Below, in pieces: positions 1-64,000 of a DNA stretch of 64,000 bases (position 1 is its first letter; every line of letters starts with the position of its first letter). The DNA lies in contig JAJYLW010000005.1 of assembly GCA_021787475.1 (NCBI GenBank), forward strand, positions 49,743-113,742, read 5' to 3'. Source of the stretch: Actinomycetes bacterium. GTDB taxonomy: Bacteria > Actinomycetota > Thermoleophilia > BMS3ABIN01. A program made the position numbers and the translations under genes. The notes below the pieces were generated by a model, which saw only the letters and a program-made list of their open reading frames with translations, ran no database searches and was not told where the DNA came from.

Positions 1-1
1 G

Positions 2-736
2 GGCGGCCGCGGCACGGACGTCGCCCGTGAGTCCGCGGCGCTGGTCCTGCTTGATGATGATTTCTCTTCAATCGTGCGCGCGGTCCGGATGGGGAGGCGA
101 ATTTACGACAACATCAAAAAGGCGATGGCTTACATCGTCGCCGTCCATGTGCCGATCGTCGGCCTGAGTATTGTTCCCTTATTGCTGGGCTGGCCTTTGA
201 TTCTCATGCCGGTGCATATTGTCTTCCTCGAATTGATCATCGACCCGGCCAGCTCCATCGTATTTGAGGCAGAGCCAGAGGAAGAAGACATTATGCACCG
301 GCCTCCCCGAAACCGGGGCGAGCCGCTCTTTGGCCACCGCGCCCTGTCACTCAGCGCGCTCCAGGGGATAAGCGCGCTGGCGATTGTGTTGTTTTTCTAT
401 TTCTTCTTCCATTATCGCGGTCACGGCCTGGGCACGATCCGGGCCATGACTTACACGACGCTTATTTTTGCCAATCTGGGGTTGATATTAACAAACCGCT
501 CCTGGTCCAAAACCATATTCCAGACAATCCGGATAAGGAACCGCGCCCTCTGGTTGCTATTGGGCAGTGTTCCTGTATTCCTGGGGCTGGTGCTATACGT
601 GCCCTTCCTGAAAAACTTGTTTCTTTTCGAGGAGCTGAAGCCAGTTGACCTTGCTGTCTGTTTCATGGCGGGTTTTATCAGCATCGCCTGGTTCGAGCTG
701 CTTAAATTCCTGCGCGCAGCGCAAGCTAAGTCTTGA
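2..736 (+). CDS. Cation-transporting P-type ATPase, C-terminal part (5' truncated by window edge)
   Basis: Frame is open from base 2: GGRGTDVARESAALVLLDDDFSSIVRAVRMGRRIYDNIKKAMAYIVAVHVPIVGLS, the P-type ATPase hinge/TM region, then a TM-rich C-terminus. Confidence 0.93.
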   Translation, partial: GGRGTDVARESAALVLLDDDFSSIVRAVRMGRRIYDNIKKAMAYIVAVHVPIVGLSIVPLLLGWPLILMPVHIVFLELIIDPASSIVFEAEPEEEDIMHRPPRNRGEPLFGHRALSLSALQGISALAIVLFFYFFFHYRGHGLGTIRAMTYTTLIFANLGLILTNRSWSKTIFQTIRIRNRALWLLLGSVPVFLGLVLYVPFLKNLFLFEELKPVDLAVCFMAGFISIAWFELLKFLRAAQAKS

Positions 737-926
737 TCTGAAAAATTGCCAGATCCATGATGTCCAGCTTGCCGTCCATGTTCATATCCATGTAATCCAG
801 CGTCCCGTTTTGCAGATGGAAATCGTAAACGAGCTTCGGTATTGAGGCATATAGTCCTGCTTTCTCAAACCCACGATTATTATGATGCTTATTTTCAACC
901 AAGCACCCGCAGGTTTCAAAATGGCA
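726..926 (-). pseudogene. Short EF-hand/dockerin-like C-terminal fragment (not in ORF track; TTG at 902 possible start)
   Basis: Minus-strand translation ...GLYASIPKLVYDFHLQNGTLDYMDMNMDGKLDIMDLAIFQIKT*; DMNMDGKLDIMDL fits a calcium-binding DxNxDGxxDxxD loop. No ATG start. Confidence 0.35.
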
Positions 927-960
927 TCAAAAGTTCAGAATAAGGTGAAGAGGAAACGGA

Positions 961-1281
961 ATGGTGAGCTTGGCCAAGGTTGACTACAATCGCGATTCTT
1001 ATAACGCATGTCTTTGCGGCGGCTGCCCGGTAAACCGAGGCAGCGCCTGCATTCACGCGCAGGAAGAGAAACTGGCGCCGAGCACGGACGCAATTGAAAA
1101 AGAAGGACTGATGCCGCCCCCGGAAATCATGCCGGGAATTTATTGCGCCATCGGCAAATCTTCTTGTGAAGACCTAAGCAGCCGGAAAAAATGCCTCTGC
1201 CCGGCCTGCCCGGTGCAGATTGAAACCGGTCTCAGCAAAAGCTATTATTGCCTGCTTGGCAGCGCCACCGAGGTGGGCTGA
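961..1281 (+). CDS. DUF2769-like Cys-rich protein
   Basis: Repeated CxCxxCPV...YYC motifs (CLCGGCPV, CLCPACPV, YYCLLGSA). Confidence 0.7.
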   Translation: MVSLAKVDYNRDSYNACLCGGCPVNRGSACIHAQEEKLAPSTDAIEKEGLMPPPEIMPGIYCAIGKSSCEDLSSRKKCLCPACPVQIETGLSKSYYCLLGSATEVG

Positions 1282-1670
1282 TGGCTGTTATATCCCTGAA
1301 CATCAGCAATTATGGAAAATGTCTTTGCCCTGTCTGCCCCGTGCAACTGCGGAGCAAGTGTATCGCGGCCAAGAATGAAGGGTGGCGGCAGGCCAGGCTC
1401 AAAGTAGGGGAGATGCTTAAGCAATACCACGAACATCCGGAAGCCTACGAAATGGAAATGAGCGAGCTGGAAAAAAGCGAGGTGGGGCAACGGCACGCTT
1501 TTACCGAGCCAAAACCTGCTGACATGCAGGAGCTTTATTGTTCAGAAGCTGTCGGCAAGTCAAATTGCAGCGATCTGGACGAAGGGAAAATGTGCCAGTG
1601 CCCGGACTGCGTGGTCTGGCAGCAAAACAAGCTGGGCAGCACCTATTTCTGCCTCAGCGGCGCCGCGTAA
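1281..1670 (+). CDS. DUF2769-like Cys-rich protein
   Basis: CLCPVCPV ... CQCPDCVV...YFCLSG; ATG at 1281 overlaps the TGA of the preceding gene. Confidence 0.7.
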   Translation: MAVISLNISNYGKCLCPVCPVQLRSKCIAAKNEGWRQARLKVGEMLKQYHEHPEAYEMEMSELEKSEVGQRHAFTEPKPADMQELYCSEAVGKSNCSDLDEGKMCQCPDCVVWQQNKLGSTYFCLSGAA

Positions 1671-1796
1671 AGCAATTCTTGATTAGTTTCCTATCTCGAT
1701 TGATTGATTTCTTCTCAGGGGATTCCCTGATTGTTTCTTAATCCAACTGGTCCTATAATAATTTAGTTTTAATACTATTAGCATAAGGGGGTGTAG

Positions 1797-1928
1797 TTGA
1801 GTCAGGCAGACGGGGTATACATGCGACCGGAGCTCAACAAGCTGGGAAATGTGGTTGACGTTACTTTTGACGATGTCGGCTGGGGCTTAAGTTCCTGCGG
1901 GGGTGATGACGACTGCGGGGATGACTAG
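1797..1928 (+). CDS. Putative RiPP (lasso-type leader) precursor peptide, 43 aa, TTG start
   Basis: MSQADGVYMRPELNKLGNVVDVTFDDVGWGLSSCGGDDDCGDD; leader matches YxxPxLxxLGxVxxVT; AAGGGGG RBS at 1785-1791; followed by its own terminator. Confidence 0.55.
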   Translation: MSQADGVYMRPELNKLGNVVDVTFDDVGWGLSSCGGDDDCGDD

Positions 1929-1953
1929 GCCCACCTGGCGAGCAAAGATTATT

Positions 1954-1979
1954 GCGGCCTCTCCCGGAGGCCGCTTTTA
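1954..1979 (+). terminator. Rho-independent terminator
   Basis: GCGGCCTC-TCCCG-GAGGCCGC (8-bp perfect stem) followed by TTTT. Confidence 0.85.
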
Positions 1980-2144
1980 TATTGCGCCTGGTATTTACGC
2001 CCGCAAAATTCGACGTCGGGACCGACTTTTTTGATTTTAGTTTGACCCGGCGTCCGCCTTCCCCTATTATTTGTCTTCACGGAAGTTGGTTTGGGCTGAA
2101 CCTTCCCTTGCCGAAGCGGCTTCCGTAAAATTGAGTTTGCCCCC

Positions 2145-2222
2145 GGGGGCGTAGTTCAGTCGGTTCAGAACGCCGGCCTGTCACGCCGGAGGTCGCGGGT
2201 TCGAGTCCCGTCGCTCCCGCCA
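2145..2222 (+). tRNA. tRNA-Asp (GTC)
   Basis: Cloverleaf GGGGGCG...cctGTCAcg...GGTTCGAGTCC...CGCTCCC-G-CCA with encoded CCA. Confidence 0.95.
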
Positions 2223-2374
2223 ATTGTTTTACCTGCAAAGCCGCCGATTATGGTGGTAAAAGGCCGCTGGGTCCAGGCTTTTCAAATTCATCTATTTCCC
2301 ATATTCGCGTATTTCGTCATGCCAGAAGATTCTCTGCAGCGGGTGTTGATAAAGCACGGCATGCCGGCTGCAGC

Positions 2375-3458
2375 TCAATCCGGCGCCGGGGCGGGCACGA
2401 TCGTCACCGTCCGCTTCAGCGTCCAGCGCCGCAGCAGCACCACTTCAATTACCCTGCCGATCACGTCTGCCGTCAGCAGCCGGTGAACATCGTCGAGGTT
2501 GGCGACTGGCCGGCCGGCAAAGGAGATGATGACGTCGCCCTCCTTCAGGCCGGCTCTGACGGCTGGAGATCCTGGGCTCACACCGGCGACAAACGCAGCA
2601 GAATCCTGCCGCAGGTTGAAATGCCGGGCAACACGGACCGGCAGCGGCACCGTCTGACCGTTGATGCCAAGGTAACCTCGTGTTACTCCCCCCCCCCCCC
2701 CCCCGCATCAGCAGGGTGATGACCCAGCGCATCGTGTTTACGGGAATGGCGAAGCAGATGCCTTGGGCAAACTGGATGATGGCGGTGCTGATACCGATCA
2801 CCTCGCCGCGGGGGATGATGGCGGTGCTGATACCGATCACCTCGCCGCGGGAATTCACCAGCGGACCGCCGCTGTTGCCGGGATTCAGGGCGGCGTCTGT
2901 CTGAATGATGTTCTCGATCAGCCGCCCGGAATAGCTGCGCAGCGACCGCCCCAGGGCGCTGATGACGCCGGAGGTAACGGTGCTCTGAAAGCCGAACGGA
3001 TTCCCGATCGCGATCGCCAGCTGGCCCACGCGCAGTTTCTCGGAGTTTCCTAGCGGGGCGCTCGGAAGCCCGGCGGCAGGCACCCTGATCAGGGCCAGGT
3101 CAGTGGCTGCGTCCCGGCCGGCGGCCTCGGCAGGGTATGATATACCGTCTGCCATGTTAACCCGGATGGCGCTGGCCCGTTCGATCACATGGCTGTTGGT
3201 GACAACATAGCCATCGGGCGCAATTATTACGCCGGAGCCGCTGCCTTCGGCCTCGGGCCGGCGCCGGCTGCGGGGGGCCTGTTTCTGCTTTACGGCGATA
3301 TGTACAACAGCAGGTCCATCTTTTTCCACGACGTCAACGACGGCGCGGGAATAGGCATCGAGAATCTCCGGGTCTTCCGGGATATCGGTCTCTTGTTTGG
3401 CACTGTTCGGGAACTCAAGGCCGGCAGGCCTCGCATCCGCAAGTTGTGTTTTTGTCAT
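2375..3458 (-). pseudogene. HtrA/DegP-type serine protease with PDZ domain, frameshifted at a 17-base homopolymer
   Basis: Protease part (SGSGVIIAPDGYVVTNSHV, TDLALIRV, NPGNSGGPLVNSRGEVIGI) reads in one frame to a G17 tract (C17 on +, 2688-2704); the PDZ part (TRGYLGINGQTVPLPVRVARHF...VAGVSPGSPAVRAGLKEGDVIISFAGRPV) continues in another frame. Confidence 0.85.
2775..2852. repeat. 39-bp exact tandem duplication inside the HtrA gene (13 aa)
   Basis: GATGATGGCGGTGCTGATACCGATCACCTCGCCGCGGG occurs at 2775 and 2814, giving GEVIGISTAIIPR-GEVIGISTAII. Confidence 0.95.
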
Positions 3459-3467
3459 TGTTACTCA

Positions 3468-3704
3468 TCACTGGCCCTGTTTTGACCTCTTCCGAAAGGT
3501 GCCGCGCCCGCTTGTGCCTCGCCGGCTGGTGATTATGTGAAGATGATGGCGCAGCAACTCCTCTATCTCGCCGTCTTCAATCGGAATCATCATCGCCGCC
3601 GGCCTGCCGTGCGAAGTCACGATATAAAGCTCGCGCTCTTCCTGCACGCGGCGCACTATCTCGCAGGCGTGGCTCTTGAAATCCCTGATTCCGACGATAG
3701 GCAT
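3468..3704 (-). CDS. Phd/prevent-host-death family antitoxin-like protein
   Basis: MPIVGIRDFKSHACEIVRRVQEERELYIVTSHGRPAAMMIPIED, typical Phd/YefM N-terminus. Confidence 0.75.
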   Translation of the reverse strand: MPIVGIRDFKSHACEIVRRVQEERELYIVTSHGRPAAMMIPIEDGEIEELLRHHLHIITSRRGTSGRGTFRKRSKQGQ

Positions 3705-3916
3705 GGCGGCTCTTGTCTGGCTCGCTTTGGGGAAAGGCCTAAATCATAGCCATAATTATAACTATTATTGTAACCACTATATTATGGCGCCGCTTGGTTT
3801 ACATGTCAAGGAGAGGCGACTCTCAAGAAATGACCAGCGCCGCCCGCCGCGGTTTACCCTTTTCCGGCGCGGGGAAGATTTTTTCTGTCTGTAAAAAAAC
3901 GATCAGGGGGAGAAAC

Positions 3917-4126
3917 ATGCCAGTTCCCAACACTCAGGAAAACATATCACGGTGCGTCTGCGGCTCCTGTCCATCATACCTGGAAGGGGGCAGCGGTTTT
4001 TTCTGTTCTCTAAGCCAGAGCCAGAAAAATCCCGAGCGGAAAGGCTGCATCTGCAACACCTGCGGCAACTGGGGCGAATTTGGCCTGAGCACCGGCTACT
4101 ATTGCGTTGAAGGCAAGGCGGAATAA
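3917..4126 (+). CDS. DUF2769-like Cys-rich protein (third copy)
   Basis: MPVPNTQENISRCVCGSCPSYLEG..GCICNTCGNWGEFGLSTGYYCVEGKAE. Confidence 0.7.
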   Translation: MPVPNTQENISRCVCGSCPSYLEGGSGFFCSLSQSQKNPERKGCICNTCGNWGEFGLSTGYYCVEGKAE

Positions 4127-4404
4127 TCAGGGCGGCGGACATACCGCCCGGCCAGGGCGTCACAGCCGAGATCCAGGGGCAGCCGGTGGCGATCTATAAT
4201 GCCGGCGATCAGTTGGTGGTGCTCCGGAATGTTTGCACCCACATGGGCTGCCAGACCGGCTGGAATGACGCCAGCAAGACATGGGACTGTCCCTGCCATG
4301 GCTCCCGTTACCACCCTGACGGCGGAGTGCTGCTGGGCCCGGCGGCGGCGCTGCCGCGGCTGGAACACCGGCTTCAAAATGGCGGAATAGCACTTGTTAC
4401 TTGA
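4123..4404 (+). CDS. Rieske [2Fe-2S] domain protein (start codon unclear)
   Basis: ADIPPGQGVTAEIQGQPVAIYNAGDQLVVLRNVCTHMGCQTGW...WDCPCHGSRYHPDG; CTHxGC and CPCHGS motifs. First canonical start is GTG 4186, which removes the N-terminal strands. Confidence 0.75.
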   Translation: MIRAADIPPGQGVTAEIQGQPVAIYNAGDQLVVLRNVCTHMGCQTGWNDASKTWDCPCHGSRYHPDGGVLLGPAAALPRLEHRLQNGGIALVT

Positions 4405-4473
4405 ATATTTAGCGCAGGTGCTGAGCGGGTAAATTAGTGCTGGAAGCGTTGATATTGATCGAAAGCGGTTGTC

Positions 4474-4818
4474 ATGGAATCGATGGATTGTCCATATTGC
4501 GACAAGGAAAATCACTCAAGTTGCCCGGAAGTTATGGCGGGCTGCGCCTACTGTGGCAAGAGGTTTGCGCAGGCGTCAACTGAAAGTGGGAAGCTCGTCA
4601 TTCTGGGCAGGGATCAAGAAAATTCCGGCAGGATAGCCGCAAAGTTGACAGCGGCCTGGCGGCAGAATGGAGAGACTCAAAAGGAAGCGATTGTTGACCG
4701 CCGTGATGATACCGGCACACGCAAACAATATCATGGACCCGAGCGGCGGCGGGTCTCCGATGCCGGGAACGCACGGCCTCTGGCTGCGGATGTGATCGAC
4801 TTATCAGTCAAGTTGTAA
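4474..4818 (+). CDS. Hypothetical protein with Cys-rich (zinc-ribbon-like) N-terminus
   Basis: MESMDCPYCDKENHSSCPEVMAGCAYCGKRFAQ. Confidence 0.45.
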   Translation: MESMDCPYCDKENHSSCPEVMAGCAYCGKRFAQASTESGKLVILGRDQENSGRIAAKLTAAWRQNGETQKEAIVDRRDDTGTRKQYHGPERRRVSDAGNARPLAADVIDLSVKL

Positions 4819-4903
4819 AAAGTTGTAAAAGTAACTGGATCTTTCGGCTTCGCTTCAAACCGTTGCCCTGAGCGCCGCGCAGGGACAACCATTTGAAATC
4901 AAG

Positions 4904-5382
4904 ATGGCCAAGCTTTCAGTTGTTTCATATCCGCCGGTAGCGGAAATCATGCCAGTCAGAATGATTTCCTTTTCCATTTTGACAAAAAGCATCCTGGCCA
5001 CACTGTTGCTGGCGCTGGCAATGCTGCAGCTGACTGCGATTGCGATTGCCCTGGGCTGGCTCGGCCGCTTCTCCCCGCAGGCCCGCCGCCGGGCTGCGCT
5101 GTTTCACCGGCTGGAAGGGTACGCGGCGCTGGTTGTCATCCTGACGATAGCCTATGATTGCATCTTTGTTATCAGGCCAAATCTACCCCTGGTCTCAACG
5201 CGGGCGCAAATCCATGCCTTTCTCGGCGCCAGTGTTCTCGCCCTGATTTTTGTCAAAATGTTTTTTTCGCCAGATTCGCTGGCAGCCACTTTGGCTGGCT
5301 GTTCCAGGTTGGCATAACGTTGTTCTTTGCCATTATAGCCATCTGGATCAGCAGCGCCGGCTGGTATTTCTTTTGGTATTGA
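4904..5382 (+). pseudogene. Four-TM membrane protein (DUF6529/cytochrome b-like), frameshifted at T7 tract
   Basis: Frame 1 ...RAQIHAFLGASVLALIFVKMFF; frame 2 continues ARFAGSHFGWLFQVGITLFFAIIAIWISSAGWYFFWY*; the shift coincides with TTTTTTT at 5261-5267. Confidence 0.55.
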
Positions 5383-5398
5383 AGAAGCTGCGGACGAA

Positions 5399-5800
5399 TT
5401 AACCAAATCTGTACTGCACCCCGTAGCCGCCGCGCGGGTAGCGCATCTCGATGTTGTCATAGGGGCAGCCGCCACTGCGGCAGGTTCCGCATTCGAGGCA
5501 GCCTTCATAAGATATGGAAATCTTCTTTTCCTCGCCCTCCCAGTGGTAAACCTGCGCCGGGCAGGAGTGGGTGCAATACTTTTGGTGGCAGCGGCGCCGG
5601 CAAACCTCGGCGTCCTTGATGCTCAAGTGCGACCGGCTGTCAAGGTTGAATTTGACCAGGGCCAACTTATTCGCCACAGCCGGCGCCGGCTGTGGAAATC
5701 CCAGCTCCGCCGGATTGGGCAAAACTCCTTCGGCAGGCGCCTGTTTTATCCGTCCGCCTGCCGGCTCAATGTTGGTTGCCAGGTCACGTTTCGAACTCAT
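5399..5800 (-). CDS. fixX: FixX ferredoxin-like protein
   Basis: HLSIKDAEVCRRRCHQKYCTHSCPAQVYHWEGEEKKISISYEGCLECGTCRSGGCPYDNIEMRYPRGGYGVQYRFG. Confidence 0.93.
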   Translation of the reverse strand: MSSKRDLATNIEPAGGRIKQAPAEGVLPNPAELGFPQPAPAVANKLALVKFNLDSRSHLSIKDAEVCRRRCHQKYCTHSCPAQVYHWEGEEKKISISYEGCLECGTCRSGGCPYDNIEMRYPRGGYGVQYRFG

Positions 5801-7143
5801 GTCAATGACCTCCAGGCGTCATACAGGTCCTTAAGCAACCTGCGCGTGGGGACCTGGGAATGGAACAACCGTAGCAGCAGCTTCTCCTTGTTCGCCTTGC
5901 TGAGACTGTCCACGGTGAGGAACTCCCGCGCCAGCGCGGCCATCAGCTCCGGATAAAGGCCGAACAGTTGCGGATGGGAAGCCAGGAACGGGGTGGCGTT
6001 CTCATATTTTTTCAGGTCTTTGATGACAATGCTTTTTTCCAGCTTCTGCTGATAAAGCGCCAGCGCGTGGCGGTCAAAGCATCCCTCACGGCGGCAGGCC
6101 AGCACCGTCTCGGCGGCCATCTGGCCCGAAAGCAGCGCCAAGTTGGCGCCCTCGCTGTTGATCGGGTTGACCATGCCCGCGGCGTCACCGGCGACAAGGA
6201 CGCCGTCGCCGTAAAGCTGCGGCATGCAGCGATATCCTCCCTCGGGAATGAGGTGGGCGGAATATTCGCGCGGGCTTGCTCCCTGGATCAGGCGGCGCAG
6301 CTGCGGCTGCTGCTTGAACTTGTCCAGTATTGTGTATGCCTCTGTGACATTGTCAACGAGGCTGTTGAGGAGGACGCCGACGCCGATTGAGATGGTATCG
6401 CGGTTGGTGTAGATAAAGCCGGTGCCGGGCAGGCCGCCGGTGATCTCGCCGATTATCTCGATGGCGGCGCCGGCACCCGGCTCCAGGTCGAAACGGTCCT
6501 CGATTTTCTCCGTCGGCAGCGCCAGCACCTCCTTGACCGCCAGGGCAACGTTGGGGGCCTGGGGCGGGCAGGAAGCCAGACCAGCCTTCTCGGTGAGAAA
6601 CGGGTTGACGCCCTCGGCGATGATGACGACGTCGGCCTCCAGGTCCCCCTGGGGGCGGCCGGAACGGACGCCGGCGACGCGGCGGCCATCACGGAGCAGA
6701 TCCTCCGCCAGCGTCTCCGTGATCATCCAGGCGCCGGCGGCAGCGGCCTGCGCCGCCAGCCACTTGTCGAAACGGGCGCGGTAGACGGTAAAGGAGTTGT
6801 ACGGCTCCTGGCCGAAGTCGGTGGACTCAAAGGAAGCTTTGATGGTGGAATCCGTTGTCGCGAACCACATGTCGCGCCGGGTGACAAGCCTCTCCAGGGG
6901 CGCCTCGCGCCAGAACTCGGGAAAAACAGCGGCGGTGGGATGGGAGTAAATGACGCCGCCCATCATGTTCTTGCTGCCGGACCAGTTGCCCCGCTCCAGG
7001 CAGGCGACCTTGACGCCGGCCCGGGCCAGGGTGAAGGTGGTGGCCAGGCCGGCGGGGCCGCCGCCGACGACGATTGCGTCGAAGCGCGCGGGCGCGGCCC
7101 CGGCCGCGCCGGCTGTTCCCGTTTCTTTTTTACCTTTGTTCAT
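5797..7143 (-). CDS. fixC: FixC, ETF-quinone oxidoreductase-type flavoprotein
   Basis: DAIVVGGGPAGLATTFTLARAGVKVACLERGNWSGSKNMMGGVIYSH; gene context fixABCX. Confidence 0.93.
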   Translation of the reverse strand: MNKGKKETGTAGAAGAAPARFDAIVVGGGPAGLATTFTLARAGVKVACLERGNWSGSKNMMGGVIYSHPTAAVFPEFWREAPLERLVTRRDMWFATTDSTIKASFESTDFGQEPYNSFTVYRARFDKWLAAQAAAAGAWMITETLAEDLLRDGRRVAGVRSGRPQGDLEADVVIIAEGVNPFLTEKAGLASCPPQAPNVALAVKEVLALPTEKIEDRFDLEPGAGAAIEIIGEITGGLPGTGFIYTNRDTISIGVGVLLNSLVDNVTEAYTILDKFKQQPQLRRLIQGASPREYSAHLIPEGGYRCMPQLYGDGVLVAGDAAGMVNPINSEGANLALLSGQMAAETVLACRREGCFDRHALALYQQKLEKSIVIKDLKKYENATPFLASHPQLFGLYPELMAALAREFLTVDSLSKANKEKLLLRLFHSQVPTRRLLKDLYDAWRSLT

Positions 7144-8246
7144 TTTCGAGCGCTTTTTTCTATCCGCAGGCCGCCGTCGGCGCCTGCCTCCGCCTTGCGG
7201 CGCCTGACTTCCTCGGTCAGCACCGGCGTAACTTCAAACAAATCGCCGACGATGCCGTAATCGGCGACCTCGAAGATGGGCGCCTCCGGGTCGTTGTTGA
7301 CGGCAACGACAATGTCGGACGCCTGCATTCCGGCGAGATGCTGGACGGCGCCGGAGATACCCATGGCAAAATAAAGCACCGGCCGTACCGTCTGGCCGGT
7401 CTGTCCCACCTGCCGTTGGGACGAGATCCAGCCGGCGTCCACGGCCGCCCGCGAGGCGGCAACGGCGCCGCCCAGTTCGCAGGCCAGCTCTTCCAGGAGG
7501 GCAAAATTGCGCGCCGCTTTCAGGCCGCGTCCGCCGGCGACAATCACCTTCGCCCCCTGCAGGGAGACCTCGTCTTTCGGTGCCCGGATAAACTCGAGCT
7601 GTTTAACCGAGACATTGGTTGGTTTTAGCCGCGGCTTCGAAGCGATGATCTCGCCGGACGCTCCCGCGACGGGCTCAGGCGCAGGAAACACTCCCGGCCT
7701 GACAGTCGCCATTTGGGGTTGACGTTTCGGTGTAATGATGGTAGCCATCACGTTGCCGCTGAAGGCAGGGCGCGTCTGGAGGAGCAGTTTCTTTTCCGGG
7801 TCAATTTTCAGCTCGGTGCAATCGGCGGTCAGGCCAGTTTCCAGTTCGGTGGCGGCGGCAGAAGCGAGGTCGCGGCCGCGAGTAGTGGCTCCCAGCAGAA
7901 TGACCTGGGGCTTGTGGCGGGCGGCCAGGCCGGCGAGCGCCTGGCAGTGGGGATCGGCTGAATAGGCGCCGAGCTTCGGGCCGGCAGCCAGGTAGGAGGC
8001 GGCGGCGCCGTATGAAAACGCCTTCCGTGCCAGTTCCTGCTCGCCAGCGCCAATGATAACGGCAGCGGCGCGCACGCCAAGCTCATCCGCGAGGGCCCGG
8101 GCTTCGCCGACGAGCTCCCAGGAGACCGGCGCCGCATCCGCACCCTCGTGCTCGATGACGACCCAGATTTCGCCCTCGCCTTCGGCTGCCGCTTTTTTTG
8201 CCTGCGGCTCCCTGCCGCTGGCTTTGTCTTTCTTGAGCTCAGCCAC
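7140..8246 (-). CDS. fixB: FixB / electron transfer flavoprotein alpha subunit (likely GTG start at 8246)
   Basis: IWVVIEHEGADAAPVSWELVGEARALADELG...VIVAGGRGLKAARNFALLEELACELGGAVAASRAAVDAGWISSQRQVGQTGQTVRP..YFAMGISGAVQHLAGMQASDIVVAVNND. Confidence 0.93.
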   Translation of the reverse strand: MAELKKDKASGREPQAKKAAAEGEGEIWVVIEHEGADAAPVSWELVGEARALADELGVRAAAVIIGAGEQELARKAFSYGAAASYLAAGPKLGAYSADPHCQALAGLAARHKPQVILLGATTRGRDLASAAATELETGLTADCTELKIDPEKKLLLQTRPAFSGNVMATIITPKRQPQMATVRPGVFPAPEPVAGASGEIIASKPRLKPTNVSVKQLEFIRAPKDEVSLQGAKVIVAGGRGLKAARNFALLEELACELGGAVAASRAAVDAGWISSQRQVGQTGQTVRPVLYFAMGISGAVQHLAGMQASDIVVAVNNDPEAPIFEVADYGIVGDLFEVTPVLTEEVRRRKAEAGADGGLRIEKSARK

Positions 8247-9093
8247 CGCGCCTGCCGATCTTAAGGCCACGCTCAGCCAGCCGGTCAAACAGAAGGGCGG
8301 CTACTTCTGCGACTGATCTTTCCGGCGCGGTGAGCGTCTCTCCCCGCTTTCTGGCTGGCGGCGCAAAGATCTTGCTCACCCGGGTCGGCGATCCTCTCAG
8401 CCCCAGACGCTCCCGGTCCACGTCCAGGTCCGCGGCGCTCCAGACCTCAACCGGTTTCTTTGCTGCCGTGATCAGGTCCGGCAGGGCGGCGTAGCGGATC
8501 GAGCTGCACTGCTCGGTTACGGTGACGGCAACCGGCATCTTTGCCTGGAGGAGCTCGCGCCCGTCTTCCCGTTGCCGCCAGGCTTCAACACACCTTGCCT
8601 CAACGTCAATTTCAATAAGGGAGCAGACATAAGTCAACTGGCTGAAATTGAGCCGCCGCGCCATCCCCGGTCCGACCTGCCCCGTGTCGCCATCGATTGA
8701 CTGCTTGCCGGAAAAAATTATGTCAATCCCGCTGGCGCCGGTTTGCGCATCCCGGCCGGATGCGATTTTTTTAACGGCAGCCGCCAGCGCGTATGTGGTG
8801 GCCAGCGTGTCGGCGCCGGCAAAAGCGCGGTCGGAGAGGAGCACCGCCCGGTCAACTCCGTATCCGAGCGCTTTTCTTAAAACTTCTTCCGCCTGGGGCG
8901 GTCCCATCGACAGCGCCGTGATAAATCCGCCGTGCTGGTCCCTGACGCTGAGGGCTGTTTCCAGCGCGTAGAGATCGTAAGGGTTGGCAACCGAGGGAAT
9001 TCCTTTTCGGACAAGGCTGCCGGTCTCCGGGTCAATCCTGACCTGGGTTGTGTCCGGGACTTGCTTTATACAAACTAGAGAGTTGATTGACAA
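8239..9093 (-). CDS. fixA: FixA / electron transfer flavoprotein beta subunit
   Basis: CIKQVPDTTQVRIDPETGSLVRKGIPSVANPYDLYALETALSVRDQHGGFITALSMGPPQAEEVLRKALGYGVDRAVLLSDRAFAGADTLATTYALAAA. Confidence 0.94.
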   Translation of the reverse strand: MSINSLVCIKQVPDTTQVRIDPETGSLVRKGIPSVANPYDLYALETALSVRDQHGGFITALSMGPPQAEEVLRKALGYGVDRAVLLSDRAFAGADTLATTYALAAAVKKIASGRDAQTGASGIDIIFSGKQSIDGDTGQVGPGMARRLNFSQLTYVCSLIEIDVEARCVEAWRQREDGRELLQAKMPVAVTVTEQCSSIRYAALPDLITAAKKPVEVWSAADLDVDRERLGLRGSPTRVSKIFAPPARKRGETLTAPERSVAEVAALLFDRLAERGLKIGRRGG

Positions 9094-9214
9094 CTTATGC
9101 CGCTCCTTGATTTGCCAGCAGGCTTGTCACGTGGCAGGGACGGCGGGAAGGAACCGACTGCGCCGTCAGTTTTCACCCGGCGTCGCCGGCGGCGGACAGA
9201 TTGAGCCGGCCGGT

Positions 9215-9562
9215 TTATGAGGCAACGCCAGCAAGCGCTTCTTCCCTGGTCTGAAAGATATCGAAGACGCTGTTTAGGCCGGTGATCTGAAAGATCCAGT
9301 TGACGTTTTCATCAACGCTGACGAGAACGAGCTTTCCGTCCCTGGGCTTGAGCCGTTTGACGCCGCCAATTAGCACTCCCAGAGCGGAGCTGTCAATGAA
9401 ATGAACCCCCGACATGTCAATGACGATCCTCAGCGTTCCGTCTTCGACGGCCGTCAGCAAAGCTTCTTTTAAGCGCGGCGCCGTGTAGAGGTCGAGTTCA
9501 CCGTCGACTTCGATAACTGCCACACCGTCGGGAGTTTTTTCAGTTGCGATATTGAATTCCAT
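9215..9562 (-). CDS. STAS-domain anti-sigma factor antagonist
   Basis: VAVIEVDGELDLYTAPRLKEALL...IVIDMSGVHFIDSSALGVLIGGVKRLK. Confidence 0.92.
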   Translation of the reverse strand: MEFNIATEKTPDGVAVIEVDGELDLYTAPRLKEALLTAVEDGTLRIVIDMSGVHFIDSSALGVLIGGVKRLKPRDGKLVLVSVDENVNWIFQITGLNSVFDIFQTREEALAGVAS

Positions 9563-9784
9563 GCGCTCCTCCAGTCAATTAAAAGTCTGGCTCGGTTGCA
9601 ACTTCCATTATCCCGACATGATATCAGCTTCGCCGGCCAATATTGTACATTGCAGATTGGATGTTGTATAAAGCAGCGAACCGTCAATCTTTGGTACGCC
9701 GCGGTTTTAGAATTTTACCTCTGTGGTAATTAAAGTAAACGTGGAGGCAGACCACCGGGCCAAAAACTTTGGAAAGGAGAAGAC

Positions 9785-9985
9785 ATGCGTGTAAAGATCG
9801 AGCCGAGGGACGAGTGTCTTGGCGACGCCATTTGTTCGGACGAGTGTCCAGAGGTGTTTGCCATTAACGAAGAAGACGGCCTGGCGATGGTCATCAAGGA
9901 AAATCCTGACGAAAGCTTGCGCGAAGCGGTCCAGAGCGCGGTTGATGAGTGCCCGGCGGAGATAATCGTCATCGAGGAAGACTAG
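9785..9985 (+). CDS. Single-cluster ferredoxin, CxxDxxCxxxCP variant
   Basis: MRVKIEPRDECLGDAICSDECPEVFAINEEDGLAMVIKENPDESLREAVQSAVDECPAEIIVIEED. Confidence 0.9.
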   Translation: MRVKIEPRDECLGDAICSDECPEVFAINEEDGLAMVIKENPDESLREAVQSAVDECPAEIIVIEED

Positions 9986-10054
9986 CTCTTTTTTAACAAA
10001 TAGCCTCCCGGATGTTCCGCGCAATGTGGGGGCGGATGCTACAGGAGGGGATCC

Positions 10055-10459
10055 ATGAGAAGGACGCGGCAACGATTTGGGAGGCTGCTGCTGTTGATCG
10101 GCCTCGCGCCGGCGGCAGCGATCTTCTTTTTTGCCTGCGGGTACGGTGGCGGCGGGTATGGAGCCGGCGGGACCTCGGTGGCCGGCACAACCACAGTCAC
10201 AGGCAACTCTGCCAGTGTCTCGATGAAGAACATCGCCTTTAATCCCGCCGACATCACCGTCAGCAAGGGCACAAAAGTGACCTGGGCCAACAATGACAAT
10301 GTCGCCCATACAGTCACGGCATCTGACGGCATGTTTGACTCGGGCAATGTAAATCCCGGTAAATCATTCAGCTTCACGTTCAATCAGGCAGGCACGTTTC
10401 CTTATTACTGCAGGTACCATGTATCGCTGGGCATGAAAGGAGAAGTGACGGTCAAATAG
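10055..10459 (+). CDS. Cupredoxin (plastocyanin-like) lipoprotein
   Basis: Lipobox FFACG; VAHTVTA...YYCRYHVSLGMKGEVTVK (H..C..H..M type 1 copper site). Confidence 0.9.
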   Translation: MRRTRQRFGRLLLLIGLAPAAAIFFFACGYGGGGYGAGGTSVAGTTTVTGNSASVSMKNIAFNPADITVSKGTKVTWANNDNVAHTVTASDGMFDSGNVNPGKSFSFTFNQAGTFPYYCRYHVSLGMKGEVTVK

Positions 10460-10514
10460 ACAATGCATGCAGAGCGGCGGGGAAAGCAAGGTCGGGGGGA
10501 TATTTTTCTTTTTT

Positions 10515-11741
10515 ATGAGCGATATGGCAGAGACGGCGCCTAAAAACAAAATAACGATCTATACTACGCCTGGTTGACCTTTTTGCCGCCGCCTGAAGGC
10601 TCTCTTCCGTGAGAGGGGAATCGATTTCAGCGAGAAAGATGTCGCGGGAGACCTGCTGGCGCTCGAAGAGATGCGCAGCCGCACCGGCAAGAGTTTCGTT
10701 CCCCAAATATTTATCGGCGATGAGTACGTCGGCGGCTACCAGGATTTTCTCATTCTCGACGCCAGGGGCGAGATCGACCGCAAGCTGGGACGGCCGCCGC
10801 ATCCGGCCCGGGAAGTTGCCGAAATCTTCGACATGATCATCATTGGCGGCGGACCCGCGGGGCTGGCCGCCGCAGTCTACGCAGCCCGGAAAGGCATGAA
10901 AACGGTGCTGCTTGCCGATCTGCTGGGGGGCCAGCCGATCCTGACCGCCGACATCGAGAACTACATGGGCTATCAATTTATCACCGGGCCGGAGCTTATG
11001 GCCAAGTTTGAGGAACAGGTGCGGCAGTTTCCCAATGTCGCCCTTGTTACCGGCGCGCCCGTCAGCCGGCTTGAACTGGATGGCGGTTTGAAAAAAGCGA
11101 CGGTGGAAACGGGCACGCCGTTTCTCGGACGGGCCGTCATCATTGCGTCCGGGAAGCAGCCGCGCCTTCTTAATATCCCCGGCGAGAGCGAATACGTCGG
11201 CCGGGGGGTCAGCTATTGCGCCACCTGTGATGCGCCCCTCTGCGCCGGCGAGAGCGTCATGGTTGCAGGCGGCGGCAATTCGGCCATGCAGGCGGCCCTG
11301 GAGCTGTCGGCAATCTGCCCGCATGTTCACCTGGTGGCGAAGGACAAGCTATCGGGCGACGAGGTGCTGATGGGAAAGGTGCTGTCCGAGGATCGCATCT
11401 GCAAGCACCTTGGCTGGCAGCCGGCCGAAATCAAGGGAGACGGCAATGAAGTCACGTCGGTGGTGATTGCCTCCATCGACGGAAAAGACAAGAAGGAGAT
11501 TGAGATCAGGGCGTTTTTTGTTGAAGCAGGCCTGCATCCGAACGCCGATTTTGCCGTCGGGCTGGTGCAACTTAACCACGAGGGAGAAATTGTTGTTGAT
11601 TGCGATTGCCGCACCGGCGTGGACGGGGTTTTTGCCGCCGGCGACGTCACCCAGGTAAGAGACAAGCAGATCGTGGTGGCGGCGGGAGAGGGCGCCAAGG
11701 CGGCCCTGTCGGCATATGAATATTTATTGGGGCAGAGATAA
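10515..11741 (+). CDS. Glutaredoxin-thioredoxin reductase fusion, predicted selenoprotein (UGA at 10575-10577 read as Sec)
   Basis: ATG10515: MSDMAETAPKNKITIYTTPG-U-PFCRRLKALFRERGIDFSEKDVAGDLLALEEMRSRTGKSFVPQIFIGDEYVGGYQDFL...then MIIIGGGPAGLAAAVYAARKG...SYCATCDAPLC...GVFAAGDVTQVRDKQIVVAAGEGAKAALSA. Same frame across the TGA; hairpin candidate downstream. Confidence 0.85.
10591..10632 (+). promoter_or_regulatory. Candidate bacterial SECIS-like hairpin
   Basis: CTGAA(10593-10597)...CTCTC(10600-10604)-TTCCGT-GAGAG(10611-10615)...TTCAG(10626-10630), starting about 15 nt after the in-frame TGA. Confidence 0.5.
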
Positions 11742-12007
11742 TATTCTGCCGGGCAAATGTATGGTTTTTTGGCCGCAGATAATATATGTCGTTTTAAGAC
11801 ACACAAACCCTGGCTCCCGGGGGAACCCCAATTTTAATGCTATCATTTGCGGCGCAGTTTTAAATCAAACTTTGGTATGATTTTCGTTTTCGAAAAGTTG
11901 TAGATTCCAGGTTGTCGATTTCGATTCGCGCCTTATTCATTTATGCCGGCCGGAAGCATTATGCCTGTTGTCACATCATGCCAGCCTGAAACAATCAACC
12001 GCGCCGC

Positions 12008-13714
12008 ATGAGGCTGCAGGATTTTATCAGGGTGGCAAGGGGTCGGGCGCCGGCTGACCTGATCTTAAGGAACGCCCGGCTGGTTGACGTCCTCTCCGGC
12101 GATGTCGTTCGCACCAATGTTGCCGTTTACGGAGGCCGCGTCGCCGGCCTGGGGGACTATGGCGGCCGGGAGACTATTGATCTCGACGGCCGCTATCTTT
12201 GCCCCGGCTTCATCGACTCCCACATTCATATTGAAAGCACCATGCTGACGCCGCCGGAGTTCGCCCGCGCCGTCATTCCCTTGGGCACGACGTCAGTGAT
12301 TGTCGATCCGCACGAGATTGCCAACGTCCTCGGCGAGGAGGGCATAAGTTATATGCTTGAGTCCAGCCGCGGCCTGCCGGTCACGGTTTACGTGATGCTT
12401 CCCTCCTGCGTGCCGACCACAGCCATGGAGACCTCCGGCGCCAGACTGGACGCCACGGCGCTGGCGCCGTTTCTAGGCAGGAAGCGCGTGCTTGGCATTG
12501 CCGAGATGATGAACTATCCTGGCGTACTTGACTCCGATCGCGAAGTGCTGGCCAAGATCAGGCTGGCCGCGGGCCGGCCGGTGGACGGCCACGCCCCCGG
12601 CCTTAGCGGCAGGGACCTGTCTGCCTATATTGGCGCCGGCATCCGCTCTGACCACGAGTGCGTCACGGCCGCCGAAGCCCTGGAAAAACTGCGCCTGGGC
12701 ATGCATATTCTTGCGCGCGAGGGCTCGACGGCGAAGAATCTGACTGAGCTGGTCACAATAGTCAACGAGGAAAACTCGGGCCGCTTCAGCCTGGCGACAG
12801 ACGACCGCCACCCGCCGGACCTAATCAGAGAAGGCCATGTCAATTACCTGGTGCGCCTGGCCATCGGCCACGGGGTGCCTCCCCTGACCGCCGTCCGGAT
12901 GGCGACTATAAACACGGCCTCCCACTACGGACTGGTAAAACTGGGCGCCATCGCCCCGGGCTATCAGGCGGACATGCTGGTCCTTGACGGGCTGGAGCAG
13001 GTAAGCATCGCCAGCGTCTTCAAGAGGGGGCGGCTGGTGGCAAAGGACGGTGAGGCGCTTGCGTTCAAGGCGGCAAAGCCGCGCAGCGTTATCCATGAAA
13101 CGGTCAATGTTGACGTGGCAAGCCTGGACCGGCTCGCCGTCCCGGCGGCAGGCAAGCGGCTGAAAGTGATCGGCGTCATTCCCGACCAGATTGTGACGGA
13201 AATTCTTGTTGTCAAAGCCAGGGTCGAGAACGGCCTGGCCGTCTCCGACCCGGAGCGCGACATACTCAAGCTGGCGGTGGTCGAGCGCCATCATGCCAGC
13301 GGCAATATCGGCCTTGGATTCGTGCGCGGCATCGGCCTTAAGTCAGGCGCGCTGGCCAGCTCGGTTGCGCACGACTCCCATAACATAATTGTCGTGGGCG
13401 TAAACGATGATGACATGCGGCTGGCGGTGCTCGAGCTGGCCGGGATGGGCGGCGGCGCCGCCGTCACCGCCGCTGGCGAAGTGCTGGCCTCGTTGCCGCT
13501 GCCGGTGGCGGGGCTGATGTCAGACAGGCCACTTGCAGAAGTTGCCGCCACTTCCGCCCGAACAATCGAGGCGGCCGCCCGCCTCGGCTGCGCCCTCCCC
13601 GACCCGTTCATAACGATGTCTTTCCTTGCTCTGCCGGTGGTGCCAAAGTTGAAGCTTACCGATAAAGGACTTGTGGATGTAAACGCATTTAAGCTGGTGG
13701 ACCTGTTTGAATAA
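12008..13714 (+). CDS. ade: Adenine deaminase
   Basis: ADLILRNARLVDVLSGDVVRTNVAVYGGRVAGLGDY...YLCPGFIDSHIHIESTMLTPPEFARAVIPLGTTSVIVDPHEIANVLG; SDHECVTAAEALEKLRLGMHILAREGS. Confidence 0.96.
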   Translation: MRLQDFIRVARGRAPADLILRNARLVDVLSGDVVRTNVAVYGGRVAGLGDYGGRETIDLDGRYLCPGFIDSHIHIESTMLTPPEFARAVIPLGTTSVIVDPHEIANVLGEEGISYMLESSRGLPVTVYVMLPSCVPTTAMETSGARLDATALAPFLGRKRVLGIAEMMNYPGVLDSDREVLAKIRLAAGRPVDGHAPGLSGRDLSAYIGAGIRSDHECVTAAEALEKLRLGMHILAREGSTAKNLTELVTIVNEENSGRFSLATDDRHPPDLIREGHVNYLVRLAIGHGVPPLTAVRMATINTASHYGLVKLGAIAPGYQADMLVLDGLEQVSIASVFKRGRLVAKDGEALAFKAAKPRSVIHETVNVDVASLDRLAVPAAGKRLKVIGVIPDQIVTEILVVKARVENGLAVSDPERDILKLAVVERHHASGNIGLGFVRGIGLKSGALASSVAHDSHNIIVVGVNDDDMRLAVLELAGMGGGAAVTAAGEVLASLPLPVAGLMSDRPLAEVAATSARTIEAAARLGCALPDPFITMSFLALPVVPKLKLTDKGLVDVNAFKLVDLFE

Positions 13715-13777
13715 AAATGAGGAATAGGAATCCCATCGCCCGCCTGTCCGCCTTTTCCAGTAAAACGCAAAACGTTT

Positions 13778-15025
13778 TTACGTCGCCGGCAGTTCTTCCT
13801 CCGGCCTATAAGCGTATGAATGGGGTAACGGCTCGCCCAGTTGCCGGTCCAGCTCCGGCTCTTCCTTGCGGGCCGGGTAATACCAAAGGAAACCGTCGAT
13901 CGTCATCAGCACTCCGGCGGCGAAAAGCAGCATTCCCAAAAGCCCAGGGGCTTTAAGTTCATATATCTTGATCAGGCCCGCGCCGATGCTGGCAAAGACG
14001 ATTCCCGTGCGGATAAAAGCCAGGCCCGTCCGGGCGCGGGCGTAGACGGTGCGGTAACAACCGGCAATTGTCCTCTGCGCCGCCAGAATATTGCGCTCCC
14101 TGGCTAGGTAGGTCCGCACGCGGCTTTCCGGCTCCGGCCTGATAATGGTGCTATAGCTGGGCAACAGGTCTTCCAGGCGGGCAAGCATCGTTTTCCTGGC
14201 GCGGGGACGGGGAGCATCGTCCAGGTGATACCGCTCCAGGAAGAAGACCGTTGCCGCGGTCACCTCCGCTAGGGTTTGCGGACCGGCCATCCGGATCATC
14301 AAGTGACGCAGCTTCCCGTATTGCCAGGTGCCGAAGCCGGCCAGCGCCAGCCCGGCTGCCGCGAGCAGCCAGATTATCACCTGCGACAAGACGGACTTCC
14401 AGTCAAGGATGATGAACGCCGCCGCCAGGGTGACAGTGCCCAGGCCACAGCGGGCCAGCGCCTGCCAGGTGCGCATGCGGGCCATTTCCGTGCGGTAGCA
14501 TGCCAGCCGCGTCCGCCAGGCCGCCATCGTGTTGCGCCAGAATGCCAGTCCGGTGCGCTCGGTGCCTATAATGCGCCCCGGGCGGTCGTTAAGGTAGTCC
14601 TGCACGTACCAGAGGACTTCCATCACCAGGCTGACCCTGAGCGAGTATGGACCGCGGACAAAACGGTCAATCTCCTCCCGCACAACCGGCGAGCCCGGGT
14701 CGTTCAGGGCGGCGATGACTTTCCCATTTTCCAGGATCAAGGGAAACATCGGCTCGCGTTTGAGCCGCTCCGGCTCCAGCCCTTCCAGTAGCTCCGGCGG
14801 CACCGGCACGCGCTCGTCGAACTCGATGGCGGGAAAGCCGAACTCCTCCGAGAGGGCGGCGAGCAGCGCCTTTTTTGGCACGCCGTAATCCTGCATCAGC
14901 ACTGCCTCTATTTCCGCGCCCCTTTCGTCGGCGGAAGCGTATGCGGCCTCAAGCTGCTCTTTGCTGGTCAGCCCATTATTGACAAGCTGCCGATATGTGT
15001 CAAATTGCCTAGAAATCATCTTCAA
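13778..15025 (-). CDS. MshEN (GspE N-terminal) domain fused to two DUF202-type membrane domains
   Basis: LVNNGLTSKEQLEAAYASADERGAEIEAVLMQDYGVPKKALLAALSEEFGFPAIEFD; then RTRLACYRTEMARMRTWQALARCGLG and RERNILAAQRTIAGCYRTVYARARTGLAFIRTG. Confidence 0.75.
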   Translation of the reverse strand: MKMISRQFDTYRQLVNNGLTSKEQLEAAYASADERGAEIEAVLMQDYGVPKKALLAALSEEFGFPAIEFDERVPVPPELLEGLEPERLKREPMFPLILENGKVIAALNDPGSPVVREEIDRFVRGPYSLRVSLVMEVLWYVQDYLNDRPGRIIGTERTGLAFWRNTMAAWRTRLACYRTEMARMRTWQALARCGLGTVTLAAAFIILDWKSVLSQVIIWLLAAAGLALAGFGTWQYGKLRHLMIRMAGPQTLAEVTAATVFFLERYHLDDAPRPRARKTMLARLEDLLPSYSTIIRPEPESRVRTYLARERNILAAQRTIAGCYRTVYARARTGLAFIRTGIVFASIGAGLIKIYELKAPGLLGMLLFAAGVLMTIDGFLWYYPARKEEPELDRQLGEPLPHSYAYRPEEELPAT

Positions 15026-16631
15026 ACACCACCTTGCCCCAAAGGCGGGCCGGCTTGCCGTAATCAGGGAGGATGATCTCCAGCCCGCCGCGGCAATACG
15101 GATATTCCTGTCTGAGCCGTTCCGATGTCAGGCACCAGCGGAGCCCGTCCCCGGCCAGCAGCAGGCCGGCGATGACCAGCATCACAGGCAGCGCTTTCCA
15201 GCCGGGGCCGTCCGGCAGCGTCAGCACCACCAGTGTCGCGCCGACCCCGGCGACGCTCAAGCCGGTGCGGATAAAAGAGAGACCCGTACGCGCATGCGCC
15301 ATCAACATGCGCACCAGCGCCATCAGGTTGCGCCGCTCGGCCAGGACGGTGCGCTCCAGCGCCAGGCCGGTCGTGCCCCAGATGCCGGGAGCGTGGCCGG
15401 ACTTTACCGGCGGAGCTTTTTCCCGGAAGCGGTGCATGGCAGGGAAAGCCTCATCCCAGATCGACTCTTCCTTAAGCGCGTCAAAGAAGCTTCTCAGGCC
15501 GCTTCGGGCGGCCATATAGCCGGACCGGTACCAGTAAAAGCCTTCAAACACCATCAACGCGCCGGCAGCCATGAGGAAATAATCCATGTACCTTAAGGCG
15601 CCGCCGTGAAACTTGGTGAACAGCCCCAGCCCCAGGCCACCGAAGGCGACACCGCTCCGGGCAAAGGCAAGGCCGGTGCGCGCCTGGGCCATCGTCGTGC
15701 GCATGGAGGCATAGATGGTCCGTCCCTCCGCCAGGTCGGTGCGGTCATTTGCGAGGAAGCGCCGGCGCATGACCGGAGAGAGCAGCCCCCAGGCCCGCCG
15801 CAGCTTACCGGCGCCCGGCACGGTTTTCGTGCGGGTGAACTCGATACCAGAATCATCATTGAGGGTCAACAGGACCGTCATCCCGGAGGCCGTCTCCGTT
15901 TCCCGGTAACCTGTTTTTTTAACAGCTTCGCTCCGGGCGGGGATGTACCAGGCAAGGCCGTCCAGGATGCAGTAAGATCCGAATGCAATCAGGGCCAGCT
16001 CAACCGGCAGAAACAGGCCGCCGCCGGACAGCTTGATGAACGCAACGCCGATTGTTATCGAGGAGACGCCGGTGCGCAGGAATGCCAGCGCCGTCCTTGC
16101 CTTGGCCATTGAGGTCCGCCGCACCGACAGCGCCGAGCGCACCCCGGCCAGGTAAGTCCGGGTTCTGGCCAGCGGCGTCCGGCCGGCTTCTGGGGGAAAG
16201 CCCTGGTTTAAGTCCTGATTGTTCTCGATGATGCGGACGATGTCATTTGGCAAGGCGACGCGGAAGCCAACACGCTTCACGCCGAGCGTGTCCTTGATAT
16301 CTTTGACCAGTTGCGGGTCACCCGGCCGGCTGGCGATGACCTCAGCTCGCCCGCCCTGGATGGAGATGGGAAGCCACAGCTTCTGTTTCAGCGCCTCAGC
16401 GTCGACGCGGCGCATAATCTTCCACGACACCATTAGGTCCTCGTCATATTCGACATAGGGGCAGCCGAAGTACTCGGAGAGGCTGACCAGGATCTCGTAC
16501 CTGGGGACGCCCTTTCCCAACAGGATCTGCTCCAGTGGCCCGCCGGAGTCTTCCGCCTGCTTAAACGCCGCTTCCAGCACCTCTTTGTCAATCGACCTGG
16601 TTTTTGGCAGCCTGTCAGACACCGGCTTCAT
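15009..16631 (-). CDS. MshEN (GspE N-terminal) domain fused to three DUF202-type membrane domains
   Basis: RSIDKEVLEAAFKQAEDSGGPLEQILLGKGVPRYEILVSLSEYFGCPYVEYDEDLMVSWKIMRRV; RRTSMAKARTALAFLRTG, ARTGLAFARSG, ARTGLSFIRTG repeats. Confidence 0.75.
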   Translation of the reverse strand: MKPVSDRLPKTRSIDKEVLEAAFKQAEDSGGPLEQILLGKGVPRYEILVSLSEYFGCPYVEYDEDLMVSWKIMRRVDAEALKQKLWLPISIQGGRAEVIASRPGDPQLVKDIKDTLGVKRVGFRVALPNDIVRIIENNQDLNQGFPPEAGRTPLARTRTYLAGVRSALSVRRTSMAKARTALAFLRTGVSSITIGVAFIKLSGGGLFLPVELALIAFGSYCILDGLAWYIPARSEAVKKTGYRETETASGMTVLLTLNDDSGIEFTRTKTVPGAGKLRRAWGLLSPVMRRRFLANDRTDLAEGRTIYASMRTTMAQARTGLAFARSGVAFGGLGLGLFTKFHGGALRYMDYFLMAAGALMVFEGFYWYRSGYMAARSGLRSFFDALKEESIWDEAFPAMHRFREKAPPVKSGHAPGIWGTTGLALERTVLAERRNLMALVRMLMAHARTGLSFIRTGLSVAGVGATLVVLTLPDGPGWKALPVMLVIAGLLLAGDGLRWCLTSERLRQEYPYCRGGLEIILPDYGKPARLWGKVVFEDDF

Positions 16632-17133
16632 CCACCGGTAGCGGCGCTGGAGAAGTTGAACCGGCGCCGCCGCGCGCCATAGTGACGACCGGGTGGGGCG
16701 AGCGCCTGAGCAGGCGCTTCTGGATGCTCCTGCTTTCTGTCACATTGGGGCTGAGCAGGACCAGGTCCACTTTCATTTTTCGCAGGAATCCCATGACCGC
16801 CGATGCGGTTGCCTCCAGTTCGGCATGAATGGTGGCTGCGATCCCATGGCTGTTGCACTTTTCGATCAACCGGCTCTCAATTGGCGCCGCCAGGCACTCG
16901 TTTTTTTCCAAAAGGGCAGCCGCCGCCGCGAAATGGGCGTCCGGAAATGGAGAGACTGAGGCGATCGAGGTTAACGCATTCTCATAACGGCTGCCGGGCC
17001 GGTGGCCTTTGAGGAGCAAGATCAGGAGCGGCTTGCTGAGCATCTTGGCAAGATAGATGGCGTAAGAAATGCCGTGCTCAAAGTGCTCGTCCTCGTCCTC
17101 ATAGGCGATGTACAGCAGTTCCTGTCCTGACAT
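16615..17133 (-). CDS. Universal stress protein-like
   Basis: MSGQELLYIAYEDEDEHFEHGISYAIYLAKMLSKPLLILLLKG...VDLVLLSPNVTESRSIQKRLLRRSPHPVVTMARG; strong RBS before 17133. Confidence 0.6.
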   Translation of the reverse strand: MSGQELLYIAYEDEDEHFEHGISYAIYLAKMLSKPLLILLLKGHRPGSRYENALTSIASVSPFPDAHFAAAAALLEKNECLAAPIESRLIEKCNSHGIAATIHAELEATASAVMGFLRKMKVDLVLLSPNVTESRSIQKRLLRRSPHPVVTMARGGAGSTSPAPLPVDEAGV

Positions 17134-17165
17134 GGCTCCTCCTTTTTGTTGATATAAAAAGAAGG

Positions 17166-17181
17166 AGCAAGAATCATGCCA
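17166..17181 (-). promoter_or_regulatory. Sigma-54 (-24/-12) promoter
   Basis: Minus strand TGGCATG-ATTC-TTGCT matches TGGCAYR-N4-TTGCW, upstream of the USP/DUF202 operon. Confidence 0.75.
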
Positions 17182-17267
17182 ATTCCAAAGATTAACCAGC
17201 AAAATGGGTAAAAATGATTGAAAAATAGAAAAAGGGGCCAGCGGTAGGAACGATTATCTCCGAGAAG

Positions 17268-17299
17268 TCTGTTTCAGAAAAAAACAGTTACGAAACAGA
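17268..17299. promoter_or_regulatory. Putative activator-binding dyad (upstream activating sequence)
   Basis: TCTGTTTC-N16-GAAACAGA perfect 8-bp inverted repeat about 100 bp upstream of the -24/-12 promoter. Confidence 0.5.
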
Positions 17300-17309
17300 A
17301 GCAGTGCTG

Positions 17310-18659
17310 CTAGTTTCCCTGCCGCTCCTCTTGTTTGAGCATGCGCCACAGACTGGTGCGGGAAACGCCCAGCACTCTTGAGGCTTCCGACTTGTTGCCG
17401 CCGAGCATCTCCAGCACGGAATGGATGTATTCCTTGTTGATTTCAGCCAGTGATTTGACCTTGTCCGGCTCCAATGTGGTTTCTATTTGAAACAAGAGCA
17501 GCGACTGCGGCAGGGACTCGGCGGTGATTAATGGGCCTTTTTCGAGGATGACGGCGCGCTCGATAATGTTTTCCAGTTCGCGCACGTTGCCGGGAAAGCT
17601 GTACCGCCTGAGCACATCGAGGGCTTCCTTGGTAAGTCTGCTTATTTTCTTGCCGTACTCGCGCGCGTGCTTGCGCAGGAAGAATTTGCTCAGGGGGGCG
17701 ACGTCGCCCTTGCGCTCGCGCAGAGGCGGGACGTATATCTCCATAACGTTGAGGCGGTAGTAGAGATCCTTCCGGAACGAGCCTGCGGTGACCGCCTCGC
17801 TGATTTTCTGATTTGTCGCCGCGATGAACCTGGCGTCCACCTGGACCGGTTTCGTGCCGCCGACAGGGAAGAACTCCCTCTCTTCGATCGCCTTCAGCAG
17901 CTTTGCCTGCAGGTTGGGCGACATTTCGGTTACCTCATCAAAAAAGAGCGTGCCGCCGTCGGCGATTTTCATCAAGCCCTGTTTGCGCGTCTCCGCTCCC
18001 GTGAAGGCTCCCTTTTCGTGGCCGAACAGCTCGCTGGTGAGCAACTCCTCCGAAAAAGTGGCGCAGTTCAGCGACAGGAAAGGCTTGTCGCTTCGGCTGC
18101 TGGAATAATGAATTACCTTGGCGAGCAGGTTCTTGCCTACGCCGCTCTCTCCGGCAAGCAGGACATTGCAGTCCGATCCCTGGATGCTGCCCAAAACTTC
18201 CAGCACTTTTTTCATGCCCCTGCTCTCGGCGATGACCCTGATGTTCTTGCCGAGATCGAGCGAGGTGCGCAGGGCGGCATTTTCCTGGGCAAGCTCCTTC
18301 TGCTTCTTGACGTTCCTCACTTTCAGAATCAGCTCATCAAGGTCAAAAGGCTTCGGCAGGTAATCAAAAGCGCCCTTTTTCATCGCCTCTACCGCCGAGT
18401 TGATGCTGCCGAAGCCGGTGATAACGAGCACCTCGGTCTCGGGCGAAATATCCTTCACCCGCGCCAGCAGCTCGAGCCCGTCCATCCGAGGCATTTTGAT
18501 ATCGGCAATCAGGACATCGAAGTTTTTTGACTTTATTTCATTAAGTGCGTCAATACCGTTGCCGGTGCTGACCACTTCGTATTTTTCATCCTCGAGGGTA
18601 TCAGCCAGATGCTTCCTGGTAAGATCCTCATCCTCCGCTATCAGAATCCTGAAAGTCAT
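17310..18659 (-). CDS. Sigma-54-dependent response regulator (NtrC/AtoC family)
   Basis: Receiver RILIAEDEDLTRKHLADTLED; GESGVGKNLLAKVIHYSS, SELFGHEKGAFTGAETRKQG, GGTLFFDEVTEM, and a C-terminal Fis-type HTH. Confidence 0.96.
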   Translation of the reverse strand: MTFRILIAEDEDLTRKHLADTLEDEKYEVVSTGNGIDALNEIKSKNFDVLIADIKMPRMDGLELLARVKDISPETEVLVITGFGSINSAVEAMKKGAFDYLPKPFDLDELILKVRNVKKQKELAQENAALRTSLDLGKNIRVIAESRGMKKVLEVLGSIQGSDCNVLLAGESGVGKNLLAKVIHYSSSRSDKPFLSLNCATFSEELLTSELFGHEKGAFTGAETRKQGLMKIADGGTLFFDEVTEMSPNLQAKLLKAIEEREFFPVGGTKPVQVDARFIAATNQKISEAVTAGSFRKDLYYRLNVMEIYVPPLRERKGDVAPLSKFFLRKHAREYGKKISRLTKEALDVLRRYSFPGNVRELENIIERAVILEKGPLITAESLPQSLLLFQIETTLEPDKVKSLAEINKEYIHSVLEMLGGNKSEASRVLGVSRTSLWRMLKQEERQGN

Positions 18660-20242
18660 GAGCGCCTCTTTTTCGGCAGGATAATTTCAAAGATGGTACC
18701 GATCCCTTCTTCGCTAATGACCGATATTTGCCCTCCATGCTTCTGAATTGTACTCAAGACGATGGCCAGACCCAAACCGGTCCCCTTGTCTTTTTTGGTG
18801 AAGAAGGGATCGAAGATCTTTTCCCTGTCGGCGACCGTTATGCCACTGCCCGTATCCGAGACCATGATTTCCAGGTTGCCGTTCCTGGGGCTGATATGAA
18901 CGGCGATCTTGCCCTCTCCCTCAATGGCGGTGATGGCGTTTGTAAACAAGTTGACAAAAGCGCGCTCCAACTGCGGCTGGTCGGCCTGAAGCCTGAACTC
19001 GCGGCCGCCGCTGCCCAGCTCGAATCCGATTCCGTCCGCATCCCCCGACTTTCGCGCCAGTTCATAGGCGTTCATGATGAGGTCACCTAAATTCACTTCA
19101 CTAAGTTGCAGCGCCCGCTCCCGGGCAAATTCCAGCAGGTTGCTAACGATATCTCTGACTCTCTCGGTCTGCCCGACGATATCGTCAACGATCCGCGCCA
19201 CCGCCGGCGGCTCGCCGGCGCCGATTTTTTTCTTCAGCACCTGGGCCGAGAGGCTGATGTTGTTGAGGGGGTTGTTTAGTTCATGGGCCACGCCCGCGGC
19301 GAGGGTGCCGATGGCCGCCAGTTTTTTTGCCTGCAGCAGCGCCTCCTGGTTTTTTTCCTGGACGCGGCGCTCCCAGTCGCTGCGGAGGCGATTCATTCGG
19401 TTAAACTTTTCTACCAGAATATCAACCTCATCCTTGCGCCCCCGTTTCCTGCCGCCGGCGGGCCCTGACGGCCGGGGTCCGAACATCCTGCCGGTGCGTT
19501 CGACGGCGCCGGTGAGCGCCTTGACTTTCTTGACCACGTCCGAACTGACGTAAAGCAGGGCGCCCAGCCCGATCATGAGGAAAAGCGGGAAAGCCACCAG
19601 TATTTCTAACTGGGACTGGCTGATGACGTGGTTGGCGCTGTTCCTGGTGTTTTTGTCCAGATCATTGGCGGCCATGACGATGTTGTTGCTTGTGTCCCGC
19701 AGCTGGTTGATTCCGGCGCCGAGTTGCCCCAGGGCGACGACCCGCAGATCGCCGGCAGGCAGCGACAGGTTGCTCTGAAGGTAACCTGCCACCAGCGAAG
19801 GGTTGTCACGGGATTCAGCTTTTAGGAGGGGGATTTCCCCCCCAGCCACCGGGCTGTCTGTCTTAAGTCCGTCAAGCTCATTTGATATCTTGGCCAGCAA
19901 GGCCTGGATGTTATTAAACTCGGACCGGTAAGTTGACAACAGACTCCTCATATGAGCGGCGGCGCCCGCGTCTTCTGTCTCTATGTCTCCAGTTAGGGCG
20001 TCCAGCTCTGAGAGGTAGCCGACGGTCGCCGCTGATTCCTGCTGTGCCTGATCGGGAAAGAGAAAAAAGTTCTTCTCGTGCCGGAGAATCTTTAGCGATC
20101 TGTCCCGGGCAGAGTCGGCCACCTCGAGAAACCGCATCTGGTTTTTTTCCTGGACGAAATTAATGTACTCGAATGTGGCGAGGGCGCCAACGATCAGGAC
20201 GCTGATAAGAAAGCTGAATATAATCTTTTTGCGGAGGGACAT
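18656..20242 (-). CDS. Sensor histidine kinase (two TM, HAMP-like, HisKA/HATPase)
   Basis: GVAHELNNPLNNISLSAQVLKKK; VSDTGSGITVADREKIFDPFFTKKDKGTGLGLAIVLSTIQKHGGQISVISEEGIGTIFEIILP. Confidence 0.95.
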   Translation of the reverse strand: MSLRKKIIFSFLISVLIVGALATFEYINFVQEKNQMRFLEVADSARDRSLKILRHEKNFFLFPDQAQQESAATVGYLSELDALTGDIETEDAGAAAHMRSLLSTYRSEFNNIQALLAKISNELDGLKTDSPVAGGEIPLLKAESRDNPSLVAGYLQSNLSLPAGDLRVVALGQLGAGINQLRDTSNNIVMAANDLDKNTRNSANHVISQSQLEILVAFPLFLMIGLGALLYVSSDVVKKVKALTGAVERTGRMFGPRPSGPAGGRKRGRKDEVDILVEKFNRMNRLRSDWERRVQEKNQEALLQAKKLAAIGTLAAGVAHELNNPLNNISLSAQVLKKKIGAGEPPAVARIVDDIVGQTERVRDIVSNLLEFARERALQLSEVNLGDLIMNAYELARKSGDADGIGFELGSGGREFRLQADQPQLERAFVNLFTNAITAIEGEGKIAVHISPRNGNLEIMVSDTGSGITVADREKIFDPFFTKKDKGTGLGLAIVLSTIQKHGGQISVISEEGIGTIFEIILPKKRRS

Positions 20243-20769
20243 TGATTGAATTATACATCAGGGGAAAAGCCAACATGGCCGGGAAGGGCGTTATTAAAGG
20301 CATGCAGTGGTTAAGTAAACTACCCCGGCAGGTGTAACCTGCTGCGGCCTCGCCACGAATTATCTACTGAGATAGCCTCTTGGGAAAGATTAACCCAAGA
20401 ATTTTGTTTGGCTGATGGAAAATATGTATCATGGCGAAACATGCATGTGGAAAAAATGTTAAAAAAGTGTTTAAAATTATAACGATAACGCCTATACTTA
20501 TCAAAGAATATAACATTAATAAGATTTGCTTATAAACGATTGGTATTTTTTTTATATGTGGCATGGCGTCAGGGGCGGGAGTTTCACTTTTGCCGGATTT
20601 CCTCCGCGCGCCTTAACGTAAGGGTCTGCCTCATTAGGCTGTTCGTAGCGAGGCCGAGCGAAAAGGATGGGCATCTGCCTTTATGGCCTTTGCAGCCGGC
20701 CGCAGCAGAAGAAGGCTCATGGGGCAGGTCTAGCGTATGGGTATTAATAAAGTTATGTAGCCAAGGAGC

Positions 20770-22275
20770 GTGAGTAATTTGACGAGCTTTCCTCATCCGT
20801 TCTTTTCCAGCAAGCCAAACTGGAAATGGTTCATCCTGATTACCGTCTTGATCGGCGCCACCATGTCGGCGCTGGACGTCAGCATTGTCAACGTCGGCAT
20901 GCCGACGATGAGCAAAGATTTCAATGTCTCCATGTCGATGATCGCGTGGGTGGCGATGGCCTACATGATCACGCTCACGATTTTCCTGCCCTTCTTCGGC
21001 CGGCTGGCGGACATGCTGGGCCGGACTAGGTTGTATACGATCGGTTTTGTGGTATTCACCGTCGGTTCGTTTTTCTGCGGCCTGGCGCCAAGCGCCTATA
21101 TCCTGATCGGCTCCCGCGTCTTGCAGGCGGTGGGTGCCGGCCTGCTGCAGGCAAATTCGGTAGCGATTATCGTTTCTTCCTTTCCCTCCAGCGAGAGAGG
21201 GAAGGCAATTGGCATCCAGGGCGCAGTGCAGGCGATCTCGATGTCCATCGGTCCTCTGGTGGGCGGGATCCTGATCGCCGCCATCGGGTGGCGGGCGATT
21301 TTTTATGTGAACCTGCCCATCGGCATCGCAGGTGTCATGGCCGCCCTGTTAGTCCTGCCCAAGAGCGAGAAGGCTGCGGAGAAGGAAAAGGTGGATTACT
21401 TCGGAACCCTTGTTTTTGTCGTCGGCCTCGGGGCGCTGGTGCTGGGCATTAACGGCATGGGAACCCAGGGCGTCACACCCACTATCCTTGCCTATCTCGC
21501 CATCGCTGTGGTGTTTCTGGCGATCTTTGCCATTACCGAGCTTAAGATCAGGTTCCCGCTGATAGATTTCAACATGTTCAAGAACGGCCTGTTCCTGCTG
21601 GGAAATGTTACCGGCATGCTTTCATATTATGTGTTGTTTGCGATTCTGTTCTTGATGCCGTTCTATATGGAAGACGTGCTTAAGTTCAGCGCCGGAGCAG
21701 CGGGCTTTCTTTTGACGCCGGTGCCGCTTTCGATGGCGATCGTGGCGCCGTTCTCGGGAAATATCTCCGACAAGTACGGCTCCAGAATCATGACAACGGC
21801 CGGCATGACCGTGGCTTCCGTTGCCTGTTTAAGCATGCTGTTCCTGGGATCATCGACGGCCGTGTGGCTTCTGATCATCGAGTTGGTCATCATCGGGGTC
21901 GGCATGGGCCTGTTTACGCCTCCCAACAACAGCGCCATCATGGGAGCGGCCCCCAGGGACAAGCTGAGCGTCGCGGGAGGAATTCTGAACATGACCAGGT
22001 CGCTGGGGTCAATATTTGGGGTTGCCGTCTCCAGCCTGATATTAACTACCTTGGAGCACAATTACCTGATAGGCAAAGGCTATCCTGTTGTCAAACACGT
22101 ATTCAGCCACAACAGTATTCCGGTGGCGGACAGGGACGGGGCTTTTCTGCACGGCTTTGCGATTGCGATCGTCATCATGTTGGGGCTAACTATCATTTCC
22201 ACCATACTCTCAATCGCCAAAAAAGAAGGCGAGGCGCTCGATTCCGAGGCAGTCAAGGAATTCGAGGGCATCTGA
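20770..22275 (+). CDS. MFS transporter, DHA2/EmrB-QacA family (GTG start)
   Basis: LIGATMSALDVSIVNVGMPTMSKDFNVSMSMIAWVAMAYMITLTIFLPFFGRLADMLGRTRLYTIGF, many TM segments. Confidence 0.94.
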   Translation: MSNLTSFPHPFFSSKPNWKWFILITVLIGATMSALDVSIVNVGMPTMSKDFNVSMSMIAWVAMAYMITLTIFLPFFGRLADMLGRTRLYTIGFVVFTVGSFFCGLAPSAYILIGSRVLQAVGAGLLQANSVAIIVSSFPSSERGKAIGIQGAVQAISMSIGPLVGGILIAAIGWRAIFYVNLPIGIAGVMAALLVLPKSEKAAEKEKVDYFGTLVFVVGLGALVLGINGMGTQGVTPTILAYLAIAVVFLAIFAITELKIRFPLIDFNMFKNGLFLLGNVTGMLSYYVLFAILFLMPFYMEDVLKFSAGAAGFLLTPVPLSMAIVAPFSGNISDKYGSRIMTTAGMTVASVACLSMLFLGSSTAVWLLIIELVIIGVGMGLFTPPNNSAIMGAAPRDKLSVAGGILNMTRSLGSIFGVAVSSLILTTLEHNYLIGKGYPVVKHVFSHNSIPVADRDGAFLHGFAIAIVIMLGLTIISTILSIAKKEGEALDSEAVKEFEGI

Positions 22276-22322
22276 CAGCTGTTCCTGCGGACGGGAACAA
22301 TACTTGGAGGTAGGTTAATAAC

Positions 22323-23180
22323 ATGACTGAGCAATGCCCGCTGGGAGAACTGGAAAAAATACTGGTGGCGACGGATGGGTCCGAGTCAAGCGGGGGGGCG
22401 ATCAGAGAAGCTCTTAGCCTGGCCGGCCGGTGCACCAGCAAGATTACGGCCGTCCTCGTCGTCGAGTCGTTCCACAGGTTTGCTTTTCTGGCTCCGAATG
22501 TTATCGGAACGATGGCGGACGTTGCCCAACAGCAGGAAGCCGAGGGCCGGAGATACCTGGAGGAGTCGGTCAAGGCAAAGGCTGCTGATTCCGGAATTGA
22601 ATGCGACATCGCGGTCAAAACAGGCGACCCATTTGGCGTCATTATCGAAGAAGCCAAAAGAAGCGGAGCTGAGCTGATTATTATCGGGCGCCGCGGCCTG
22701 TCGCACTTGGCCCGGATGGCGATGGGCAGCGTCACCGCCAAGGTGATCGGCGACATGCCCAGCGACGTGCTGGTGGTTCCCAAGGATGCCAGTACCGATT
22801 GCAGGGTTATTCTGGCCGCTACGGATGGATCGGGCGATGGCAAGACGGCGGTGGACGAAGCGATAAAGATGAGCCGGAAGTGCGGCGGCAGGCTGCTGGC
22901 TATCTCTGTGGCAAAGTCCGAGGCGCGTGAGGCGGAAGCCGCCGAGGCTCTGGCTGAAGCAAAGGATCTTGCCAAGGGCGCCGGCGTCGAGATCGAGACG
23001 CTTGCCGCAACCGGAAAGCCCTACGTGGAGATTATCAAGGCAGCCGAGGCGAATGGCGTCGATCTGATCGTCGTCGGCCGCCATGGCCGCGGCAAGCTGG
23101 AAAAATTGCTGATGGGAAGCGTTACCGAAAGAATCGTCGGCCATGCCCATTGCGCCGTTCTGGTTTCACGAACTTTTTAA
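22323..23180 (+). CDS. Tandem universal stress protein
   Basis: EKILVATDGSESSGGAIREAL...GRRGLSHLARMAMGSVTAKVIGDMPSDVLVVPK; RVILAATDGSGDGKTAVDEA...GRHGRGKLEKLLMGSVTERIVGHAHCAVLVS. Confidence 0.95.
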   Translation: MTEQCPLGELEKILVATDGSESSGGAIREALSLAGRCTSKITAVLVVESFHRFAFLAPNVIGTMADVAQQQEAEGRRYLEESVKAKAADSGIECDIAVKTGDPFGVIIEEAKRSGAELIIIGRRGLSHLARMAMGSVTAKVIGDMPSDVLVVPKDASTDCRVILAATDGSGDGKTAVDEAIKMSRKCGGRLLAISVAKSEAREAEAAEALAEAKDLAKGAGVEIETLAATGKPYVEIIKAAEANGVDLIVVGRHGRGKLEKLLMGSVTERIVGHAHCAVLVSRTF

Positions 23181-23490
23181 CACGAATTCTGAATCACCCG
23201 ACTATGCGGATCCGGAGATATAACAATCTGGCCCAGGCTTTTGATTGAAAGCAGGCTGTCATATTACGGAAGCGTGACAGCAGGCTAACACCGCTTGCCG
23301 CCGGACTGATTCTTGGTTGTCCGCTGCAACGGCACCATTCACCGCAGTGATTTCATCCGGTTGAAGCTTTTCCCTGCCGGCCAGCCTTCTCCGGCCGGGC
23401 TTCTTTCATTCATTCCACAGGTTTCCATTAATTATTTTTCGCGTGCGTGATAAATTATGAATGTATCTCCGTTATTGATTGCGAGATTTC

Positions 23491-23660
23491 ATGCTTGATT
23501 CAATACTGAAATTCATTAGAAGGCAGATCGAGAACCGCGTCAAAATGGCCGCGGCCGAGGAATCGATCATGATCATCAGCGTCCTGAAGTGGACGGTGCT
23601 GGCCGCCGTAACCGGCATTATTATCGGACTTTCCTCAGGTGGGACACTCTCGGGGACACT
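23491..23660 (+). pseudogene. Truncated membrane protein N-terminus (possibly ClC chloride channel-like)
   Basis: MLDSILKFIRRQIENRVKMAAAEESIMIISVLKWTVLAAVTGIIIGLSS then runs into repeat element sequence; no continuation found downstream. Confidence 0.4.
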
Positions 23661-23802
23661 CTCGGCACTCTCGGGGCACTCTCGGGGACACAATACTATT
23701 TATTTGCAGGATTTTTTCTCCCCTTAAACAATGAGCTTGCAAATAACCTGCAAATAAATAGTATTGTGTCCCCGAGTAACCCCCCGAGTAACCCCGAGTA
23801 AT
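23640..23802. mobile_element. REPIN/MITE-like palindromic element with minisatellite arms
   Basis: Perfect 30-bp inverted repeat CTCGGGGACACAATACTATTTATTTGCAGG (23681-23710) / complement at 23747-23776, flanked by 10-12 bp direct repeats (GGGGACACTCTC / GAGTAACCCC). Confidence 0.7.
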
Positions 23803-23917
23803 GGTTTGCAACTTGCCAGGGTTGGTTAGATACTGATGCCGCTCAGCACTTGCGTTACCGCGGCTGAAGTAGGGGGCAGGGCGCCGATTCAATAATTTCA
23901 GAAGCAAGGAGAAGGGA

Positions 23918-24949
23918 ATGACTAATTTCAGCATCAACCTTGGCGAGCCGGCGCTTGGGTGCAAGTACGGCGAGAATGGTTACCAGACGCCGGCAGCGCT
24001 GTACAGCGGCGGCTCCGATGACCCGCTCGCTCTGGACCGGTTTCAGGTAATTCAGGGGACTGCCCCCAGCTATAACAACCTCTGCGACCTAGACCGGCTG
24101 CTGCAGACTGCCACCCACATCGCTGCCGGCTTCAATGTCAACAGCGGCGCTGTTCCGCTGATCGTGGTTGCCTGCAAGCATGGCAACCCCTGCGGCGCCG
24201 CGGTCGGAAATGATCCCCTGCTGGCGGCCCGGCTGGCGCTGGAAGGCGATCTGCGGGCCGTCTTCGGCGGCCTAGTTCTGCTCAGCTTTCCTGTGGATGA
24301 GGAGGTTGCCGACATCCTGATGACCCACAAGATGGACGGTGGCCGCCGCCTGCTGGACGGCATCATCGCGCCCGGGTTTTCCGAGGACGCCATGGAAATG
24401 CTCAAGCGCAAGGGCAACAAATGCCGCCTGTTGATCAACCCGGCACTTGGCAGGATGGACCGCGGCTCGCTGGACGGGGCGCAGCGGATCCGTTACGTGC
24501 GTGGCGGCTTTCTGGCGCAGCCCAATTATACTTTTGTCCCCAATCTTGACAAGGTGAAGCGTCTGGGCAGCGCCACTCCGGCCCAGCTTGATGACATGAT
24601 TCTGGCCTGGGCCATCGGCTCCACTTCCAATAGCAACACTGTGACCCTGGTGCGCGGCGGCATGCTGATCGGCAACGGCGTCGGCCAGCAGGACCGCGTT
24701 GGCGGCTGCAGGCTGGCTGTGCTGCGGGCCCGGGACGCCGGCCACAACACCGCGGGCGCCGTTGCCTACAGCGACAGCTTTTTCCCGTTTGCCGACGGGC
24801 CCGCCGAGCTGGCCGGCGCCGGAGTTGTGGCGGTCCTGGCCACCAGCGGCTCCGTCCGGGACGAGGAAGTAAAGGATTATTGCCGCAAGCACGGGATGAC
24901 ACTATTCCTTTACCCGGATGCCGAGGGGCGGGGGTTTTTCGGGCATTAG
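23918..24949 (+). CDS. Stand-alone AICAR transformylase-type protein (PurH C-terminal domain homolog)
   Basis: LGCKYGENGYQTPAALY..; VACKHGNPCGAAVG; GSTSNSNTVTLVRGGMLIGNGVGQQDRVGGCRLA; SDSFFPFADGPAELAGAGVVAVLATSGSVRDEEVKDYC. Confidence 0.88.
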   Translation: MTNFSINLGEPALGCKYGENGYQTPAALYSGGSDDPLALDRFQVIQGTAPSYNNLCDLDRLLQTATHIAAGFNVNSGAVPLIVVACKHGNPCGAAVGNDPLLAARLALEGDLRAVFGGLVLLSFPVDEEVADILMTHKMDGGRRLLDGIIAPGFSEDAMEMLKRKGNKCRLLINPALGRMDRGSLDGAQRIRYVRGGFLAQPNYTFVPNLDKVKRLGSATPAQLDDMILAWAIGSTSNSNTVTLVRGGMLIGNGVGQQDRVGGCRLAVLRARDAGHNTAGAVAYSDSFFPFADGPAELAGAGVVAVLATSGSVRDEEVKDYCRKHGMTLFLYPDAEGRGFFGH

Positions 24950-25200
24950 CCGACCTGGGGACGTTTCACGTTTAATGTTTAACGTGAAAAAACTATCCCC
25001 TCAAATCCGTGAAACGTTTAACATGAAACGTTAAACGTCAAACGCTTGCCGTGCCCTGCCGCAAATGCGAGTATAGCTTCTCTGGTTTGAGATCATCAAA
25101 ACAGGAAAGAAAAGCCGGCCTTTACACCTTTTTTTGTTTCATTCCGAAATTATTACTTGACTTATTTCATTAACTATAAGCAAATGAAATCGTCGCGGCA

Positions 25201-25228
25201 TTGACAATTGACAGAAAAAGAGTAAAAT
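25201..25228 (+). promoter_or_regulatory. Sigma-70-type promoter
   Basis: TTGACA-N16-TAAAAT upstream of the rhodanese-domain gene. Confidence 0.55.
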
Positions 25229-25329
25229 CATCATTTCAATAATCTATCGGATTGGATTATTGGTCTTTTTGCCGGCAAGAGAAAGGAGTCATAAAATAGC
25301 TCACCGCCAGGGGGACAGCAGAATCTAGT

Positions 25330-26892
25330 TTGAAATCTAGTTTGAAAGGGATGGGGAATTTGGGTAAACATCTAAGACTGACATGCCTTGTCATGTTCGC
25401 GTTAAGTCTGGTGATCGGGCTGAGCCTGGTCGCCAGCGGCTCAGCGGCGCCGCCGCCGGGCGACGGGCAGTTCGGGATTATTGCAGACGCCACCAATGCA
25501 TATCTGAGCCTCGCTCCCACGATTCCTGTAAATGTCGCGGGCACCAATTACATGGACACGCAAACGCTAATGGCGTTGCTCGATGACAACGGCGACGGCA
25601 CAATCGGCCCCGGCGATAATCCTGCCAACGACCCCCTCGTCATTGACGTGCGGGCTGCGGACGCTTATACCGGGACGAACACAACCGGCATGGGCGCCGG
25701 TCACATCCCGGGGGCAATTCCGATTACAACGTACACATACAAGGACATCGTCAAGCCGGCCAATCTGTTGTATATCAGGCAGCAACTGGCGCTGCACGCA
25801 AACAAGACTATCGTGCTTGCCTGCTATAGCGGCCATACGGACAAAATGGCAGAGATGGCGCTGGGCGCGGTGGCGGAGGCCGGGTATTTTGGCACTCCCG
25901 CGCCAACGATCACGGCGCTGAAGTGGGGCAACCTCGGCTGGAACTCGGCGGCCGAGCCAGGCGTGCTTGCCGAGGTAACTTCCGGCTCAAAGGACATCTA
26001 CGTTCACACGTACGGCATCGAGACCACGCCGCATCCGCTACCGGCGCCGGGCGCGTATCCGCTAATCAACAACACCACTTCGACGGAGCCGGCGGAGATC
26101 ACCAGGGTTGCCGATGATCTGTCCGAGTACGCATCCAACCCGCCGTTCATCTTTCCGGGAACGGCAACGGGCCAGATCAATGACACCAACATCGGCAATT
26201 ACACCGTAGTCGATGTCAGAAGCTCTGCTGATTACGCTGCCGGTCACATTACCGGCGCCGTCAACATTCCTTACCAGCAACTCTTCGCCAAGGATCCCGG
26301 CGGCAATTACACCAACCTGCTGTCGATCGACACCAGCAAGCCCGTGATCGTCTACGCCAACGGCCAGCAGGAATCCAATGCCGCAGTTATTGGCTTAAAC
26401 GCGCTGGGAATACGCAACGCCAGCGCTCCCACCAAGGGCCTCAGGTACGGATTGGCGGCATGGAACTATAACTATGGAATGATGTTTCAAACAGCCGAGG
26501 AGCATAACTATCCGATAGTTACCGGCTCTGCTCCCGGTGGGCTGACGTACTCGGCCACGTGCGCGGGCGGAAAGCCCGGCCTGAGCCTTGGCGCTCCCCA
26601 TGTGTATTGGGCATCGCTTTCCGATTATAGCGCCGGCCTGCTGTCGGTTGACTGGACCATCGGCAATACCGGCAACGGCATGGCCTATGACATTGACATA
26701 TCCAGCAGCAACAATAACAACGGCGTCACGCCGGCGACGACGCTCCCGCTGACGGTGGCAAACGTCATGTCGCCGGGTGGCTCGGCTACCGTGACGCTTA
26801 AGTACAATGTCCCTGCCGGCGTCACCTGGTTCCACACCGCCATGGCGGGCACCGCGACGGATGTCTGCGGCAGCTCCTACTCATTGCCATAG
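25330..26892 (+). CDS. Secreted protein with two rhodanese-like domains and an EF-hand-like loop (TTG start)
   Basis: Signal-like N-terminus; LLDDNGDGTIGPGDNP; rhodanese 1 VIDVRAADAY...GHIPGAIPI...IVLACYSGHTD; rhodanese 2 VVDVRSSADYAAGHITGAVNIPY...VIVYANGQQESN. Confidence 0.85.
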   Translation: MKSSLKGMGNLGKHLRLTCLVMFALSLVIGLSLVASGSAAPPPGDGQFGIIADATNAYLSLAPTIPVNVAGTNYMDTQTLMALLDDNGDGTIGPGDNPANDPLVIDVRAADAYTGTNTTGMGAGHIPGAIPITTYTYKDIVKPANLLYIRQQLALHANKTIVLACYSGHTDKMAEMALGAVAEAGYFGTPAPTITALKWGNLGWNSAAEPGVLAEVTSGSKDIYVHTYGIETTPHPLPAPGAYPLINNTTSTEPAEITRVADDLSEYASNPPFIFPGTATGQINDTNIGNYTVVDVRSSADYAAGHITGAVNIPYQQLFAKDPGGNYTNLLSIDTSKPVIVYANGQQESNAAVIGLNALGIRNASAPTKGLRYGLAAWNYNYGMMFQTAEEHNYPIVTGSAPGGLTYSATCAGGKPGLSLGAPHVYWASLSDYSAGLLSVDWTIGNTGNGMAYDIDISSSNNNNGVTPATTLPLTVANVMSPGGSATVTLKYNVPAGVTWFHTAMAGTATDVCGSSYSLP

Positions 26893-26947
26893 AAGGGCAG
26901 AAAAAATGGCAGTGGCAAGCAATATAAAAACCGGCAGGAGGAACGCG

Positions 26948-27076
26948 ATGAAAGGCAAACTGGACGGCCGGGAACCCTACGCAAAGCCGAAGCTGGTCAA
27001 GCATGACAACCTGAAGGCGCTAACCTTCGAGTGCTCAAACTGGTCATGCAGCGTAACGGTTCCCCCGGCTCCGTAG
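26948..27076 (+). CDS. Putative RiPP precursor peptide, 42 aa
   Basis: AGGAGG RBS then MKGKLDGREPYAKPKLVKHDNLKALTFECSNWSCSVTVPPAP*; leader YxKPxLxxxxxLxxLT and a Cys/Trp-containing core. Confidence 0.6.
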   Translation: MKGKLDGREPYAKPKLVKHDNLKALTFECSNWSCSVTVPPAP

Positions 27077-27122
27077 AGGAAACAATAACTGGCGAAGGGG
27101 CGCAGCATTGAGCGCCCAACAA

Positions 27123-27153
27123 TGCAGGGGCGGCGCCGCAGGCGCCGCCCCTG
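27123..27153. terminator. Strong hairpin between convergent genes (possible bidirectional terminator)
   Basis: GCAGGGGCGGCGCC-GCA-GGCGCCGCCCCTGC, 14-bp perfect stem; no T tail. Confidence 0.55.
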
Positions 27154-27156
27154 CCC

Positions 27157-27735
27157 CTATGCCACCCGGCGCTGTTTTTCCGCTCCTCCCCAGTACCTTG
27201 CAAACAGGCCGACCATGAGCCGGTTAAAGACAGGCAGATCCCTGGGGTTGCGGCTGCTTATCCAGTTGCGGTCAACGACGCCGTCGCGGTCAAGCCAGCG
27301 GCCGCCGGCGTTGCGGATGTCATCCTTGAGGGTGTAATAGCTGGTCATCGTCCGGCCGCCGGCAAGGCCGGCTGAAACCAGCAGCCAGAGGGCATGGCAG
27401 ATAACCGCAATGGGCTTGTCAAGCTCATCCATCTGGATCACAAACCGGCGCGCTTCCGGCACCATCCGCAGCTTGTCGGCGTTTATAACGCCGCCGGGGA
27501 GCATTACGGCGTCGAAATCTTCAGGATCGGCTTCTGACAGTGTAAGATCAGCCTCAAACGCCTTTGCCTTCCGGTCGTGGTTAAATCCCTGCACCTGCCC
27601 TGAATGGGGCGCAATCAGGAAAGTGACGGCGCCTTCGTTTCTGAGCGCCTCCCGCGGCTCGGTCATCTCGATCTGCTCAAAATCATCCGTCACCAGGATG
27701 GCGATTTTCATCCCTTTGAGTTCCTCATCAGGCAT
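27157..27735 (-). CDS. DJ-1/PfpI family protein
   Basis: MKIAILVTDDFEQIEMTEPREALRNEG...DFDAVMLPGGVINADKLR...KPIAVICHALWLLVSAGLAGGRTMTSYYTLKDDIRNAGGRWLDRDGVVD. Confidence 0.93.
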   Translation of the reverse strand: MPDEELKGMKIAILVTDDFEQIEMTEPREALRNEGAVTFLIAPHSGQVQGFNHDRKAKAFEADLTLSEADPEDFDAVMLPGGVINADKLRMVPEARRFVIQMDELDKPIAVICHALWLLVSAGLAGGRTMTSYYTLKDDIRNAGGRWLDRDGVVDRNWISSRNPRDLPVFNRLMVGLFARYWGGAEKQRRVA

Positions 27736-27821
27736 TTAAACCTCCTTGTCTTTTTAACTCCATCTTCAATACGCATGCCCGGTTGAATCCATTTCAAACA
27801 ACTGCCGTCGCCGCTCCGTAA

Positions 27822-28160
27822 TTATCGGCCATCCTTTGCCGCCAGAAGGCTATTGATCTCGGCCCCGATAAGGAATGTCACCGAACTAAGCCAGATCCAG
27901 GTGAGTAGGGCGATGACTGCCCCCAGCGAACCATAGATCCTGTCATAAGAACTGATGTGGTTGACGTAAACGCCGAATGCGACAGTTGACAGTAGCCAGC
28001 CCGCAGTGGCCGGGAGCACGGCGGGCAAAGCCAGGAAAAAACTGTACGCCATCGCCGCTGCCTGTGCCTGGACCCGGTCCCTGCGGATGGCCCCAATCAG
28101 TTCCTTCAGAAGGCGCAGCGCCATTTTGTTATTTCGCCATGTCTTTGGGGTGGTGCTCAT
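27822..28160 (-). pseudogene. YihY/BrkB-family membrane protein with apparent internal deletion
   Basis: N-terminal part ELIGAIRRDRVQAQAAAMAYSFFLALPAVL is joined directly to C-terminal part LPATAGWLLSTVAFGVYVNHISSYDRIYGSLGAVIALLTWIWLSSVTFLIGAEINSLLAA; only 112 aa. Confidence 0.65.
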
Positions 28161-28345
28161 TGCTAACCGCTCCGCTGCCCTCTTGACCTGCGAAAATAAA
28201 AAATCATGGAGTTAATTACCCATAAACGTCAAATGAAACTTTCCGGTAACCTCGCATCCCTGGTTTCAACGTTTGTTTCACGTAATCCCCAGTTGGGGAA
28301 GTAAAGTCAGCTCTGTTCTTAAAACTTGACCGGGTTCGGACATGC

Positions 28346-29536
28346 ATGCGCATATTGTCAATTAACAGCGGCTCGTCAAGTTTGAAGTACGCCCTGCATG
28401 ATATTGATGCAGGGGAGCGAGGGGCTGCCGTCGAGTCCGGGAATTTGATACACATCGGGGAGGCCGGCAGCGTCTTCCTGTCCCGAGGACATAAGCCTGG
28501 CGCCACAAAGTCGCAGCGGCTGGCGCTGCCGGACCGCCAGGCGGCACTGGATGCGCTGACCCGGCACCTGCGCCGCAGCGGCCTGATGGAAGGCGTTACC
28601 TGCATTGGCCACCGGGTCGTTCATGGCGGCTCTTTATATCTGCGGCCCGAAATTGTCACTTCCGGCCTGATCCGCAACCTGCGCGGGCTGGTCCGGCTGG
28701 CGCCCGAGCACCTGCTCGATGAGATCAGGGCAATTGAATTTTTCGGCCGTGAATTTCCAGGATTGACTCAGGCAGCTTGCTTTGACACGTCTTTTCACTC
28801 ATGCCTGCCCCGGGTGTCGCGAGTTTTTCCGCTGCCAAGAAGCCTGGAGGAGGACGGCATTGTCCGCTATGGATTTCACGGGCTTTCCTGCGAATACGTG
28901 ATGATGCGCCTTCAGGATCAGGGGCAGGCCGACGGCCGCGTTATCATCGCCCATCTTGGCAACGGCTGCAGTATGACTGCGGTCAGAGACGGCCACAGTA
29001 TCGACACGACGATGGGATTTACGCCGGCCGGCGGCCTGATGATGAGCACCCGCTCAGGCGACCTTGACCCGGGCGTTATTTTTTTTCTGCTGCGGGAAAA
29101 GAAACTTGATCCGGAAAAACTGGCCAGGCTGATCAACGAGGGATCCGGGCTGGCCGGAGTTTCGGGTATTTCGGGAGACATGGAAGAGCTGCTCGGGCAA
29201 GATCAGGGAAAAAGCGAAGCCGCAGAAGCCGTATCCCTTTTTTGCTACCTGGCCCGCAAATTCCTGGGAGCGCTTGTTTTCGCGCTGGGCGGCCTCGACA
29301 CTCTGGTTTTTACCGGCGGCATCGGCGAGAAATCGGCGGCGGTGCGGGCCCGTATCTGCGCCGGCCTCGGGTTCATCGGCATTGAGCTGAGCCGGGGACT
29401 GAACAGGAAAAATGCGGACCTGATCTCACCTGCCGGATCGGCCGTCAGCGCCAGGGTCGTCAGGACGGATGAGGAATTGATGATAGCCCGCCACGCCGCC
29501 CGGCTGCTCAAGAACGAGGTAAAAGAAAATGGCTAA
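28346..29536 (+). CDS. ackA: Acetate kinase
   Basis: RILSINSGSSSLKYAL; GHRVVHGG; FDTSFH; YGFHGLSCEYV; AHLGNGCSMTAVRDGHSIDTTMGFTPAGGLMMSTRSGDLDPG. Confidence 0.95.
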   Translation: MRILSINSGSSSLKYALHDIDAGERGAAVESGNLIHIGEAGSVFLSRGHKPGATKSQRLALPDRQAALDALTRHLRRSGLMEGVTCIGHRVVHGGSLYLRPEIVTSGLIRNLRGLVRLAPEHLLDEIRAIEFFGREFPGLTQAACFDTSFHSCLPRVSRVFPLPRSLEEDGIVRYGFHGLSCEYVMMRLQDQGQADGRVIIAHLGNGCSMTAVRDGHSIDTTMGFTPAGGLMMSTRSGDLDPGVIFFLLREKKLDPEKLARLINEGSGLAGVSGISGDMEELLGQDQGKSEAAEAVSLFCYLARKFLGALVFALGGLDTLVFTGGIGEKSAAVRARICAGLGFIGIELSRGLNRKNADLISPAGSAVSARVVRTDEELMIARHAARLLKNEVKENG

Positions 29537-31925
29537 TTCCAAAAAAACCGCCGTCCCGGAAAAGGCGCCAATGACAAAGGCGCGCCTCGCTCACATTCAG
29601 AGGTACTGGAGCGCCGCCAATTATTTGGGCGCAGCCCAGCTTTACCTGAAAGACAATCCTCTCCTTAGCCGGCCGCTTAAGCCGGAGCAAATCAAGCCGC
29701 GGCTGCTGGGCCACTGGGGTACTCAGCCGGGCCTGAACTTCATCTACGCGCACCTGAACCGGCTGATCCAGGATAGCGGCGCCTCCGTCCTGCTGGTTGT
29801 CGGCCCCGGACACGGGTCGCCGGCGATCCTTGCCAACCTTTACCTTGAAGGCACGCTCAATTATTTTGATCATGAGCTGACCTTTGATGTTGATGGCTTG
29901 AAGAAGCTGATGCGCCAGTTCTCATGGCCTTACGGCGCCCCCAGCCACCTGTTCCCGGGAACGCCGGGGATGATCCAGGAAGGCGGTGAGCTTGGCTACT
30001 CGCTGGCGCATGCCTATGGCGCCGTGTTTGACAATCCTGGTTTGATCAGCGCCTGCATTGTCGGCGACGGCGAGGCTGAGACGGGTCCGCTGGCCACCGC
30101 CTGGCATTCAAACAAGTACCTTGACCCCGCCAGCTGCGGCGCTGTTTTGCCAATTCTTCACCTGAATGGCTACAAGCTTGGCGGCCCCAGCATGATGGGC
30201 CGGATGAGCGATGATGAGCTTTTTGATCTATTTCACGGTTATGGTTACAGGGTGAGCCTCGTCGGCGGTGATGATCCGGCTGAGATGCACAAGCTGATGT
30301 GGCAGGCGCTTGACCGGGCCCTGAACCAGATCCGGAAGATTCAGGAAACCTCACGCTCGGGTGTGGCCCCGCCCAGGCCCTCCTGGCCGATGATCATCTT
30401 AAGGACGCCCAAGGGTTGGACCGGGCCGAAAGAAATTGACGGCCTGAAAATAGAAGGCAGCTTTCGCTCCCACCAGCTGCCTATCGCTGACCCGGCCGGC
30501 AATCCGGATCATCTTGAAGCGCTGACAAAATGGTTGAAAAGCTACCGGCCTGAGCAACTGTTCGATAAAGTTGGCAAGCCGTTGCCAGCAACAACCGCTA
30601 TCTGTCCCGATCCGGAGTTGAGGATGGGCATGAATGAGCACGCCAACGGCGGCAGCATGCTGGCGCCGCTGAATCTGCCTCCCTGCGAAGATTATGCCGT
30701 AAGGGTCAGCAGCGCTCCCGGGCAGGCGAAGGCTGAGGCTACGCGTGTGCTGTCCAGGTGCCTGCGGGACATATTCCGCTTGAACAGCGACAGCGGCAAC
30801 TTCCGCTTCTTCTGCCCCGACGAGATCACATCCAACCGGATGGAGGTCATTTTCGAGGCCACCGGGCGGGCTTTTGTCTGGCCCACCGACCGAGCCGATG
30901 AGCACCTCGACCGCGGCGGCCGGGTAATGGAGATTCTCAGCGAGCATACCTGCGAGGGCTGGCTGGAAGGTTACCTTCTCACTGGCAGGCATGGTATCTT
31001 CGCTTGTTATGAAGCTTTTATACCAATTGTTGATTCTATGCTCAACCAATACGCCAAGTGGCTGAAAGTCGCGCGGGAGATACCGTGGCGGCAGCCGCTG
31101 GCGGCCCTCAATTATCTTTTGACATCACATGTCTGGCGGCAGGACCATAACGGCTACACGCACCAGGTGCCCAGCTTCATTGACAACGTTGTCAATAAAA
31201 AGAGTTCTGTCGCCAGGATTTACCTGCCGCCCGACGCCAACTGCCTGCTGGCCGTGACGGATCATTGCCTCCGCAGCCGCGATTACGTCAATCTCGTCAT
31301 CGCCTCCAAGCATGCGGCGCCGCAGTGGCTGGGCATGGAATCGGCCAGGGCGCATTGCCAGCGCGGCGCTTCCGAGTGGCGCTGGGCCGGCAGGGGGGCT
31401 GACGATCCGGATGTCATCCTCGCCTGCGCCGGCGACATTCCCACCGAGGAGACCCTGGCGGCCGCCTGGCTGCTGGCCCGCCATTTCCCCGAACTCCGCT
31501 TCCAAGTTGTCAACGTTGTTGACCTGTTCTCGATCATGTCACACCGTGATCATCCGCATGGTCTTGACGATGAGAGTTTCATCAGCCTCTTTGGCGAGGA
31601 CAAACCGGTGATTTTTGCTTTCCATGGTTATCCGCGGGCCGTTCACGAGCTGATCCACCACCGGCCGCAGCCGGGCAGGTTCCATGTGCATGGGTATATC
31701 GAGGAAGGCTCCACAACGACGCCGTTTGATATGCTGGTGCTTAACAAAATGAGCCGCTACCATCTGGCCATTGACGCCGCCACCCGGGCCGAGCGGCTCA
31801 GTTCGCTGGCCGGGGACATCATTGACACGTTTCAGGGCCGCCTGCGGGAGCACGAGTCATACATCCGCGAGCACGACCAGGACATGCCGGAAGTGCGCGA
31901 CTGGAAATGGAGTCAGTCGGCTTGA
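29529..31925 (+). CDS. xfp: Xylulose-5-phosphate/fructose-6-phosphate phosphoketolase
   Basis: RYWSAANYLGAAQLYLKDNPLLSRPLKPEQIKPRLLGHWGTQPGLNFIYAHLNRLI; GPGHGSPA; GDGEAETGPLATAWHSNKYLDP; overlaps ackA by 8 bp. Confidence 0.97.
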   Translation: MANSKKTAVPEKAPMTKARLAHIQRYWSAANYLGAAQLYLKDNPLLSRPLKPEQIKPRLLGHWGTQPGLNFIYAHLNRLIQDSGASVLLVVGPGHGSPAILANLYLEGTLNYFDHELTFDVDGLKKLMRQFSWPYGAPSHLFPGTPGMIQEGGELGYSLAHAYGAVFDNPGLISACIVGDGEAETGPLATAWHSNKYLDPASCGAVLPILHLNGYKLGGPSMMGRMSDDELFDLFHGYGYRVSLVGGDDPAEMHKLMWQALDRALNQIRKIQETSRSGVAPPRPSWPMIILRTPKGWTGPKEIDGLKIEGSFRSHQLPIADPAGNPDHLEALTKWLKSYRPEQLFDKVGKPLPATTAICPDPELRMGMNEHANGGSMLAPLNLPPCEDYAVRVSSAPGQAKAEATRVLSRCLRDIFRLNSDSGNFRFFCPDEITSNRMEVIFEATGRAFVWPTDRADEHLDRGGRVMEILSEHTCEGWLEGYLLTGRHGIFACYEAFIPIVDSMLNQYAKWLKVAREIPWRQPLAALNYLLTSHVWRQDHNGYTHQVPSFIDNVVNKKSSVARIYLPPDANCLLAVTDHCLRSRDYVNLVIASKHAAPQWLGMESARAHCQRGASEWRWAGRGADDPDVILACAGDIPTEETLAAAWLLARHFPELRFQVVNVVDLFSIMSHRDHPHGLDDESFISLFGEDKPVIFAFHGYPRAVHELIHHRPQPGRFHVHGYIEEGSTTTPFDMLVLNKMSRYHLAIDAATRAERLSSLAGDIIDTFQGRLREHESYIREHDQDMPEVRDWKWSQSA

Positions 31926-31930
31926 TCGGT

Positions 31931-31979
31931 CCGGGACGGCCGGGCTTAGGCAGAGCGAGGCAAGCCCAGGGCGGTCCCC
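31931..31979 (+). terminator. Long imperfect hairpin after xfp
   Basis: GGGAC..GGGCTT...AAGCCC..GTCCC nested complementarity directly after the xfp stop; no clear T tail. Confidence 0.4.
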
Positions 31980-32133
31980 TGAATGAACTGCATGGTCAAA
32001 TATGCTTATGCGATGATATTGAGGCTGAAAGAGACAGGCAAACCGGTGAGCAGGCGGCAAAGCCCGATTTCCTGTAATATGGAGCAAATTTTTTTGAACT
32101 TAACATTTACTGCGAAAAAAATTTACTTTCGGC

Positions 32134-33261
32134 GTGCAGAATGCAGGATTAGAAGGCTTTAAAAAGATAAGAATATTCAAAGAAATTCAATTAAGTCAAA
32201 ATACATCTTTGATGTCAAATTATTCCTTAAAAAAAACGCTGGTGCGGATCAACCGCTTTAAAAAGGAAAAGCTGAGGGGCAGGCTGCTAATGGTCGTGTT
32301 TGCCGCTTATTTTGTGATAATAAGCGGTTTTATGCTGCTGAACGGCATGTGGTTCTCGCCGGACCAGTTCATCATTGCCGGGCTTGTCCTGGCGCTGTTT
32401 GTCGCCCAGCCGCTGGCGTTCCTGCGCGATTGGGTGCCGTTCGTCTTCCTGTTCCTGAGTTATGAATACCTGCGCGGCCTGGCGCCGAAGCTGGGAATGG
32501 GGGTCCATATTTTCCCCATGATCCACGTGGACCAGTTCCTTGTCGGGGGCGTGCTGACGGCCAACCTCCAGAAACTCCTTTACACGCCGGGGACTCTCCA
32601 TATCTACGATTATTTCTTTTCCATCCTCTACATGATGCATTTTATCTCACTGCTTGTTTTTGCCTTTTTCCTCTGGCTTAAAAAAAGGCACGAATTCAAG
32701 CGTTTTGTCATCACGACAATCGCGCTTGCCTATGCCGGCTTCCTCACTTATGTGCTTTATCCGGCGATGCCGCCCTGGATGGCTTCCGCTCAGGGATTTA
32801 TCCCTCATGTCGCCAATGTCGCCAGCGACACCTTTGCCTCTTTCGTGCAGACGGTCCATATTCCCAGCGTCTATCAATTCATGGATCCTAACCCGGTCGC
32901 CGCCATGCCTTCACTCCATGCTGCTTTTCCGATGCTGGTCTACCTGTTTATGGTTGACATCTTTGGAAAAAAGGCAAGACCCTTCATCATTTATCCGATG
33001 CTGGTCTGGGTCGCCATCATTTACACCGGCAATCACTATATCCTCGATACTATAGTTGGTATACTATACGCCTATGCAGCTTTCTATGGCGTGAAGTATT
33101 TCTACAGCCGGAGGGCGAGAAAAGAAGAACAGCAGGAGCAGCTTGGTCATCAGTTGCCGCGCGGGGTCGTTCCCGCCTGGGAGGCGGAAGGGTTCAGCCT
33201 GGCGGCCGTCGACCTTCCCCAAGGCGATGCCGGTGTCCCTGGTGGCGAGGCCCGGAATTGA
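32134..33261 (+). CDS. PAP2-superfamily membrane protein (start uncertain; ATG at 32212 possible)
   Basis: Multiple TM; YPAMPPWMA; MPSLHAAFPMLVYLF; GNHYILDTIVGILYAY (PAP2 motifs). Confidence 0.85.
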   Translation: MQNAGLEGFKKIRIFKEIQLSQNTSLMSNYSLKKTLVRINRFKKEKLRGRLLMVVFAAYFVIISGFMLLNGMWFSPDQFIIAGLVLALFVAQPLAFLRDWVPFVFLFLSYEYLRGLAPKLGMGVHIFPMIHVDQFLVGGVLTANLQKLLYTPGTLHIYDYFFSILYMMHFISLLVFAFFLWLKKRHEFKRFVITTIALAYAGFLTYVLYPAMPPWMASAQGFIPHVANVASDTFASFVQTVHIPSVYQFMDPNPVAAMPSLHAAFPMLVYLFMVDIFGKKARPFIIYPMLVWVAIIYTGNHYILDTIVGILYAYAAFYGVKYFYSRRARKEEQQEQLGHQLPRGVVPAWEAEGFSLAAVDLPQGDAGVPGGEARN

Positions 33262-33315
33262 ACCGGGGACGCCAGGATTTTCAGTCCTGCGCTCTACCAA
33301 CTGAGCTACCTCGCC
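33240..33315 (-). tRNA. tRNA-Phe (GAA)
   Basis: Minus strand GGCGAGGTAGCTCAGTTGGTAGAGCGCAGGACTGAAAATCCTGGCGTCCCCGGTTCAATTCCGGGCCTCGCC-A-CCA. Confidence 0.96.
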
Positions 33316-33628
33316 ACGTAAAAATGGCGCCGCCAGCCTGCGCAGGCGCATTTTAGCGGGTTGCCGGTGCAAGTGCAATTAAGAGCCTGTCCCAGCAGGT
33401 GCATCCTGCTGCGGACGCAAAGGCCATAAAGCAGATGCCGGATCTTGGATATTGGATTTTGGATAAAACCAAAGTCTCGATCTCTTGTTGATCAATTGTC
33501 CAACGTCCACCCGCTGTTTGGCTGCCGCCAGCTTCAAGATTCCGGGGCTCTTGCTGGGGCGGCGGCGCGCTGATAATATCAGGTTCCGGCCTGATTTTTT
33601 CGTACCTTTTTCCTGACAAAATCTGCAA

Positions 33629-34849
33629 ATGACCGATAATCCCCAGCAAAGTGAATCCGGCAACGGATCCAGCCTCGTCGAGCTTGAGGAGTTGAAGGAG
33701 CAGCTCAAGGCCACAGCCGCACAGCTGGAGGCTGCCCGGAACCAGGTTTCCGAGCTGAAACAGCAGTTGCGGGGTTACCCGGAGCAACTGGAGCAGAAAG
33801 TCAGGGAGAGGACGCGCGAGCTGGAGGCGATTAACAGGATCGCCGCTACTGTCAGCCGCTCGCTCAACCTGGATGAGATTCTGAAAGACTCGCTTGAGAA
33901 GGTGCTGGAATTCCTGGAGCTGGGCGTCGGCGCCATCTTCCTCGTTGACGAAAAGAAGGGCGAGCTTGACATGATGGTGCATCGTGGTCTTTCTGATGAC
34001 TTGGTGTCGCGCCTGCTGGTGACCCCGATTGACAACGGCTGGCCCGGGCGGGTTGCCCGGGACGGCAAACCGCTCCTGATCGAAGGTAACGGCGCCGGTT
34101 TTGAGGGCATCGCTGAAATGCGGGCCGGTCTCCCGGAGTATAAATCATTGGTGGGAATACCATTAAAGTCAAAGGGGCGCGTTCGCGGCGTCCTCTGCGT
34201 TCTTAGCAGCAAAAAGAACCGGTTCACCAGGGAGGAACTGAACGTGCTGGTCACGGTTGGCGGCGAGATTGGCGTCGCCATCGAGAATGCCTGGCTCTAT
34301 GAAAAATCTTACGCGCACTCAAAAAAAATGGAAGAACTGTCCATCACTGACAGCCTTACCGGTCTTTTTAACCGCCGCCATTTCTACCGCCGGCTCAAAG
34401 AGGAGATTGCCCGGGCCAAGCGGCAGCACCACCAGGTGTCGCTGCTGGTGGTTGACCTCGACAACCTCAAGGATTATAACGACCGGCGCGGCCACCTGAA
34501 GGGGGACGAGGCTCTGCGAGGCGTTGCGGAGGCGATAACGGCGAGCATCAGGCAGGATGTCGACACCGGCTACCGTTATGGCGGCGATGAGTTTGCCATC
34601 ATCCTGCCCTACAGCGATGAGCAGGAGGCAGCCGTGGTGGCGGAGCGGATCCGGGAGACATTCGAGGGGTTAGCTTTTCCGGACACCGGCCTCAGTTTGG
34701 GGCTGGCGCAGTTTGAGTCGGGTGAGGAAGTTGACAGCCTGGTGTCGCGCGCCGACACGGCGATGTATGTGGCCAAGAATTCGGGCGGCAACCGGGTTTT
34801 CAAGGCCGGTAAAAAGAAAAAAGGCCTGGGACAGGGCGCCGATGAGTGA
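33629..34849 (+). CDS. GAF-GGDEF diguanylate cyclase
   Basis: GAF region plus DSLTGLFNRRHFYRRLKEE...DVDTGYRYGGDEFAIILPYSDEQEA. Confidence 0.94.
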   Translation: MTDNPQQSESGNGSSLVELEELKEQLKATAAQLEAARNQVSELKQQLRGYPEQLEQKVRERTRELEAINRIAATVSRSLNLDEILKDSLEKVLEFLELGVGAIFLVDEKKGELDMMVHRGLSDDLVSRLLVTPIDNGWPGRVARDGKPLLIEGNGAGFEGIAEMRAGLPEYKSLVGIPLKSKGRVRGVLCVLSSKKNRFTREELNVLVTVGGEIGVAIENAWLYEKSYAHSKKMEELSITDSLTGLFNRRHFYRRLKEEIARAKRQHHQVSLLVVDLDNLKDYNDRRGHLKGDEALRGVAEAITASIRQDVDTGYRYGGDEFAIILPYSDEQEAAVVAERIRETFEGLAFPDTGLSLGLAQFESGEEVDSLVSRADTAMYVAKNSGGNRVFKAGKKKKGLGQGADE

Positions 34850-36293
34850 TGTTTACCAGAATTATGTCGCCGGCAAATGGATTGATTCCACCTCGGGAAA
34901 AACCTTTGTCAACGTAAACCCCGCCGATGCCGGCGACTTAATCGGCCATTTCCAGGATTCAAGCCGGGAAGACGCCGAGGCGGCCATTGTCGCCGCCCGT
35001 GACGCGGCCGCCGGATGGCGAGCCCTCAGCGCTCCCGGGCGCGGCCGCCTGCTTGCCGCCGCAGCCCGCATCATTGAACGGGACATGGATCGCATCGCCG
35101 GGGGGCTTACCCGCGAGGAGGGCAAGACCCTGGCGGAAGCAAAAGCCGAGACAGCCCGCGCGGTGCAGATTTTTGATTATTTTGCCGGCGAGGGCAGACG
35201 CCTTTCCGGCGAGACAACGCCCTCGGAGTTTGAGCGAACCCTTCTCTACACCGTGCGCGAGCCGCTCGGGGTTGTGGGGCTGATAACTCCCTGGAACTTT
35301 CCTGTGGCGATTCCCGCCTGGAAGCTGGCCCCGGCGCTTGTAAGCGGCAACACCGTCGTCCTGAAGCCGGCCAGCGCCGCGCCACTGACGGCGTTAAATA
35401 TTGTCAGAGCGCTGGAGGAGGCGGGACTGCCCGGCGGAGCGCTCAACTTCGTTACCGGCGCCGGGACCGTTGTTGGCCAGGAGTTGGCGGCCAACGCCGC
35501 CGTGGCCGGGGTTTCCTTCACCGGCTCCGATGCGGTCGGCGCCGGCATTTACGCCTGCGTCTCGGGCCGGGGCGGCAAGGCGCAGTGCGAGATGGGTGGC
35601 AAGAATCCAATCATAGTCCTGGAAGACGCCGATCTGGCTAAAGCCGTTGACCTTTCCATCAACGGCGCCATGTGGTCAACCGGCCAGAAGTGCACGGCCA
35701 CCAGCCGGGCAATCGTCCATGAGGATGTCGCCGGCGATTATACCGCGCGGCTGCTGGAGCGCGTTGCCGCCATCAAAGTCGGCAACGGCATGGACCCTGA
35801 GACCCAGGTGGGCCCGTTGATAGACGAGGCGCAGTTAAATAAGGTGCTGGCTTATATCGCCGCCGGCAGGGATGAGGGAGCGAAGCTGGCCGCCGGCGGC
35901 GGCAGGATGACGGCGGCGCCGCTGGACCGCGGCTTCTTCGTGGAGCCGACGGTATTTGTTGACGTCAAGTCTGAGATGCTCATTGCCCGGGAGGAGATTT
36001 TTGGTCCCGTGCTGGCAGTCATCGCGGTGCGCGGTTTTGAAGAAGCCATCCAGGTTGCGAATAGCGTCAGGTTCGGCCTCAGCGCCTCCATCTGCACCCG
36101 CGACATCTCCCGGGCAATGGAATTTGCAGACCGGATCCAGGCCGGGCTGGTTCATGTAAACTCGCCCACTGTCGGCGCCGAGGTCCAGGTTCCTTTCGGC
36201 GGCATGAAAGCCTCCAGCACCGGCACCCGCGAGCAGGGGCGGGTGGCGGTGGATTTCTATACGCAGATCAAGACGGTATACCTGGAGTATTAA
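34842..36293 (+). CDS. Aldehyde dehydrogenase
   Basis: MSDVYQNYVAGKWIDSTSGKTF; VGLITPWNFPVAIPAWKLAPALVSGNTVVLKPASAAPLTAL; GSDAVG; GQKCTATSRAIV; EIFGPVLAVI. Confidence 0.95.
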   Translation: MSDVYQNYVAGKWIDSTSGKTFVNVNPADAGDLIGHFQDSSREDAEAAIVAARDAAAGWRALSAPGRGRLLAAAARIIERDMDRIAGGLTREEGKTLAEAKAETARAVQIFDYFAGEGRRLSGETTPSEFERTLLYTVREPLGVVGLITPWNFPVAIPAWKLAPALVSGNTVVLKPASAAPLTALNIVRALEEAGLPGGALNFVTGAGTVVGQELAANAAVAGVSFTGSDAVGAGIYACVSGRGGKAQCEMGGKNPIIVLEDADLAKAVDLSINGAMWSTGQKCTATSRAIVHEDVAGDYTARLLERVAAIKVGNGMDPETQVGPLIDEAQLNKVLAYIAAGRDEGAKLAAGGGRMTAAPLDRGFFVEPTVFVDVKSEMLIAREEIFGPVLAVIAVRGFEEAIQVANSVRFGLSASICTRDISRAMEFADRIQAGLVHVNSPTVGAEVQVPFGGMKASSTGTREQGRVAVDFYTQIKTVYLEY

Positions 36294-36475
36294 TAACCGT
36301 TTCGCGTTCAGTACCGGAGGCTTTCTGGCGCCATGTCCCTGTTTTTTTCAGGACAGCATTTGCTTTTTGAGTTACTATTAACAGCACACCCGCAAGCCGC
36401 GGGGCGCAGACGCTGCCGGGATACTGTCAGGATGATTCACCAAGGCGCCAGACGCAAAACGCGAGACGAGGGCTT

Positions 36476-37420
36476 ATGAAGCTTCTTCAGTTCTATCTTC
36501 CCGGGCAGGGCACGCGGCTGGGGCTGTTATACGATGGCCTCGTCCATGACCTGACCGAAGCCGAACCGGCTTATAACTCATTCTTGGCGCTGCTCGAACA
36601 TGCCGGCGGCCAGGCGGCCACCCTGGAGCGGTTCGCCAGGGAGCTGTGCGCGCGAGTGCCGGGCAGCGCCACCTACGCCTGGCGGGACCTTGACCGAATG
36701 CCCGATCCCTCGTTGCCGCATCTGCTCATGCCTGTTTTTTCGCCGGAGGTGTGGGCATTTGGCGTCACTTACAGGCGCAGCGCCGAGGCGCGCGATGCCG
36801 ATCTTGGCAAAAACCTTGCTCCCGGAAAAGACGGGCCCGCCGGGCCGGTGGCAAACATATACGATCGTGTCTACAGGAGTAAGCGTCCCGAATGCTTTTT
36901 CAAGGCTACCGCTTCCCGCTGCGTCGGCCCGCACGGGCAGATTTGCATCCGCAGCGACTCGGATCTGACTGCCTGCGAGCCGGAGCTGGCCTACGTGCTC
37001 GGCGCCAACCGCGAGATTGTCGGTTACACTGCCTGCAACGACGTATCCGCTTGGGACCTGGAGCGGGAAAACCCGCTCTACCTGCCCCAGTCAAAGATAT
37101 ACGCAGGCTGCTGCGCCCTGGGCCCGGTGATTGTCACGCCGGCGGAAGTCAACGATCCGTATTCTCTTGATATCAACTGCAGCATAATCAGGGGCGGCGA
37201 AGTTATTTTCAACGCCGCCATCAGCAGCAGCCGCATCAACCGCACATTTGATCAACTGAACGAATATCTGTACCGCGACAACCCGATACCACTGGGCACG
37301 GTCGTCTCCACCGGCACCGGCATCATGGCGCCAAACGAGCTCTGCCTGCGCGACGGCGATACGGTTCAGATCGGGGTCGAAGGCATTGGCATCCTCTCCA
37401 ATCCGGTGCGGAAGCTGTAA
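36476..37420 (+). CDS. Fumarylacetoacetate hydrolase-family protein (possible 2-keto-3-deoxy-pentonate dehydratase)
   Basis: WAFGVTYRRSAEARDAD...YRSKRPECFFKATASRCVGPHGQICIRSDSDLTACEPELAYVLGANREIVGYTACNDVSAWDLERENPLYLPQSKIYAGCCALGPV. Confidence 0.85.
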   Translation: MKLLQFYLPGQGTRLGLLYDGLVHDLTEAEPAYNSFLALLEHAGGQAATLERFARELCARVPGSATYAWRDLDRMPDPSLPHLLMPVFSPEVWAFGVTYRRSAEARDADLGKNLAPGKDGPAGPVANIYDRVYRSKRPECFFKATASRCVGPHGQICIRSDSDLTACEPELAYVLGANREIVGYTACNDVSAWDLERENPLYLPQSKIYAGCCALGPVIVTPAEVNDPYSLDINCSIIRGGEVIFNAAISSSRINRTFDQLNEYLYRDNPIPLGTVVSTGTGIMAPNELCLRDGDTVQIGVEGIGILSNPVRKL

Positions 37421-37521
37421 GCTTACCGCCGCGCAGGTTTAGAAGCCGCCTTTCCGGCAAATAATCCGTTATCAGGCAACAGCCTGAGCTGGGGATTAAA
37501 CGCAGGAAAGGAACAACCGCT

Positions 37522-38220
37522 TTGAATCAATTGTTGATCTCTCGTAATTTATTGATAGCAAGCCTATTGGCGGCAGTATCGCTGGCAGGCTGCGGCCAGT
37601 CGCAGCCGGCGGTCTCTACTGGACCCGTGAGCACGGTCGCCGCCGGGGGTATCTGTGGTGAAGACATCGATCACAGCGGCACCGAGTTTATCAGCAATGG
37701 CAATTTTCACGGCGGGATGAGCGGCTGGCAGATGGTTTCGGAAGGGCCAGGAACCAATCTGGCCCAGACCCAAACCGACTCCAGCTGCGGTACTGCACTG
37801 GTACTTTCTCGCGAGAACTCCGGAAACGTCCCCGGGCTGACGGGGGCGGAACAGACGGTAAGCGCCGGCAAAGCGGGGCTTGCTAGTCTTGAAGTGCAAC
37901 TGGTTGCGATCATCGAGCAGCAGGACCTGAAATCGGACGGCCAACTGGGCGGGGAAACTCCGGTTTTTATCACGCTGGACTATACAACGTCAACCGGCGC
38001 CGCCAAAAGCTGGACGCACGGGCTACTGCTGGCCGGCAGCAGCATAAATTATCCCGGCCGCGACCAGGCAATTCCGCCAACCTACTGGTACACCTACAAG
38101 AGTGGAAACCTCTTGACAATGATTCCTGATCTGGCTCGGATCGAGAAAGTTACCGTCGGCGGCAACGGCGATGATTTGAGCAGCAAGATCGCGCTGGTGT
38201 CATTGCTGGGAAAGCGCTAG
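37522..38220 (+). CDS. Secreted lipoprotein of unknown function (TTG start)
   Basis: Lipobox SLAGCGQSQ; 'GTEFISNGNFHGGMSGWQMVSEGPGTNLAQTQ' resembles carbohydrate-binding-like folds. Confidence 0.6.
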   Translation: MNQLLISRNLLIASLLAAVSLAGCGQSQPAVSTGPVSTVAAGGICGEDIDHSGTEFISNGNFHGGMSGWQMVSEGPGTNLAQTQTDSSCGTALVLSRENSGNVPGLTGAEQTVSAGKAGLASLEVQLVAIIEQQDLKSDGQLGGETPVFITLDYTTSTGAAKSWTHGLLLAGSSINYPGRDQAIPPTYWYTYKSGNLLTMIPDLARIEKVTVGGNGDDLSSKIALVSLLGKR

Positions 38221-38295
38221 CGGTAGGCGGTAGGCACAACCTTTTAGCCTATGCTGCTGCAGAAGAGGGCATGTGTGCCTAGATTATCTCTCCAA

Positions 38296-38352
38296 GGCAG
38301 GCTAAAAGCCTGCCATCTTCGAAGCCTCCCAAAGGCCGGCTAAAAGCCTGCC
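38296..38352. repeat. Two direct copies of a palindrome GGCAGGCTaaaAGCCTGCC
   Basis: 38296-38314 GGCAGGCTAAAAGCCTGCC and 38334-38352 GGCCGGCTAAAAGCCTGCC, both followed by ATCT. Confidence 0.8.
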
Positions 38353-38385
38353 ATCTACCTGGCCTGTGCACCGCCGCCAATACTC

Positions 38386-38820
38386 TTATGCATACGGATA
38401 CAGCCGGCGCTTGAAATCGTTGAGCTGACTGACGATCTTGTAGTGCTTTCTCTCGTCTTCGAGCAGGTAGGAAAGTAGCTCGCGCACGACAAAATGGCGG
38501 CTGTTCTCGAACTCTTCCGTCGCCAGGGAGATCGAGTCGCGTTCAATCCTGAGGTGATTGTCGAGCAATGACGAGAGGCCGCCCAGTTCATCCGGCGCCA
38601 GCGTGATCGTGCCGTTCAGCGCATCTTCGATTACACTCAGGATTTCCTTGTGTTTGATCGAGTCAGCCTTGATGACGCCGGCAATGGTTTTAACAAGCTC
38701 GTTGCCGGTAGCGTCAATAATAGCCTCGCACGACTCAATTGTCGTATCCTCAATCTGCTGCCACCGCCGGATTCCCTGTTCAAATGCCGGTTTTTCCTCG
38801 ACTATTCCTTCGATAGCCAT
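38386..38820 (-). CDS. Ferritin-like helical bundle protein
   Basis: MAIEGIVEEKPAFEQGIRRWQQIEDTTIESCEAIIDATGNELVKTIAGVIKADSIKHKEILSVIEDAL...LLSYLLEDERKHYKIVSQLNDFKRRLYPYA. Confidence 0.55.
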   Translation of the reverse strand: MAIEGIVEEKPAFEQGIRRWQQIEDTTIESCEAIIDATGNELVKTIAGVIKADSIKHKEILSVIEDALNGTITLAPDELGGLSSLLDNHLRIERDSISLATEEFENSRHFVVRELLSYLLEDERKHYKIVSQLNDFKRRLYPYA

Positions 38821-38862
38821 TTGCCCTCCCAACACGCTTGTGGCTTTTAGGCTTTCCGCCGC

Positions 38863-39249
38863 TTAGAAATAACGCTTGAGCAGGTTGCGCAGCATCTGGG
38901 CATGCCTGGCTTCATCGTGAGCGGCGGTGTGCAAAGTGGAGGCAACTTGTTTCTGGCCGGCATCCTCGGCAGTCTTGACGCCCTCATGCTTGCCCTCGTA
39001 TGCTTGCTCCTCGCCGGCCAGCATCTTTTCAATTTCTTCCTTGAGGTCGCCGATATTGCCGGCCAGATACTTAAAACGGGAACCATGCGTTGCCTCATCC
39101 CAAGCGATATTGCGCAGCGTCTGCGCTGCTTCGGTCATGCCTTCATTGTCCGCCTTCAGCGCCATAGCCAGGTAATGCACAACCTCCCAGGTCTCACCCT
39201 TGATCTCATTGCTTACGCATTCCTCAACGGTCATTGTCTGATCCGCCAT
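38863..39249 (-). CDS. Rubrerythrin-like diiron protein without rubredoxin domain
   Basis: VSNEIKGETWEVVHYLAMALKADNEGMTEAAQTLRNIAWDEATHGSRF...LHTAAHDEARHAQMLRNLLKRYF (ExxH-type ligands). Confidence 0.8.
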   Translation of the reverse strand: MADQTMTVEECVSNEIKGETWEVVHYLAMALKADNEGMTEAAQTLRNIAWDEATHGSRFKYLAGNIGDLKEEIEKMLAGEEQAYEGKHEGVKTAEDAGQKQVASTLHTAAHDEARHAQMLRNLLKRYF

Positions 39250-39359
39250 TATCGGCTCCTTTCAAATTGTGGAAGTTTATTTTGGGATACCCGATAAAAA
39301 GGTGATCAAAACTCGCGGGCTGCCACGCCTGGGCCATGCGGCCGCAGCTGGAGCAAGGG

Positions 39360-40637
39360 TCAGACCAGCTGCCCGCTTTCGCGGCCGGCTTGTCTGACCT
39401 CCGCCGGCGCCTCCAGATCATCAATGCCGGCGCCGCGGGCAGGCTCTGCCTCCGCTGAGTCCAGCCCAGCAACGGGAAGGTCGCGCTGCTTTCTCAAATC
39501 ATCAAGTTTGTCAAGCGGCTTCTCCAGTTGCCGCTGCCGCGTAGTTGTGAGCAGTTCGTAATCTTTCTGGGCGGCGTCCAGTTTCCTGCCCAGTTGCTCG
39601 AGCCGGTTGACAAACTCTTTCCATTGCTTGCGGAAGGCGCCCAGCAGCTTCAGGATTTCGTTTGACGTCTGCTCCAGGGAGAAATTGTCAACTGCCTGGC
39701 GGATGACAGCCAGCACGGCAAACAGGGTGATTGGTGAGCAAAAAACAACATGCGCCTTCAGGCCCTCGTCAAGGATGGAGCTGTCCTGCTCATGGATGAA
39801 GGAATAAATCTGCTCATTAGGGATGAACAGGAGCACATAGTCGACGGTATTGTCGGCGTCGTTGATATAGTGCCTGGTTGTCACCTCTTTCACCCGCCCT
39901 TTGACGTCGCGCAGAAACGCCTTGCGGTACTGCTCCCTGTCTGCCTCGGATTCTGATTCGAGGAATCGCATGTAGTTGTCAAGCGGAAACTTGGCGTCCA
40001 TATTCAGTTTCAGCTCTTTGGGCAGCAGGAAGGTGAAGTCCGGCCGGTCGCCTTCGGCGGATGATTTTTGTTTCAGGTAGTTGACATTTTCTATGAAGCC
40101 AGCCATCCTGAGAACATCCTCGGCCATGCGCTCGCCCCACTGCCCCCGGGCGCGTGTGCTGGCCAGCGCCTCGCGCAGCGAGCTGGTTGACTCAGCCAGC
40201 GCCTGTGTTTGTTCGCCCGCGTTCTTCAAGTAATTGGTCAGCTCGCCAAACTTCTGCTCCCTGTCCTTCTCGAGTTCTTTAACCAGCACCGAGACTTTCT
40301 CCAACTCGCCGGCCATGTTCCTAAGCTGCTGGTCGATAAGGCTTTTTTTCTCGCCCAGGTCTTTGGTTCCGGCCTGACGCTCCGTCGCCAGCGTTTCGCG
40401 GGCCAGTTTGAGAAACTCATCGGTGGATTTGGAGAGCGCTTCCAGCGACAGGCTGCCGAAACTGGCCTTGACGTTTTCGATAACCGCATCCACACTGGCC
40501 TGGCGCCGCGCCTCGCTTTCCCTAAGCAGTTCGCCCGCAATCTCGCGCGCGTCTTTTTCCCGCGCGGCGCGCAGGTAAAAGGTAGCGGCAACTCCCAAAA
40601 AGAAGCCGGCAACCAGCGAAATAATGATCCAGCCCAT
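39360..40637 (-). CDS. rmuC: DNA recombination protein RmuC
   Basis: GQWGERMAEDVLRMAGFIENVNYLKQKSSAEGDRPDFTFLLPKELKLNMDAKFPLDNYMRFLE. Confidence 0.94.
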   Translation of the reverse strand: MGWIIISLVAGFFLGVAATFYLRAAREKDAREIAGELLRESEARRQASVDAVIENVKASFGSLSLEALSKSTDEFLKLARETLATERQAGTKDLGEKKSLIDQQLRNMAGELEKVSVLVKELEKDREQKFGELTNYLKNAGEQTQALAESTSSLREALASTRARGQWGERMAEDVLRMAGFIENVNYLKQKSSAEGDRPDFTFLLPKELKLNMDAKFPLDNYMRFLESESEADREQYRKAFLRDVKGRVKEVTTRHYINDADNTVDYVLLFIPNEQIYSFIHEQDSSILDEGLKAHVVFCSPITLFAVLAVIRQAVDNFSLEQTSNEILKLLGAFRKQWKEFVNRLEQLGRKLDAAQKDYELLTTTRQRQLEKPLDKLDDLRKQRDLPVAGLDSAEAEPARGAGIDDLEAPAEVRQAGRESGQLV

Positions 40638-40784
40638 CGTGGCCTCCTGAACGGCGTTTGATTTGACGGCATGAGCCTATCACACTGTGCGGACAGAACA
40701 AGGAGTGATAATCCTGCCGCGGCAAGGCTGCGCGCCCCCGGCAGGAAAGCGCTTCCCACGCGGCTTGTGAAGAATCAGCGTTTA

Positions 40785-40979
40785 TTAAACGCGGGGATCG
40801 GCGGCGCTGACGCTGGCTGTGCTGACCGCGTGCGACTTAAGCTGCCATAGGCGGCGCATGTAATCTTCCGCAGGAGCGCCTGTCAGCCAGAAATGTTTTC
40901 CGGTGACGGACGCCAGGCAGCGGCCTGTCGCTTCAATGTTGGCGATCGTGCCGCAACTTTTGCATACGTGGAGGTCCAT
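40785..40979 (-). CDS. Small hypothetical protein
   Basis: MDLHVCKSCGTIANIEATGRCLASVTGKHFWLTG; short ORF, plausible start. Confidence 0.4.
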   Translation of the reverse strand: MDLHVCKSCGTIANIEATGRCLASVTGKHFWLTGAPAEDYMRRLWQLKSHAVSTASVSAADPRV

Positions 40980-41146
40980 TGTTCCCTTTCGGGGAGGTTG
41001 GATGCCCGTATACTATCGTGATTTGAAGAATTTCAAACTCTACGAGGCGAGACAAGTCTATCACTGGCACAGATAGGATTGCAAGTTAAACAAAATGATT
41101 CTGATAAACTTGATCATGGATGGAAGAAGTTGAAGCGCCGGGGCTT

Positions 41147-42616
41147 TTAACTCCCCAGGATTTTCGCCACGGCGTCCTGGGCGGCGTTAAGCACGGGCGC
41201 TGGCAGCACGCCCAGCACGATCACCACCGCGGTCGCCAGCCCCAGGCCCAGGCTTAAGTCCCACGAGCGCCCGCCGCCCGGCTCCATGACGGCGGCAACT
41301 TCTGGTTCGGGCTCGCGCATATACATGTAAACGATCACCCGCAGGTAATAGAAGGCGGAGACAACGCTGAAGAGCACCCCGATCACGGCCAACCAGGCGT
41401 AGCCGGCATCGACGACGCTGGCAAACAGGTAGAATTTTGCCAGGAAGCCGGCGGTGGGGGGGATGCCGGCCAGCGAGAACATCAGCACCGCCATCACGCC
41501 GGCAGCTCCGGGAAAGCGGCGCGCCAGGCCGGCCATCTCGTCGAGACTGTCGTTAAATCTGGCTGAGTTCGCCAGGAAAACAAGCACGCCGAAGGCTCCC
41601 ATGTTCATGGCGGCGTAGGCGGCCAGGTAGAAGAGGATGGCGGAAGAGCCAAAGTTGCTGTGGCTCTGGCCGGCGGCGATCAGGGCAAGAAGCAGGTAGC
41701 CGACATGGGCGATGCTCGAGAAGGCGAGCATCCGCTTCAGATCGTGCTGGAGCAGGGCCATCGTTGCGCCGATCAGCATCGTCGCAATCGCGACCACGAT
41801 CATCAGCGGCACCCAGCGCGCCTGCTCGCTGCCCAGCATGATCGTGAAAAACTTGATGATGGCGGCAAAGGCGGCAATTTTGGGGCCGACAGACAGGAAC
41901 GCCGCCGCCGGGGTGGGGGCGCCCTGGTAAACATCCGGGGCCCAGCCGTGAAACGGCGCCGCCGCCACCTTGAAGGCAAAGCCGCCCAGCAGCAGGACGA
42001 CGGCTATCACGATCACATGGCCGTCCAGCGAGCCCGAGCCGATGGCGATGCTGATCTGCTGGTAATTCGTGCTGCCGGTGAGACCGTAAAGCAGCGCCAT
42101 GCCAAAGAGCAGGATCGCCGACGCAAACGAACCGGTGAGGAAATATTTCAGCGACGCCTCGATGGAACGCAGCTGGTGTCGGAAGAAGCCGGCCAGCAGA
42201 TAGCTTGAGAGGGCCATCAGCTCCAGGCCGACAAAAAAGGTGGCCAGGTCAATCGCTGAGGCCATAACCATCATGCCTACCGTCGCCAGCAGGACAAGAG
42301 CGTAGTAGTCGCCCAGCAGCCGGCCGTTTCTCGCCAGGTGTTTTTCGGAGAGCAGCATCGCGAGTGCCGCCACTGCCAGCAGCAGGATCTTGAAGAAAAC
42401 GGCAAACCCGTCCAGGGCGATTCCGTGGGAGAAGGTTGAAAACTGCTGCGAGCGCGCCAGCCACACCGACGCCGCCGCCGGCAGGCAGGCCATGATGCCC
42501 AGCCAGCTCAAGCCCCGCCTCCCCTTCGCGGGCAGAAACGGGTCGATCAGCAGCAGCACCAGCGCCGCGGCAACCAGCATCAGCTCGGGCACGATAGCGA
42601 CAACGTCATGTTGCAT
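41147..42616 (-). CDS. nuoN: NADH-quinone oxidoreductase subunit N
   Basis: FFVGLELMALSSYLLAGFFRHQLRSIEASLKYFLTGSFASAILLFGMALLYGLTGSTNY; APFHGWAPDVYQGAPTP. Confidence 0.96.
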   Translation of the reverse strand: MQHDVVAIVPELMLVAAALVLLLIDPFLPAKGRRGLSWLGIMACLPAAASVWLARSQQFSTFSHGIALDGFAVFFKILLLAVAALAMLLSEKHLARNGRLLGDYYALVLLATVGMMVMASAIDLATFFVGLELMALSSYLLAGFFRHQLRSIEASLKYFLTGSFASAILLFGMALLYGLTGSTNYQQISIAIGSGSLDGHVIVIAVVLLLGGFAFKVAAAPFHGWAPDVYQGAPTPAAAFLSVGPKIAAFAAIIKFFTIMLGSEQARWVPLMIVVAIATMLIGATMALLQHDLKRMLAFSSIAHVGYLLLALIAAGQSHSNFGSSAILFYLAAYAAMNMGAFGVLVFLANSARFNDSLDEMAGLARRFPGAAGVMAVLMFSLAGIPPTAGFLAKFYLFASVVDAGYAWLAVIGVLFSVVSAFYYLRVIVYMYMREPEPEVAAVMEPGGGRSWDLSLGLGLATAVVIVLGVLPAPVLNAAQDAVAKILGS

Positions 42617-44182
42617 CTAGCGACCTCCTCCCAAAGAGGCGAAAAACCGTGTCAGGAAGTCGCCGTGCTGGGCCAGGTAGGGACTGATGTGATTGATCAG
42701 GTGGCTGGCCGATGGCTGGATGATGTTGATGAAAGTGTCGGGGTAAACGCCCACCCACACCGCCAGGCCCGCCAGCGGCGCCAGCGAGGCGATCTCACGC
42801 AGGTTTAAGTCCGACAGCCGGAACCATTTCTCATCCCGCGTTTCGACGAACATCACCCGCAGGTACATCCAGAGCAGGTAGGCGGCCGCCATGATGATGC
42901 CGGCGGCGGCGACAACCGCCATCGCCTTGTTGTACGTGAACAGCCCCAAGAGACTGAGAAACTCGCCGACGAAGCCGGAAAGGCCGGGCAGGCCGAGCGA
43001 GCCCAGGGTGAAAAAGAGCAGGAATGCCGCCATCACCGGGAACGGCGAGGCCAGGCCGCCCATCGCGGAGATCTCCCGCGTGTGCAGGCGCTCGTACATG
43101 AACCCGACCATGAGGAACAACGCGCCGGTAAGCAGGCCGTGGCTAAACATCACCAGCAGCGCCCCCTCGAGACCAATGACGCTGAAGGCAAAGATGCCGC
43201 CGGTGACAAAACCCATGTGGCTGACGCTCGAGTAGGCGACCAGCTTCTTCAGGTCTTTCTGCACCAGGGAGACGAGGGCTCCGTAAATAATGGCGATTAT
43301 TGACAGAATGAGGATATAAGGCATAGCGGTGACGACGGCGTCGGGGAACAGCGGAATGCAGAAGCGGATGATGCCGTAGCCGCCCATCTTCAGCAGCACG
43401 CCGGCGAGGATAACGCTGCCCGCCGTCGGCGCCTCGACATGCGCGTCCGGAAGCCAGGTATGCAGAGGCCACATCGGCACCTTGATGGCAAAGGCGATAA
43501 AGAAGGCCAGGAAGGCGGCCATCTGCACCGGGAAGGAAAAGACGGCGTGCTGGAGCTGATCCAGGTCGAAGACCGGGGCTGCGTACTGGTTGGGCCTGGC
43601 TAGGTAGGCAATGCCGACGATGGCGACCAGCATCAGGACGCTGCCGGCCATCGTGAAGAGGAAAAACTTGAGCGCCGCGTAGACGCGCCGGGGCCCGCCC
43701 CAGACGCCAATGATGAAGTACATCGGAATCAGCATGATCTCCCAGAAGACGTAGAAGAGGAGGAGGTCGCGGGCGCAGAAAGTGCCCAGCATGCCAGTCT
43801 CAAGGAACAGGAACGAGGCAAAGAAGCCAAGCTCGCGGTCCTTGATGTAGTTCCAGGAAGCCGGGATGATGATCAGCGACAGCAGCGTCGTCAGCAGGAT
43901 CAGCAGGACGCTGATGCCGTCGACGCCCATATGGTAACTGGCGCCGAGGCGCTGGATCCAGTTGACCTTTTCGATGAACTGGAAATCAGCCGTGTACTGA
44001 TCAAACTTCCACACCATTGCCAGCGACAGGATGAAGGTGGCCCCCGTCGTGGCCAGCGCCGTATATTTGTAAAGGTGCGGGCGGCCGCGCATCAGCAGCA
44101 GCATCGCCAGAGCGCCCAGCGTGGGCAGGAAGGTCATCACGCTCAGAATCGGAAAGCCGACCTGTTGTTGGAAAGAATACAT
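42617..44182 (-). CDS. nuoM: NADH-quinone oxidoreductase subunit M
   Basis: LLLFYVFWEIMLIPMYFIIGVWGGPRRVYAALKFFLFTMAGSVLML; KVPMWPLHTWLPDAHVEAPTAGSVILAGVLLKMGGYG. Confidence 0.96.
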   Translation of the reverse strand: MYSFQQQVGFPILSVMTFLPTLGALAMLLLMRGRPHLYKYTALATTGATFILSLAMVWKFDQYTADFQFIEKVNWIQRLGASYHMGVDGISVLLILLTTLLSLIIIPASWNYIKDRELGFFASFLFLETGMLGTFCARDLLLFYVFWEIMLIPMYFIIGVWGGPRRVYAALKFFLFTMAGSVLMLVAIVGIAYLARPNQYAAPVFDLDQLQHAVFSFPVQMAAFLAFFIAFAIKVPMWPLHTWLPDAHVEAPTAGSVILAGVLLKMGGYGIIRFCIPLFPDAVVTAMPYILILSIIAIIYGALVSLVQKDLKKLVAYSSVSHMGFVTGGIFAFSVIGLEGALLVMFSHGLLTGALFLMVGFMYERLHTREISAMGGLASPFPVMAAFLLFFTLGSLGLPGLSGFVGEFLSLLGLFTYNKAMAVVAAAGIIMAAAYLLWMYLRVMFVETRDEKWFRLSDLNLREIASLAPLAGLAVWVGVYPDTFINIIQPSASHLINHISPYLAQHGDFLTRFFASLGGGR

Positions 44183-44184
44183 CG

Positions 44185-46074
44185 TCACAGGGTCAAAATG
44201 ATATATACGACCATAAGAGCCAGTAATCCCAGAAACATGGCGAAAAGATACCCCTGCACTTTTCCGGTCTGAATCGGCCTCAGCAGCCGGCCGGCGCCCA
44301 GGGCCAGCCAGCCGGCGCCGTTGACGGCGCCATCGATGACGCCGGCATCGACAATGCGCCAGAGCCACCGGGAAAAGCGGCGCAGCGGGTTGATAAAAAC
44401 GGCAAAATATATTTCATCAACGTAAAACTTGTTGAGCGCCAATGTGTAGAGACGACCGGCGCGCTTGCAGGTCGCCGCCGGCAGGAACGGGCAGCGCAGG
44501 TAAAAATGCCAGGCCAGCAGGATGCCGCCGATGCCCACCACCGCGGAGATGGCCATCAGGCTCCCCGACAGAAAGCCGAACTGATGCTCCGGCGTCACGA
44601 TGGCGGCGGCAAAGACGCGGTGGAGGAAATGGTCGATATGACCACTTTCCGGCGGAATGCCAAGGAAAAGGCCGGCAACCACGGTGGGAACGGACAGCAC
44701 GATCAGCGGCGCTGTCATCACCGGTGGCGACTCGTGTACGTGGGCGAAGACCTTCGCGTCCATGCGCGGCTCGCTGTGGAAGGTCATGAAGATCAGCCGG
44801 AAAGAGTAGAAGGCGGTCAGGAAAACAGTGATCAGGGCCACAATCCAGAAGTACCAGTAGCCTCCGCTGAATGCTCCGGAAAGGATGGCGTCCTTGCTAA
44901 AGAAGCCTGACAGGCCGGGGAAGCCGGAGAGCGCCAGGGCACCGATGAAGAAGGTCCAGTAGGTAATCTTGATCTTTTTCCTGAGTCCGCCCATCTTGCG
45001 CATGTCCTGCTCGCCGCCAAGGGCGTGAATCACCGACCCCGAGCAGAGGAAGAGTAGTCCCTTGAAGAAGCCGTGCGCCAGCAGGTGGAACATAGCCGCG
45101 GTCCAGGCGCCGACGCCGAGGGCCATGAACATGTAGCCCAGCTGGCTGATGGTGGAGTAGGCAAGCACTTTCTTGATGTCGTTCTGAACCAGGGCGATAA
45201 TGGCGGCGAAGATGGCGGTGAAGGTGCCAATTGCGGCCACCACCAGCATGGCGGTGTGTGAGTGGGCGAACAGAGGGCTGGAGCGGGCCACCATGTAGAC
45301 GCCGGCGTTGACCATCGTGGCGGCGTGAATCAGCGAGCTGACCGGAGTCGGGCCTTCCATGGCGTCCGGCAGCCAGACGTGCAGCGGGAACTGGGCGCTC
45401 TTGCCCACTGCGCCCGTAAAGAGGAGCAGGCAGATGGCGGTGACCATGCCGCCGCCGATGGTGCCCGCGGCGGCAAAGACGCTGCTGTAGTCAAGCGTTC
45501 CCAGCGTGACGAAGATGAGCATGATTCCGAGGCTGAAGCCAAAGTCGCCGACGCGGTTGACCAGGAAGGCCTTCATGCCCGCATTTGATGCGCTCAGTTT
45601 GGGGAACCAGAAGGCGATCAGCAGGTACGAGCACAGGCCCACCGCTTCCCAGAAAACGTAGAGAAGAAGGTAGTTGTTCGCCAGGACCAGCATGAACATC
45701 GAGAACATGAACAGGTTGATGTAGGCGAAGAAGCGGTAGTAACCCTTGTCGCCGTGCATGTAGCCGATCGAATAGATATGAACCATGAGGCCGACGGTCG
45801 ACACGACCAGCAGCATGATCGCGGTCAGCTCATCGACCAGAAAACCGATATCGACGTGAAACTTGCCAGCGGCAATCCAGGTGTAGAGCTGCCAGGAAAG
45901 GGTCTGGCCGCGCTCTACCTGGATAAAGACATACATGGACAGGATCCAGCTTATGGCTACCGACGCTACCGACAGATAGTGGCTTTTGTCCTTGAAGTAG
46001 CGGCGGCCGAAGAACCCCGTGATGATAAACGAGGCCAGCGGCAGCAGCGGTATGAGCAGGACGGCTGCTTTCAT
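44185..46074 (-). CDS. nuoL: NADH-quinone oxidoreductase subunit L
   Basis: NYLLLYVFWEAVGLCSYLLIAFWF; GKSAQFPLHVWLPDAMEGPTPVSSLIHAATMVNAGVYMVAR. Confidence 0.97.
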   Translation of the reverse strand: MKAAVLLIPLLPLASFIITGFFGRRYFKDKSHYLSVASVAISWILSMYVFIQVERGQTLSWQLYTWIAAGKFHVDIGFLVDELTAIMLLVVSTVGLMVHIYSIGYMHGDKGYYRFFAYINLFMFSMFMLVLANNYLLLYVFWEAVGLCSYLLIAFWFPKLSASNAGMKAFLVNRVGDFGFSLGIMLIFVTLGTLDYSSVFAAAGTIGGGMVTAICLLLFTGAVGKSAQFPLHVWLPDAMEGPTPVSSLIHAATMVNAGVYMVARSSPLFAHSHTAMLVVAAIGTFTAIFAAIIALVQNDIKKVLAYSTISQLGYMFMALGVGAWTAAMFHLLAHGFFKGLLFLCSGSVIHALGGEQDMRKMGGLRKKIKITYWTFFIGALALSGFPGLSGFFSKDAILSGAFSGGYWYFWIVALITVFLTAFYSFRLIFMTFHSEPRMDAKVFAHVHESPPVMTAPLIVLSVPTVVAGLFLGIPPESGHIDHFLHRVFAAAIVTPEHQFGFLSGSLMAISAVVGIGGILLAWHFYLRCPFLPAATCKRAGRLYTLALNKFYVDEIYFAVFINPLRRFSRWLWRIVDAGVIDGAVNGAGWLALGAGRLLRPIQTGKVQGYLFAMFLGLLALMVVYIILTL

Positions 46075-46160
46075 TCAGTCATTTCTCCCGGTTGGTCGCT
46101 GGTTGCGGAGGCGGCCCGCCGGGCCCGGCGGGCCGCCTCCGATTGTCTCCCCGCGCCAAA

Positions 46161-46469
46161 TCATCCTCTCATCTCATCCAGTTCATCAACATCGAGCTTC
46201 TCGCGCAAACGGTACATGGCAATGCCGATCGCCAGGCCAACGGCCACCTCTGCCGCCGCAATCGCCAGCACGAAAAAGACAAAAACCTCTCCCCGGCCGG
46301 CGCCGGCGTTGGCGTAATTGGAGAACGCCACCAGGGCGATATTGACGGCGTTAAACATCAGTTCCAGACACATCACCACCATGATGATGCTGCGGCGGGC
46401 GAGCACGCCCCAGGCACCCACGGAAAAAAGCGCCCCTGACAGGACGAGGTAATGTTGCAGTGGCGTCAA
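46161..46469 (-). CDS. nuoK: NADH-quinone oxidoreductase subunit K (likely TTG start)
   Basis: [52 protein letters not shown]. Confidence 0.93.
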
Positions 46470-46963
46470 GAGCGCCTCTCCCTCATGGCCAGGAGGACGG
46501 CGCCGACGATCGCGACGAGCAGCACCAGCGACGCCAGCTCGAACGGGAACGCGTACTGGTTGAAGAGCAGGCTGGCGAGGTTGGCTGTAGACGGGTTTTT
46601 GGGGGCGCTGCCGGCGCTGAACCTGGCGCTCCCCAGCACGATGCCAAGGACGACCGCAAGCGCTGCGCCGGCCGGCAGCGCCGCCCACGACTGGCGGTGA
46701 AAAAAGAGGCAGATGGCGCCGCTCCGCCGCCGCGTCAGCATGATCGCAAACAAGATCAGGATTGAAATGGCACCGACGTAAATCAGCAGCTGCGAAGCCG
46801 CCAGCAGCTCCGCGTTTAAGGTGACGAATACGGCGGCGACGCCGATAAAGCAGGCAATCATGGCGATGGCGCTGTAGATCAGGTTGCGCATCGCCACCAT
46901 CAGAACGGCCGGTATTATAACCAGCGCCGACACGAGATAGAAAATGGGCGTGGAAAAATGCAT
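46466..46963 (-). CDS. nuoJ: NADH-quinone oxidoreductase subunit J
   Basis: [59 protein letters not shown]. Confidence 0.94.
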
Positions 46964-49461
46964 TACTGCGGTTCCTCTTTTTTATCCGGCCGGGCCGCCG
47001 CCCGCGCTGGTGCCGCCGCCTTGCTGTTTCCGGCCGGCCCGCCGGCTATCTCCTCGGCATGAACCTCTTTTTGGTACTGCTTGGCGGCATGATCCTGCCC
47101 GGGCCGGGCGGCGTGGTCCTGCTGGAAAGTGCCCTCGGGGCTTAAGTCCGGCCCGTGAGCCAACTCCAGCAAGTTGCAGTGCAGTTGCCCGTGCGCGCGC
47201 GTGGCCAGCTCGAAGGCGGGCGTGATCGCCAGCGACTCCACCGGGCAGACCTCGACGCAATCGGCGCAGAAAATGCAGCGGGACGTGTCCAGATGCCAGT
47301 TTACAAGCTGCCGTTTTTTCATAAAGAGCGCCCCGGTGGGGCAGATGGCGGCGCAGCGGCCGCAGGAGACGCAATCAGTTTCGTCGAGCGACCGGTCAAA
47401 GGGCGGCGTGGCGATCGTGCGCCGGGCGCGGTTGGCAAAATCGTAGACTCCCGAGCCGGTCTGGAACTTGCAGACGCGGATGCAGCGGCCGCAATCAATG
47501 CAGCGGTTGAGGTCGCGCTGGATGAAAGCATGGGTGGTGTCGCGCCCGTAAAGGTTCTGGACGCCGGCAAAACGGTTGCCATCTTCCTTTACCAGCCCGG
47601 CCGCGAGGCTGTAGCGCCTCAGCTTGCAGGTCTCGACGCCCTCGCAGATGCACTGCAGGCAGCGGCGGCTTTCGATGCCGGCGGCCTGCTCGGAAAATCC
47701 CCGGTCGACCTCGAGGAAGTTGCCCTCGCGCTCCTTCTCCGTCAGCTGCGGCGTCAACTGCCGCTCCATCTTCTCCTTCCGATAAGCCGGGATAGCAACC
47801 ATCGGCGGTTTGTCAAAAGCGGGCAGCGAAGATTCATAGGCGGCCATATCCACTCCCTGAAGAAAAGCGTCCATCGCCCAGGCGGCCTTCTTGGCGCCGC
47901 CGATTGCTTCCACGACCGTCTTGGCGCCGGTGGCGTCGTCGCCGGCGGCAAACACCTGCGGCCGGCTCGTCTGGCCGGTCCTCGGGTTAACCTCGATTGT
48001 TTGCCAGCGTGTGCAGGTAACTCCGCCTTCTTCCGGCAGAACCTCGCAGACTTCCTTTGTTTTGGCGTCAACGTATTTGAGCCTGGGCAGTTGGCCGATC
48101 GCGGGGATGATCGTGTCCACCGCGGTCAGGTATTCCGAGCCGTCTACTGGCTGCGGCCGCCGCCGGCCGCTTTCATCGGGCTCGCCCAGTTCCATTTTCT
48201 GGCAGACGATGCCGGAGACGTGCCCGCCATCAGCCTCGATTTTCACCGGCGCCGCCAGGAAGGTAAACTTGATTCCCTCTTCCATGGCGTCATGGACCTC
48301 GATCTGGTCGGCCGGCATCTCGTTCTGGGTGCGGCGGTAAATGACCGTCACCTCTTTGGCTCCCAGCCGCCTGGAGACGCGGGCGGCGTCCATGGCGGAA
48401 AAGCCGCCGCCGATGACGGCCACGCGGTCGCGGATATCGGGGGGATTGCCCATAGCGACGTCGCGGAGGAACTCCACCACTGGCATGACGCCTGCCAGAT
48501 CTTCGCCCTCCACTCGCATTGAGCGGCTCTCATGGGCGCCGATCCCGAGAAAGACGGCGTCAAATTCCATCTCGCCGAGAAGGTCATCGAGGGAGAAATC
48601 AGGCCCCAGGGCCATGCCCGTCCTGAGCTCGACCCCCATCGCCCAGAGCGGTTCCAGCTCGGCTTTTAAAACTTTTTTTGGCAGGCGGTATTCGGGAATG
48701 CCGTAGCGGAGCATGCCGCCGGTGTCGGGCAGCGCCTCGAAGATGGTGACGGCGTGGCCCCTGAGCGCCAGGTAGTAAGCATTGGTAAGTCCGGCCGGAC
48801 CGGCGCCGATGACCGCCACCCGCTTGCCGGTGGCCGCATCGGGCTGTTCCGGCTTGAAGCCCTTTTCGATGGCGACGTCGCCGACGAACCGGTGGCAGAG
48901 GCGGATCGAGATCGGCTCTTCCACCTCGCTGCGGCGGCAGGCGCTCTCGCACGGATGGGGGCAGACCCGCCCGACGGTTGCCGGGAAGGGCAGGTTTTCT
49001 TTCAGCACTCGCTGCGACTCGTCGTAGTCGCGGTCGGCGATCAGACCGAGGTAGGCGGGGATGTCAACATTGGTGGGGCAGCCGTATTTGCAGGGTGGCA
49101 GGCAGTAGGCGTTGTGGTCCGACAGGAGCAGCTCCAGATAGGTCCGGCGCAGCCTCAGCACTCGCTCGCTGTCGGTGGTGACGGCCATGCCCTCCTTTAC
49201 TTTGGTGGCGCAGGCCGGCAGAGGCCTGTCTTCACCCTCGACCTCAACGACGCAGACGCGGCAGCCGCCAAACGGCTCCAGGCCCTTGATGTGGCAGAGG
49301 TAGGGGATCTTGATCTTGACCGATTTGGCCGCTTCCAGAATGGTGTCACCCTCGTTGGTATTGACTGTCTGACCGTTTATTGTCATGGTCACCGGTGCGC
49401 CGGTTCCGGATATCCGCACCGGCGGCAGCGTCTGCGGCTTGTCGCCAAGACCGTTACTCAA
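46963..49461 (-). CDS. Fusion: NuoG-type [2Fe-2S] domain, GltD-like FAD/NAD(P)H oxidoreductase, NuoG ferredoxin domain, NuoI C-terminal-like [4Fe-4S] domain
   Basis: [165 protein letters not shown]. Confidence 0.9.
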
Positions 49462-49645
49462 GGCTATCCTTGGAAGATAATTTTAATTTGCTGCTTGTCT
49501 GGCGTTTGTTCAATGTTTTAGTTCCGAGTTCCAAGTTCAAAGTTCCGAAAAATTGTTGTCATTATTTATTACTTGCCAAACATTTTGTTTCAGGTTTCGG
49601 GTTTCGGTTAATCCAATATCCAATGTCTACCATCCAACATCCGGT

Positions 49646-51454
49646 TTATCCGCACTTTCCGGCGCGGCAGCGCCCTTCAGCCGCGTGCTCCAGGAATTCA
49701 TCCCGGAAAAACTTCAGCCCGGTCAGCAGCGGCAGTACGGCGCCGCGCCCTAGGCCGCAGAGCGCCCCCTCCCGGATGTCGCCGGCCAGCGCCTCGGCCA
49801 GCTCCAGGTCGGCCGCGCTCCCGTTCCCCGAGCAGATTTTTTCAACAATATCAAGCAGGCGCCAGGTGCCCAGCCGGCAGGGGACGCACTTGCCGCATGA
49901 CTCAGCAGAGGTGAAGGCAAGGCACTGCCGGACAGTGTCGACGATGCACTCATCATGGCCCAGCACCTTGATGGTGCCGGAGCTCAGGTCGCCGCCTGCT
50001 TCACGGATTGAATCAAAGTCAAGCGGAATGTCAAAGAGACCCGGCGAGAGAAAACCGCCCCAGACCGTTCCAACCAGGGCCGCCTTGACCTCGCCGGCAA
50101 ACCCCCCGGCTTCAGTGGTTACGAGCTTTTTCAGGCTGGTGTCGAGGGTGGCCTCGTAGAGACCGGGCTTCGCCACCGCTCCCAGCAAGGTGTAAAGCTT
50201 GGTGCCGGGAGCGTGCGCCGCCCCGAGCTGCTGAAAGGCGCGGGCGCCGTTGTTGATAATCCAGGGAACCGTCGCCAGCGTCTCTACGTTCTCCACCACG
50301 GTCGGCATTCCCCGCAGCCCTTTTTCAGCGGGAAAGGGCGGCCGCGGCCGCGGCATGGGCCGGTTGCCCTCCAGGGCGGCGATAAGAGCGGTTTCCTCGC
50401 CGCCGATGGGGGCGCGCGGAACCTCGACCACGTGAATGGATAAAGTGAAATCTGTTCCGGGCAACTCATCTTCCAGCAGGCCGCTGTCCGCCGCCTGCTC
50501 CACCGCCAAGCGGATCCTGCCGACGGCGAGCCGGTTTTCGGCGCTAATGTAAATGAAGCCCTCGCCGGCGCCGGCGGCGTAACCGGCCACGATCATGCCT
50601 TCGATGACAGCGTGCGGATTTTCTTCCATGATAACGCGGTCCTTGATCGAAGCCGGATCGCCCTCCTCGGCGTTGCAGATGATGAATTTGTTGGCCGCTC
50701 TTTGCCCGGCCGCCACCTGCCACTTGCGCCCGGTGAGAAAGCCGGAGCCGCTCCGGCCCCTGAGCCCGCTCACCGCAATTTCATCGACGACCTCGGCCGG
50801 GGCCATCTCTGTGAGCGCCTTGGTCGCGGCTTTGTAGCCGCCGGCAGCGGAGTATGATTTGATGCTTTCCGGATCGACGCGGCCAATATTTCCAAGCAGT
50901 ATGGGCGGGCAGCCGGCGGCGGTCGTCCGCGCGGGCGGCGCCTGGGGTTCCGGCGCCAGCGCGGGCGCTCCCGGGCCCAACTGGTCGTAGAAAGTGGCGA
51001 CGCCAAAAACCTGGCTCAGCCAGACGCCGTTTTTAAGGGCGGTGGCGGCGAGCGACGCCTCGGTCAGCTCATCCGTATCGAGGAGGGAATTTGCCAGGCA
51101 GCCGTGCCGGTCGGGAGCAGCGCCGCCATGCTCGCCGCTCGGCCAGGACGGCATCCCCACCGCATTTTCGCCCCGGTTTAAGAACGACAGCATCCGCCCG
51201 GCGCCGGCGTCAAAGCGCCAGACCTTTCCCGGCTTTTCATCATAAATAATCTTGATGGCAACGGCGGGGCAGACCTGTTCGCAGAAGGTGCAGGAAATGC
51301 ACCGCGGCGCCTGGCCGTCGTCCTTCAGCCGCAGGCGGATCAGCCCGCGGCTGCGCAGTGGCAACTGGCGCCGTTCCTCCGGATATTGCACCGTCACCTT
51401 TCTGCGGAAGAGGTGCGCCCCGGTTATCTTTAAACCTTTTAATAAGCCGATCAT
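49646..51454 (-). CDS. Fusion: NuoI N-terminal half, NuoE helical remnant, NuoF
   Basis: GLKITGAHLFRRKVTVQYPEERRQLPLRSRGLIRLRLKDDGQAPRCISCTFCEQVCPAVAIKI; LTEASLAATALKNGVWLSQVFGVATFYDQLG; then NuoF SGLRGRSGSGFLTGRKWQVA..CNAEEGDPASIKDR...ESCGKCVPCRLGTWRLLDIVEKICSG. Confidence 0.9.
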   Translation of the reverse strand: MIGLLKGLKITGAHLFRRKVTVQYPEERRQLPLRSRGLIRLRLKDDGQAPRCISCTFCEQVCPAVAIKIIYDEKPGKVWRFDAGAGRMLSFLNRGENAVGMPSWPSGEHGGAAPDRHGCLANSLLDTDELTEASLAATALKNGVWLSQVFGVATFYDQLGPGAPALAPEPQAPPARTTAAGCPPILLGNIGRVDPESIKSYSAAGGYKAATKALTEMAPAEVVDEIAVSGLRGRSGSGFLTGRKWQVAAGQRAANKFIICNAEEGDPASIKDRVIMEENPHAVIEGMIVAGYAAGAGEGFIYISAENRLAVGRIRLAVEQAADSGLLEDELPGTDFTLSIHVVEVPRAPIGGEETALIAALEGNRPMPRPRPPFPAEKGLRGMPTVVENVETLATVPWIINNGARAFQQLGAAHAPGTKLYTLLGAVAKPGLYEATLDTSLKKLVTTEAGGFAGEVKAALVGTVWGGFLSPGLFDIPLDFDSIREAGGDLSSGTIKVLGHDECIVDTVRQCLAFTSAESCGKCVPCRLGTWRLLDIVEKICSGNGSAADLELAEALAGDIREGALCGLGRGAVLPLLTGLKFFRDEFLEHAAEGRCRAGKCG

Positions 51455-52563
51455 GATTGACTGGTTCCGAGTTCCGTTCCCGGATTCAGTTTAAGCCGTT
51501 TGCGCAGCAGCGCTTTTCGCAGCACCGGCCCCATTAGCAGGATGATCGTGATCACCGACGCCCAGCTGAACGCCGCCACCGGCGGCAGGAAACTGTTTGG
51601 CAGCAGGATGATCAGCAGGCCGGTGACGCCCAGGTTGACGAGGCTCAGCGGTATCAGCACCTTCCAGGCGAAATTCATCAGCTGATCAACCTGGAGCCGG
51701 GGGAAGGTGGCGAAAAACCAGATGACGGCAAAGGCCAGCACCAGCACCTTTAAAATCAGCCAGCCGGGGTTGCCGGCAAAGGGGCCGCGCCAGCCGCCCA
51801 GGAACAGGGTGGCGCCGGTGAGCGCCCAGATTGACGCGTTGCCCCATTCGACGAGGCCGTAAAAAAAGCCGAAGCGCATGCCGCTGTACTCGGTCAGGTA
51901 GCCGGCCACCAGCTCCGATTCCGCTTCCGGCAGATCAAAAGGAGTACGGTTCAGCTCGGCCATGCCGGCGACGATAAAGACAAGGAACGCCAGCGGCTGG
52001 ACCGCTATAAACCATATTTTCCCTTGGGCGCCAACGACGTCGTTGAGGCTGAGTGAACCCACCAGCATGGCGATGATGATGATGTTCAGGATCATCGGGA
52101 TCTCGTAGGAGACCATCTGCGCCACCGACCGGAGGCCGCCCAGGAGCGAATACTTGTTGTGCGACGCCCAGCCCGCCAGCAGGATGCCCAGCACCGTAAA
52201 AGAGCTGAAAGCGACGATGAAGACCAGGCCCACGTTCAGGTTGGCGATCGTGAAGCCCTTGCTGAACGGGATCACCGACACCGCCAGCACCGGCGTTATA
52301 AAGGCGATTGCCGGCGCCAGCCGGAAGAGCCGGCGGTCCGCCTTTAGCGGGGCCACATCCTCTTTCAGCAGCAGCTTGAGAAAGTCGGCAATTGGCTGGA
52401 AAAAGCCGGCGGGGCCGACGCGGTTGGGGCCGAGACGGTCGCTCATGAATCCGGACAGGCGGCGGACGGCGAAGGGAAAAACGAGGGCGCTCAGGGCCGG
52501 CACCGCCAGGCCGATCACCAGCGCCGCAATCAAATGAATGACGAAAGACAGACCCCAGCTCAC
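51451..52563 (-). CDS. nuoH: NADH-quinone oxidoreductase subunit H
   Basis: RLSGFMSDRLGPNRVGPAGFFQPIADFLKLLLKEDVAP; MAELNRTPFDLPEAESELVAGYLTEYSGMRFGFFYG. Confidence 0.97.
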   Translation of the reverse strand: MSWGLSFVIHLIAALVIGLAVPALSALVFPFAVRRLSGFMSDRLGPNRVGPAGFFQPIADFLKLLLKEDVAPLKADRRLFRLAPAIAFITPVLAVSVIPFSKGFTIANLNVGLVFIVAFSSFTVLGILLAGWASHNKYSLLGGLRSVAQMVSYEIPMILNIIIIAMLVGSLSLNDVVGAQGKIWFIAVQPLAFLVFIVAGMAELNRTPFDLPEAESELVAGYLTEYSGMRFGFFYGLVEWGNASIWALTGATLFLGGWRGPFAGNPGWLILKVLVLAFAVIWFFATFPRLQVDQLMNFAWKVLIPLSLVNLGVTGLLIILLPNSFLPPVAAFSWASVITIILLMGPVLRKALLRKRLKLNPGTELGTSQS

Positions 52564-53672
52564 CGGTCAACCGCCCCCATGATCAGGTCGAGGCTGCCGG
52601 CGATGCCGACGACGTCGGCGATGTTGTGGCCAGGGAGGATTTTTGGCATCGTTGACAGGGCGACGAAGCAGGAGTCGCGCATCTTCAGCCGGTACGGCCG
52701 CAGGGAGCCGTCGGAGACGAGGTAGTTGCCCCATTCGCCGCGGCCGGTCTCAACGGCGCGGTAGATCGCGCCCGCCGGCGGCCGCAGCATTGGCGGAATC
52801 CTCATATTGACGGGGCCGCCCGGCAGCGCGTCCAGCGCCTGCTCGATGATCCTGACCGACTGGCGCAGCTCCTCGATCCGGCATTTATAGCGGTCGAAGC
52901 TGTCGCCGCTTGCGCCGGTGGGAATGTCAAAATCCAGCTCGGGGTAGGCCGAGTAGGGGTCATGCCGCCTTAAGTCCATCGCCACGCCCGAGGCGCGCAG
53001 GTTCGGGCCCGAGAGGCCATAGTCAAGCGCCTGCTCCGCCGTAATGACTCCCATCCCGAGCGATCGCGCCAAGAAGATCTCGTTGCCGGTGATCAGCTGC
53101 TCGTACTCGTCAATCATGACGGGAAAGCGTCTCAGAAACTTGCGGCACTGCTCCTCAAAACCATCCGGCAGGTCGTAGCGGACGCCGCCGACGCGCGCGT
53201 AGTTATACATCATCCGCTGGCCGGTGAGCATCTCCAGCAGGTCGAGGACATCCTCGCGGTCGCGGAATGTCCAGAGCACCGGCGTCACCGCGCCCAGGTT
53301 GAGCAGGTAGTCGCCGATGGCCATGTGATGGCTGATGATCCGGTTCAACTCGCCGGCAATGACGCGCAGGTACTCGGCCCGCGGCGGCGGCCCGATCTCC
53401 ATCAGTCCTTCGATGCAGCGCACGTAAGTCCACTCCATGAAAAAGCCGGCCAGATAATCAAGGCGGCTGAGCATGGAGAAGAACTGCAGGTAGGTGCGGT
53501 TCTCGGCCAGCTTCTCAAAGCCGCGGTGGAGGTAGCCGATGCTGGGGTCAACGCTGACAATCATCTCGCCGTCCAGATGCAACACCAGCCTGAGAACGCC
53601 GTGCGCGGACGGGTGCTGCGGACCCATGTTGAGGACCATTTCCTCCAGGCGCAGATCGGGCTCATTTTGCAT
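52560..53672 (-). CDS. nuoD: NADH-quinone oxidoreductase subunit D
   Basis: MVLNMGPQHPSAHGVLRLVLHLDGEMIVSVDPSIGYLHRGFEKLAENRTYLQ..RLDYLAGFFMEW. Confidence 0.97.
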   Translation of the reverse strand: MQNEPDLRLEEMVLNMGPQHPSAHGVLRLVLHLDGEMIVSVDPSIGYLHRGFEKLAENRTYLQFFSMLSRLDYLAGFFMEWTYVRCIEGLMEIGPPPRAEYLRVIAGELNRIISHHMAIGDYLLNLGAVTPVLWTFRDREDVLDLLEMLTGQRMMYNYARVGGVRYDLPDGFEEQCRKFLRRFPVMIDEYEQLITGNEIFLARSLGMGVITAEQALDYGLSGPNLRASGVAMDLRRHDPYSAYPELDFDIPTGASGDSFDRYKCRIEELRQSVRIIEQALDALPGGPVNMRIPPMLRPPAGAIYRAVETGRGEWGNYLVSDGSLRPYRLKMRDSCFVALSTMPKILPGHNIADVVGIAGSLDLIMGAVDR

Positions 53673-53755
53673 GGTTATGTTTTCAACTTCAGCGATAGTC
53701 AGCTCCGCAATCAGTTTTTATTGCCGCATCCGCAGGGGCGCGGCATGCCAGGCCC

Positions 53756-54304
53756 CTACGACCGGTTAATTCTTTCTTCTTCTCCCGGCAGCCGCCGGGG
53801 CGCCCCGATGCCCTCAAACCGCCATTCCTCCCGCTTGACCCGCTGCGGCCGGGAATCCTTGCGCAGGGGATGGACGCCGTCCGCGGCGTCGGTCAGGATG
53901 CGGCGCAAATCGGGATGCCCCTCGTACTCAATCCCCAGCAGGTCGAAGGTTTCACGCTCGTGCCAGCCGGCGGTGCTCCACACGTCCGAGACCGTCGGCG
54001 CGACCGGCAGGCTGCGGTCCAGGGGTGCCCGCAGCTCCGCGACGACGGAATGGTTGACCGAGCGCAGGATATAAATTGCCTCCATTCTGTCTTTATGGTC
54101 AACGCCGCCGGCAAAGCTTAGGTATTTGAAGGAGAGCTGCTTGTCGTCCCGCAGCTTAAGCGCCGCCTCATGCAGCCTGCCGGGCTGAAGGACAATGACA
54201 ACCCGGCCGGCGTCCGGATAGACTTCCGCGGCCAGCCCGGCGAGAAGCTCCTCCGCCAGCCCGGCGGCCTCTTCGCTTCCCGTAACGAAAGGCTCGGCGC
54301 TCAT
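53756..54304 (-). CDS. nuoC: NADH-quinone oxidoreductase subunit C
   Basis: [36 protein letters not shown]. Confidence 0.94.
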
Positions 54305-54840
54305 TTCTCACCGCCGTTCGGGTCATACTGAACCATCGTGCCCGCGGCCAGCCGGCGCGCCAGTCCTACCTGCGTCTGCTGGCGAACCTTTTCCTGCAGC
54401 TGGCGCATGCCGTAAAGGAGCGCCTCCGGGCGGGGCGGACAGCCGGGGATGTAGATGTCCACCGGCACCAGCAGGTCAGCCCCCTGGACGACATTGTATG
54501 AATCCCAGAACATGCCGCCACCGCAGGTGCAGGCGCCCATGGCCACGACCCAGCGCGGCTCAGCCATCTGATGGTAAAGATGGACCAGCACCGGCGCCAT
54601 CTTGTCGGTGATGGTGCCGGAAAGGATCATCACATCCGACTGGCGGGGAGTGGCGCGGAAAGCCTCCATGCCGAAGCGGGCGATATCATGGCGGGGCATG
54701 GCCGTGGAGATCATCTCAATGGCGCAGCAGGCGAGGCCGTAGGTAAATGGCCAGAGCGAATTCAAGCGCGCCCAGTTAAAGAGGCGGTCGGTGGTGGTGG
54801 TAAGGATATTGCGATGCTCAAATTTTTCGATTACCGACAT
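54301..54840 (-). CDS. nuoB: NADH-quinone oxidoreductase subunit B
   Basis: [106 protein letters not shown]. Confidence 0.97.
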
Positions 54841-54965
54841 TTCAGCCCGGTCCCGTTAGCCATGCACAGGCAAGTTTTTGCAACTTCTTGTTGATCATAT
54901 GCCTCAAACAAGCTATAGCGGCTTTTGGCTTCAAAAGCCTTCACGTGAAACATTAAACGTGCCCA

Positions 54966-55337
54966 TCATTGCCATTCCAGGGCGCCTTTGGCCCAGGCGT
55001 AGAGGAGCCCGAACAACAGCACGGCAATGAAGATCATCATCTCGGCAAAGCCGGTCTTGCCCAGACTGCGGAAGATGAGCGCCCACGGGTAGACAAAAAC
55101 GGCTTCCACGTCAAAGATGACAAAAAGGAGGGCGTAGATATAGTAGCGCACCGAAAACGGGGACCAGCTGTCGCCGATCAGGGGCTCGACGCCGCATTCG
55201 TAAGGACTTAGCTTTTCAGCGTAGGGGTGGCGGAGCTGCAGCAGCCGCGAGATGCCGAGAGTGGCAAAGACGAAGCCTACGCCTACGATTGCCAGAGCGA
55301 CGACGTAGACGTAGCTTTGCGCAAAGTCAGGAGTCAC
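54966..55337 (-). CDS. nuoA: NADH-quinone oxidoreductase subunit A
   Basis: EKLSPYECGVEPLIGDSWSPFSVRYYIYALLFVIFDVEAVFVYPWALIF. Confidence 0.95.
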   Translation of the reverse strand: MTPDFAQSYVYVVALAIVGVGFVFATLGISRLLQLRHPYAEKLSPYECGVEPLIGDSWSPFSVRYYIYALLFVIFDVEAVFVYPWALIFRSLGKTGFAEMMIFIAVLLFGLLYAWAKGALEWQ

Positions 55338-55853
55338 TGAGGCACCCGCGAAAGCTCAGCAGACTCCACGGATCGGTGGCTCTCATTTTTGCCTGTAAGC
55401 ATGTCGCACAAGCGAAAAAAGCAGGTTGTTGAGCTTGGTGGGCGGCAGGCCAGGCTGGCAGTGTTCCGCCCGCGCGGGATGGGCCGCCCTTTATTTCCGG
55501 CGTTACTATATTAAACGGTGGCGGGAATTACAAATCCGCCCGGGTTTGCCAGACCGCAAGCGGAAAACTTGCCCGTTCGACCGTCTCTCTTCCTGTCTTT
55601 GCCGGGCATCCGGGGATTTTATCCGACGGCTTTTCCTTGATATTTCAGTAATATTTTGTGGTCGTAAATAACTCAGCCAGTTAGTCAATGTCAAAAGGAA
55701 GGAATGCCAGTTAACAAGACAAACAGGCGTCTGCTTGACCGTGAGAGCATCATTGTTCTGCTGGCATCAGGCATATGCGCGGAAGTGATATAAAGGGGAT
55801 AATCCAGGAGGATGGGGATGGTCCTCGAGAGCGAGTAAGGCAACATTCTGGAT

Positions 55854-56597
55854 CTAGTGAAGCGAGGTGTACGTCGCGATCACGCCGACCAGGTTGAAAA
55901 GCATATGCCCGCCCATGGACGGGAAGAGCGAATGCGTGCGGTGGACAAGGAAGGCAAAGCCGAAGCCGAGCAGGAAAATGGGGACGAAGATGTCAAGCTG
56001 GAAATGCGCCAGGGCGAATATCGACGCCGACAGCGCTGCTCCCGGCAAGAACCCCAGTCCTTTCTCCAGGCCCTGATGGATGATGCCGCGGAAGAAGGTC
56101 TCCTCTGCCAGCGGGGCGATGATGACGATCTGCAGCATAGCGAGCGCAAGATTGAATATGCCCGGGTGGATCTCCTGAAGCGCCTGCTGGGGCTGCGGTG
56201 TGATGAACTGCTCGTAAATTGCCGAGCCCAGGTAGGACAGGAACAGAACCGCCAGCACCATCAGAGCCCCTTTTACCGGAGCCGTCGGCCGGTATCCGAA
56301 CGTTGCCGGCCCAAAGGAATAATGCCGCATCTTCAGGAAGCCAAGGGCGGTTCCCAGGGTAACGACCCATTGCAGGACAAGGAACGCGAGGCTGAGCAAT
56401 GGCTGCTGCAGCACGTCCATTGATGTAGGCGCCAGCAGCCGCACAAACAGGCCCAGGACGACGAGGTCGGCGGCGGCGACCAGGACGATGATCAGAAAAA
56501 TGTCCTTGACGGACCATGGCACGTCCCCCGGCCTTTGCCCCTCTGGCCTGAGGGCCTCCGGCTCCTCCTCCGGATTTAGCAGGTCATATTGAACCAT
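55854..56597 (-). CDS. CPBP-family intramembrane metalloprotease
   Basis: APLAEETFFRGIIHQGLEKGLGFLPGAALSASIFALAHFQLDIFVPIFLLGFGFAFLVHRTHSLFPSMGGHMLFN. Confidence 0.9.
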   Translation of the reverse strand: MVQYDLLNPEEEPEALRPEGQRPGDVPWSVKDIFLIIVLVAAADLVVLGLFVRLLAPTSMDVLQQPLLSLAFLVLQWVVTLGTALGFLKMRHYSFGPATFGYRPTAPVKGALMVLAVLFLSYLGSAIYEQFITPQPQQALQEIHPGIFNLALAMLQIVIIAPLAEETFFRGIIHQGLEKGLGFLPGAALSASIFALAHFQLDIFVPIFLLGFGFAFLVHRTHSLFPSMGGHMLFNLVGVIATYTSLH

Positions 56598-56635
56598 AAA
56601 ACAGATCCCTCGCCGCGCTCGTAATGACGGCCCCG

Positions 56636-57400
56636 CTAGTCTTTCTTTTCCAGTTTCTCCAGAAAGGGCTTGATTAAATCTATCGGCACCGGGAAGATCG
56701 TCGTTGAGTTGCGTTCCGATGAAACTTCTACAAGGGTCTGCAGGAAGCGCAGCTGGAGCGCCATCGGCTGCGTCGAGATGATGCTGGCGGCGCTGGCCAG
56801 CTTTTCCGACGCCTGGAACTCGCCCTCGGCGGCGATAATCTTGGCGCGCCGCTCCCGCTCCGCTTCCGCCTGCCGGGCCATCGCCCGCTGCATCGTCTGA
56901 GGGATCTCGACATCCTTGACCTCCACCGTGGTCACCTTGATGCCCCAGGGAGCCGTCTGTTCGTCAATGATTTTTTGCAGCTGCTGGTTGATCTTGTCCC
57001 GCTCCGCCAGCAGGTGGTCCAGGTCAGACTGGCCCAGCGTGCTGCGCAGAGTCGTCTGGGCGATCTGGGATGTGGCCATGATGAAATTCTCCACCGTGAC
57101 GACGGCCTTCTGCGAGTCGAGAACGCGGAAAAAGAGGACGGCGTTGACCTTGACCGGCACGTTGTCGCGGGTGATCACTTCCTGGGGCGGCACGCTCATG
57201 GTGACGATGCGCAGGTCGATTTTGACCATCCGGTCCAGAACCGGTATCAACAGGAACAGCCCCGGGCCTTTCTGGCCGATCAGCCGCCCCAGACGGAAGA
57301 TGACACCCCGCTCATATTCCTTGGCCACCCGGATCGAGGCCAGCAGCAACAAAATTACAATAAAGCCAACGATGGCGATCAGGATTGCCGCAACAGCCAT
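56636..57400 (-). CDS. Slipin/SPFH (band 7) family protein
   Basis: [72 protein letters not shown]. Confidence 0.95.
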
Positions 57401-57466
57401 AATCTACCTCCTTGTGAAAGTTCCGGGTTCCGAATTAACTCAGAACTCGAAACTCGGAACTCTGGA

Positions 57467-58843
57467 CTAGGTTTTTCTGACTTTCAACATCAGTCCGCTA
57501 ACGCCGGTTACTTCGACTTCTTCCCCCTTTTCAATGGATTCACCCGCTTCGGATTCGGCGCTCCATATCTCGCCGTTGACAAATACCTGGCCCAGGGGGG
57601 CGAGGTCGGTGCGGGTGACGCCGGTCATGCCGATCAGGGCGCTTTTGGGGTTGCGTGCCGGCAGGCGCCGCGCCCGGAAAGCCGCCCGGGCAACAAAGAC
57701 GAAGAAGGCCGCCGCCAGCGCCGCCAGGACGATGTCAAGCGCCAGCGACACCTTCAGAAACGAGGCCGAGGTGTTAAAGAGGAAAAGGGAACCGATCAAC
57801 AGGCTGGCCGCGCCTCCAAGCGTGAGCGCTCCGTGAGCGGGAACGTACAGCTCAGCGGCAAACAGGATGACTCCCAGCAGTATCAGCGCCACCCCAACGT
57901 AGTTGACCGGAAGAATATACAGGGCATAAAAGGACATTATCAGGGCAATGACGCCAATGATGGCGCCAATACTGACGCCGGGATGGAGAAACTCGTAGGC
58001 AATCGCGATCAGCCCGAGGATGAAGAGGAGGTAGGCGACGTTAGGGTCCAGCAGCAGGTGCAGAAACTTTTCCTGCAGCGACATGCCCGCCTCGCTGGTG
58101 GCGGCGCCGGCGGTTTTCAGAGTGATGCCCTTGGCTTTGGTCTTAAAGCCGTTTATTTGATTTAGAAGCGAGTTTAAATTATCTGCCTTGAAGTCAATGA
58201 CTTTTTGTGACAGGGCGTCATCGGCCGTCAGCGAGACAGACTGGCGCACCGCCAGCTCGGCCCAGTCGGCGTTGCGGTCGTTGGCCTGCGCCAGTGAGCG
58301 GATGTAGGCGGCGGCGTCATTGATAACCTTGCGGCCCTCCTCGGTGGATGGGTCGGCGCCGATGCCGACCGGGTGGGCGGCACCCAGGTTGGTGCCTGGC
58401 GCCATGGCCGCGACGTCGGCGGCCATGCAGATGAAAGTGCCCGCCGAGGCCGCCCGGGCGCCGGACGGCGCCACGTAGGCAATCACCGGCAGGGGCGTGC
58501 TCTCCATCTTCTTGATGATCTGGCGCATTGACTCGTCCAGCCCGCCGGGGGTGTCAAGCTCAAGCACGATTGCCTGCACCTTGTCCTGCCGGGCCTGGTC
58601 GATGTTGCCGGTGACGAAGTCGGCCATCACCGGGTCGATGACGCCGTCGATGGGAATAACCCGCACCTGCGCCGGGCTGGCGGCGGCGTCGCCGCCCGAC
58701 ATTGAGACGGCGGCAATCAGGATTACGGCGAGTACGCCCAGAACGGCGCCGGGCGCCAGCAGGCGCGAGACAAGGCGCCGCCGGCGCTCGCGAACGCCCG
58801 CGGGGCGCCGGCGCCGCCTGTTCCTGGACCGGCGCGGCGCCAT
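57467..58843 (-). CDS. NfeD family protein (membrane-bound ClpP-class serine protease)
   Basis: VRVIPIDGVIDPVMADFVTGNIDQARQDKVQAIVLELDTPGGLDESMRQIIKKMESTPLPVIAYVAPSGARAASAGTFICMAADVAAMAPGTNLGAAHPVG; C-terminal NfeD OB-fold. Confidence 0.94.
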   Translation of the reverse strand: MAPRRSRNRRRRRPAGVRERRRRLVSRLLAPGAVLGVLAVILIAAVSMSGGDAAASPAQVRVIPIDGVIDPVMADFVTGNIDQARQDKVQAIVLELDTPGGLDESMRQIIKKMESTPLPVIAYVAPSGARAASAGTFICMAADVAAMAPGTNLGAAHPVGIGADPSTEEGRKVINDAAAYIRSLAQANDRNADWAELAVRQSVSLTADDALSQKVIDFKADNLNSLLNQINGFKTKAKGITLKTAGAATSEAGMSLQEKFLHLLLDPNVAYLLFILGLIAIAYEFLHPGVSIGAIIGVIALIMSFYALYILPVNYVGVALILLGVILFAAELYVPAHGALTLGGAASLLIGSLFLFNTSASFLKVSLALDIVLAALAAAFFVFVARAAFRARRLPARNPKSALIGMTGVTRTDLAPLGQVFVNGEIWSAESEAGESIEKGEEVEVTGVSGLMLKVRKT

Positions 58844-60054
58844 CAGGCAGCCCTGAACTTAAACATTTTCAGGCCGATCAAGAAGCAAACTGAGCCGTAT
58901 GCAAGCAAGACTCCCGCCTGAGGAAGGATGTCGATGAATCCCTGGCCCTGAATGATGATGCCCTTAATGCCGTCGAGCGCCCAGGCATTCATGCTCAGGT
59001 GCCCCAATTTTCGCATAAAGGAAGGCACAATATCGAGCGGCCACCAGCTGCCGCCAAGCGCCGACATCAGCAGAATGGCAAGAATGCCTACGGAAGAGGC
59101 CTGCCGCCTCGTCTTTGTCAGGGCGGCCAGGAGAAGGCCAAAAGAGGTGGCCGTAAAAGCGGTGGCCGCCAGCATCAGCGCCAGCCCCGCCAGCGAATTG
59201 CCGGTGTCCATGCCAAAGGCGAAATGGCCGACGGCAAACAGCAGGGTGATCTGGACCATGCTGACCGCAAACTGGGCAAGCAGCTTTCCGCCCAGGATGG
59301 AGGCTTGGCTGACCGGCGCCACCAGCAGCCGTCCCATGGTGCCCTTGTCCCGCTCTTCCAGCAGCCCTTCGGCGCCGATCATAACGCCGAAGAGGAGAAA
59401 CATCACGGCGAAGCCGGGTGTTTCAATATCAAAAGTGTTGAGCGTCTTGACGCCGGCGGCAGGCTCCTCTTTTACCTGAATTGGCTGATTCGCTATCTGG
59501 GCGCCGGCGGCAGCTGAAGCCCGGCTCGCTACCGCCGCTGCATCGGCGTGCGGGTTCTGCCGGATCGCTGCCGAAACTGCAGCCTTCGCCGCCACCTCAA
59601 CGGCCGAAAACCGGCTGGCGGCGCCGTCTATCATCCCTTTCAGGAACGGCGCCGCGGTGGTGGAATTTGGATCATCATAGACCTGCAGCTGAACGCTCTG
59701 TCCCGCCTGGACGCGGGCGGAGAAATCAGGCGGAATTACCAGGGAAAGACCGTAGCTGCTTCCTCCCTGCTTTAGGGTCTTGCTCTCCCGGTCGCCGGCC
59801 GCCTGGATAGTGATATTGGGGCTCGCCGCCAGGGAGTCAGTCAATTGTTTTCCCAGGCCGCCGGCGTCGTGGTTTGACACCAGCAGCGTCGCGTGCAGGC
59901 TGCCGCCCTTGTAAACGGGCGAGAGAGCAAAGGAGACAATCACAATCACGACCAGCGGCGTCACCAAGAGCGTCATCCAGGCGCCCCGGTCCTTGGCGAC
60001 GATCAATAAATCCTTCGCGGTCACATACCATGTTTTTCGCAACGAAGTTAACAT
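58843..60054 (-). CDS. ABC-2 type transporter permease
   Basis: TAKDLLIVAKDRGAWMTLLVTPLVVIVIVSFAL...LLFGVMIGAEGLLEERDKGTMGRLLVAPVSQASILGGKLLAQFAVSMVQI. Confidence 0.92.
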   Translation of the reverse strand: MLTSLRKTWYVTAKDLLIVAKDRGAWMTLLVTPLVVIVIVSFALSPVYKGGSLHATLLVSNHDAGGLGKQLTDSLAASPNITIQAAGDRESKTLKQGGSSYGLSLVIPPDFSARVQAGQSVQLQVYDDPNSTTAAPFLKGMIDGAASRFSAVEVAAKAAVSAAIRQNPHADAAAVASRASAAAGAQIANQPIQVKEEPAAGVKTLNTFDIETPGFAVMFLLFGVMIGAEGLLEERDKGTMGRLLVAPVSQASILGGKLLAQFAVSMVQITLLFAVGHFAFGMDTGNSLAGLALMLAATAFTATSFGLLLAALTKTRRQASSVGILAILLMSALGGSWWPLDIVPSFMRKLGHLSMNAWALDGIKGIIIQGQGFIDILPQAGVLLAYGSVCFLIGLKMFKFRAA

Positions 60055-60151
60055 ATCAATTATTTATCATTTATCAATTATTCGTTTAACGTATAACGTA
60101 AAAACCACTGAGTCAAGTACAGCTGAAAAGTAAAACGCCAAACATGAAACG

Positions 60152-61090
60152 TTATTCCCGCAGCTCTTTTCCCGTCAGTTGAATAAACAGCTTCTCCAGG
60201 CTGGGCGCGTACAGCTCCAGGCTGCTTACCTGGCAGCCTGCTTCCTCCAGCACCTTCATCACCGGCGGCAACGAGCGGGCGCTGTCAGAAGAAGAGACAA
60301 AAAGTTTGTTGCCTTCTTTTCTTATCCCTGTTACTTCCTGCTGGTCCGTGATTCTTGCCTCCAGCCCCGCCGGACAGCCCGGCGGCGCCACTTCCAGCTC
60401 AATGACGCCGCCTTCGCCCAGCATTTTCAGCAGCTCCTTGAGAGTGCCGCTGGCGATCACTTTCCCCCGGTCCATGATGGCAATCCGGTCACAGAGCAGC
60501 TCAATTTCTTCCATATAATGGGAGGTGTAAAGAATGGTGGAACCATTGTCACGTATTTTGATTATGGTATCAAAAATGTGCTCACGTGACTGGGGGTCGA
60601 CGCCGACGGTGGGCTCATCGAGGAGCAGGAAGCGGGGGTTGTGCAGCAGGCCGGCGCCCAGATTGATCCGCCGCTTCATGCCGCCGGAGAAGTGCTCAAT
60701 ATTGTCGTGACGGCGCTCCCACAGCTCCACCAGTTCCAGCACGTTGCGGCAGCGCTCGGTCAGCGCCGCGCCGCCAAGGCCGTACATCTTGCCGTAAAAT
60801 TTGAGGTTTTGCAGCGCAGTCAAGGTGGGGTAGAGGGCGATCTCCTGGGGGACAAAGCCAATAATATTGCGCACCCTGCCTGCCTGGCGCGTGACGCTGA
60901 AGCCGTCAACGGTCGCCTCGCCGGAAGTCGGTTTGAGGTAGGTGGAGAGAATGGAAATGGTGGTTGTCTTGCCGGCGCCGTTGGGGCCGAGCAGCCCGAA
61001 TATTTGACCTTCCCCGATGGAGAAGCTGACGCCGTCGACCGCATTGACCTTACCGAACTTTTTGACGAGGTTATCGGCTTGAACCAGCAT
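60152..61090 (-). CDS. ABC transporter ATP-binding protein
   Basis: GLLGPNGAGKTTTISILSTYLKPTSG; FSGGMKRRINLGAGLLHNPRFLLLDEPTVGVDPQSREHIFD. Confidence 0.97.
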   Translation of the reverse strand: MLVQADNLVKKFGKVNAVDGVSFSIGEGQIFGLLGPNGAGKTTTISILSTYLKPTSGEATVDGFSVTRQAGRVRNIIGFVPQEIALYPTLTALQNLKFYGKMYGLGGAALTERCRNVLELVELWERRHDNIEHFSGGMKRRINLGAGLLHNPRFLLLDEPTVGVDPQSREHIFDTIIKIRDNGSTILYTSHYMEEIELLCDRIAIMDRGKVIASGTLKELLKMLGEGGVIELEVAPPGCPAGLEARITDQQEVTGIRKEGNKLFVSSSDSARSLPPVMKVLEEAGCQVSSLELYAPSLEKLFIQLTGKELRE

Positions 61091-61136
61091 CGGCCGCCTT
61101 CAGCCCGGGTTTATTTATCATCCAGAATCCGGGTAA

Positions 61137-61499
61137 TCATGTGATCTCGATTCTCCAATCATGAACTTTCTGTCCCGGAATGAGCGGCATGAAGAACTGG
61201 CCGGATTTGGACTGGCCCGCGTTGATGCCGATGGTGATGTAATCGTCCTGCGACTCGCCGCCGTGGTCATTGAGGTAGGCATGAAAATTGACATTGACCT
61301 CGCCGCCGTCGCTGCCGGTGTTCTTGACGGTGTAGCGGAAATCGGCGCCGTACTTTGTCCCGGTCCTTTGGATATTCATGGCGGACGACCGCAGCTCGAA
61401 CCGCGCGCCCGGCTTCAGCAGCGGGAACGCCAGGATCAGGACCGCAACGAAGAGGGCCATGGCGGTAATGCGCCAGAAGTTGAGGCTGCGCCAGAGCAT
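61137..61499 (-). CDS. Hypothetical single-TM protein
   Basis: One N-terminal TM helix then a beta-rich exported-type domain; co-oriented with ABC genes. Confidence 0.5.
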   Translation of the reverse strand: MLWRSLNFWRITAMALFVAVLILAFPLLKPGARFELRSSAMNIQRTGTKYGADFRYTVKNTGSDGGEVNVNFHAYLNDHGGESQDDYITIGINAGQSKSGQFFMPLIPGQKVHDWRIEIT

Positions 61500-61559
61500 G
61501 ATTTGACGTTTATCGTTTCGCGTTTAACGTTTCACGTAATTGTTGACATATTTCTGTCT

Positions 61560-62474
61560 TCACGCTTCCACTTCCTCGAAGTGCGAGAGCAGCTTGAACT
61601 CGGCGAACCGGTCCAGAATATCCTGCATCTCAAGTGTTTTCATCCGGCCGAGGCTGAAATCCTCCACGTTGAAACTGGCGAGGGTGGAGCCGAAGACGAT
61701 CGCCTGGCGGATGGAGGCGTCATTGATATCCTCGACGGTGGACAGGTAGCCCATGAAGCCGCCGGCAAAAGTGTCGCCGGCGCCGGTGGGATCATAGACA
61801 TCCTCGAGAGGGTAAGCCGGCGCTGAGAAGACGGAATGATCGGTGAACATGAGCACGCCGTACTCGCCGCGTTTGACCACAAGTGTGCTTGGGCCCCATT
61901 TAAGGATCTGGCGCGCCGCCTTCACCATGCTGGGCTCACGGGCAAGCTCGCGCGCCTCGGCATCATTAATAACAAGAATGTCAACCTTTTTCAGCGTCTC
62001 GCGCAGCTGGTCGTAAGCGCCTTCGATCCAGAAATTCATCGTGTCGCAGGCGATAATGCGCGGCGCGCTCACCTGCTGGGCGACCTGCAGCTGCAGCCGC
62101 GGCTGGATATTGGCCAGAAAGACAAATTCGCTGTCCCTGAAACTTTCCGGGATCTTGGGCGCAAAGGTTTCGAAAACGTTAAGCTGCGTGTCCAGCGTGT
62201 GTGCCTCGTTCAGATCATAATCGTAGCGGCCCTTCCAGCGAAAGGTAGCGCCTTTGGCGCGCTCAAGCCCGGAGAGGTCGATGTCGCGGCCCTTTAGAAG
62301 CTCAAGATGCTCGTCCGGGAAATCATCACCGATGACACCCACCAGGCGCACGGGGTTGAAAAAGCTGGCCGCATAGGAAAAATAAACCGCCGCCCCGCCG
62401 AGCGCCTCCTTGGCCTGGCCGAAAGGGGTCTCGACAGTGTCCAGGGCAACCGAGCCGACAACAAGAATAGACAA
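61560..62474 (-). CDS. PfkB-family sugar kinase
   Basis: SILVVGSVALDTVETPFG..EALGGAAVYFSYAASFFNPVRLVGVIGDDFP; DVYDPTGAGDTFAGGFMGYLSTVED. Confidence 0.95.
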   Translation of the reverse strand: MSILVVGSVALDTVETPFGQAKEALGGAAVYFSYAASFFNPVRLVGVIGDDFPDEHLELLKGRDIDLSGLERAKGATFRWKGRYDYDLNEAHTLDTQLNVFETFAPKIPESFRDSEFVFLANIQPRLQLQVAQQVSAPRIIACDTMNFWIEGAYDQLRETLKKVDILVINDAEARELAREPSMVKAARQILKWGPSTLVVKRGEYGVLMFTDHSVFSAPAYPLEDVYDPTGAGDTFAGGFMGYLSTVEDINDASIRQAIVFGSTLASFNVEDFSLGRMKTLEMQDILDRFAEFKLLSHFEEVEA

Positions 62475-62663
62475 AGTGCCTCCAAACCGCCGCGTAAACA
62501 GAACCAGGATATTCTAATCACCGGGGAGGGGTTTGTCATCCAGGGTTTCGTTTTCAGCCGATGAAGAAACGGCAATGAAGCTAGGCGAGATTCAAATAAC
62601 CGTCGATATGGTCAGGCTGAGCCGATCCTCGAAGTTCCCGCAAAGTCATGCATATTTCTCTCT

Positions 62664-64000
62664 TCACTTAGTCAAATCCTCAGGCACGTTTAAATCCGCT
62701 GCTATTTCCTTAAACTGCACCAGCGCCGCCTCAAGATCGGCAACAATCTCCTGCGCAATAACGCCCGGCTCGGGCAGATTATCTGAATCTTCAAGGCTCT
62801 CGTCCCGCAGCCAGAAGATATCCAGGCTGGCTTTATCGCGGGCAATCAGCTCATCGTAATTAAACGCCCGCCAACGGCCCTTGTGCTCTGCCTGTCCGGG
62901 CGAGAGTTCTTTCAAATCCTCCAACCATGTTTCCTTGCGCTGAGCAAATTTCCCCGGTTTTTTATAGCACTTCACGAAATCATCTAAATCAGATCGCTTC
63001 AATGGATTTGTCTTCAGTGTAAAGTGCATGTTCGTCCGCAGGTCGTAAATCCACAGTTTCCGCGTCCACGCCTCTTCGCTCGCGGGCTTTTTATCAAAGA
63101 ACAAAACATTAGCCTTCACACCTTGCGCATAAAACAACCCGGTCGGTAGCCGCAGCAGCGTATGCACATCACAGTCATGCAGCAGCCGCCGCCGGATCGT
63201 TTCGCCGGCGCCGCCTTCAAACAGCACATTATCCGGCACCACAATCGCCGCTCGCCCGTTGATAGCCAGCAGAGTCTTAACGTGTTGCAGAAAATTAAGC
63301 TGCTTGTTAGAAGTAGTAGTCCAGAAGTCCTCGCGCTCGTAACTCTCCCGTTCCTTCGCGGCCCGGCCGTCCTCGCCAACGATGGTGACGCTGCTTTTCT
63401 TGCCGAAGGGCGGATTGGTGAGCACCAGCTGGAAGCGCTCCTGGGGGTCGGCCGCGAGCGAGTCGCCCACCACGACCGGCTCGTACTCCGGGCTGCCGAT
63501 GCCGTGCAGAAGCATGTTCATGGCGCAAAGGCGCGCTACGCCCTGCACCAGCTCGTAGCCCTTGAAGGTATTCTCCTTGAGCTTCTTCTTCTCGGCGCTG
63601 GTGAGGTGATCGTTGCCCGCGACAATATAGTCGTGCGCGGCAAGCAGGAAGCCGCCGGTGCCGCAGGCCGGATCGCAGATCTGCTCGCCGGGCTGGGGCG
63701 CCACGGCATCGACGATGGCGCTGATGAGCGGCCGCGGGGTGAAGTATTGCCCCGCTCCCTTGGGCGATTCCACGGCGTTTTTGTTGAGAAGCCCTTCGTA
63801 GGCGTCGCCCTTGACGTCCGCGCTCATGCGTGACCAGTTCTCCTTGTCGATGAGCTCGACGATCAGCCGGCGGAGCTTGGCGGGGTCCTGGAATTTGTTC
63901 TGGGACTTGCCAAAGATGAGGCCGAGCAGACCCTTCTCGCGGCCCAGGGCTTCGAGGATATGGCGGTAGTGGTCGAAAAGCTCGTCGCCGTCGCGCTTGA
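62664..64000 (-). CDS. hsdM: Type I restriction-modification N6-adenine methyltransferase (HsdM), 5' end outside window
   Basis: Open to window end (..KRDGDELFDHYRHILEALGREKGLLGLIFGKSQNKFQDPAKLRRLIVELIDKENWSRMSADVKGDAYEGLL); GQYFTPRPLISAIV; DPACGTGGFLLAAHDYI; LTNPPFG. Confidence 0.95.
   Translation of the reverse strand, partial: KRDGDELFDHYRHILEALGREKGLLGLIFGKSQNKFQDPAKLRRLIVELIDKENWSRMSADVKGDAYEGLLNKNAVESPKGAGQYFTPRPLISAIVDAVAPQPGEQICDPACGTGGFLLAAHDYIVAGNDHLTSAEKKKLKENTFKGYELVQGVARLCAMNMLLHGIGSPEYEPVVVGDSLAADPQERFQLVLTNPPFGKKSSVTIVGEDGRAAKERESYEREDFWTTTSNKQLNFLQHVKTLLAINGRAAIVVPDNVLFEGGAGETIRRRLLHDCDVHTLLRLPTGLFYAQGVKANVLFFDKKPASEEAWTRKLWIYDLRTNMHFTLKTNPLKRSDLDDFVKCYKKPGKFAQRKETWLEDLKELSPGQAEHKGRWRAFNYDELIARDKASLDIFWLRDESLEDSDNLPEPGVIAQEIVADLEAALVQFKEIAADLNVPEDLTK

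Follow-up and report, generated by a model that had tools for sequence, protein, structure and literature searches.

A predicted selenocysteine glutaredoxin fused to an AhpF-like flavin reductase in a family of Actinomycetota

The window analysed here, a 64,000-nucleotide stretch of DNA from an Actinomycetes bacterium, contains a gene whose mechanical open reading frame call begins at 10671, inside a glutaredoxin domain, so that the entire active site is missed, as the preliminary description had pointed out. Read from an ATG further upstream and through one in-frame TGA, the same frame joins a complete glutaredoxin domain to a flavoprotein of the thioredoxin reductase family. The features of the locus are:

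10055-10459, forward strand: cupredoxin-domain gene (PF00127) for a probable lipoprotein, upstream of the fusion gene at a distance of 55 bp and its probable operon partner
10515-11741, forward strand: predicted Sec-glutaredoxin/AhpF-like reductase fusion gene, read-through product of 408 aa with TGA as Sec; alternative start at ATG 10524
10551-10730, forward strand: glutaredoxin domain (Pfam), residues 13-72
10575-10577, forward strand: in-frame TGA, predicted Sec21 of the UPFC active site, kept in 16 family genomes
10584-10586, forward strand: TGC, resolving Cys24 of UPFC, invariant in alignment A2
10601-10619, forward strand: SECIS-type hairpin, 7-bp stem 10601-10607/10613-10619, loop CGTGA 10608-10612
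10827-11729, forward strand: FAD/NAD(P)H thioredoxin-reductase/AhpF-like domain, residues 105-405, from profile matches
11217-11228, forward strand: redox-active CATC (Cys235, Cys238) of the reductase domain, a flavin-linked disulfide

Elsewhere in the window, an HtrA/DegP-like protease frame at 2445-3458 (reverse strand) has a duplicated GEVIGISTAII segment and an apparently frameshifted C-terminus, and may be a pseudogene or an assembly error.

Between ATG 10515 and the TAA that ends at 11741, the TGA at 10575-10577 is the only in-frame stop, and it falls on the first position of UPFC, the catalytic cysteine position of glutaredoxins; both points bear out what had been proposed from the sequence of the window. 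The proposed start is less secure. The frame is open from ATG 10515, but ATG 10524 may equally be the start, because of the two it is the sole one with a counterpart in the closest relative (L056).

The N-terminal half matches the glutaredoxin profile PF00462 as a complete domain (65.7 bits against a gathering score of 22.9). It has a CPxC-type site, a cis-proline (VP) and a GG motif, with P63 and G73 invariant, and it scores below the NCBIfam cut-offs for Uxx-star (50.8 against 66), Grx3 (79.3 against 90) and YruB (61.8 against 88.55). The C-terminal half is a complete match to PF07992 (Pyr_redox_2; residues 105-393, 143 bits) and carries, with CATC, the Rossmann motifs GGGPAG and GGGNSA that mark low-Mr reductases and AhpF cores. 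It reaches neither the cut-off of the classical TrxB equivalog TIGR01292 (273.9 against 343.45 bits) nor that of AhpF TIGR03140 (316.5 against 502.9 bits, over profile positions 169-513 only). In an AF2 model (pLDDT 81, pTM 0.57, too weak to settle domain docking) the glutaredoxin fold is complete with residue 21 at the start of helix 1, and the best PDB match is the whole of AhpF, 4o5q. By profile and fold the flavoprotein half is thus nearer to the AhpF core and the Cp34-type reductase than to classical TrxB, and the fusion of a Sec-glutaredoxin to a flavin reductase put forward in the preliminary description is upheld with its "TrxR" renamed an AhpF-like TrxR-family reductase.

A hairpin begins 23 nt downstream of the UGA, in the conserved register TCTCTTC-CGTGA-GAGGGGA. 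Across 14 relatives, 93.9% of the cells in its stem are paired and three stem pairs show compensatory changes in which both sides are altered (8 cells), with one mismatched pair in six of the 14; none of 500 shuffles matched the observed pairing or covariation score, and all slid registers were worse. The hairpin noticed earlier is real and stands at a SECIS-like distance, but the register given for it, CTCTC-TTCCGT-GAGAG, is inferior to this one and was rejected: in its family-wide form, CCTCC/GGAGG, only 81.4% of the cells are paired. The bSECIS model describes a loop of 3-9 nt that has a G at position one or two, in many cases with G or U next after it, and a spacing of 16-37 nt (PMC13188914). 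Under the thresholds that we applied (stem of 4-16 bp, spacing of 16-37 nt, energy of -7.5 kcal/mol or lower), the loop of 5 with G second and then U, the 7-bp stem and the spacing of 30 nt all fit. On its own the window hairpin folds with an energy of -5.9 kcal/mol, short of the limit, and with flanks (57 nt) of -13.7 kcal/mol; the hairpin alone reaches the limit in half of the relatives (7/14). Since a 66-nt segment folds no better than shuffles (z = +1.0), the case for a SECIS rests on covariation and synonymous constraint. The top two of 380 six-codon windows for excess synonymous identity begin at codons +7 and +8 past the TGA, which is the hairpin, and all 14 relatives use CGT for the Arg. 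Relatives with a Cys codon in the fused gene form 3-6 of the 7 stem pairs and have no CGTG loop. From these comparisons, a SECIS-type hairpin is under selection. It appears to be specific to this gene, because a covariance model built on it yields no other strong match in this genome; an Rfam scan of the 64-kb window at gathering thresholds returned two tRNAs and nothing else.

Every one of the 16 family genomes with the fusion gene keeps the TGA, at 59-88% protein identity, so that chance does not account for it; the named members of this family are all MAGs, and in the other three of its 19 genomes, which are 69-89% complete, a fusion copy was not found. In one low-coverage MAG (G011, L032/L055) the fusion is thrown out of frame by an extra base inside the hairpin, possibly through an assembly error. 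Cysteine homologues that align with the U exist in fused and in split form. Among 299 genomes of the class, fused genes outside the family have TGC or TGT at this position (L040-L043, L153-L157), and so does a fused gene on a Desulfatiglandales contig (L057). Relatives have only TGA or Cys codons there, with none of the other disruptions that would be expected of random nonsense. In close pairs, pN/pS is 0.10-0.31 over the ten codons before the TGA, 0.19-0.23 over the 31 codons from the TGA to the conserved Met at 10671 and 0.12-0.21 over the rest of the gene, so that the regions flanking the TGA are comparable with the remainder, and purifying selection on both sides of it excludes a dead 5' end.

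The genome (assembly G000, 1.84 Mb, 98.7% complete) is equipped to decode selenocysteine, because selA, selB, tRNA-Sec (selC) and selD, for which a search had been advised, are all present. On contig C35 the genes for SelA (594 bits) and SelB (350 bits) lie beside that for tRNA-Sec (69 bits, anticodon TCA, that is UCA), and selD (367 bits) carries an in-frame TGA of its own. A second tRNA-Sec match, on C4, was rejected as a tRNA-Ser. The genome also has fdhA (820 bits), with an in-frame TGA at the textbook site VDHCARTU-HAP and a predicted GGUCU hairpin loop. Two AhpC/TSA-type genes with in-frame TGA, elsewhere in the assembly, are likely selenoprotein genes; they encode a TlpA/AhpC-type protein with FWKGQU-QGC (C13:16434-16724, L163) and a peroxiredoxin-like protein with RGHYU-PKDH (C9:21652-22017, L164). 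On C10 (110870-114966; L004, L161, L169) a Cys glutaredoxin (CPYC) is followed by a TlpA-like lipoprotein and, some 3 kb on, by a GCS2-type glutamate-cysteine ligase homologue.

We consider it nearly certain that 10515-11741 encodes a selenoprotein in which SelB and tRNA-Sec, aided by the downstream hairpin, insert selenocysteine at UGA 10575. The read-through frame, the domains, the active-site residues, selection, SECIS covariation and a complete Sec machinery, all read from sequence, argue for it. The two checks that the preliminary description had set against it, on selABCD and on the kind of change found at this site in relatives, both left it standing. If translation instead ended at the TGA, as a genuine stop or through a nonsense mutation, the functional protein would be a 356-aa reductase from ATG 10671, where the ORF caller starts and where a Met is conserved in 14 of 14 relatives. 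That same Met, however, is an ordinary position of the glutaredoxin domain in the Cys-fused relatives, and a start there would halve the domain. It is mainly the family-wide retention of the TGA and the purifying selection on the codons before it and between it and 10671 that refute a stop, together with the presence of the Sec machinery and a SECIS, and we regard this alternative as very improbable. Equally improbable is that a suppressor or an altered genetic code makes the UGA an ordinary codon, for Trp or Cys. An open frame by itself does not say which residue is inserted, but UGA terminates normally in the family, where stand-alone glutaredoxins of G008 and G006 end in TGA; the genome has a full Sec system, and the codon falls on a Sec-type active site as the sole TGA inside the gene. 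In the G008 glutaredoxin match, a CRFC protein, a reading of the TGA as Sec was rejected, because it marks the normal end of the gene.

Separate genes for the glutaredoxin and the reductase lie side by side in many phyla. In this split form a TGA is found at seven loci (L068, L076, L077, L080, L081, L083, L133) and Cys at the rest; the seven unfused Sec-glutaredoxin loci belong to Chloroflexota, Actinomycetota and a deltaproteobacterium. By these comparisons the form with Sec and fusion together is confined to one family, in a little-known branch of Actinomycetota, and on a tree of the reductase domain it is a single clade (SH-aLRT 100). That tree implies at least seven changes between Sec and Cys and at least three between fused and split, one of them perhaps a frame break in L044; it comes from a quick search, so its deep branches are provisional. 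In single-sequence folds, the hairpin loop of the split genes follows the UGA some 9 nt sooner than that of the fused genes does (loop GU at nt 26-28 from the T of TGA in the seven split Sec genes versus nt 35-36 in the fusion), an offset that is consistent with separate origins of Sec in the two forms. Close plasmid copies of the fusion were not found, the best plasmid matches being below 60% identity and annotated as AhpF.

In Clostridium pasteurianum the NADH thioredoxin reductase Cp34 drives the YruB-type glutaredoxin Cp9, which feeds the peroxiredoxin Cp20 (PMC3720550). Given the fusion, the AhpF-like fold and these split homologues, electrons probably pass along the one chain from NAD(P)H through FAD and CATC to Sec21/Cys24 and on to a substrate. 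In such a scheme NAD(P)H, probably NADH, would reduce the FAD, which would reduce the CATC disulfide; this in turn would reduce the selenenylsulfide formed by Sec21 and Cys24 in the N-terminal glutaredoxin domain, and the Sec21 selenol would then reduce a peroxiredoxin or another oxidised protein or thiol. NADH seems the likelier donor, because the fusion appears to read AKDKLSG where TrxB has the HRR motif that binds the 2'-phosphate of NADPH (PMC5627308). A peroxiredoxin is our tentative choice of substrate, held with somewhat less than even confidence. The fusion would be an additional system, since a classical Trx/TrxR pair exists separately, on C19.

The glutaredoxin of this selenoprotein might instead be reduced by glutathione or a different low-molecular thiol, or serve copper or metalloid chemistry with the cupredoxin, rather than work with its own reductase and a peroxiredoxin. 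Glutathione-site features of glutaredoxins are indeed kept (VPQIF, GGY), and the genome has a GCS2-type glutamate-cysteine ligase homologue, but the classical gshA (PF04262) is absent. At the locus, no peroxiredoxin gene adjoins the fusion, and the cupredoxin gene lies directly upstream in 15 of the 16 family loci (seen at L027, L028, L030-L039, L054 and L056, not found at L029) and in none of the 10 Cys-fused loci, a conserved link that the peroxiredoxin reading leaves unexplained. Against this, the fusion as such and the repeated occurrence of unfused glutaredoxin and reductase genes side by side in many phyla argue that the two are mutual partners, and the split homologues Cp9 and Cp34 feed a peroxiredoxin; we therefore think such a role unlikely. 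More speculative still is a lineage-specific two-gene module, in which an exported cupredoxin lipoprotein and a self-reducing selenoglutaredoxin, with a SECIS independent of that of the split genes, would serve copper or envelope redox homeostasis and not peroxide reduction.

Among known enzymes, AhpF has the same reductase core with an N-terminal thioredoxin-fold disulfide domain and is the best match in sequence and fold. Its N-terminal part is longer, with tandem thioredoxin folds, whereas the window protein has a single classic glutaredoxin domain and scores 316 against the AhpF cut-off of 503. Animal thioredoxin glutathione reductase (TGR) is built on an unrelated high-Mr reductase, with Sec at the C-terminal tail of that reductase. 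The window protein, with its low-Mr reductase and its predicted Sec in the glutaredoxin, differs on both counts and resembles TGR in that a glutaredoxin domain is attached to a thioredoxin reductase module (PMC3530482). The Cp9 and Cp34 pair likewise couples a small CPxC glutaredoxin to a reductase of the TrxR family (PMC3720550). The two are, however, separate Cys proteins whose operon also includes the peroxiredoxin, and not one chain with Sec at the attacking position and no peroxiredoxin adjoining. Stand-alone Sec glutaredoxins (Grx, UxxC) of Clostridium and Geobacter and a Sec homologue of the AhpF N-terminal domain are also known (PMC13188914, PMC1794560); these too have Sec in place of the first Cys at an active site of the Grx family, but they are listed as Grx or AhpF-NTD-like families, none of them fused to a flavin reductase. 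Sec-glutaredoxins and the split pair are thus already known, and we found no description of the Sec form fused to its reductase in the reviews searched or among the domain fusions of the GOS selenoproteome (PMC2398784), a search that covered freely accessible published papers; nor is it an above-cut-off NCBIfam family.

If decoded as predicted, the gene would add a domain architecture to the bacterial selenoproteome, one in which a selenium redox centre is joined to an NAD(P)H reductase of its own. Standard ORF calling, by starting at 10671, loses the whole active site of such a gene. With natural Cys counterparts at hand, the advantage of Sec over Cys would be measurable within one polypeptide, and the fusion-bearing family may serve as a test case for repeated interchange of Cys and Sec, accompanied by apparently independent SECIS elements.
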